DNA of 27,340 nucleotides, taken from positions 1 to 27,340 of IMG/VR virus record IMGVR_UViG_3300033144_004774; one strand, given 5' to 3'. Positions 1 to 27,340 of the stretch are shown in pieces. The notes below the pieces were generated by a model. It saw only the letters and a program-made list of their open reading frames with translations, was not told the origin of the DNA and did not search any database. A program made the position numbers and the translations under genes. Each line of letters opens with the position of its first letter. Within the stretch, counting starts at the first letter, position 1. Origin of the DNA: a virus.

Positions 1-3
1 GTT

Positions 4-46
4 GGGGGTGTTGGGGGTGGGGGTGTTGGGGGTGTTGGGTGTTGGG
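4..46 (+). repeat. G-run repeat with G-quadruplex potential
   Basis: The plus strand has runs of five G at 4-8, 13-17, 19-23 and 28-32, then runs of three G at 37-39 and 44-46, joined by TGTT or T linkers. Four or more closely spaced G-runs fit the usual G-quadruplex pattern. On the minus strand, the coding strand here, it reads as CAACACCC-type repeats beyond the last hairpin of the gene array. No gene is supported in 1-94. Confidence 0.6.
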
Positions 47-48
47 TT

Positions 49-66
49 GCCCCCCTATTGGAGGGC
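49..66 (-). repeat. Degenerate C6/G6 hairpin after the 63-aa gene
   Basis: A stem with C50-55, loop TATT and G60-65 carries one mismatch (A62). It is the same hairpin found perfectly at 308-325, 614-631 and 640-657. It lies 3' of the minus-strand gene ending at 95. There is no run of U after it, so it is not a classical intrinsic terminator. Confidence 0.65.
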
Positions 67-94
67 GTTATTGCTACTATTGCTACTATTGCTG
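67..94 (-). repeat. Microsatellite of AATAGTAGC-type units
   Basis: On the minus strand this stretch directly follows the TAG stop at 95-97 and reads as AGCAATAGTAGCAATAGTAG-like units of 9 nt, so it contains several in-frame stops. The same words recur between 1103 and 1122 and inside the coding start of the gene at 665-1063. The sequence shows the repeat; a function is not evident. Confidence 0.6.
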
Positions 95-286
95 CTAGTA
101 GGCCTCGTAGACGAATTCGTCCTCGTCCCCCTCGATGCTCGCCATCGTGCTGTCCCAATGTTGCTCATCATTCCCTACCGACCCAACATTATTGCTACAC
201 CATTCCCGTAACTCGTCTCTCGATAAATTGTCGGGCGCCTCTATTGTTGTTGTTGCTATCCATGTTGTTGTTATTACTATGTTCAT
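95..286 (-). CDS. Small acidic protein, unknown function (63 aa)
   Basis: I do not recognise this protein. It starts with a hydrophobic, Thr-rich stretch (MNIVITTTWIATTTIEA) and continues into an acidic segment with a REW motif (LSRDELREW) that ends in EDEFVYEAY. The start at 286 is well supported: GGAG sits exactly 8 nt upstream of ATG, inside a 52-nt cassette identical to the one ahead of the next gene. The opposite strand gives only low-complexity Leu/Cys-rich translations. It is the last gene seen of a minus-strand array that probably continues left of the window. The REW motif is shared with the 85-aa neighbour, which hints at a common origin or at local nucleotide word bias. Confidence 0.6.
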   Translation of the reverse strand: MNIVITTTWIATTTIEAPDNLSRDELREWCSNNVGSVGNDEQHWDSTMASIEGDEDEFVYEAY

Positions 287-335
287 TATTGTTACTCCGA
301 TTGGGTGGCCCCCCTATTGGGGGGCTCTGGATTGC
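284..335 (-). promoter_or_regulatory. Hairpin-SD-start cassette, copy A
   Basis: Reading on the minus strand there is a hairpin GCCCCCC-AATA-GGGGGGC (308-325), then CACCCAATC, GGAG (295-298), an 8-nt spacer and ATG (284-286). The 52 nt are identical to 590-641, and the first 32 nt are identical to 1061-1092. This joins a probable RNA hairpin to the ribosome-binding site of the downstream gene. It resembles in logic the start-associated sequences with stem-loops of cluster K mycobacteriophages; that comparison is by analogy, not homology. Confidence 0.85.
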
Positions 336-592
336 TACTCCGTATAGGCTGCGTAGATTGCTGCTGCTCGATCCTCGGTCGCCTCCTCGCTCGGCCCTAT
401 TACAACTATTGATATGTGATTCCGGTCGCTCCTCCATTCCCGTACCAACATCCCGGCCTCCGTCCATTCCCGTACAACCATTCCCCATCCCGCTCCGTCC
501 GTGTTGTCTGCTGCTATTGCCTCCTCCCGTGTTGTGTATTGTTGTGTTGTTGTCTCGCCGTTGATTTCGTTGATCTCAGTTCGTGCTATCAT
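335..592 (-). CDS. Small hypothetical protein with two VREW motifs (85 aa)
   Basis: This protein is not recognised. The N-terminal part is Thr/Glu-rich (GETTTQQYTTREEAIAADN). The centre has two copies of VREW (VVREWTEAGMLVREW), each encoded by GTACGGGAATGG. The C-terminal part is a short hydrophobic strand (ISIVVIG) followed by an acidic helix with Ala/Tyr (AAAIYAAYTE). The start at 592 is fixed by the conserved cassette, with GGAG 8 nt upstream. Its 3' end (ACGGAGTAG) resembles the end of the zinc-ribbon gene (ACGGAGTAA), so both proteins end in Thr-Glu. It could be an early host-takeover type protein, but that rests only on its small size and position. Confidence 0.65.
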   Translation of the reverse strand: MIARTEINEINGETTTQQYTTREEAIAADNTDGAGWGMVVREWTEAGMLVREWRSDRNHISIVVIGPSEEATEDRAAAIYAAYTE

Positions 593-641
593 TATTGTTA
601 CTCCGATTGGGTGGCCCCCCTATTGGGGGGCTCTGGATTGC
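590..641 (-). promoter_or_regulatory. Hairpin-SD-start cassette, copy B
   Basis: All 52 nt match copy A. The hairpin is at 614-631 (six C, loop TATT, six G, closed by a G-C pair). GGAG (601-604) is followed by an 8-nt spacer and the ATG of the 85-aa gene. A second identical hairpin (640-657) follows directly, so this junction carries two hairpins back to back. Confidence 0.85.
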
Positions 642-657
642 CCCCCTATTGGGGGGC
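640..657 (-). repeat. Second C6/G6 hairpin between minus-strand genes
   Basis: This is a perfect GCCCCCC-TATT-GGGGGGC stem-loop just 3' of the zinc-ribbon gene stop (665-667) and directly next to the hairpin of copy B. On the minus strand the segment between the stop and the hairpin reads TAACAATAACG, which differs from the cassette start TAACAATAATG by one base in the start codon (ACG for ATG). This looks like a degenerate copy of the same cassette. Confidence 0.75.
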
Positions 658-664
658 GTTATTG

Positions 665-1063
665 TTACTCCGTATCGATGTACCATTGGTTGTCGTTGCT
701 ATCGTCCATGTAGTAACCGCCGGCCTCCGGTGTATCGTGCATCTCGATACTATTGTCTCCCCATTCCGTTGCTAATGTATCGTTGATTGCCTGTCTGGCG
801 GCTGCCATTGTTACGTACTCCCCGTAGTGTTCCGGGGCCATTCCCTCCTCGCTCCGGTCCACCGATACCATTCTGACTACCGCCTCCGTATTGCATTCCG
901 GGCATGTTGTGATCTCCTCGTGCACATTCTCTATTGTCGTGGTCCATTCGTGGTCGCACTCTGGACAGTAAATACTCCGGGTCCTCTCCTCTGGGTTGCT
1001 ACTATTGGTTGCTGTTGCTATTGTTGCTACTATTGTTGCTATTGCTGCTGCTATTGTTGTCAT
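665..1063 (-). CDS. Zinc-ribbon protein with repeat-encoded N-terminus (132 aa)
   Basis: The protein has a treble-clef or zinc-ribbon type metal site: YCPEC at about residues 32-36 and TCPEC about 17 residues later, giving CxxC-x17-CxxC. Such ribbons usually bind DNA, RNA or protein partners. The first 21 residues are almost only Ala, Thr, Ile and Val (MTTIAAAIATIVATIATAT). They are encoded by the same 9-nt microsatellite words seen between the genes, so the N-terminus may have grown from intergenic repeat. The C-terminal half is acidic and ends NDNQWYIDTE. The start at 1063 has the conserved cassette (GGAG, 8-nt spacer). The exact role is unknown. Confidence 0.7.
   Translation of the reverse strand: MTTIAAAIATIVATIATATNSSNPEERTRSIYCPECDHEWTTTIENVHEEITTCPECNTEAVVRMVSVDRSEEGMAPEHYGEYVTMAAARQAINDTLATEWGDNSIEMHDTPEAGGYYMDDSNDNQWYIDTE
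1002..1056 (-). repeat. Trinucleotide-phased microsatellite inside the zinc-ribbon gene
   Basis: The plus strand reads as ATTGCT, ATTGTT and ACTATT words in tandem. On the coding strand these give Ala/Ile/Thr/Val codons. Because the unit is a multiple of three, changes in copy number would alter protein length without shifting frame. Confidence 0.6.
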
Positions 1064-1102
1064 TATTGTTACTCCGATTGGGTGGCCCCCCTGTCGGGGG
1101 GC
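1061..1102 (-). promoter_or_regulatory. Hairpin-SD-start cassette, copy C
   Basis: The first 32 nt (1061-1092) are identical to copies A and B. The hairpin (1085-1102) keeps the six C and six G of the stem but the loop is TGTC instead of TATT on the plus strand. A changed loop with an intact stem suggests that the stem is what matters. GGAG lies 8 nt ahead of the ATG at 1061-1063. Confidence 0.85.
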
Positions 1103-1119
1103 TATTGCTATTGTTACTA

Positions 1120-1590
1120 CTATTGGTTACTACTGGCGGCTATTACGTCGCTGGCTACTATGTCTCCTCTCTTGATTGCATTGCGGATCCGATTGCCGGA
1201 GTTCATTCTCTGTTGGCCTGGGTTCAAATTACGGTATTTCGTCCATAATATGCCGGGCTCCATTCCCAATACCGCCTCTGCCAACTCCACCACGTCCCTC
1301 GGGCTCATTCCAGCTAACTGCCGGGCTACCTCGTCCCCATTGTGTAAGCTCTTATTCCCGCTGCTCGATACCGCCTCGGTGTATCCTCCTCGGTAGGCAG
1401 CCAATTGGCTGGCCATTCTCCGGGGGGCGGCATTCTCTACGGCCAATACCTCGGCCAATTCCGCCTTATTCATTCTCTGTGCTGCTCCGGCTCCCATTCC
1501 GGTCTCTATTGCTGCTGCTACTAATTCCGATTTACTCATTCCCGCTATTGCTGCGGCATTCTGGTCTGCATTCTGGTTCTGATTACTCAT
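1120..1590 (-). CDS. Putative Rho_N/SAP-like DNA- or RNA-binding protein (156 aa)
   Basis: Residues about 18-50 (MSKSELVAAAIETGMG, then RMNKAELAEVLA) have the small-helix pattern of Rho N-terminal or SAP/HeH-type domains, which bind nucleic acid. The match is by eye and weak. The N-terminus is Asn/Gln-rich (MSNQNQNADQNAAAI). The C-terminal half contains LNPGQQRMNSGNRIRNAIKR, a basic helical stretch that could also bind nucleic acid. The start at 1590 has GGAG at an 8-nt spacing within CAATCGGAGTA, the core shared with the downstream cassettes. It is the first gene after the minus-strand promoters and lies next to the parS-like site, so a regulator or segregation partner is possible; this is inference. 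Confidence 0.65.
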   Translation of the reverse strand: MSNQNQNADQNAAAIAGMSKSELVAAAIETGMGAGAAQRMNKAELAEVLAVENAAPRRMASQLAAYRGGYTEAVSSSGNKSLHNGDEVARQLAGMSPRDVVELAEAVLGMEPGILWTKYRNLNPGQQRMNSGNRIRNAIKRGDIVASDVIAASSNQ

Positions 1591-1634
1591 TCTGTGTACT
1601 CCGATTGCGCCTGCTCCCTATATCGGGTGCGGGC

Positions 1635-1650
1635 TGTTCCACGTGGAACG
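1635..1650. promoter_or_regulatory. parS-like palindrome
   Basis: The 16-mer TGTTCCACGTGGAACG contains a perfect 14-bp palindrome (1636-1649). It matches the bacterial chromosomal parS pattern TGTTNCACGTGNAACA at every fixed base but the last. It lies in the presumed 5' leader of the minus-strand gene array, 45 nt upstream of the start at 1590. No parA or parB gene is in the window. Confidence 0.6.
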
Positions 1651-1654
1651 GGCG

Positions 1655-1671
1655 GCCCCCCTGCGGGGGGT
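1655..1671 (-). repeat. C6/G6 hairpin in the leader of the minus-strand operon
   Basis: C1656-1661 pair with G1665-1670 around a TGC loop. The arms match the hairpins between the downstream genes. Here the parS-like palindrome separates the hairpin from the ribosome site, unlike the compact cassettes A to C. Confidence 0.65.
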
Positions 1672-1715
1672 GTGCCGGCTCCGGCGGATTGCGCGGCCGG
1701 GGGGAATCCCCGAAC

Positions 1716-1862
1716 CTAGTTACCATTATACAGCAATCCGGCCCCGGAGTCAAGTACCCGGAGCCCGCGTCCGCCGGGGGCTGTACGGCCAGCCGGCGCA
1801 ATCCCGCCGGAGCCCCCGGCGGACGCGGGCTGTAGGCATTGCGATTCCCGTCGAACTTTCAT
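1716..1862 (-). CDS. Possible 48-aa leader peptide spanning the inverted repeat
   Basis: An open frame starts at ATG 1860-1862 behind GAGGAAATA, a good ribosome site at 5-nt spacing. It ends at TAG 1716-1718. It would be read only from the upstream minus promoter (1978-2006). The product is Gly/Pro/Arg-rich (PASAGGSGG, TAPGGRG) because the frame crosses both arms of the 21-bp inverted repeat and the downstream promoter. This composition looks like translated structure, so a true protein is doubtful. An attenuator-style leader is one reading; chance is another. Confidence 0.25.
   Translation of the reverse strand: MKVRRESQCLQPASAGGSGGIAPAGRTAPGGRGLRVLDSGAGLLYNGN
1725..1753 (-). promoter_or_regulatory. 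Minus-strand sigma70 promoter, proximal
   Basis: On the minus strand there is TTGACT (1748-1753), a 17-bp spacer and TATAAT (1725-1730): one mismatch to the consensus -35 and a perfect -10. Transcription would start near 1718 and give a leader of about 128 nt before the gene starting at 1590. Its flanks (TACTTGAC and TATAATGGTA) are the same as those of the distal promoter, so the two look like a duplication. Confidence 0.8.
1762..1831. repeat. Perfect 21-bp inverted repeat with nested hairpin
   Basis: The arm at 1762-1782 is the exact reverse complement of 1811-1831. The 28-nt loop contains a smaller inverted repeat (CCGGCG at 1793-1798 with CGCCGG at 1805-1810). A related CCGGCGGATTGCGC word recurs in direct orientation at 1681-1694. 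Such nested GC-rich structure between divergent promoters, about 300 bp ahead of the terminase small-subunit gene, could be an origin, a packaging (cos or pac) element or an attenuator. The sequence does not decide between them. Confidence 0.75.
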
Positions 1863-1949
1863 TATTTCCTCGACACTCAAAAAATACCCCAAGCACTAGA
1901 GCATTGCACCTCTTCGAGAAAAAAGGAAATTTTCCCAGCCACTGAGGTT

Positions 1950-1972
1950 GCACGTATGCTCCATGCCCCATA
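1950..1972. promoter_or_regulatory. Half-copy of the GCATACGTATGC operator-like motif
   Basis: GCACGTATGC (1950-1959) followed by ATGCCCCATA (1963-1972) repeats, in rearranged and partly inverted form, elements of the palindrome region at 2014-2029 (TGGGGCATACGTATGC). The two copies flank the distal minus promoter, as repressor operators often do. Confidence 0.4.
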
Positions 1973-1977
1973 CTACC

Positions 1978-2006
1978 ATTATACCACACTCCGGACGTCC
2001 TGTCAA
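1978..2006 (-). promoter_or_regulatory. Minus-strand sigma70 promoter, distal (perfect consensus)
   Basis: On the minus strand there is TTGACA (2001-2006), a 17-bp spacer and TATAAT (1978-1983). Both hexamers and the spacer are exact consensus. It points at the accessory array. It lies back to back with the plus-strand promoter at 2058, with only about 50 bp between the two -35 boxes. Confidence 0.85.
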
Positions 2007-2017
2007 GTATAGTTGGG

Positions 2018-2029
2018 GCATACGTATGC
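2018..2029. promoter_or_regulatory. 12-bp palindrome GCATACGTATGC, candidate operator
   Basis: This perfect palindrome lies between the two divergent -35 elements (2001-2006 and 2058-2063). The position suits a repressor or activator that controls both directions. A related half-copy lies at 1950-1959. No regulator gene for it is visible here. Confidence 0.5.
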
Positions 2030-2057
2030 AGTATGAGGTCGCAATACCCAACAGGGG

Positions 2058-2087
2058 TTGACAACGATATATCTCGTGTGTTATAAT
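2058..2087 (+). promoter_or_regulatory. Plus-strand sigma70 promoter for the structural operon
   Basis: TTGACA (2058-2063), an 18-bp spacer and TATAAT (2082-2087) give perfect hexamers with a spacer one base over the optimum. Transcription would start near 2094, about 34 nt before the first plus-strand gene. A TAAGGAG at about 2093-2099 is too far from the ATG at 2128 to serve it. Confidence 0.85.
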
Positions 2088-2127
2088 TATTGGTAAGGAG
2101 TGGGGCGGTAGGACGAGGGGGGTTATT

Positions 2128-2346
2128 ATGAACACTCAAAGAAAACCCGCAGTACACCCATATTTGGCCGACCATGAATTGGCCGAAAACGTGTTAGACG
2201 AGGGAGTACTAGAGCAACGTAGAATTATTTTAGATAATTTACTATTAAATTCGCCAATTGTAGTGGCGCAACGAATTAGAGTGGAGCATACAAAAGAATG
2301 CATGAAGTTTCCGGAAATATTGCTTCCATCTACGCTGATATTGTAA
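2128..2346 (+). CDS. Small hypothetical protein opening the structural operon (72 aa)
   Basis: This protein is not recognised. It looks like a mostly helical soluble protein (HELAENVLDEGVLEQRRIILDN) with a hydrophobic end (PEILLPSTLIL). The ATG follows a purine-rich GAGGGGGG at a short distance. It overlaps the start of the terminase small-subunit frame by 49 nt, so the two are probably translated together. It is the first product from the strong plus-strand promoter. It may assist packaging or be an early product; no motif supports either choice. Confidence 0.6.
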   Translation: MNTQRKPAVHPYLADHELAENVLDEGVLEQRRIILDNLLLNSPIVVAQRIRVEHTKECMKFPEILLPSTLIL

Positions 2347-2804
2347 GTGATAAGTTTGATTTTAGTAAAATGGAACCCGAATATCGGGCATTTGCTATTG
2401 AATACGTCACTAATGGATATAAGCATAGAGAAGCGGCAGAACAAGCAGGAATGCATCCAAACAGGGGCGTTCATTTAAAAAGAATTCCAGTTGTTGTTGA
2501 TTTTATTATCCAATTACAAAACAGGAATCTAACGGAATCCATTGTAACAAAGCAATCGTTGGATTGTTTATTGGACCGCATACAAGAAGCGGCAATGGGC
2601 GAAGTTCCTATTTCTATTGTTTTGGCAAATGGCCAGAGGGTGGAGCAAGAAAAATTCCAAGGGTCATTGGCCATGGATGTTTATAGAGAGAAAGCAAAAC
2701 TCCATGAAATAGTGAAACCAGATGAAGAATCCGGCACTATTAGGATTGAAGTAGTTCCGTCGGCACGTGATTCAGAAGGCAACCCACTAGAAGATACAGA
2801 ATGA
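2298..2804 (+). CDS. terS: Terminase small subunit
   Basis: The small subunit recognises the packaging site on concatemeric phage DNA and recruits the large subunit. Residues about 25-65 (EYRAFAIEYVTNGYKHREAAEQAGMHPNRG, split here over a helix-turn-helix) have the pattern of the phage Terminase_2-like DNA-binding domain: an aromatic helix, then REAAEQAG and an N-x-G turn. The rest is helical and should drive oligomerisation. The usual length is 150-180 residues, and this one has 168. The start is uncertain: an internal Met (MEPEY, near 2370) would remove the first 24 residues and end the overlap with the preceding gene. It overlaps the next gene by ATGA. Identification rests on motif pattern and position ahead of the large subunit. 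Confidence 0.75.
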   Translation: MHEVSGNIASIYADIVSDKFDFSKMEPEYRAFAIEYVTNGYKHREAAEQAGMHPNRGVHLKRIPVVVDFIIQLQNRNLTESIVTKQSLDCLLDRIQEAAMGEVPISIVLANGQRVEQEKFQGSLAMDVYREKAKLHEIVKPDEESGTIRIEVVPSARDSEGNPLEDTE

Positions 2805-3364
2805 GTTTGTTGTCATACAACCGATTAGTTGAATTGATAAAAGAAGGGGTTATTGACGCTCCGATCGAAGCAGTAAACGCATCGAGTATTGATATAACTC
2901 TCGGTAGAATTATTCATGCTGAATTGGTTTGTCCCACTGACACTGTTGTTGATATTGAAGCTGGCGGATCTCCTAAAATGGGGAAACGCAACATAAGCGA
3001 AGAAGGACATGTAATGGTTCCCGGAAGTTTTATTTTGGGTTCGTCCATTGAAACGTTCAATTTGCCAAAAAACATTAGTGCGGAATATAAACTGAACTCC
3101 AGTTTGGCACGCGTAGCTTTAGATCACTTGAATGCAGGGTGGTGTGACGCAGGGTGGAATGGTTCGGTATTGACGCTGGAATTGGTCAATTGTTTACGTT
3201 TTCACAATTTGTTGTTAAAAGCGGGAATGAAAATTGGGCAAATCGTTTTCTTTGAGCATGAAGAAGTGCCGGAAGAAGCGAGTTATGCAACCAAAGGCCA
3301 ATATAACCAAGACAGGGAATCGATGCCAAGCAAAGGGTTGAGATCAGTCGGGAAGGTGGTGTGA
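2801..3364 (+). CDS. dcd: dCTP deaminase (dUTPase superfamily)
   Basis: The enzyme deaminates dCTP to dUTP and so feeds thymidylate synthesis for phage DNA replication; some members also hydrolyse dUTP. The sequence shows ASSIDITLG at about 27-35, PGSFILG at about 74-80, the SSLAR phosphate-binding motif at 100-104, and G-x-LTLEL with the likely catalytic Glu at about 127. The C-terminal lid contains YNQDRESMPSKG. The length of 187 residues is typical. The residue before SSLAR is Asn where E. coli Dcd has Arg, so substrate handling may differ. It is placed between the terminase subunits, which is unusual. The start is coupled to the stop of terS (ATGA) and the end overlaps the next start (GTGA). 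Confidence 0.85.
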   Translation: MSLLSYNRLVELIKEGVIDAPIEAVNASSIDITLGRIIHAELVCPTDTVVDIEAGGSPKMGKRNISEEGHVMVPGSFILGSSIETFNLPKNISAEYKLNSSLARVALDHLNAGWCDAGWNGSVLTLELVNCLRFHNLLLKAGMKIGQIVFFEHEEVPEEASYATKGQYNQDRESMPSKGLRSVGKVV

Positions 3365-3459
3365 TAATAATAAAATCGTTAGTGATTGGAGTACTCATTG
3401 TTATTGGCGCAATCCAAATAATCCAAACAATCATAAAAGGAATGGCACGTGAAAATTAA
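3361..3459 (+). CDS. 32-aa single-span membrane peptide, possible mini-holin
   Basis: A GTG start overlaps the dcd stop as GTGA, and the frame runs to TAA at 3457-3459. The product has one strong hydrophobic span (residues about 2-26: IIIKSLVIGVLIVIGAIQII and following) and a short basic tail (KGMAREN). Its end overlaps the start of the M15 peptidase by 11 nt. A short membrane peptide coupled to a cell-wall peptidase suggests a lysis helper or very small holin; this is inference. The weak point is its small size and a GGAAGG ribosome site only 4 nt from the GTG. Confidence 0.5.
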   Translation: MIIIKSLVIGVLIVIGAIQIIQTIIKGMAREN

Positions 3460-3760
3460 AAATGGCGTCACAATGACGGGGCTACAACTTCCAATGAGGT
3501 TGGTACTTAAGGAGGCCAATTGGTTGTGGAAAGAACACGGCGAAGAACTCGTAGTGACTGCCGCAACAGATGGCGAACATTCCGCTGGTAGTTTACATTA
3601 TTATGGCTATGCAGTCGATTTAAGATGTAGATATTTTAGTACAGTAACATCACAAACAATCACAGACAAGCTACAAGTGAAAATAGGAAGTGGTTATACT
3701 GTACTTTTTGAAACTGATCATATTCACGTGCAATACAACATCCATAAGATGAATGGCTAA
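3449..3760 (+). CDS. M15-family peptidase, probable endolysin
   Basis: The protein is a small zinc peptidase of the D-Ala-D-Ala carboxypeptidase or L-Ala-D-Glu endopeptidase type, which cuts peptidoglycan cross-links or stems. The signature SLHYYGYAVD (residues 48-57) gives His50 and Asp57 as zinc ligands. DHIHVQ (90-95) supplies the third His and a nearby acidic residue. The 103 residues make up just the minimal catalytic domain, with no signal peptide and no cell-wall binding domain. The GTG start is supported by AAGGA 7 nt upstream. The last codons overlap the terL start. Lysis of the host is the simplest role; a virion-borne lysin is the alternative. Confidence 0.75.
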   Translation: MKIKNGVTMTGLQLPMRLVLKEANWLWKEHGEELVVTAATDGEHSAGSLHYYGYAVDLRCRYFSTVTSQTITDKLQVKIGSGYTVLFETDHIHVQYNIHKMNG

Positions 3761-4946
3761 ATTAGAAATAAGTGAATGCCAAGAACATATGTTTTTTGGT
3801 TCTGAACACTTAGGCAGATTTAGAATCTTCCCAAAAGGAAGACGTTTAGGGGCAACAAGGGGGGCGGCATTTGCATTTTGCAAGTGGATGCTAGAAGGTG
3901 ATCCCTGTTTATGGGGCGATACGATCAATAGTAACATCGACCGTTATGTTGAGCGTTACTTTTTCCCTATATTAAAGTATTATAAAATCCCGTTTAAATG
4001 GGACAGTAGAAAGAAATTGATGGTAGTCGGCAATGGATACACCGATTTCCGGAGTTCAGATAGACCAGAAAACTGGGAAGGATTCGGTTACAAGAAAATC
4101 TTTCTTAACGAAGCTGGAATTATCTTAGATGATGAATATCTTTATCTGAATGCAGTAATGCCGATGATGATGGATTTCAAGGACAGCCAATTAATAGCGG
4201 CTGGTACTCCAAAGATGTTAAGAGGAAAGGGCCGCTATTTTTATGAATTGTGGCAAAAAGCAAAAAGGGGGGAACATGGCTACTATACCAAACAGTTTTC
4301 CACTTATGATAATCCTTTTTTGGCAACGGATCAAATCAGAGAGTTGGAAATGCAAATTCCAGCCAATGAACGTAGACAGGAAGTCTACGGAGAGTTCGTC
4401 ATTGAGGGTGGTTCTATTGTTAAGTTGGCATGGTTTCAACGTTTTACAGTAGCTCCGGCCAATCCGTCTAGAATTATACAGAGTTGGGATACAGCAAGTA
4501 AGGGCAAGGACATTAGTGATCCGTCAGTTTGCACTACTTGGTTAGAACATCAAGGCAGTTATTACTTGATCGATGTTTATCGAGATAGGATTCCTTACCC
4601 TGAGTTGAAAAAAAGAATAGTAAATATGGCATACAGAGATACTCCTCATGCTATATTAATTGAAGATAAGTCCAGTGGGCAATCTTTAATAGAAGATTTA
4701 AGGGCTGATAGGTTTCCGTTTAATATAGTACCTATCACTCCCACTGTTGATAAAGTAACACGGATGTCGGCGGCATCATTAACCATAGAGAACGGCAGGG
4801 TGTTTATTCCCAGCATGTCGCCATGGTTAGCGGACTACGAAACAGAAATATCATCGTTCCCGACATCAGAAAATGATGATCAGGTAGATAGCACTTCTCA
4901 ATTCCTGAATTGGGTTAGAGAAGACGCTGAAATTCTAATAGGGTAG
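3753..4946 (+). CDS. terL: Terminase large subunit
   Basis: This is the ATP-driven packaging motor and headful or cos nuclease. The ATPase domain has a deviant Walker A, GRRLGATRG (residues 29-37). Walker B is KKIFLNEAG (114-122) with Glu120 in place for catalysis, and the coupling motif is GTP (151-153). The RNase H-like nuclease domain has Asp246 (SWDTAS), Glu304-Asp305 (ILIED) and Asp385/386/389 (DDQVDS) as metal ligands. At 397 residues it is shorter than the common 450-550, mainly at the N-terminus before Walker A, but all motifs are present. It overlaps the peptidase gene by 8 nt and is followed by the portal gene. Confidence 0.9.
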   Translation: MAKLEISECQEHMFFGSEHLGRFRIFPKGRRLGATRGAAFAFCKWMLEGDPCLWGDTINSNIDRYVERYFFPILKYYKIPFKWDSRKKLMVVGNGYTDFRSSDRPENWEGFGYKKIFLNEAGIILDDEYLYLNAVMPMMMDFKDSQLIAAGTPKMLRGKGRYFYELWQKAKRGEHGYYTKQFSTYDNPFLATDQIRELEMQIPANERRQEVYGEFVIEGGSIVKLAWFQRFTVAPANPSRIIQSWDTASKGKDISDPSVCTTWLEHQGSYYLIDVYRDRIPYPELKKRIVNMAYRDTPHAILIEDKSSGQSLIEDLRADRFPFNIVPITPTVDKVTRMSAASLTIENGRVFIPSMSPWLADYETEISSFPTSENDDQVDSTSQFLNWVREDAEILIG

Positions 4947-4949
4947 ATC

Positions 4950-6581
4950 GTGGATAAAAGAAACATGGCATCGTCCCACATAGATTACCGTACGCCTGAG
5001 GCTACGTGGTCTTCGTGGACAACCAAAAAAGCAGTTTCTGATGGATATAAGGTTTCCGGATGGGTATACAGGGCAGTGTCCATGATTGCCAAGCATACTT
5101 CAAGTATCCCTTGGATTGTTGAAGATGCTAACGGCACTCCTATTTCTGGACATCCTGTAGCTCTATTGTTGGAAAATCCAAACCCAGAGTTCAGTAGACA
5201 GGGATTTTTTGAGTTAATGGTTTCTTGGCAACAACTCTCTGGATTAGCGTACGCTAAAAAAGTAGTAGTTGGAGATAGAGTAACGGAACTTTGGCCTATT
5301 TCTCCTGATAGACTTAGCCCAATTGCTAGCCAATCGACTTCACGTATGATTGATGGCTATGAAGAACTAGATCAAAAGGGCGTCCAGAAAAAATCCTCTG
5401 AATTTACTTCCGATAACACAATTGCATTCAGATATACTGACCCTTCTGACCCAATTCGAGGTATTGGTCCGCTTCAAGTTGCGGCGAAGGCCGTAGACGT
5501 CGACATAGAGCAATTGAATTGGAACAAATCCGCGATGCAAAATCGTGGCATTCTTGATGGTGTGTTTACGTTCGATAAAACTTTAGATGCAACGGCTTAC
5601 GATACAATCAAACAAAAAGTAAAAGAACTTTTTGGTGGCGGCAGTAAGGGCGGCAATGCTAGAGATATTGGTGTTATTGGATCGAATGCAAAATACCAAC
5701 GATTAAGTTTAACCCCAGCAGAAATGGATTTTATCGTTTCTCGTAGATTTAATCGTGAAGAAATTTTTATTATTTTTGGCGTACCTCCTCAATTAGCTGG
5801 TGTACAAGACGCGGCAACATACAATAACTATGCTACGTCGATGAGAATTTTCTGGGAGCTGACGTTAATTCCCATTCTCGATGATCTAAAAGATTCGCTT
5901 AATTTTCATTTCTCGGATGAATTAGATTCTGGATTAAGCATAAATTTTGATGTTTCTGGCGTCCCATCGTTAAAACAAAATCACAGGGAAAAAGCTGAAA
6001 TATCTCGTATTTACCATAATATGGGCGTTCCGGTCAAATCCTTAAATGAGATGTTTACACTTGGAGTTCCTGAGTATGAAGGCTGGGATTTATCTTCTCT
6101 TATTGTCAATGCAGGAAACAATGACGATAACGGTAACAATCCAACTGCCAGTTCTTTAGACGGCAGTAATGCCGAAAAAGCACAAGACAGTGGCAATTCA
6201 CAAAGCCGCTCGGCCAATGTGACTATAAACGAAACCGCAATGGAAATTGTGGAACTTTTTGCCGCCGCAGAAAAAGAAATCGGTAACGCCATAAACAATT
6301 CATCACAAACTCGTTCATCTGCAATACAAAAAAGTATGCGGGGAACTAAAATGGAACTTTTAAATGTTGCGGAGGGAGTAGACACTACTTCTGAGCACAG
6401 GACGGCGGTAATAGATTCTTTCATTAATTCCACTATGGTAACATTGGCTCAGGTAATGACGGATAGTGAACGGGAAAAGAAAACGGCAACACAAATTCGC
6501 AAATCCATTGAAGATTTAGGTATTTTTTCTACTCGTCGATCAATGGACTTAGCTAATGAAATGCACGATAGCCCTCTGTAG
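4950..6581 (+). CDS. Portal protein (HK97-type) with extended C-terminus
   Basis: The portal forms the dodecameric ring at one capsid vertex, through which DNA enters and leaves. The N-terminal half has the familiar pattern VYRAVSMIAKHTSSIPW, then VALLLENPNPEFSRQGFFEL, the stem region IRGIGPLQVA and the FGVPPQLAGVQDAATYNN segment (residues about 275-292) seen in HK97-like portals. After about residue 390 there is a low-complexity Asn/Ser/Asp linker and then about 125 helical residues, so the 543-residue length exceeds the common 390-450. The extra part could be a fused minor head or internal domain. The GTG start lies 3 nt after the terL stop, with AATAGGG nearby. Confidence 0.88.
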   Translation: MDKRNMASSHIDYRTPEATWSSWTTKKAVSDGYKVSGWVYRAVSMIAKHTSSIPWIVEDANGTPISGHPVALLLENPNPEFSRQGFFELMVSWQQLSGLAYAKKVVVGDRVTELWPISPDRLSPIASQSTSRMIDGYEELDQKGVQKKSSEFTSDNTIAFRYTDPSDPIRGIGPLQVAAKAVDVDIEQLNWNKSAMQNRGILDGVFTFDKTLDATAYDTIKQKVKELFGGGSKGGNARDIGVIGSNAKYQRLSLTPAEMDFIVSRRFNREEIFIIFGVPPQLAGVQDAATYNNYATSMRIFWELTLIPILDDLKDSLNFHFSDELDSGLSINFDVSGVPSLKQNHREKAEISRIYHNMGVPVKSLNEMFTLGVPEYEGWDLSSLIVNAGNNDDNGNNPTASSLDGSNAEKAQDSGNSQSRSANVTINETAMEIVELFAAAEKEIGNAINNSSQTRSSAIQKSMRGTKMELLNVAEGVDTTSEHRTAVIDSFINSTMVTLAQVMTDSEREKKTATQIRKSIEDLGIFSTRRSMDLANEMHDSPL

Positions 6582-6613
6582 GGTAGTTTATAATTAAATC
6601 AAAGGTTATTAAA

Positions 6614-7699
6614 ATGCCCAAAAAACTAGAGTTAAGAAACAAAAATGACATGGAAACACGAAGCAATTCCAACAGTGAAATTCGCGCAGTTGGTGATGAT
6701 GGCGTGTTTGAAGGCTATTTAACAGTATGGGGCGTGACTGACGACTATAATTCACAGTTCCAAAAAGGTGCTTTTAAAAAGACAATCCAAGAGCGTGGCT
6801 CTAAGGTTAAAATTTTTTATGATCACACTCATTTGATTGGTTCTTCTTTAGAATTACGCGAAGACGATCATGGTTTATTTGGCAAAGGCAAGCTAAATAT
6901 GAACGTGGAGAAAGCCCAAGAAGCTTTTGCTTTTATGAAAGACGGCACTCTTGAGGGGTTATCGTTTGGTTTTCGAACAATTAAAGATCAATTTGTCAAT
7001 GGCGTCAAGCAAATCAAAGAAGTTCAATTGTATGAGTTTGGCCCAGTAGTTTTTCCTGCAAGTGAAGCGGCTTTGATTACTGACGTTAGAGCACAAGATT
7101 TCAACGAAACGTTGGACGACGATGAATTAAGAAGAAAAAGACGGGCATTACACGATGCCTTAAGTAACACATTAGATGATATTTGGTGGGCAGAAGACAC
7201 CGATTCAAGTAACATCGCCGGAAAAATAGACTTGCGAATTTCTGATTTCCACGGTGCATACTTAGAGTTTGTCACAATGTGGGTAGAAAAATATTGGGGT
7301 GATTCAGGAACTCGAAACAGCCCAGTTGGCAATGCACTTTCGGAAGCTATGATGGCATTCCAATCAGAAAGTCGCAAGTCAACGCAAGATTTGGCTTCTG
7401 AGACAAGTTTTACGTCTGCAGAGCTAATGGAATTGAGAAAAGGTAATCTTATCGACAATCGAGATAACCTTTCTTCATTATCAGAGGAAGTAGCCGCCAC
7501 TCATCGAGAAATTCGAAACACAGCCGTTGAATCACTGTGTACTGAATTGAGAAGTGGGTTTAGTGAATCTGAGAAAAAACGAGTATTGGCATTACTTAAA
7601 CCCGTCGAAGTTCGACAGTCTGAGCCAACAGCAGATACTGAAATCAGCAATATGCTGGATTATTACAAAAACGAACAAACGGAGAGCAGAAATGCCTGA
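6614..7699 (+). CDS. Prohead maturation protease with C-terminal helical extension
   Basis: This HK97-type serine protease (peptidase S78/U35) trims the capsid delta domain during maturation. The conserved fold is visible in residues about 28-160: GVFEGYLTVWGV, FYDHTHLIGSS with the catalytic His (71 or 73), GTLEGLSFGF with Ser117, and LYEFGPVVFPAS with Glu141. The typical protease is 160-220 residues. The 200 extra C-terminal residues are charged and helical and may act as scaffold or assembly tether; this is inference. The start is supported by AAAGG about 7 nt upstream. Its end overlaps the capsid gene by 8 nt. Confidence 0.88.
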   Translation: MPKKLELRNKNDMETRSNSNSEIRAVGDDGVFEGYLTVWGVTDDYNSQFQKGAFKKTIQERGSKVKIFYDHTHLIGSSLELREDDHGLFGKGKLNMNVEKAQEAFAFMKDGTLEGLSFGFRTIKDQFVNGVKQIKEVQLYEFGPVVFPASEAALITDVRAQDFNETLDDDELRRKRRALHDALSNTLDDIWWAEDTDSSNIAGKIDLRISDFHGAYLEFVTMWVEKYWGDSGTRNSPVGNALSEAMMAFQSESRKSTQDLASETSFTSAELMELRKGNLIDNRDNLSSLSEEVAATHREIRNTAVESLCTELRSGFSESEKKRVLALLKPVEVRQSEPTADTEISNMLDYYKNEQTESRNA

Positions 7700-8903
7700 A
7701 ATCAAAGAAATTAAAGAAGTATTTGAAGAAATGCGTTCGGCACACGAAACTTTAAAAGAGCACGTGGATACTAAACTTGAAGAAATTCGCAAGTCTGGTA
7801 CAGCTGACCCGTTGACTTTATCAACTATTGAAAAAGTCAACACTGAATTGACTGAGCTACGCTCTAAGTACGACGAAGTATTAGCGGCAAGCCAACGTCC
7901 TTCTGCGGCTTCTTCTGGCGAAGCAGACGACCCTGAATTGGAACTACGTAAAAGTGCTTTCAACAAGTTCTTGCGCTACGGCTACGGTGAAACTGGCCGT
8001 GCTAACATGTCACCTGAAGAAATTCGTGCTTTGAGTTCGGTTTCTGATGCGGAAGGTGGCTTTTTAGTGCCTAACTCATTTGAAAACGACATCATCATGA
8101 ACGCTTACGATGACGGCGAATTACGTGCTATTTGTCAAGTTGGCGCAACAAGTCGTGATTCGGTTCAAATGCCAGTATTGGCTAAACCAGTTGTTGCTTG
8201 GGGAACTCGCAATCTAGCGGTTACTGCTCAAGATATCGCGGCAGGTCAAGAAAGATTAGAAATTTTCGACCTTAAAGCGTTAACATTGATTGCCAACAAC
8301 ACATTGGATGATTCAGCGGCAGACGTTTGGGCTGAATTGCGTGATGCGTTTGGCCTAGCAGTGGCAGAAGCAGAAGATGATGCTTTCTCTATTGGTGCTG
8401 GTGATAGAATGCCTAAGGGTGTTTTTGCTGATTCTCGCGTACAAACGAATTTCGTGGCTTCTGGTGTTGCTGGTGCATTATCTGATGGTGCAAACAACGG
8501 CGTAGACGCGTTAATCACAATGTTACAAAGCTTGAAGAAGACTTACCGTCGTAATTCAACATGGGCTATGAACAGTACTACAGAAGGTGTAGTTCGTCAG
8601 TTCAAAGACACAAACGGCCAATACTTATGGCAACCACCAGTGCAACCAGGTAACCCTTCTACATTACTAGGTCGTCCTCTAGTAAACCCAGAAGGTATCG
8701 CCGACGTAGCGGCCAACAGTTTCTCTGTTGGTCTTGGTGATTTTCGCCGTGGATATAAAGTCCGTGATCGTGCTGGTATTTCAGTTCAACGTCTAGTTGA
8801 AAAATATGCTGAATATGACCAAACAGGTTTCTTAATCAAGAAACGTGTTGGTGGTCAGGTAGTATTACCAGAAGCGTTTGTGTTAATGAAAACTTCAACT
8901 TAA
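7692..8903 (+). CDS. Major capsid protein (HK97 fold)
   Basis: The true start is the ATG at 7692 (MPEIKEIKEVF), behind GGAG at 7681-7684 with a 7-nt spacer. An in-frame upstream ATG at 7554 would extend it deep into the protease gene and is rejected. The 403 residues begin with a coiled-coil delta or scaffold domain (about 1-70) and a flexible Ala/Ser linker. The fold proper follows, with SVSDAEGGFLVP at about 116-127, the usual entry to the HK97 N-arm. Protease cleavage is likely near residues 100-115. Codon choice appears more uniform than in flanking genes, as expected for the most abundant virion protein. A strong terminator follows. Confidence 0.9.
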   Translation: MPEIKEIKEVFEEMRSAHETLKEHVDTKLEEIRKSGTADPLTLSTIEKVNTELTELRSKYDEVLAASQRPSAASSGEADDPELELRKSAFNKFLRYGYGETGRANMSPEEIRALSSVSDAEGGFLVPNSFENDIIMNAYDDGELRAICQVGATSRDSVQMPVLAKPVVAWGTRNLAVTAQDIAAGQERLEIFDLKALTLIANNTLDDSAADVWAELRDAFGLAVAEAEDDAFSIGAGDRMPKGVFADSRVQTNFVASGVAGALSDGANNGVDALITMLQSLKKTYRRNSTWAMNSTTEGVVRQFKDTNGQYLWQPPVQPGNPSTLLGRPLVNPEGIADVAANSFSVGLGDFRRGYKVRDRAGISVQRLVEKYAEYDQTGFLIKKRVGGQVVLPEAFVLMKTST

Positions 8904-8925
8904 TCCTCGTTATAGTTGGTGTTAT

Positions 8926-8955
8926 GGTGGGTGGCTTCGGCCACCCACCTTTTTT
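8926..8955 (+). terminator. Strong intrinsic terminator after the capsid gene
   Basis: A perfect 10-bp GC-rich stem (8926-8935 with 8940-8949) closed by a UUCG tetraloop is followed by six T. This is a textbook rho-independent terminator. It should lower expression of everything downstream relative to capsid, unless read-through or antitermination occurs. Confidence 0.95.
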
Positions 8956-8977
8956 AATTTAGTTATGGAGATACGCA

Positions 8978-9367
8978 ATGCGTAACGATATCAAGAGCAA
9001 TTACATTTTGGCCGAATCTTTACCGGCCGTTTCACAATCAGTTGGTGCTTTGAACGGTGCTTCTGTTGATCATGCTGAAGGAAGTTCAGTTTCATTTTTA
9101 ATCTCAGTTGGTACTGTCGGTGCTTCTGCAACTATTGATGTAAAAACTCAATATTCAGATGACACTGTTAGTTGGACTGATTATCCGGTGGCTGATGAAG
9201 CTGGTAACGACGATGCAATCACGCAAATTGTTGCGGCTGGTTCTGCTTTACTGCACGTCCCTAACCCTCGCGAAAGATATTCTCGTATAGTATCTACTGT
9301 TGGTGTTGCGGCTAGTGTTGTCGGTGTTACTTCGGTTCTTGGTCCACTACGTCACATAGCGGCATAA
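8978..9367 (+). CDS. Putative virion protein, possible capsid decoration (129 aa)
   Basis: No family is recognised with certainty. The sequence alternates small and hydrophobic residues in beta-strand fashion (VSFLISVGTVGASATIDVKT, then YSRIVSTVGVAASVVGVTSV) with NPRERYSRI near residue 96. These features suit a small beta-sandwich or jelly-roll. The position directly after the capsid gene suits a head decoration or stabilisation protein; this is inference. GGAG lies 7 nt ahead of the ATG and 22 bp after the capsid terminator. Confidence 0.65.
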   Translation: MRNDIKSNYILAESLPAVSQSVGALNGASVDHAEGSSVSFLISVGTVGASATIDVKTQYSDDTVSWTDYPVADEAGNDDAITQIVAAGSALLHVPNPRERYSRIVSTVGVAASVVGVTSVLGPLRHIAA

Positions 9368-9406
9368 TTACTGATTTAAATATTATCTAACTATGTAGGA
9401 ACGATA

Positions 9407-9607
9407 ATGGCCAAAGTAATAATGTTAGAAGATTGCAAGGGTTCTCCGAATGGAGTAACTACTGTGCAATTTAAGAAAGGCGGCGAATATAATTTGCCGC
9501 CTGACTTAGCAGAAGTTTTCGTTGACGAAATGGAAGTAGCTGAAGTAGTTGAAGTAGTTGAAGCTGACGAAGTGGAAGACGACGAAGATGGAGATGAAAC
9601 CGAGTAA
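9407..9607 (+). CDS. Small protein with acidic tail (66 aa)
   Basis: The first 35 residues look like a short beta domain (KVIMLEDCKGS, TTVQFKKGGEYNLPPDLAEVF), similar to small head-completion or packaging-linked proteins that carry a GGEYNLP-type motif. The last 30 are almost only Glu, Val, Asp and Ala (VAEVVEVVEADEVEDDEDGDETE, split here for reading). AGGA lies 7 nt ahead of the ATG. The acidic tail may bind basic surfaces of the virion. It is followed by its own terminator. Function unknown. Confidence 0.65.
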   Translation: MAKVIMLEDCKGSPNGVTTVQFKKGGEYNLPPDLAEVFVDEMEVAEVVEVVEADEVEDDEDGDETE

Positions 9608-9624
9608 TTCGGTCATTTAATCTG

Positions 9625-9648
9625 AACCCGTCGTAATGGCGGGTTTTT
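9625..9648 (+). terminator. Intrinsic terminator after the 66-aa gene
   Basis: The 8-bp stem AACCCGTC / GGCGGGTT (one G-U pair), loop GTAAT, runs into five T. With the terminator at 8926-8955 it isolates the two small genes after the capsid gene as separate low-read-through units. Confidence 0.85.
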
Positions 9649-9662
9649 ATTGAGATAATATA

Positions 9663-10034
9663 ATGGCGAAAGAACTAGCAGATTTTAGGCAAGGTGACAC
9701 TAAAAAAATCAAAGTAGATTATGGCACAGGATTTAACATCACTGGCTATAAATTTTGGTTCACTTTAAGGGAAGAATTGACTAGTGCGGCAATAATAGCG
9801 CAGGTGTCTACAGTTGCCGGTAATCATGCCCTTGACGACGTAGCAAATGGAATCGCTTATATTCAGATGGAATCTGATGTTACCAAATTAATTCCGGCAG
9901 GTGAGTACGTGTGGGACATTCAAAGAGTGTTACCGTCTACTAATCCTCCTGATGTGTTAACTTTACTTCCAACGCTGAAAAATGCAGAAGATAAAGTACT
10001 AGTAGTGGCGGGTGTCACTTTAGTAGATGCATAA
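9663..10034 (+). CDS. Putative virion or baseplate beta-sandwich protein (123 aa)
   Basis: The opening FRQGDTKKIKVDY and GYKFWFTLREE recall the N-terminal Ig-like domain of phage baseplate or tail-fibre proteins of the BppU type: a polarised strand pattern that begins with a QGDT turn. EYVWDIQRV in the second half fits the same fold. The match is by eye. The start is close to a weak TGAGAT ribosome site. The stop overlaps the next start (TAATG). It is placed in the block between capsid and connector genes, so it may sit on the head or be an unusually placed tail component. Confidence 0.6.
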   Translation: MAKELADFRQGDTKKIKVDYGTGFNITGYKFWFTLREELTSAAIIAQVSTVAGNHALDDVANGIAYIQMESDVTKLIPAGEYVWDIQRVLPSTNPPDVLTLLPTLKNAEDKVLVVAGVTLVDA

Positions 10035-10495
10035 TGGCCGATAACGTCACAGTAACAACAGCGGAAGACGTAATAACCGTTGTTGACCCTACAACCTCAG
10101 TCCCAGTATCTATCATTGAGGAAATTGTTAGTGTCGGGTCGGGCGTTGACCAAATTAATGTTACTGCGACAGAAGAAACTGTTCAAGTAACAGAAGTCAC
10201 TGATTCTACTGTAGTGACAGATGTACAAGAGATCATACAGCCTCAAGTTGCCGAGGTTCAAGTTCAAATAGTTGAGGATTCTAACGTGCCGTACGCAAAA
10301 AGAACAGACTTCATAACTGGAACGGACGACATTTACAGGGGCGATGCCGCTGTTGGGTCGGCTGAATCGGCGGCTGTGTGGAGAATCAGAAAATTAGAAA
10401 TAAATGCGGAAGGCGACGTAACAGAATTATGGGCCGCAGGAACGGCTTCATTTGACAAAATTTGGGATGATAGAGCCTCAGAGGCATATTCCTGA
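10034..10495 (+). CDS. Putative virion protein, repetitive N-terminus with conserved C-terminal module (153 aa)
   Basis: Residues 1-85 are Val/Thr/Glu repeats with beta character (VTVTTAED, VTATEETVQVTEVTDS). The C-terminal 65 residues carry YAKRTDF, DIYRGDAAVGS, VWRIRKLEI and IWDDRASEAY. I associate this pattern with small structural proteins found in many environmental siphophage genomes. Its role is unsettled. The gene is coupled to both neighbours by TAATG and TGATG overlaps, which suggests fixed stoichiometry with the next large protein. Confidence 0.6.
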   Translation: MADNVTVTTAEDVITVVDPTTSVPVSIIEEIVSVGSGVDQINVTATEETVQVTEVTDSTVVTDVQEIIQPQVAEVQVQIVEDSNVPYAKRTDFITGTDDIYRGDAAVGSAESAAVWRIRKLEINAEGDVTELWAAGTASFDKIWDDRASEAYS

Positions 10496-12072
10496 TGGCA
10501 GTCGCAGTTTATACCTCAGACCTTTCAATCGTAGTAGACATAGATTCTACGGTGAATACATCTAATTGGACTGCAATAGGTGGAGGTGCGGCAGGTCTGA
10601 ATGCCGAGCAAGATTATTTTATTCAATCGGATGGTTGTGTTAGTAAAAACGCTTTTCGTAATAATACAAAAGGGATGGTAGAAGACACCACAAACACACT
10701 ATTGACTACCGGAGATTTGTCTGCTCTCTATATATGGATGACGCATCATACCCCTGCATCTTTAAGTAGCAAAGCTACTGGAGGGTTAACAGTGTGCATG
10801 GGAAGTTCTTCAAATACTCTAAATCGTTATTTCTATGCAGGTTCAGATACTATAGATTATGGCGCACCTTGGATCTGTGCGGTAGTAGACCCCGAAAATG
10901 CAACAGCAAATTCAGGTTCAGTAGCCCATAGTGCCATAGACACTTATGGCATCGAGGCTAATCTAATAGGTGGTCCAAATAAAGGATCACCTTTAGGCGT
11001 AGATACTATGAGACAAGGCAGAAGCTATGATATTACTGCTGGCGATGTAGCCACACCAGCTACTTTTGCAGAAGCTGCCGCTAAGAATGATTTAAACGCT
11101 AATCGTTACGGTCAGTTCCAGAGTGCAAAAAGTGGTTACATCATGCAATGCCGCTTAGGGTTGGGGACAGCATCTACAGCGGCTTACTTTGAAGATTCTA
11201 ATGTATCAATAGTGCTTGAAGATTTAGAATTTGTAGACCCGGATTTTACAGAGTTCGAAGTATTAAATGCAGGAACTACTGTCAAATGGACTAATGTAGT
11301 CATGGCCTCATTAAGTAGTAATGCCAGAGGCAATTTCTTAGTCACATCATCCTTGTTAGTTGAGCATAATACCTGTACTTTTATAGATATGGGTACATTT
11401 ACTTATGATGGAAATTCAGTACCTGTCGGTACTGTTTACAGAAGATGCGATCAAGTCACAGGAGGGGTACTAACTAACTGTACTATTGAAGAAAGCACAA
11501 ATGCCTCTGCAACTTTATACCAAAATCCTACGGATTTAGTTGGATGTCATTTTATTGGTGATGGTACGGGATACGCAGTGGAATTACCCACCTTGATAAC
11601 TGCAAATACATCTGTTACATGGGATTGCACGTTCAATGCATCCACTTATGCTACAGTAGATGGTTCTACAGGAAATGAGGTGATAAAATGCAATGTAGAT
11701 ACAGGATTTACGCTGACTATTAATGTATCCGATAGCGGTAACACTCCTACAGTACATAACATCGGTGGCGGTACTGTTACTGTAATATCGGGTCAGAGAA
11801 CAGTTAGTTTTACTATAAATCCCAGTATTATAGGGTATGAGTGGCGGTTGTATATAAAAAATGTTACTGAGGGCATTATCGGTAATGTTGAACTAGCTGG
11901 AGAAGAAACAGCGACACAAGACAATCAATCATATTCCTATACTTATGTATCTGATGTGGTTGCCATACTGCAAATAATTGCTGAAGGTTACGAGGAATCG
12001 TTAACCACACTAGATTTAAAAAATGTAGATTTAAATAGAACAATAAATTTACAAATTGAGGAAAATATATGA
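10495..12072 (+). CDS. Large beta-helix-like virion protein (525 aa)
   Basis: No enzyme motif is seen. Residues about 240-430 show short repeated strands with turns (WTNVVMASLSS, VEHNTCTFIDMGTFTYDG, GGVLTNCTIEES, LVGCHFIGDGTG), typical of right-handed parallel beta-helices used in phage spikes and fibres. The last 100 residues look like an Ig or carboxypeptidase-regulatory type domain (RTVSFTINPSIIGYEWRLYIKN). Such proteins often form trimeric host-contact structures, but the gene position beside the capsid genes could also mean a head fibre. The stop overlaps the next start (ATGA). Confidence 0.6.
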   Translation: MAVAVYTSDLSIVVDIDSTVNTSNWTAIGGGAAGLNAEQDYFIQSDGCVSKNAFRNNTKGMVEDTTNTLLTTGDLSALYIWMTHHTPASLSSKATGGLTVCMGSSSNTLNRYFYAGSDTIDYGAPWICAVVDPENATANSGSVAHSAIDTYGIEANLIGGPNKGSPLGVDTMRQGRSYDITAGDVATPATFAEAAAKNDLNANRYGQFQSAKSGYIMQCRLGLGTASTAAYFEDSNVSIVLEDLEFVDPDFTEFEVLNAGTTVKWTNVVMASLSSNARGNFLVTSSLLVEHNTCTFIDMGTFTYDGNSVPVGTVYRRCDQVTGGVLTNCTIEESTNASATLYQNPTDLVGCHFIGDGTGYAVELPTLITANTSVTWDCTFNASTYATVDGSTGNEVIKCNVDTGFTLTINVSDSGNTPTVHNIGGGTVTVISGQRTVSFTINPSIIGYEWRLYIKNVTEGIIGNVELAGEETATQDNQSYSYTYVSDVVAILQIIAEGYEESLTTLDLKNVDLNRTINLQIEENI

Positions 12073-12389
12073 ATTTAATACCGTTGCAAGACGCATACGC
12101 AAGGCAGTCCAAAGATGTGGACGATAACGAGTGGATAATATATTCCAGCGATGATGTTGAATTAGGCAGGTTGCCAAGCTCACTAACACCTAAAGAAGCC
12201 ATGAGCTATTTACATTTTGGCAGGAAATTTGAAATAGGTGCATTAGATGCGGGTATTAAATTTGGAATTAGACAGGAACAAGAAAAAACAAACAAAGTTT
12301 TTCAGAAAATGCGAGAACAAATTTTAGGATTAGAGACTCAAAACATTGGGCTTAGTGCTCATTTAGAAAAACTAATTATTGGAGCATAA
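12069..12389 (+). CDS. Small helical protein coupled to the beta-helix gene (106 aa)
   Basis: This protein is not recognised. The sequence is predicted helical and charged. Its C-terminal half (QEQEKTNKVFQKMREQILGLETQNIGLSAHLEKL, read in two parts) has coiled-coil heptads. The start overlaps the previous stop by ATGA. Small coiled-coil proteins next to fibre or spike genes can act as chaperones or adaptors; here that is only a guess from position. Confidence 0.55.
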   Translation: MNLIPLQDAYARQSKDVDDNEWIIYSSDDVELGRLPSSLTPKEAMSYLHFGRKFEIGALDAGIKFGIRQEQEKTNKVFQKMREQILGLETQNIGLSAHLEKLIIGA

Positions 12390-12392
12390 AAA

Positions 12393-14180
12393 ATGGCCAC
12401 TATTGATCTATCAAATTACGCAACAACACTAATTCAATCTACTACAGCGCGAACTGGAGGAGTTAATGCCGCAGTCGATGGCAACATCTTTTTTGATGTT
12501 GCAAACGGGCGCATAGAACTTATTACAGTTGAAGAAAAAGCGGTGTTAGATTTGACTGCTATTGGTGGCGGGGCAACAGACCCAAACCCATTAACAGAAG
12601 ATGATGGTATCAAACTGGAAGCGTTGTATGCTTTTGAACGGCAAGAGCGTAGAACAGATGAAACGCTACGACAATATGATTACTATTTTACTGGTACATT
12701 TAAATTTGGCGGGGCATACGAATTAGTTAACAACAGAAAGTTCGATGATGCGGACGGAGGTACATTTAGTTTAACAACAGATGACCGATTTAAAATAAGA
12801 GGGTCGGGCTGGATTGAGCGAAATGTGGCAGGGGCTATCGGTAGAATTTTATATGGCAATAAATCTTTAGGTAATGTAGAAGCTCTTTCTCTCCCATACT
12901 ATCAGTTAACTGACGGAGGAAATCCACTGAGTTATGATAAAGATGGCCCAGTAGATGAAGCAGTATTAGTGTACGCAGATAACAATGTTGATGCTAACGC
13001 ATACACAACTTCAGCGGCAACTGCGGCATCCCAAACCATTACTGTCGTAAAATCAACAGGAACATTCACAAGAACCGCTGGAGATTATGTTAGTGATGGA
13101 TTTGAAGTTGGACACAGATTTGAAGCAACAGGGCTGTTAAATAATACAGGTACATATACAGTAGCCACTGTGACTACATTAGTTATAACAATCAGCGCGG
13201 GAGAATGGGCTAATCTCACAGATGAGACAGGGGATGCAGATGAAGTATTAACTGTGTCAGGGTATGATAAGAGAACGTATGAATCGTTAAAAATTAGAAC
13301 ATTTGGACAAAACTACGATTCTAAAATATTGTCTGATTCTGGTGTTGCTGAAATGGGCGGGTATTCATCAGGGTTTGCGTTGGGTGAATCAGTGCATTTA
13401 ACTACGGGTTCATACACACTTGCGGATGTTTTAACAGCGCAAGTGTCTCCATGGACGGGAATGACTTTAGAGGAATTAGATGTTGCTCAAACGGAGACAG
13501 GTTTCACCACTGCTGATGGTGATTTCACGTGGGTGTTGAACAACACAGCCTCCGGGGATTTAGATCAGTGTATTGCTTATTTGGATGCCCTTGCCCAAAC
13601 GGATAATGATATTAACGCCCATGCGTCTAATGTGACAAACGGTAAAAGAGTAGGGGTTTGGTACTCCTATAATGCGGCCGGTAAAATATTACCTCAAGTT
13701 GGAACAGGTGCGGCAGGTGAAGGTTTATTCCTTGAAGGCTTGACAGGAACAGATAAGAATAGAGTAATATTCACTGATGATGCAGATGCTACAAAAGAAT
13801 ATCCAGCATACTCAGCGGTAAGTGTTGCTGTAGGGGCTAATGCAGTTGCCGATACAAATTCTTGGTTCCATGCATTTTTCTTAGATGGCCCATCTACAAA
13901 TGATTTCAATACAGCAACCGCTATAACTGTTCGGGATGCTGATGCCGCTACTCTAATCAAGGGTAATGTAACTTTATCGGGACTTAGGGTATCTAATAAC
14001 ATAAATTTTGAATTTGATTTTGTAGGTGATACTTTGGGCGGCACCGCTGGCACAAATAAAGACATAGTTTTTGAGTGTGAAGGTGACGGTGGAGTTACAC
14101 AAGCAAAAACAGTATTCACATTAACAAGTGCCGCTTCAATCACAGCATCATGTGTCCCATTACCTGAAACTAATGTATAG
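12393..14180 (+). CDS. Large putative virion structural protein (595 aa)
   Basis: The first 110 residues include a helical segment with charged pairs (KLEALYAFERQERRTDETLRQYD). A beta-rich body follows. Residues about 205-290 form an inserted module (TFTRTAGDYVSDGFEVGHRFEATG, read in two parts, then NNTGTYTVATVTTLVITI) of a type that recurs as a mobile beta domain in phage structural proteins. GYDKRTYESLKI follows it. These motifs recall large structural proteins of environmental siphophages. No catalytic residues are seen. Role in head or tail is unresolved. Confidence 0.6.
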   Translation: MATIDLSNYATTLIQSTTARTGGVNAAVDGNIFFDVANGRIELITVEEKAVLDLTAIGGGATDPNPLTEDDGIKLEALYAFERQERRTDETLRQYDYYFTGTFKFGGAYELVNNRKFDDADGGTFSLTTDDRFKIRGSGWIERNVAGAIGRILYGNKSLGNVEALSLPYYQLTDGGNPLSYDKDGPVDEAVLVYADNNVDANAYTTSAATAASQTITVVKSTGTFTRTAGDYVSDGFEVGHRFEATGLLNNTGTYTVATVTTLVITISAGEWANLTDETGDADEVLTVSGYDKRTYESLKIRTFGQNYDSKILSDSGVAEMGGYSSGFALGESVHLTTGSYTLADVLTAQVSPWTGMTLEELDVAQTETGFTTADGDFTWVLNNTASGDLDQCIAYLDALAQTDNDINAHASNVTNGKRVGVWYSYNAAGKILPQVGTGAAGEGLFLEGLTGTDKNRVIFTDDADATKEYPAYSAVSVAVGANAVADTNSWFHAFFLDGPSTNDFNTATAITVRDADAATLIKGNVTLSGLRVSNNINFEFDFVGDTLGGTAGTNKDIVFECEGDGGVTQAKTVFTLTSAASITASCVPLPETNV

Positions 14181-14200
14181 GCTTTAAATCGGCTAGGAGG

Positions 14201-14247
14201 TGGTTTTTATATTGAATTTAATATCATAAACCATTTCTTTTATTATT
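14201..14247 (+). terminator. Possible weak terminator after the 595-aa gene
   Basis: TGGTTTTTATATT (14201-14213) pairs imperfectly with AATATCATAAACCA (14220-14233), and a T-rich stretch follows (14233-14247). The AU-rich, mismatched stem makes it much weaker than the terminators at 8926 and 9625. It fills most of an 80-bp gap that has no gene. Confidence 0.4.
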
Positions 14248-14262
14248 AGGTGAGAGCAAAAT

Positions 14263-14562
14263 ATGTCATACATATACGCAAGGACAATAAATGTAGATAT
14301 CGCGTCTATTCATGGTAATCATTTTATTACGTTACATTTAGAAAAAGTAGTTACAGATGTTGAAGGTAAAGCAATTCAAACTATTGGCAATTTTGGCAGG
14401 ATTGTAAAGAGAATGAGTGATTTAAAATCACTCCCATACGTGTCAGATGATGGTATGTTATCTGCCAAAGAGATAATTGATGCAATATCTATAAATGTAT
14501 TAATGTGGATTCAAGAAATCTATGGTGGCATAATCGGTGATGGCGTAGTGGTGATAGATTAA
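14263..14562 (+). CDS. Hypothetical protein (99 aa)
   Basis: No family is recognised. The sequence is a mixed alpha/beta pattern: a beta start (INVDIASIHGNHFITLHLEKV), a basic middle and a hydrophobic helix near the end (IIDAISINVLMWIQEIYGG). AGGTGA precedes the ATG at normal distance. It is coupled to the next gene by TAATG. Because the next protein has a recognisable phage structural pattern, this one is probably its partner. Confidence 0.55.
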   Translation: MSYIYARTINVDIASIHGNHFITLHLEKVVTDVEGKAIQTIGNFGRIVKRMSDLKSLPYVSDDGMLSAKEIIDAISINVLMWIQEIYGGIIGDGVVVID

Positions 14563-15101
14563 TGACTGTAATATCTAGCATAGACGGGGCAACCAGAAGA
14601 GTATATCTACATGTAGATACTGTGGGTGTAGATGTACATCCCATTGATATATACAAGGAGATGCGAAGCTTACGAAGAACAACAGAATCATTGAGAAATT
14701 ATGATTTGTTTATGAAAGCTTCAGGTAACGAATCGAAGGGAGGGGGAAAGTATACAGAGAGATATGTTACGTTGTTAGATGGGACTAGAATCGTGCCATT
14801 TGATACTAGTCATGAACTAACTATTATTGGCACGATTATTACAGATATAGGTACAGAAGGTATTGCCGCATTTGATAGAAGCCCATTAGCCTTAACAACA
14901 GTGGTTGATATTAACTATGTACCTCCTCAAGTTGAAGTAGTAATTGTTGCAACAGGTTCAGCAGTTACGTCTCAAGATTTACTTGATATCTCAGAGGCTG
15001 TTTGGGGTTATGCTACATCAGCAGCAACTACAGTAGGCAGTATAGGTGAATATGTTAGTAGTAAATTGTTATCCTTCAAGAAGTTTATTAGTGTTCAATA
15101 A
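14562..15101 (+). CDS. Conserved phage structural protein (179 aa)
   Basis: The N-terminal 90 residues (RRVYLHVDTVGVDVHPIDIY, MRSLRRTTESLRNYD, then DGTRIVPFDTSHELTI) follow a pattern I associate with a conserved siphophage structural protein family of unknown precise role. In that family the segment DxDPxDIYREMR-like followed by LRxFxP is typical. The C-terminal 50 residues hold LLDISEAVWGY, a short motif common at the ends of tail-associated proteins. No enzymatic site is seen. The identification is moderate and the placement in head or tail is open. Confidence 0.6.
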   Translation: MTVISSIDGATRRVYLHVDTVGVDVHPIDIYKEMRSLRRTTESLRNYDLFMKASGNESKGGGKYTERYVTLLDGTRIVPFDTSHELTIIGTIITDIGTEGIAAFDRSPLALTTVVDINYVPPQVEVVIVATGSAVTSQDLLDISEAVWGYATSAATTVGSIGEYVSSKLLSFKKFISVQ

Positions 15102-15136
15102 TGAGGAATATTTAAACAATTTATGGGAGTTAGGCA

Positions 15137-15580
15137 ATGTTAAGGTTTTCCAATCAAAATAGTAGGATATGTGTGCTAGAATCACAATTTGAAATTTTTC
15201 AAGAGTCTACGCGTAATCACATGGAAAACGAAGAAAGAGTTTTTAGTACAATCGCGGATTCGATGAAAGACATTATACATCACATTGATGATGCCAAAAA
15301 AGAAAACAAGGAGTCTATAGATGGACTTAAAACAGAATTAATAGGTTTAATTGATAGGGAGTACGTATCTAAAACCGAAATGAACGTTACCCTAACAAAA
15401 ATGAGGTCGTCAGTTTTAGACGACATCGAAAAAGAACGTAAGCGTTCTGCCAAAGAATTTTGGGTATTAGTTACAAGTGCCGCTACTGTATTTGTATTAT
15501 GTGGCTGGCTGTATGTTAATGTTTTGAAGGATGATAATGGACCAAAAACTGACGCTTATAGCAGAGAAGGGTTATTATAA
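15137..15580 (+). CDS. Coiled-coil protein with one C-terminal membrane span (147 aa)
   Basis: Residues about 10-105 are charged heptads (coiled coil). Residues 109-130 (WVLVTSAATVFVLCGWLYVNVL, read in two parts) form one transmembrane helix followed by a short charged tail. This layout is like XhlA-type hemolysin or membrane-anchor proteins of phage lysis cassettes, or a spanin or holin partner. GGGAG precedes the ATG. Its end overlaps the phospholipase-like gene by 44 nt, so the two are translationally linked. Confidence 0.65.
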   Translation: MLRFSNQNSRICVLESQFEIFQESTRNHMENEERVFSTIADSMKDIIHHIDDAKKENKESIDGLKTELIGLIDREYVSKTEMNVTLTKMRSSVLDDIEKERKRSAKEFWVLVTSAATVFVLCGWLYVNVLKDDNGPKTDAYSREGLL

Positions 15581-15929
15581 TTTAACTCCTGAGCGCAAAG
15601 CCGTGATTTGCAACGGGGCGGGGGCCGCGAATGATTGGAGAAGTTCTTTAATCCCCAATACATTATGGGGATTAGACTGTACTGAGATTTTTGATATCCA
15701 TGACTATGCTTATCATGTCGGAGTAACTCCAGTAGATAAACTACGGGCCGACGTTAATATGCTCGTAAATTTAATCATGAAAATCATCGATGATGGCGGT
15801 TGGTTCGTTACGCCTAGAATATACAGAGCATCAACATATTTTGTTGCAGTTCACTTAGGAGGTAGTGATGCTTTTTTTACCATCAAGAAAGGCAACAAAT
15901 ACCTGAAAACAAGAGGACAAGATGATTAA
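15537..15929 (+). CDS. Phospholipase A2-like protein (130 aa)
   Basis: The core resembles the PLA2 active site: CNGAG (residues 25-29) as a possible calcium loop, and DIHDYAYHVG (53-62) with the His55-Asp56 pair and the following Tyr of the HDxxY motif. ADVN at about 71-74 may hold another acidic residue. Related small proteins with an NGxG...HDxxY pattern occur in phage genomes. Such an enzyme could act on host membrane lipids during entry or lysis; activity here is inferred. The ATG at 15537 is preferred over 15531, because AAGG at 15527-15530 is 6 nt from the former and directly touches the latter. Confidence 0.6.
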   Translation: MDQKLTLIAEKGYYNLTPERKAVICNGAGAANDWRSSLIPNTLWGLDCTEIFDIHDYAYHVGVTPVDKLRADVNMLVNLIMKIIDDGGWFVTPRIYRASTYFVAVHLGGSDAFFTIKKGNKYLKTRGQDD

Positions 15930-16134
15930 TTTTAAAATTCCCATTGTAATATTTTTTATAACATTCATAACACTAATTGCTACCGGCTGTGAAACGTTAT
16001 CACGCTACAAAGTGTCTTATTGTGATTCCACGGTCGATTCTGTCACGAAAAAGGCTGTCTTATTAGCAATAAGAGCACAATATCCACTTTATCCAGAAGA
16101 AGGTATTTGCATTGACCCATGGGAGCATATATAA
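15922..16134 (+). CDS. Small lipoprotein, possible outer-membrane lysis or exclusion protein (70 aa)
   Basis: A short positive N-terminus and a hydrophobic stretch (IPIVIFFITFITLIA) lead to the lipobox LIATGC, with the lipidated Cys at 23. The mature part has 48 residues with two further Cys (CDST, GICIDP), which could form a disulfide. Rz1-type outer spanins are lipoproteins of this size next to lysis genes, but Rz1 is usually Pro-rich and this one is not. It overlaps the phospholipase-like gene by 8 nt and shares TAATG with the next gene. A superinfection-exclusion lipoprotein is an alternative. Confidence 0.65.
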   Translation: MINFKIPIVIFFITFITLIATGCETLSRYKVSYCDSTVDSVTKKAVLLAIRAQYPLYPEEGICIDPWEHI

Positions 16135-16667
16135 TGGCTATTGAATTAGTTTCTTTTGATGAATTGGCCCCGATTCTTGGATTAGGTAAAACAGAGACGA
16201 ATTATCCTGATTTAACTATAATACAGGAATCCGTAGTGGCTATGTTTGAAAATCATGTAGATCGAATTTTCAAGAAATCTAGTCACGTTGAGGATTTATT
16301 CTTGTACAGTAATACTCGCATGTTACCATTAAAGGGTCTTCCAGTTATTGCGATAACTTCAATAACCGAGGATGGAGTTACACTGGGCGTAGACACCTAC
16401 GGTCTTCGGCCATATGGGGTAGAATTAAACGATAAGAAAAACGGCGTTACTATTCAATTATCTTATACCGGAGGATTTACTTCTGTTCCGGCCGACTTGA
16501 AAAGAGCGGCTTTGTTGCAGACAGTGTACGAGTACCAAAACAAAAATTCCATCGGGCTGGAAGTTGTTTCTACTAATGGCGGCACAGTATCAAAGCCGCA
16601 GTTAGGGATGTTAAAAGAGGTAGAGAGATTGTTGAACAAATACGTTCATCCATTTCCTAGATTTTAA
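16134..16667 (+). CDS. Head-tail connector protein (gp6-like)
   Basis: Connector proteins of this class form a ring below the portal. The helical start (DLTIIQESVVAMFENHVDRIF), the central strand region (RMLPLKGLPVIAITSITEDG) and the late helix (LKRAALLQTVYEYQNKNSIG) follow the pattern of phage gp6-like connectors. The length, 177 residues, fits. The start at 16134 (MAIELVSF) is chosen because GGGAG (16121-16125) lies 8 nt upstream. The in-frame ATG at 16119 would add five residues and lacks a good site. The next gene starts in its stop codon. Confidence 0.75.
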   Translation: MAIELVSFDELAPILGLGKTETNYPDLTIIQESVVAMFENHVDRIFKKSSHVEDLFLYSNTRMLPLKGLPVIAITSITEDGVTLGVDTYGLRPYGVELNDKKNGVTIQLSYTGGFTSVPADLKRAALLQTVYEYQNKNSIGLEVVSTNGGTVSKPQLGMLKEVERLLNKYVHPFPRF

Positions 16668-17278
16668 TGCCTGAAATAACGGTAGACGTCAGGGGAATAA
16701 CGGAAGTGTTTAAGTTATTGCATCAATTTCCCGATAACACATTCAAGGCGGCAACTGCCGCTATGAGAGTTGCTACGGTAAATGCCAAAAGAAAAATACA
16801 AAGTAACTTTACTAGATATAACGGCACTAGAGGCGGGGATAGACTACAAAACAGGACAGGGGATTTACGCAGGAGTATAAAACGGGAAACCTCAGGCAAC
16901 ACGTTGAGTACTTTGTTTTCTCGCGTGTTTTCTACTTCTGAGTATGCTTCGATTCATGAATTTGGCGGCACAATAATCGCCAAGGATAAATATGTGAATG
17001 TTCCGGGGGGTCCGTATTTAAACATACCTACCCCAAGTAACTTATCAGGCTCTGGTATAATATTGAAAATTCCTGCTCAGATATTTGCGGAGGATGGAGG
17101 TCACATGTTCAAATCAAAAGCCGGTCGATGGATAGTTGCCGACGGACAAGGAACCCCAATGTTTGTTCTGGTCAAATCAGTAACTATAAAACCTAGACTT
17201 GGAATGAACAAAGCAGTAGAGAGTGAAATTCCTACACTATTGGGGACTTTGAGTAACGAATTATTTAAGGGGCAATGA
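16667..17278 (+). CDS. Head-tail joining protein (HK97 gp10-like)
   Basis: The sequence shows the usual plan of this family: a helical opening (ITEVFKLLHQFPDNTFKAATAAM), a basic segment with NRTGDLRRSIKRE, and SEYASIHEFGGTI (about residues 90-102), the EYAxxHEFGG motif that marks gp10-like or tail-completion proteins. It is about 50 residues longer than the common 130-150, with an insert around VPGGPYLNIPTPSN. It should sit between connector and tail terminator. It is coupled by TAATG to the previous gene and by ATGA to the next. Confidence 0.85.
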   Translation: MPEITVDVRGITEVFKLLHQFPDNTFKAATAAMRVATVNAKRKIQSNFTRYNGTRGGDRLQNRTGDLRRSIKRETSGNTLSTLFSRVFSTSEYASIHEFGGTIIAKDKYVNVPGGPYLNIPTPSNLSGSGIILKIPAQIFAEDGGHMFKSKAGRWIVADGQGTPMFVLVKSVTIKPRLGMNKAVESEIPTLLGTLSNELFKGQ

Positions 17279-17772
17279 TGGATTCACAACTAACCATACT
17301 AGATGAAATAGCGGCTCGATTAGCTAATATTACTGTCACAAACGGATATAGATTTACTATTGTTTCGACTGCAATAAAACGTGCCCAACTTACCCCTTTT
17401 ACACAGGGTGATCTTCCGGCAATAAACTATTGGCCAGTATCTGACGTCAAAGAAATTAATGCTGGCGGTGCTAGAATCAAGGAGTTTAATGTTTTAATAG
17501 AAATCTATGACGTTACCCGTGATGAACCATTCACGGATATTGGAATAAAAAGAGGAAATGATGTTGCTACTGCATTGTTCAGGGCTACTTCTGCTCCCAT
17601 GGTTTCAGACCCAGTATCTCCGGCTCTTGGAGGTTTGGTTACTGAAATTGATATAAATTCTCTCGTTCCCGTAATAGGGGAGGGGAAAAGCCCTTGGTGT
17701 GGGGCATTGCTCGATATAACTATCAAGTATAACACTAAACTAGGTGAATTTTCAACTATTTTTAACTACTAA
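17275..17772 (+). CDS. Probable tail terminator or completion protein
   Basis: The family is assigned from order and pattern: SQLTILDEIAARLANI, then a central strand segment (LPAINYWPVSD and KEFNVLIEIYDV), and a late strand pair (LVTEIDINS, ALLDITIKYNT). Terminator proteins of lambda gpU or HK97 gp11 type have this alpha-beta layout and cap the tail tube. The 165 residues fit. Two adjacent start codons (ATGATG) follow AAGGGG. Confidence comes mainly from its place between gp10-like protein and the major tail protein. Confidence 0.65.
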   Translation: MMDSQLTILDEIAARLANITVTNGYRFTIVSTAIKRAQLTPFTQGDLPAINYWPVSDVKEINAGGARIKEFNVLIEIYDVTRDEPFTDIGIKRGNDVATALFRATSAPMVSDPVSPALGGLVTEIDINSLVPVIGEGKSPWCGALLDITIKYNTKLGEFSTIFNY

Positions 17773-17790
17773 CCTCAACAGGGGAACATA

Positions 17791-18768
17791 ATGAGCAACG
17801 AAAACTCAAAATTAGAATATGAATCAGGCGTAACACCATATGCCATGGGGGCGTTGACTGATTCAGGCGACAGAATGCTTTTTAACTCATTGGCAGTATT
17901 TTTTTCTGAATCAACAGGGAACTCGCCGGTAATCAAACCAAACGGTGTATTAACTGGTGGTGTCGTCATTACGGCCGTTTCAGGAAGTAATGACGTTATT
18001 GATGTGGCGGCCTTATCTTTAAATTTAAATGGCGTTGAAACTTCGGTTGGTGCATCTTTAGATTTATCAATATCAAGAGCGGCCACTGACGTGGCGAAGG
18101 TAATTTCCATTCAAGTCAACGCGGCCGGTAGTATTGTGGCAGTAGAAGGCTCAGATGGTGCTTTTGTTGATGCACGTGGAGTAGGTTCTGGTGAAATTCC
18201 TTTTATCTTAACAGATAGCGTGGAGATTGCTCAGGTCAGATATACTGGAAACACTCCAGCGGCAGTGCTAGGTTCTGAGATTCTTCAAGTTGTTGGTACT
18301 CACCTTGAAAAATCTGATTTCCCAACATACGACGCAGATAACTTCACAGGTTCTGTTTCATTTAACAGTACACTACCCGCTAGTCACACTGGTGCTGTTC
18401 CGAAGGCTGTATACGCTTCATATGCTGACCCTGTTTTCACAGAGCAAAACTTCGCTAACGATTTTGTTCCTGCTGAAAATTCTCACTCGGTTTCATCTGA
18501 GCAAGTATACAATGCGACTGTTGGTACTTCATCTTCTTCACTAGGTCAGGGTTCTTTCACTGCTATCTTAACCGACGGCATCACTGATTCTATTGTTGGC
18601 TTGAAGAATGAAAATCTTTTCTTCCGTTATACTCAGGACAAATCGAAAGCCCCTCATATCTTAACACAAGGTAAATTGGGCATTGCTCGTACTTTTGGCG
18701 CATCTGATAATCCTAAAGTATCTTGCACTATTTCGTCCAGTGTTGAGTCGGTAGAAAAGGCTTCATAG
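17791..18768 (+). CDS. Major tail (tube) protein
   Basis: The protein polymerises into the tail tube. The sequence is beta-rich with few charged helices and a regular, high-expression-like codon choice similar to that of the capsid gene. Position directly before the tail chaperone and tape measure is diagnostic in siphophages. At 325 residues it is longer than simple tube proteins (about 200-250), so an extra surface domain, perhaps Ig-like, is likely in the N-terminal or central part. AGGGGA lies ahead of the ATG. The family match is not independently visible. Confidence 0.75.
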   Translation: MSNENSKLEYESGVTPYAMGALTDSGDRMLFNSLAVFFSESTGNSPVIKPNGVLTGGVVITAVSGSNDVIDVAALSLNLNGVETSVGASLDLSISRAATDVAKVISIQVNAAGSIVAVEGSDGAFVDARGVGSGEIPFILTDSVEIAQVRYTGNTPAAVLGSEILQVVGTHLEKSDFPTYDADNFTGSVSFNSTLPASHTGAVPKAVYASYADPVFTEQNFANDFVPAENSHSVSSEQVYNATVGTSSSSLGQGSFTAILTDGITDSIVGLKNENLFFRYTQDKSKAPHILTQGKLGIARTFGASDNPKVSCTISSSVESVEKAS

Positions 18769-18769
18769 G

Positions 18770-19222
18770 GTGAAATTTAATCAAACTAAGTTCAGAAAAC
18801 AGGAATTCATCGATCGTGTTGAAAGCGTTGATGTTCCTGCCCTGCGCCGTTGGTTTGATTTTGATGAAGACGAAGAACAGGACGACAATGCCCCCTGTTC
18901 TTGGCAAGTTCGGGGTCTTTCGGGACCCGAATTCGCTTCCATGATGGATGTTGCATCAAAATCAAGAAATTTAAATACTATAATAGAAGCAATCAGTAAT
19001 TCTAAAGTAAAAACGGAAGAACTAAAGAAGGTATTAGGCATGGGCAGTGACACGCCCGAAGATTTAGCTAAAAGGATAGAACAGTTGGTGTTAGGTTCGG
19101 TTGACCCTGTTGTTGATTCCTCTTTGGCCATTAAATTAGCATCTTCATTTCCTATTGAGTTTTATATCATAACTAATAAAATTACTGCCCTGACGGGAAT
19201 GGGCAGGGATATAAAAAAGTAG
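18770..19222 (+). CDS. Tail assembly chaperone, short form (gpG-like)
   Basis: The short form of the tail assembly chaperone binds the tape measure and prevents misfolding. It has 150 residues, an acidic N-terminal part (FDFDEDEEQDDN) and a helical body, as expected. It starts with GTG at 18770, 1 nt after the stop of the major tail protein, with AAAGG upstream. It ends at TAG 19220-19222 directly after the slippery heptamer A AAA AAG (19213-19219). The family is recognised from order and frameshift rather than from a motif. Confidence 0.8.
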   Translation: MKFNQTKFRKQEFIDRVESVDVPALRRWFDFDEDEEQDDNAPCSWQVRGLSGPEFASMMDVASKSRNLNTIIEAISNSKVKTEELKKVLGMGSDTPEDLAKRIEQLVLGSVDPVVDSSLAIKLASSFPIEFYIITNKITALTGMGRDIKK

Positions 19223-19398
19223 AGCGTCTTTGGAATGATCCGAACATTAGAAACACCATGGTCCTATTAGATTTACGAGGCGGTGGCCGTTTCTTGTCGG
19301 AGGCTGTACCTCATGAGTTCCCAGAGGACGGCCTTTCGGAGACAGAATCTCTATTGTGGGAGCTGTATTATAAAGAAAAATCAAATAACGGGGCATAA
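18770..19398 (+). CDS. Tail assembly chaperone, -1 frameshift fusion (gpGT-like)
   Basis: Slippage by -1 at 19213-19219 joins 150 residues of the short form to 59 residues of an overlapping frame (GTA at 19219 through TAA 19396-19398), giving a 209-residue fusion. The added part reads VERLWNDPNIRNTMVLLDLR and ends YYKEKSNNGA. That extension has no start of its own with a ribosome site near its beginning, which supports frameshifting. In lambda the T extension brings the tube protein to the tape measure complex. Confidence 0.85.
19213..19219 (+). promoter_or_regulatory. Programmed -1 frameshift heptamer A AAA AAG
   Basis: The heptamer lies in the correct phase (codons ATA AAA AAG TAG in frame 0), immediately before the stop of the chaperone short form. 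A AAA AAG is among the most efficient bacterial -1 sites. The stop codon directly 3' may aid slippage. A downstream stimulatory stem-loop was not convincingly identified by eye. Confidence 0.9.
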
Positions 19399-19400
19399 AG

Positions 19401-22106
19401 ATGGCAGATTTGCAAAAAACAGTAGACATAACATTTCGTGCTCATGATAAAACGGAGGGAGCAGTAGAATCTGTGTCTTCTAGAATGTCGTCGTTGGAAG
19501 CTCACATAGGCAGTGTTACTGGTCCGATAGCCAATCTTACCCTGTCAGTCCTAAAATACGAGGCTGTCATTGCTGGTTTGGCCGCCGCATATGCCGCATT
19601 CACAATAAAACAAGCCGCCGACTTTGAATCGGCGCAAATTAGTTTGGCTAAAGTTCTTACTGGTAGTCCGGACAGTGTAGCTGAGTCAATGATCATTGCT
19701 TCTGCTGAGGCAGTTAGACTTTCAGAAAAATACGGCCTATCTTCTTCTATTATTCTACAGGGGATGGCACAATTCAAACAGTCGGGCTTTACAGCGTTAG
19801 AAGCGGCTACGCTACAAAAAACAGCCATGGATTTGGTTATTGCTGGCGGAGTAAACGCCGCTACAGCAACGAACCTATTGACTCGTTCTCTTATTGGGTT
19901 TGGGGCAGAAGCGAATGAAGCTACAAGATTCGCCGAGGCATTAAACAACGTATCGAACAGATATAACACTAACTTAGAGTTACTAGCACTTGGCATGAGT
20001 AAGTTATCGCCAATTGCTAGTTTAATGGGATTTACGTTCGAAGAAACGGCCGGTCTTATTACTCCTATTATTGAAGTATTTGGTTCTGGTCGTGAGGCCG
20101 CAACTGCATTAAAAACAGGGCTATTAAAACTTGTTGATGATGCCAAGCCCGTGGTGGATGCACTAACAAGTTTAGGAATTACTCAATTTCAATTAAATGG
20201 AGAAATGAAAACCGGGAAGGAAATATTTTTTGAAGTAGCAAGGGCTTTTGAACTATTAACTCAAAAACAAAGAATAACATTCACTTCACAACTAGTCGGC
20301 ATTGAACAGTCCGGCCGAATGGCGACTGTTTTTAGTAATTTAGCGAAGGTTAATGAAATTACTGCAGTGGCGATGGAGAGAACAGGGTCGGTCACAAAAG
20401 AAGTTACTTTAAGATTAGATTCTGCAACAGTACAAGCATCCCGTACTGCCCAAGCTTTCAATAATATGTCCGTTGAAATTGGCACTAAATTATTGCCCGG
20501 GTTCGATGATGCAAACGAGGGTCTTCGTATATTATTGGCGTCTTTCAGGGAAGTTGTTGCTGACGGAGGTCTTGACCCCCTATTTGACTCTATTAATTCT
20601 GAAGGAGTAGAATTAAAAGACTTTTTAGTGGAAATAGCAAAAATTCTTCCCCAAGTATTTGCCGACTTAGATTTTGATGAATTAATATCATCTTTTGGCA
20701 AATTAAAAGAAGAGGTATCGGAACTTTTTGGCGATTTAGATTTAACAAAACCTGAGGATTTAACCTTAGCTCTTCAAAAAGTAATAAATTTTTTAGGGTT
20801 AATGACCAATGCCACATCGGGCGTAGTAAGAGGATTCTCACCTTTCATCGACGCTCTTACTGGTATGTTGGAAAAACTAGCGAAATTTGACCCTGATGAT
20901 CAAGATTTTATTGGTTTTTTGGCTGGAACCTTAACCGGCATTAATGCCATACTTCCAGCAATGGGATTTGCTACACTTGCATTGGTAATACTGGGGACGA
21001 AGTTCAGGGCAGTAGCCTCTGCCAAATTTATTGCGTTTCTTGGTTTTGTTATTTCCAAAATGCCTTTATTTACACCCCTCGGTGCGGCTGTAGTGGCTTC
21101 CATTTCTGCGGTTAATATAGCTGTATTAGCGGGCATAGATGCTTATGATGAGTACAATAAACGCCAAGATAAAGTAAATGAGGCTTGGATTGATAATTAT
21201 AAAAATTCAGCACTTTTGGAAGATGGCTATGCCAGAATAACTAAAGCTACAAGAATATTAATAACTAACACTGAAGAGTTTAATTCCGCATTAGATCAGG
21301 GGTTAATAGTTCAAGATGATTCAGTAGTGGGTTGGAAAAGGGCAGGTGCGGCACTTGATGATCTTGGCACCGATGTAACATCTGCTGGAGATACCGTCAA
21401 GAAATACGATGCAGAAGTTGAAAAGATGGCACTTTCATCAGAGAAGGCTAGCAAAAAGGTCGTATCTTTTGCAGATGCGGCAAATGCCGTGGCTGCTAGC
21501 TTAGGCATAGCAAACCCAAAACTAGCAAAAGGGGCAGATAGCTTAAAAAAAGTTGAAGAGACAGCAAAGGATGCTGATACAGCATTGGAAAAATTATCGG
21601 ATCGAGAAAAGCTAGTCATAAAGCACACCCATGACATGGAAAAGACTCTCTTAGAGTTAGCATCTAATGAAAAAATAAGAAGCATGGAGTTTGTTGTAGA
21701 TATAAAAATTGCACAAATAGAAGCAGAAGCCCAAAAGGTTGAAGCGGTGTTTGAAAGCATTTCTTCAGCAGTAGAATCAACCCAAGCCGCAACTGCTGAT
21801 ATGTTTGACTCGTTCGCTCAAGTTTACGGAGATTTGGATTTACGTGAAAAATGGGATTTAGAACGGCTTTTGACGGAACAAACAGAGCAAGCACAACAAG
21901 CACTTGATTTACAGAAAAAAGCAGTAGAGGCACAAATAGAACTATGGGAAGCCCAAGCAGATTCACTAACTAATGGTCTGGATATAGCTATTACTGCGGA
22001 TGGGTTAGAACCAGAGATAGAAGCGTTTATGTTTAAAATACTTGAAAGAATACAAACAAAAATATCGGGTGATAAAACATCATTTTTATTAGGGGCAGGA
22101 ATATGA
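19401..22106 (+). CDS. Tail tape measure protein (TP901-type)
   Basis: It sets tail length and is ejected during DNA entry. Residues about 60-370 carry the TP901-family core (KQAADFESAQISLAKVL, ILQGMAQFKQSGFTALEA, then NALNNVSNRYNT-like and GLITPIIEVFGSGREAATALKTGL segments). Hydrophobic helices at about 507-585 (LPAMGFATLALVILG, FIAFLGFVISKMP, AAVVASISAVNIAVLAG) could insert into the inner membrane. The C-terminal 200 residues are coiled coil. At about 1.5 angstrom per residue the 901 residues predict a tail of roughly 135 nm. The start follows the chaperone fusion by 2 nt, and the stop overlaps the next start (ATGA). Confidence 0.9.
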   Translation: MADLQKTVDITFRAHDKTEGAVESVSSRMSSLEAHIGSVTGPIANLTLSVLKYEAVIAGLAAAYAAFTIKQAADFESAQISLAKVLTGSPDSVAESMIIASAEAVRLSEKYGLSSSIILQGMAQFKQSGFTALEAATLQKTAMDLVIAGGVNAATATNLLTRSLIGFGAEANEATRFAEALNNVSNRYNTNLELLALGMSKLSPIASLMGFTFEETAGLITPIIEVFGSGREAATALKTGLLKLVDDAKPVVDALTSLGITQFQLNGEMKTGKEIFFEVARAFELLTQKQRITFTSQLVGIEQSGRMATVFSNLAKVNEITAVAMERTGSVTKEVTLRLDSATVQASRTAQAFNNMSVEIGTKLLPGFDDANEGLRILLASFREVVADGGLDPLFDSINSEGVELKDFLVEIAKILPQVFADLDFDELISSFGKLKEEVSELFGDLDLTKPEDLTLALQKVINFLGLMTNATSGVVRGFSPFIDALTGMLEKLAKFDPDDQDFIGFLAGTLTGINAILPAMGFATLALVILGTKFRAVASAKFIAFLGFVISKMPLFTPLGAAVVASISAVNIAVLAGIDAYDEYNKRQDKVNEAWIDNYKNSALLEDGYARITKATRILITNTEEFNSALDQGLIVQDDSVVGWKRAGAALDDLGTDVTSAGDTVKKYDAEVEKMALSSEKASKKVVSFADAANAVAASLGIANPKLAKGADSLKKVEETAKDADTALEKLSDREKLVIKHTHDMEKTLLELASNEKIRSMEFVVDIKIAQIEAEAQKVEAVFESISSAVESTQAATADMFDSFAQVYGDLDLREKWDLERLLTEQTEQAQQALDLQKKAVEAQIELWEAQADSLTNGLDIAITADGLEPEIEAFMFKILERIQTKISGDKTSFLLGAGI

Positions 22107-22462
22107 TAGGCATAAGCACTAAGGTGTATGATCTTAATGGATTTGTGACTTTTAACAGTACCAAGGTTAGGATGAATACTTCTGTTGATATGTCTAGGCG
22201 CGTAAACAAACAGAAGACATTAGACGGTGGGGCGTTCACATCTGATTTTGGTTATACTCCAGTAGACAGAGATTACAACATAACATTGTTAGGCATATCG
22301 CGAGAGGAACTAGACATACTAAAAAATATAGTTGAGCTACATTCTGAATCGGTGATAACTACTAGGGAAGGCGCGTTCAATTGTATCCTTAGTTTGGTGA
22401 AACAGTTTGATATTAGAAATGGGGAAACCAAAATAAAATTGCAAGTAACGGGGGTTGCATAA
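22103..22462 (+). CDS. Tail protein after tape measure (119 aa)
   Basis: The sequence is mostly beta (KVYDLNGFVTFNS, YNITLLGISREELDILKNIV, ETKIKLQVTGVA) with a short helix. A small protein in this slot is often the tail-tip or distal-tail component that closes the tube. No specific family motif is clear. It is coupled by ATGA to the tape measure and by TAATG to the next gene, so it belongs to the tail-tip operon. Confidence 0.6.
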   Translation: MIGISTKVYDLNGFVTFNSTKVRMNTSVDMSRRVNKQKTLDGGAFTSDFGYTPVDRDYNITLLGISREELDILKNIVELHSESVITTREGAFNCILSLVKQFDIRNGETKIKLQVTGVA

Positions 22463-23226
22463 TGGCAATTAATAGCATAGAGTTTAGATTATCTGGAGGT
22501 ATAAGTAATGCAAATGTTGCTACTAGTTTGGGCGGGGCTATGTCAAGTGTAAATCTAGTGGGAAATACTGTAAGTTACGCAACCACCGGAATCACGGGGG
22601 TGACATTAATTGACTCTTTAACAGACAATGCCGCTGTAGGAAATTTATCGTATATAATATCCGGTACTAAAATAAACAAACAAAAACCATTAGGCATTGT
22701 TCCATCTGCATCAGATTTAGTAGACATATCCGTGGACGGTGACTATGTAATTATTGCCCCCGAAGAGGATGCAATGGTTGCAGTAAGTGTTGTTAGTTCA
22801 TCATTACCGATAGCAGATACTAATGATGATGTTACTGCAGTTAAAATTAATCCCAATTTATTTGGAGATGTGGCCGCTAACGAATCAGAAGCGGGCATAA
22901 CAAGCTACAGACATGTGTATTTATTTAATAAATCTGCAATCCAAGTGGTTGCTAAATTATACATTGCTAATAATTATTCTGGATTAGATGCGTTGTCTAT
23001 TGGGTTTGAAAATGTAATTTCTGGAGTGACGGATCAGTTAATAACAGACGATCAAACACCCCCAGTAGGAGTAGCATTTAATGCACCTGCTTCAGCGGCA
23101 TCAGCCATAGAATTAACAATTAATACTGGTGACGCAGTTGGTATGTTTTTGAAACGGGTGGTGTCCCCATTATCAGACAATACCACAGCTATTGATACTG
23201 CTCGATTACTGATGGAACAAAGCTAA
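22462..23226 (+). CDS. Conserved siphophage tail-tip protein with LSGG...SLGG start (254 aa)
   Basis: The opening EFRLSGGISNANVATSLGGAMS resembles a family of tail-tip proteins of marine and environmental siphophages in which LSGGxxNxxxxxSLGGxxS is followed by a small beta domain with YRxxYxxN. The last is also seen here as SYRHVYLFNKSAI at about residues 150-162. The rest is a beta sandwich with no catalytic signature. It probably sits on the distal tail; the family resemblance is from memory. TAATG couplings link it to both neighbours. Confidence 0.6.
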   Translation: MAINSIEFRLSGGISNANVATSLGGAMSSVNLVGNTVSYATTGITGVTLIDSLTDNAAVGNLSYIISGTKINKQKPLGIVPSASDLVDISVDGDYVIIAPEEDAMVAVSVVSSSLPIADTNDDVTAVKINPNLFGDVAANESEAGITSYRHVYLFNKSAIQVVAKLYIANNYSGLDALSIGFENVISGVTDQLITDDQTPPVGVAFNAPASAASAIELTINTGDAVGMFLKRVVSPLSDNTTAIDTARLLMEQS

Positions 23227-23843
23227 TGACTATATCATTTTTGGAATTAAATCATGCAGTTTCAGGAGGGACTACATTTAAGCCTGTTGGCATGAGATTA
23301 ACTGCAGAACTGATAGACACAGCCATCCCTGACCCATTGCCTAACGTAGATTTAAAAGTAACTGTTGCAGTAATTATAAAAAGAACTGGATCATCTTATT
23401 ACAATTTTATAATACCCGTGAATGTAGAAATTTTAGATTTAGTCTCAGCCATAATCACTACAGCAAATATAAAATATAAAATATTATTAATTGATAAAGA
23501 AGGTGCAGTTGCATTAGTTCAGGAAGAAGTATTAACCATATCCGATTATAGAGTAGATGAGGGGGTGGTTTCAAAAACTATAACCATTACATCTACAAGA
23601 AATGTTGTGGATGCAATGGGAACTACTTTTGTAATAACCCCTTATACCAACAAAATCATACGAGACAACAATGATGGAAGTCACACCATAGATTATACTA
23701 TATCTGAATTAGACTATAGGTATATAGGGGTGGGCAAAGATGTGATAGACGGAAACATAACATCATCTGTAACATCAAAAAGTTTGAACATAAACGCAAC
23801 TACAGCGAATTTTACAGTGCAGGGGATAACGTATGACATTTAA
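23226..23843 (+). CDS. Tail-tip protein with beta domains (205 aa)
   Basis: This protein is not recognised. Two or three Ig-like beta domains are suggested by alternating strands (VDLKVTVAVIIKRTG, IKYKILLIDKEG, KTITITSTRNVV, HTIDYTISELDYRYIG). It is placed within the tail-tip gene run and coupled by overlaps on both sides (11 nt with the next gene). It may bridge the LSGG protein and the following small tail protein. No active site is visible. Confidence 0.5.
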   Translation: MTISFLELNHAVSGGTTFKPVGMRLTAELIDTAIPDPLPNVDLKVTVAVIIKRTGSSYYNFIIPVNVEILDLVSAIITTANIKYKILLIDKEGAVALVQEEVLTISDYRVDEGVVSKTITITSTRNVVDAMGTTFVITPYTNKIIRDNNDGSHTIDYTISELDYRYIGVGKDVIDGNITSSVTSKSLNINATTANFTVQGITYDI

Positions 23844-24228
23844 CGTAGCGACAATAACACATAATACAGAATCTGAAGCATTCATAACCCTTTTGGATGG
23901 TGGTAGTTGTGAACTAAGGACGGGTAGTCAGCCAGCATTAGTAACTGATGCCGCTACAGGAACACTGATAGCCACTATAGTTTTACCCGCAACCGCATTA
24001 TCAGCACCAGCGGCCGCAGGGACTGCAGACTTAGCAGTGACTACAGAAGTGGCTGTTGTAGCAGGGGGGACAATAGGTTGGGCTAGATTTAAAAAATCAG
24101 ATGCATCCACAGTGTTTGACGGGTCAGTAACATTATCAGGAGGAGGGGGAGACATAATAGCGACTTTGTTAATAGTAGTGGCTACAGATTTAGTAAATAT
24201 TGTATCTATGTCCTACACTAGGAGCTAA
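23833..24228 (+). CDS. Conserved small phage tail protein (131 aa)
   Basis: The pattern DGGSCELRTGSQPALVTD, then ATGTLIATIVLP, a GTIGWARFKKSD turn and a closing strand pair matches a small beta-sandwich protein seen widely in tail modules of siphophages: DxGxxxLxIYTGxxPAsxDxAxTGTLLATL, followed by GTAxWFRI. The role is unknown but virion association is usual. Placement among the tail-tip genes agrees. The start has an 11-nt overlap with the previous gene. Confidence 0.65.
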   Translation: MTFNVATITHNTESEAFITLLDGGSCELRTGSQPALVTDAATGTLIATIVLPATALSAPAAAGTADLAVTTEVAVVAGGTIGWARFKKSDASTVFDGSVTLSGGGGDIIATLLIVVATDLVNIVSMSYTRS

Positions 24229-24234
24229 AAAACC

Positions 24235-26151
24235 ATGACTCTTGATGTAACCGCTTTCAGTGCAACAGATATAGGAAGTAATTTAACTTATGCTAGAATT
24301 AGTAATACAGATGTAATATATTACATATCCACCGGAACTAATATACGAAAAATAGTTGATGGCATAGGGGCTGTAACAGCGGTAGCTAAACCAACTTTAG
24401 TCGGAACTGCGGTTACGGGAAGTACAGCACCATTGCACAATAAAATAACAGTTAGAAGCAATGGGCAAATCTGTATTATCCAATCTACTGTGAATGGTAG
24501 TTCTGAATATGCAAATGAAGTTGCAATCATAGAAGCTAATGGGACTATAACATTTCAAGGTACTTTAGGGACTGCTTCTGACATAAGAACAATACATACA
24601 CAAGCACCACCCCCGTGGTTTAGTAGCTCGACAGGAAGATGGCATTTTTTATTCCACACAGCTATACGTTCGATGGGGACTGACGAATCATACATGCAGA
24701 GCATTTACTGGGACCCATCAACGGGATTAAGTACCCCCGTAAATAGATACACACTTGGATCAGGTACTGCAGGTGTAGATTTCATAGCCACAGCACATCA
24801 AAATCCAATGCCTGACGGGTTGCGTATACGATATAGACATCGGCGTCCTTCTAATTTAACTTATAAGGAGGTACTTTATACAACCGCTACTGGCCCATCT
24901 GCTGAAATCGGAAATTCACAATTCGGTAGTACGCCACACGGTGCTATGACAGTACCAATAACCTATCAATCCCCCACATGGAAAGCGGGTTTTTATGCCA
25001 TTGAAATCATTAATAACTCGGTAACAAATTTCAATGATGTTGTTAGAATAGAATCTGCCGCGTTATCTAACTCAGATCCCATAAACAATCTTGGTGAATC
25101 AGGGGAGTATGTTGGAAAGACTATCAAAGCTACCGGATTAAGAGCAGATGATTTAGAAACCACATTACACATATATGTGATTTATGAATTAGACTCCACA
25201 GGGGAGTATTATCTGAAGTTTATGACGATGGATATAGATATGCGGTATGATGCTTTGGCTGGATTGCCGGGTACTAGGACATTTACAGAATTATCAGATG
25301 TGCAACTAACTGATAATTCTGTAGTAGGCACACCTGTTGTAGCTATGGACGGATATATTTTCTCGCAACCATTAGTGACTATAGGTACACAACTGACTGT
25401 GTTCACCCAGAATACTTCAAATAGCTATTCTTGGTTTTTATGGAATCCCCAAACGACAATAATATTAGACAGCGAATTAACTGCAGTATTGTCTTCAACA
25501 GGGGGAAGACAGTTAGATGCACTTGTGGATGTTTTGTATTTAAGTAACCTGACAGCTATTTTAGCCTCTGTGGGGGGTAACACACTATCAGGTAACATCA
25601 ATATACGCACAATCCATAGGGTACTAGCATTATTAGAAATAAATAATGCTGTATCGGGGGTATTGATAGCCCCTCAAAATGAAAAATATACTCTTAACAT
25701 ATCGGGGGTGGAATTACCTATAGCGTGGTTCACTATTCGGAAAACAATAGCAATTCAAGATAATGCATTTGTGAATGTAGAAGCAATGGTAACCATCCCT
25801 CTAATGAACACTGCTATATTGGATGGGATTATTGGAGGCTCTGCGAATTTGTATAAGCAGGTTACGAACGGTAACTTTTCGACTCTGCTAGGGGGGATAT
25901 TTACAGAATATACAATTCAAGACAACAATCTAAACTTACTATTAACTGCAATAATCCCAAAAGCATCCGGTACTATTCTTGTAAGTGATATGTATTATAT
26001 TAGGAACAGCAGTGGGCAAACCACGATAAGAACACCCGCATTCACTAGTATCGGTGCGGGGCAAACAGTTGACACAGGTACGTTAGCTTTGGAGTCCACA
26101 AAGACTGTATTGCATGTGTCCGAGTCAAATTCATTTTTGGAGATAACCTAG
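24235..26151 (+). CDS. Large tail protein, propeller-like N-terminal half (638 aa)
   Basis: The first 400 residues show repeats of strand-turn-strand with aromatic and Asp-box-like spacing (PPWFSSSTGRWHFLFHTAIRS, YMQSIYWDPSTGLSTPVNRY in separate blades, LHIYVIYELDSTGEYYLKFM), which suggests a beta-propeller or BNR-like domain used for carbohydrate binding. The C-terminal 230 residues are a series of small beta units (ELTAVLSSTGG, LTAILASVGG) ending in a flexible tail. It likely contacts the host surface; this is inference. It starts 6 nt after the previous gene and is followed after 2 nt by the next. Confidence 0.55.
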   Translation: MTLDVTAFSATDIGSNLTYARISNTDVIYYISTGTNIRKIVDGIGAVTAVAKPTLVGTAVTGSTAPLHNKITVRSNGQICIIQSTVNGSSEYANEVAIIEANGTITFQGTLGTASDIRTIHTQAPPPWFSSSTGRWHFLFHTAIRSMGTDESYMQSIYWDPSTGLSTPVNRYTLGSGTAGVDFIATAHQNPMPDGLRIRYRHRRPSNLTYKEVLYTTATGPSAEIGNSQFGSTPHGAMTVPITYQSPTWKAGFYAIEIINNSVTNFNDVVRIESAALSNSDPINNLGESGEYVGKTIKATGLRADDLETTLHIYVIYELDSTGEYYLKFMTMDIDMRYDALAGLPGTRTFTELSDVQLTDNSVVGTPVVAMDGYIFSQPLVTIGTQLTVFTQNTSNSYSWFLWNPQTTIILDSELTAVLSSTGGRQLDALVDVLYLSNLTAILASVGGNTLSGNINIRTIHRVLALLEINNAVSGVLIAPQNEKYTLNISGVELPIAWFTIRKTIAIQDNAFVNVEAMVTIPLMNTAILDGIIGGSANLYKQVTNGNFSTLLGGIFTEYTIQDNNLNLLLTAIIPKASGTILVSDMYYIRNSSGQTTIRTPAFTSIGAGQTVDTGTLALESTKTVLHVSESNSFLEIT

Positions 26152-26153
26152 CT

Positions 26154-27340
26154 ATGACTGCATGTAAAATACTATCACATCAAGGCGGGGGGCGGTATAG
26201 TGTAGAGTTGTTATATGACACTACAAAAAGAGATGATGAGTTACAAGAATTAATAGATTGGTTAGCGGATGCAGGCAATACGACAAAGTTAAATGATTTG
26301 TATAACGATGGTGTGGCTATAAATGCGGCTATACTTCAGGGAGCAACCCTATTAAATAACTATATATCCGAGATTAAATCGCTTGAACCCGGCACTCCAG
26401 AATATGCGAGTAAAAGAACACAAATTATTAAGCAAACCAAAAATGGATTAAAAGCTAATGCTTCTTTAAATCAAGCAGAAGTAGATTATTTGAGACTAAA
26501 ATCTGAATTTAATCAGAGGGAATTAAAGAAAGATGAATTAATTAGAATTGGGTTAACCCCCAATAAAACCACATCAGTATGGTGTGCTGATCTTGCTGAT
26601 GGACAAGATGGGAGACAACAATATGGAGTGAATGCGGAAGTAGATTTAATCTGTATTCATTATGATGCAGAAAGTCAATTAATACTACCCCCTCTAAATA
26701 CTGAAATTGATTTAGGGAGTGCTGGGGATTTAGGAGTAATAAACGTCACAGGAAATTTGCCGATCAGTGAAAAAGGTATATCTACATACTATAATGTGGC
26801 TATGGAATGTGGGTTTGTTAAGTGGAGTCCAAAATTCTTAATAGGTGTAGTCATTTCTCCCGAAACTGAATGCGTAGACCCCGAACCCCCAGAAGGAGTG
26901 TCTACTGTAGATAGTTTGGTACATATTGAAATATCTAGTGAATCTAGTAGGTTTAATGGAGAGAGTATAGCGTGGGAAGGTTCACTACCATATAAATACG
27001 ATGGAGATGATGTATCTATATTCCAAGCAGGCGATAAAGTTGTGGTAAAAGTGGATAACATTACTGGTGGATTAGAGATTGATGGAGGGCTTATCATCGG
27101 CTTTGAATCAAATCCAAAAGCATTAGAAGATATTGGAGAACCCTCTAAATTGATAATGGAGGTTAATACTGTGCAACATGCAAATATGCCCACGGTTGAA
27201 AGGGTAGAGGATTCTTGGATGTCTTTCACTGCCGGATTGCTTTCAGTGGATTATGCTACCTACAATTTCACACATGCAGGGTTCACTAAAATTTTGACAG
27301 ACGATGCAGTGACGATAGATACTGTGCAATATGTACCGAT
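26154..27340 (+). CDS. Tail-tip structural protein, 3' end outside window
   Basis: The frame is open from ATG 26154 to the window edge (about 395 residues seen). The order is a short beta start, a helical coiled-coil stretch at about 40-140 (KSEFNQRELKKDELIRIGL), then VWCADLADGQDG, followed by ISTYYNVAMECGFVKWSPKF at about residues 200-220. The pair W-C-A-D...K-W-x-P recalls a family of siphophage structural proteins with vWCADxTxxLxG and PGWQKWRPTYRxG. The likeness is partial and from memory. Its position at the end of the tail module suits a central tip or fibre-anchor protein. Confidence 0.6.
   Translation, partial: MTACKILSHQGGGRYSVELLYDTTKRDDELQELIDWLADAGNTTKLNDLYNDGVAINAAILQGATLLNNYISEIKSLEPGTPEYASKRTQIIKQTKNGLKANASLNQAEVDYLRLKSEFNQRELKKDELIRIGLTPNKTTSVWCADLADGQDGRQQYGVNAEVDLICIHYDAESQLILPPLNTEIDLGSAGDLGVINVTGNLPISEKGISTYYNVAMECGFVKWSPKFLIGVVISPETECVDPEPPEGVSTVDSLVHIEISSESSRFNGESIAWEGSLPYKYDGDDVSIFQAGDKVVVKVDNITGGLEIDGGLIIGFESNPKALEDIGEPSKLIMEVNTVQHANMPTVERVEDSWMSFTAGLLSVDYATYNFTHAGFTKILTDDAVTIDTVQYVP

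Follow-up and report, generated by a model that had tools for sequence, protein, structure and literature searches.

A repeated hairpin and ribosome-binding-site cassette ahead of small leftward early genes in a tailed-phage fragment

Three small consecutive genes at the left end of a viral DNA fragment each begin with practically the same hairpin and ribosome-binding site (RBS), which raises the question of how such a start came to be shared and what it might do. The fragment of 27,340 bases (hereafter the window, i.e. the whole stretch of DNA analysed) is classed as a virus record and is a piece of a tailed phage: its rightward genes encode the terminase, portal, protease, capsid and tape measure proteins, with the last being its largest reading frame (901 aa). 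The left end carries four small leftward genes, the only early genes visible, and the following features:

49..66, minus: extra hairpin with one stem change, after gene 95-286
95..286, minus: gene for a 63-aa orphan protein
284..335, minus: third copy of the cassette, with an AATA loop, at the start of gene 95-286; direct repeat with copy 2 around gene 335-592
308..325, minus: 7-bp hairpin of copy 3, from the hairpin pattern search
331..342, minus: CGGAGTAGCAAT, by the stop codon that ends gene 335-592
335..592, minus: gene for an 85-aa orphan protein
590..641, minus: second copy of the cassette, with an AATA loop, at the start of gene 335-592; matches copy 3 over 52 nt
614..631, minus: 7-bp hairpin of copy 2, from the same search
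640..657, minus: extra exact hairpin lacking an RBS, just past the stop of gene 665-1063 and in tandem with copy 2
661..672, minus: CGGAGTAACAAT, made of the RBS words, by the stop codon that ends gene 665-1063
665..1063, minus: gene for a 132-aa protein with an FmdB-like zinc ribbon and a low-complexity N-terminus
1061..1104, minus: cassette copy 1, GACA loop, before gene 665-1063
1085..1102, minus: 7-bp hairpin of copy 1, from the same search
1120..1590, minus: lead early gene, 156 aa, phrog_8941/phrog_8878
1597..1607, minus: CAATCGGAGTA core ahead of the lead gene
1656..1670, minus: related hairpin in the lead gene's leader (6-bp stem, 3-nt GCA loop, then CCGCCC)
1725..1753, minus: sigma-70-type promoter match, 11/12, preceding the early operon
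1978..2006, minus: sigma-70-type promoter match, 12/12, preceding the early operon
2298..2804, plus: terminase small subunit (terS), divergent from the early operon, as in the related loci L005-L008

The early region and its genes

The early region has a G+C content of 53-56%, against about 40% for the remainder of the fragment. In L005-L008 a homologue of the lead gene likewise lies about 1 kb from a divergent homologue of terS, with a similar jump in G+C. As both the layout and the jump recur in these relatives, the early region belongs to the phage and its arrangement is natural; the same pairing and jump lead us to reject a chimeric contig as the main reading. Composition is peculiar on the early sense strand (minus, window 95-1590): T makes up 14%, the dinucleotide CT occurs at 0.30 of expectation and none of the 14 leucines uses a CTN codon, a CT deficit that is not common to the relatives. 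The hexamer CAATAG is observed 21 times in the early region against an expected 0.57. Further peculiarities of this end are a perfect 21-bp inverted repeat (1762-1782/1811-1831) in the GC-rich gap separating early and late genes, a palindrome that is parS-like by sequence (TGTTCCACGTGGAACG, 1630-1650) in the lead-gene leader, and a low-complexity repeat of the GTTGGGGGT type at the contig end (1-46), which perhaps caused the assembly to break there.

Relatives of the lead protein occur in phages of Vibrio, Alteromonas, Stenotrophomonas and Burkholderia and at no fewer than 77 further viral loci; the family is marked by an NPGQxRMNxGNR motif, an early position and, often, two or three paralogues per phage. 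Its fold is confidently predicted as mostly alpha (pLDDT 91.7); a search with the model recovered no significant match in the PDB (E 0.77), only its own phage family, and the N-terminal part of the model may weakly resemble SAP/Rho-N folds. The nearest relative by terminase, L021 (64%), yielded no homologue of the lead gene. For the zinc-ribbon protein, the homologue search returned only a 14-residue match.

A scan for sigma-70-type promoters found none within the cassette array or between the early genes. The GC hairpins ahead of these genes do bring to mind the hairpin promoters in single-stranded DNA that the N4 type of virion RNA polymerase uses, but those have 3-nt loops, as opposed to the 4-nt loops here, and need a virion polymerase of 3400-3500 aa (PMC3715699), whereas the largest frame in this fragment of an incomplete genome is the 901-aa one. 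Given also that the operon is led by sigma-70-type promoter matches, this reading is disfavoured and strikes us as extremely improbable.

Make-up and copies of the cassette

On the minus strand, ahead of genes 665-1063, 335-592 and 95-286, the cassette reads AGCCCCCC-loop-GGGGGGCCACCCAATCGGAGTAACAATAATG. The original prediction had noted identical 32-nt blocks (1061-1092, 590-621 and 284-315, minus strand), two of them identical over 52 nt, each with a 7-bp hairpin, GGAG at 8 nt and the ATG, and a CAATCGGAGTA core ahead of the first gene of the array; all of these are present, and the shared unit is in fact longer, at 43 nt. It comprises a 7-bp GCCCCCC/GGGGGGC hairpin whose stem ends 10 nt before GGAG, the CCACCCAATC linker, GGAG itself, an 8-nt spacer and the ATG. 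Among the three copies there are two substitutions, both in the loop (GACA versus AATA), in agreement with the earlier remark that the stem is kept while the loop changes; compensatory changes, which had been proposed as something to look for in a comparison of stems, do not occur between the copies. The cassettes are confined to one strand of a single 1.7-kb early region, with no hairpin of the kind in the other 25.6 kb. The hairpin pattern GCCCCCCNNNNGGGGGGC occurs four times in the window as against 0.00 in 100 shuffles, CAATCGGAGTA with at most one mismatch five times against an expected 0.35, and the 52-nt pair is the top-scoring repeated start region among 3033 predicted starts drawn from about 100 related loci and from the window itself. 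The cassette is real and non-random, and probably functional.

Similar elements also lie outside the three starts. Besides the exact hairpin at 640-657 and the 6-bp one in the lead gene's leader, the hairpin at 49-66 carries a C to U change in its 5' arm. In the minus-strand RNA the changed position still pairs, as U-G, but on the plus strand it is a mismatch; pairing retained solely in that RNA is a single event and weak evidence. The RBS words CGGAGTARCAAT are found again at two stop codons (661-672 and 331-342), and thus the two genes that end there are flanked by short direct repeats. Gene 335-592 additionally lies between the perfect 52-nt direct repeats. The proteins downstream of the three cassettes show no similarity to each other detectable by blastp, which indicates that the cassette spread without its gene.

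The hairpins do not have the form of intrinsic terminators, as the stems are followed in minus-strand RNA by CCACCC or CAATCC and not by a U run; a search of the minus strand gave no terminator match. The reading that we hold to be on balance the probable one sees in the cassette an intercistronic hairpin-RBS module of the leftward early operon, copied by recombination, that supplies every gene with a separate start and with structure at the RNA end. All three cassettes have the GC hairpin a little upstream of the Shine-Dalgarno sequence (SD) and start that is characteristic of such leaders, a feature whose place relatives retain with differing sequence.

Structure in the same slot among relatives

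The cassette sequence itself is restricted to this fragment in everything searched: exact patterns of 31, 22 and 20 nt gave no further copy in IMG/VR, and none was found in annotated phages or plasmids or in 1.3 Mb of related loci, so the expectation of copies in relatives did not hold. Nor did the window match any known RNA family at the Rfam gathering score, with only chance-level matches at E 5; positions 1-2200 gave no Rfam ribozyme match even at E 5, and a scan of the whole window found no hammerhead core.

The relatives nevertheless keep the layout, i.e. structure in the slot, without the cassette sequence. Among 48 lead-gene leaders, 22 have a perfect stem of at least 5 bp ahead of the RBS as against 6.5 in shuffles, and 11 have one of at least 6 bp as against 1.7. 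The stems vary in sequence, as in GGTGGCGGG/CCCGCCACC, CCGGGGCGC/GCGCCCCGG and CAATTGGC/GCCAATTG, and differ in register, which made RNAalifold on aligned leaders uninformative; hence the test was performed per leader. In six relatives (L043, L044, L047, L051, L055 and L057) the stem begins a few nucleotides past a TATAAT-like box, as would a 5'-terminal hairpin. Across all predicted starts, an upstream stem is found at 22.8% of the early genes (8.8% in shuffles) and, with a smaller excess, at 17.8% of the late genes of the same phages (8.1% in shuffles). Since the late genes also exceed chance, the upstream stem is not specific to early genes.

These stems bear on a neutral origin, whereby a GC palindrome and AATAG-rich words would have multiplied through slippage or short duplications in a region of unusual composition. 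The excess of CAATAG, the low-complexity ends and the presence of six hairpins, three of them with no adjoining RBS, are what such expansion would leave behind; against this, the SD, spacing and ATG are exact in three copies and the relatives retain stems of other sequence, making a purely neutral repeat very unlikely.

The same slot holds further kinds of RNA element in the relatives. Hammerhead ribozymes lie directly before early-gene RBSs in seven of them: type III in L008 (32.1 bits, below the Rfam gathering score) and L005, and type II in L015, L069, L071, L084 and L104, of which the L071 example, at 41.4 bits, exceeds the Rfam gathering score of 37. Complemented control sequence contained no hammerheads. 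Several relatives instead have ANGGAC hexaloop hairpins closed by a C-G pair in the slot, the high-affinity form bound by CsrA/RsmE (PMC4005645).

L084:696-751, 1101-1152 and 2102-2155: hammerheads, three near-identical copies
L069:8751-8803 and L071:7467-7528: hammerheads
L015:9273-9331 and 10113-10187: hammerheads
L005:10492-10538, L008:7954-8002 and L104 (minus strand): hammerheads
L005:10443, 11538, 12267 and 14122, and L008:7937 and 8242: C-ANGGAC-G hairpins
L009:5438, 5572 and 6015, and L038, L049, L090, L093 and others: C-ANGGAC-G hairpins

An RBS and ATG lie downstream of 13 of 51 ANGGAN hairpins as against none of 97 with the other three first letters, the figure for hexaloop hairpins overall being 4.7%. 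The C-ANGGAC-G hairpins are nearly all on the early strand, often directly ahead of an RBS and ATG, and judging by their sequence could possibly serve in the early RNA of these phages as CsrA sites or as decoys. The early genes of the window are preceded by neither hammerheads nor ANGGAN hairpins, and its sole ANGGAN hairpin, at 21869, lies in a late gene.

Repeated start cassettes are also present in L102, L103, L104 and L084. Promoter-leader-RBS cassettes recur in L104 (minus strand), L102 (5219, 5589 and 8989) and L103 (6116 and 6967). In L104 one RBS tail stands behind a promoter leader in some places and behind a hammerhead in others, which points to a shuffling of modules. Such recurrence, the two genes flanked by CGGAGTARCAAT, the 52-nt repeats around gene 335-592 and the unrelated downstream proteins would all fit a module acting purely at the DNA level, with the repeats serving as homology to add, lose or swap small genes and no regulation beyond the supply of an RBS. 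Taken alone, however, this leaves the GC stem kept in the relatives' slot unexplained, and we regard it as quite unlikely to be the whole account. The related suggestion in the original prediction, that the cassette lets genes be added, agrees with what is seen: it stands before three unlike proteins, and gene 335-592 sits between 52-nt repeats, as would be expected.

A possible start module and its counterparts

The observations that count for the intercistronic hairpin-RBS module are the chance tests, the unrelated proteins downstream, the conserved terS-divergent layout in L005-L008, the family-wide structure in the slot, the hammerheads occupying that slot, the RBS tail reused behind different 5' modules in L104, the lack of internal promoters and U runs, and the engineered parallel of ribozyme-plus-hairpin insulators (PMC6993053). 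Under this reading, the polycistronic early RNA would be punctuated, with a strong start for every small gene. Hairpins at 5' ends, like the hairpin of ribozyme insulators, shield the RNA downstream of them; by analogy, the stem could form a structured boundary that protects the downstream RNA once the upstream part has been processed or has decayed. The copies would have arisen by recombination or conversion between cassettes, and their identical flanks would let small genes be gained or lost between them. Phage early regions rapidly acquire and shed small genes whose function is not known. The cassette, if it is indeed a start module that is copied with its structure built in, would be one way for a newly arrived gene to be expressed at once.

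The simplest version of the module, in which the stem insulates or exposes the RBS, is not supported by computed folds: across the three cassettes, the upstream part gave no consistent gain in RBS exposure relative to shuffled upstream parts (RBS region unpaired 0.75, 0.52 and 0.75, versus 0.67, 0.66 and 0.72 with the upstream part shuffled), and the SD is unpaired to only 0.31-0.36 in the cassette folds. Moreover, a purely structural role would not need the invariant CCACCCAATC linker, which recent copying or sequence recognition would explain.

Recognition is central to an alternative in which the cassettes are RNA operators, bound by an antisense RNA or by an RNA-binding protein of the host or the phage (perhaps the product of the lead gene), so that the three genes are controlled together. 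It would account for the linker being kept along with the stem and SD, and for the partial pairing of the SD with ACCC of the linker in the computed fold; the CsrA/RsmE-type hairpins in the relatives' slot offer a parallel, and the weakly SAP/Rho-N-like N-terminal part of the lead protein would make that protein at most a candidate. The operator nonetheless has no known partner, the insignificant PDB match of the lead protein lends it none, the AATA and GACA loops lack the GGA that the ANGGAN rule requires of a CsrA target, and the cassette is conserved nowhere beyond this fragment; we see the operator as unlikely. A broader version is in our estimate also rather unlikely: in the early operons of the family, every small gene would be preceded by the same kind of slot, in which various RNA devices (hairpins, hammerheads or CsrA/RsmE-type elements) can replace one another, and the one identical cassette before every visible downstream early gene here would be the common operator of a phage-encoded regulator. 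The original prediction had likewise envisaged a shared post-transcriptional switch. With no trans-acting partner found, no compensatory stem change, no copy in the sequences searched and no consistent effect in folding, the switch is a hypothesis that these results do not support.

Returning to the intercistronic hairpin-RBS module, several known systems resemble it in part. The SAS of cluster K mycobacteriophages is a 13-bp GGGATAGGAGCCC-like word found 3-7 bp before starts in 11-19 copies per genome, and the ESAS adds 17-bp imperfect inverted repeats upstream (PMC3203893). Like these, the cassette is a block repeated at the RBS of small non-structural genes of differing families in one orientation. 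Unlike the SAS word, which has no stem, it reads CCACCCAATCGGAGTAACAATAATG, an unrelated sequence, with three full copies in the fragment; and unlike the ESAS it has a perfect 7-bp stem with a 4-nt loop adjoining the RBS in every copy. The cluster K parallel drawn in the original prediction thus stands as regards a repeated block at starts but not as regards stem-loops, since the authors of the ESAS work found little support for mRNA hairpins and considered DNA-binding sites more likely (PMC3203893).

Hammerheads flanking genes in prophages and phages are also known (PMC3088659; Rfam RF02276, RF00008). They resemble the cassette as RNA elements that sit in the gaps between early genes, right ahead of the RBS, and occur in relatives of this phage; whereas they have a CUGANGA and GAAA core and three stems, the cassette is a plain hairpin without a known catalytic motif, and its identification as a hammerhead is rejected given the absence of the core from the window. 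Identification as a CsrA/RsmE hairpin, i.e. an ANGGAN hexaloop on a stem (PMC4005645), likewise fails on its loops. The T4 gene 43 translational operator is similarly a hairpin in phage mRNA ahead of a start, and related phages have bases of its loop in common, but it serves one gene and has a known binding protein, whereas the cassette serves three and is without a known partner (PMC3014915). RiboJ-type insulators, like the cassette, have a hairpin immediately ahead of the RBS in every unit, and they also stabilise mRNA; they differ from it in being synthetic and including a ribozyme (PMC6993053), and the RBS exposure was not reproduced by folding of the cassette.

The elements in the slot can be seen as natural parts comparable to such synthetic ribozyme insulators, and the pattern of hairpins, hammerheads and CsrA-type elements across the relatives, which frames how phages punctuate polycistronic early RNA, merits more attention than the single fragment. 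Among published repeats at phage starts the cluster K SAS comes closest, though the parallel is partial, and the cassette adds a variant to the structured RBS modules of phage early genes.
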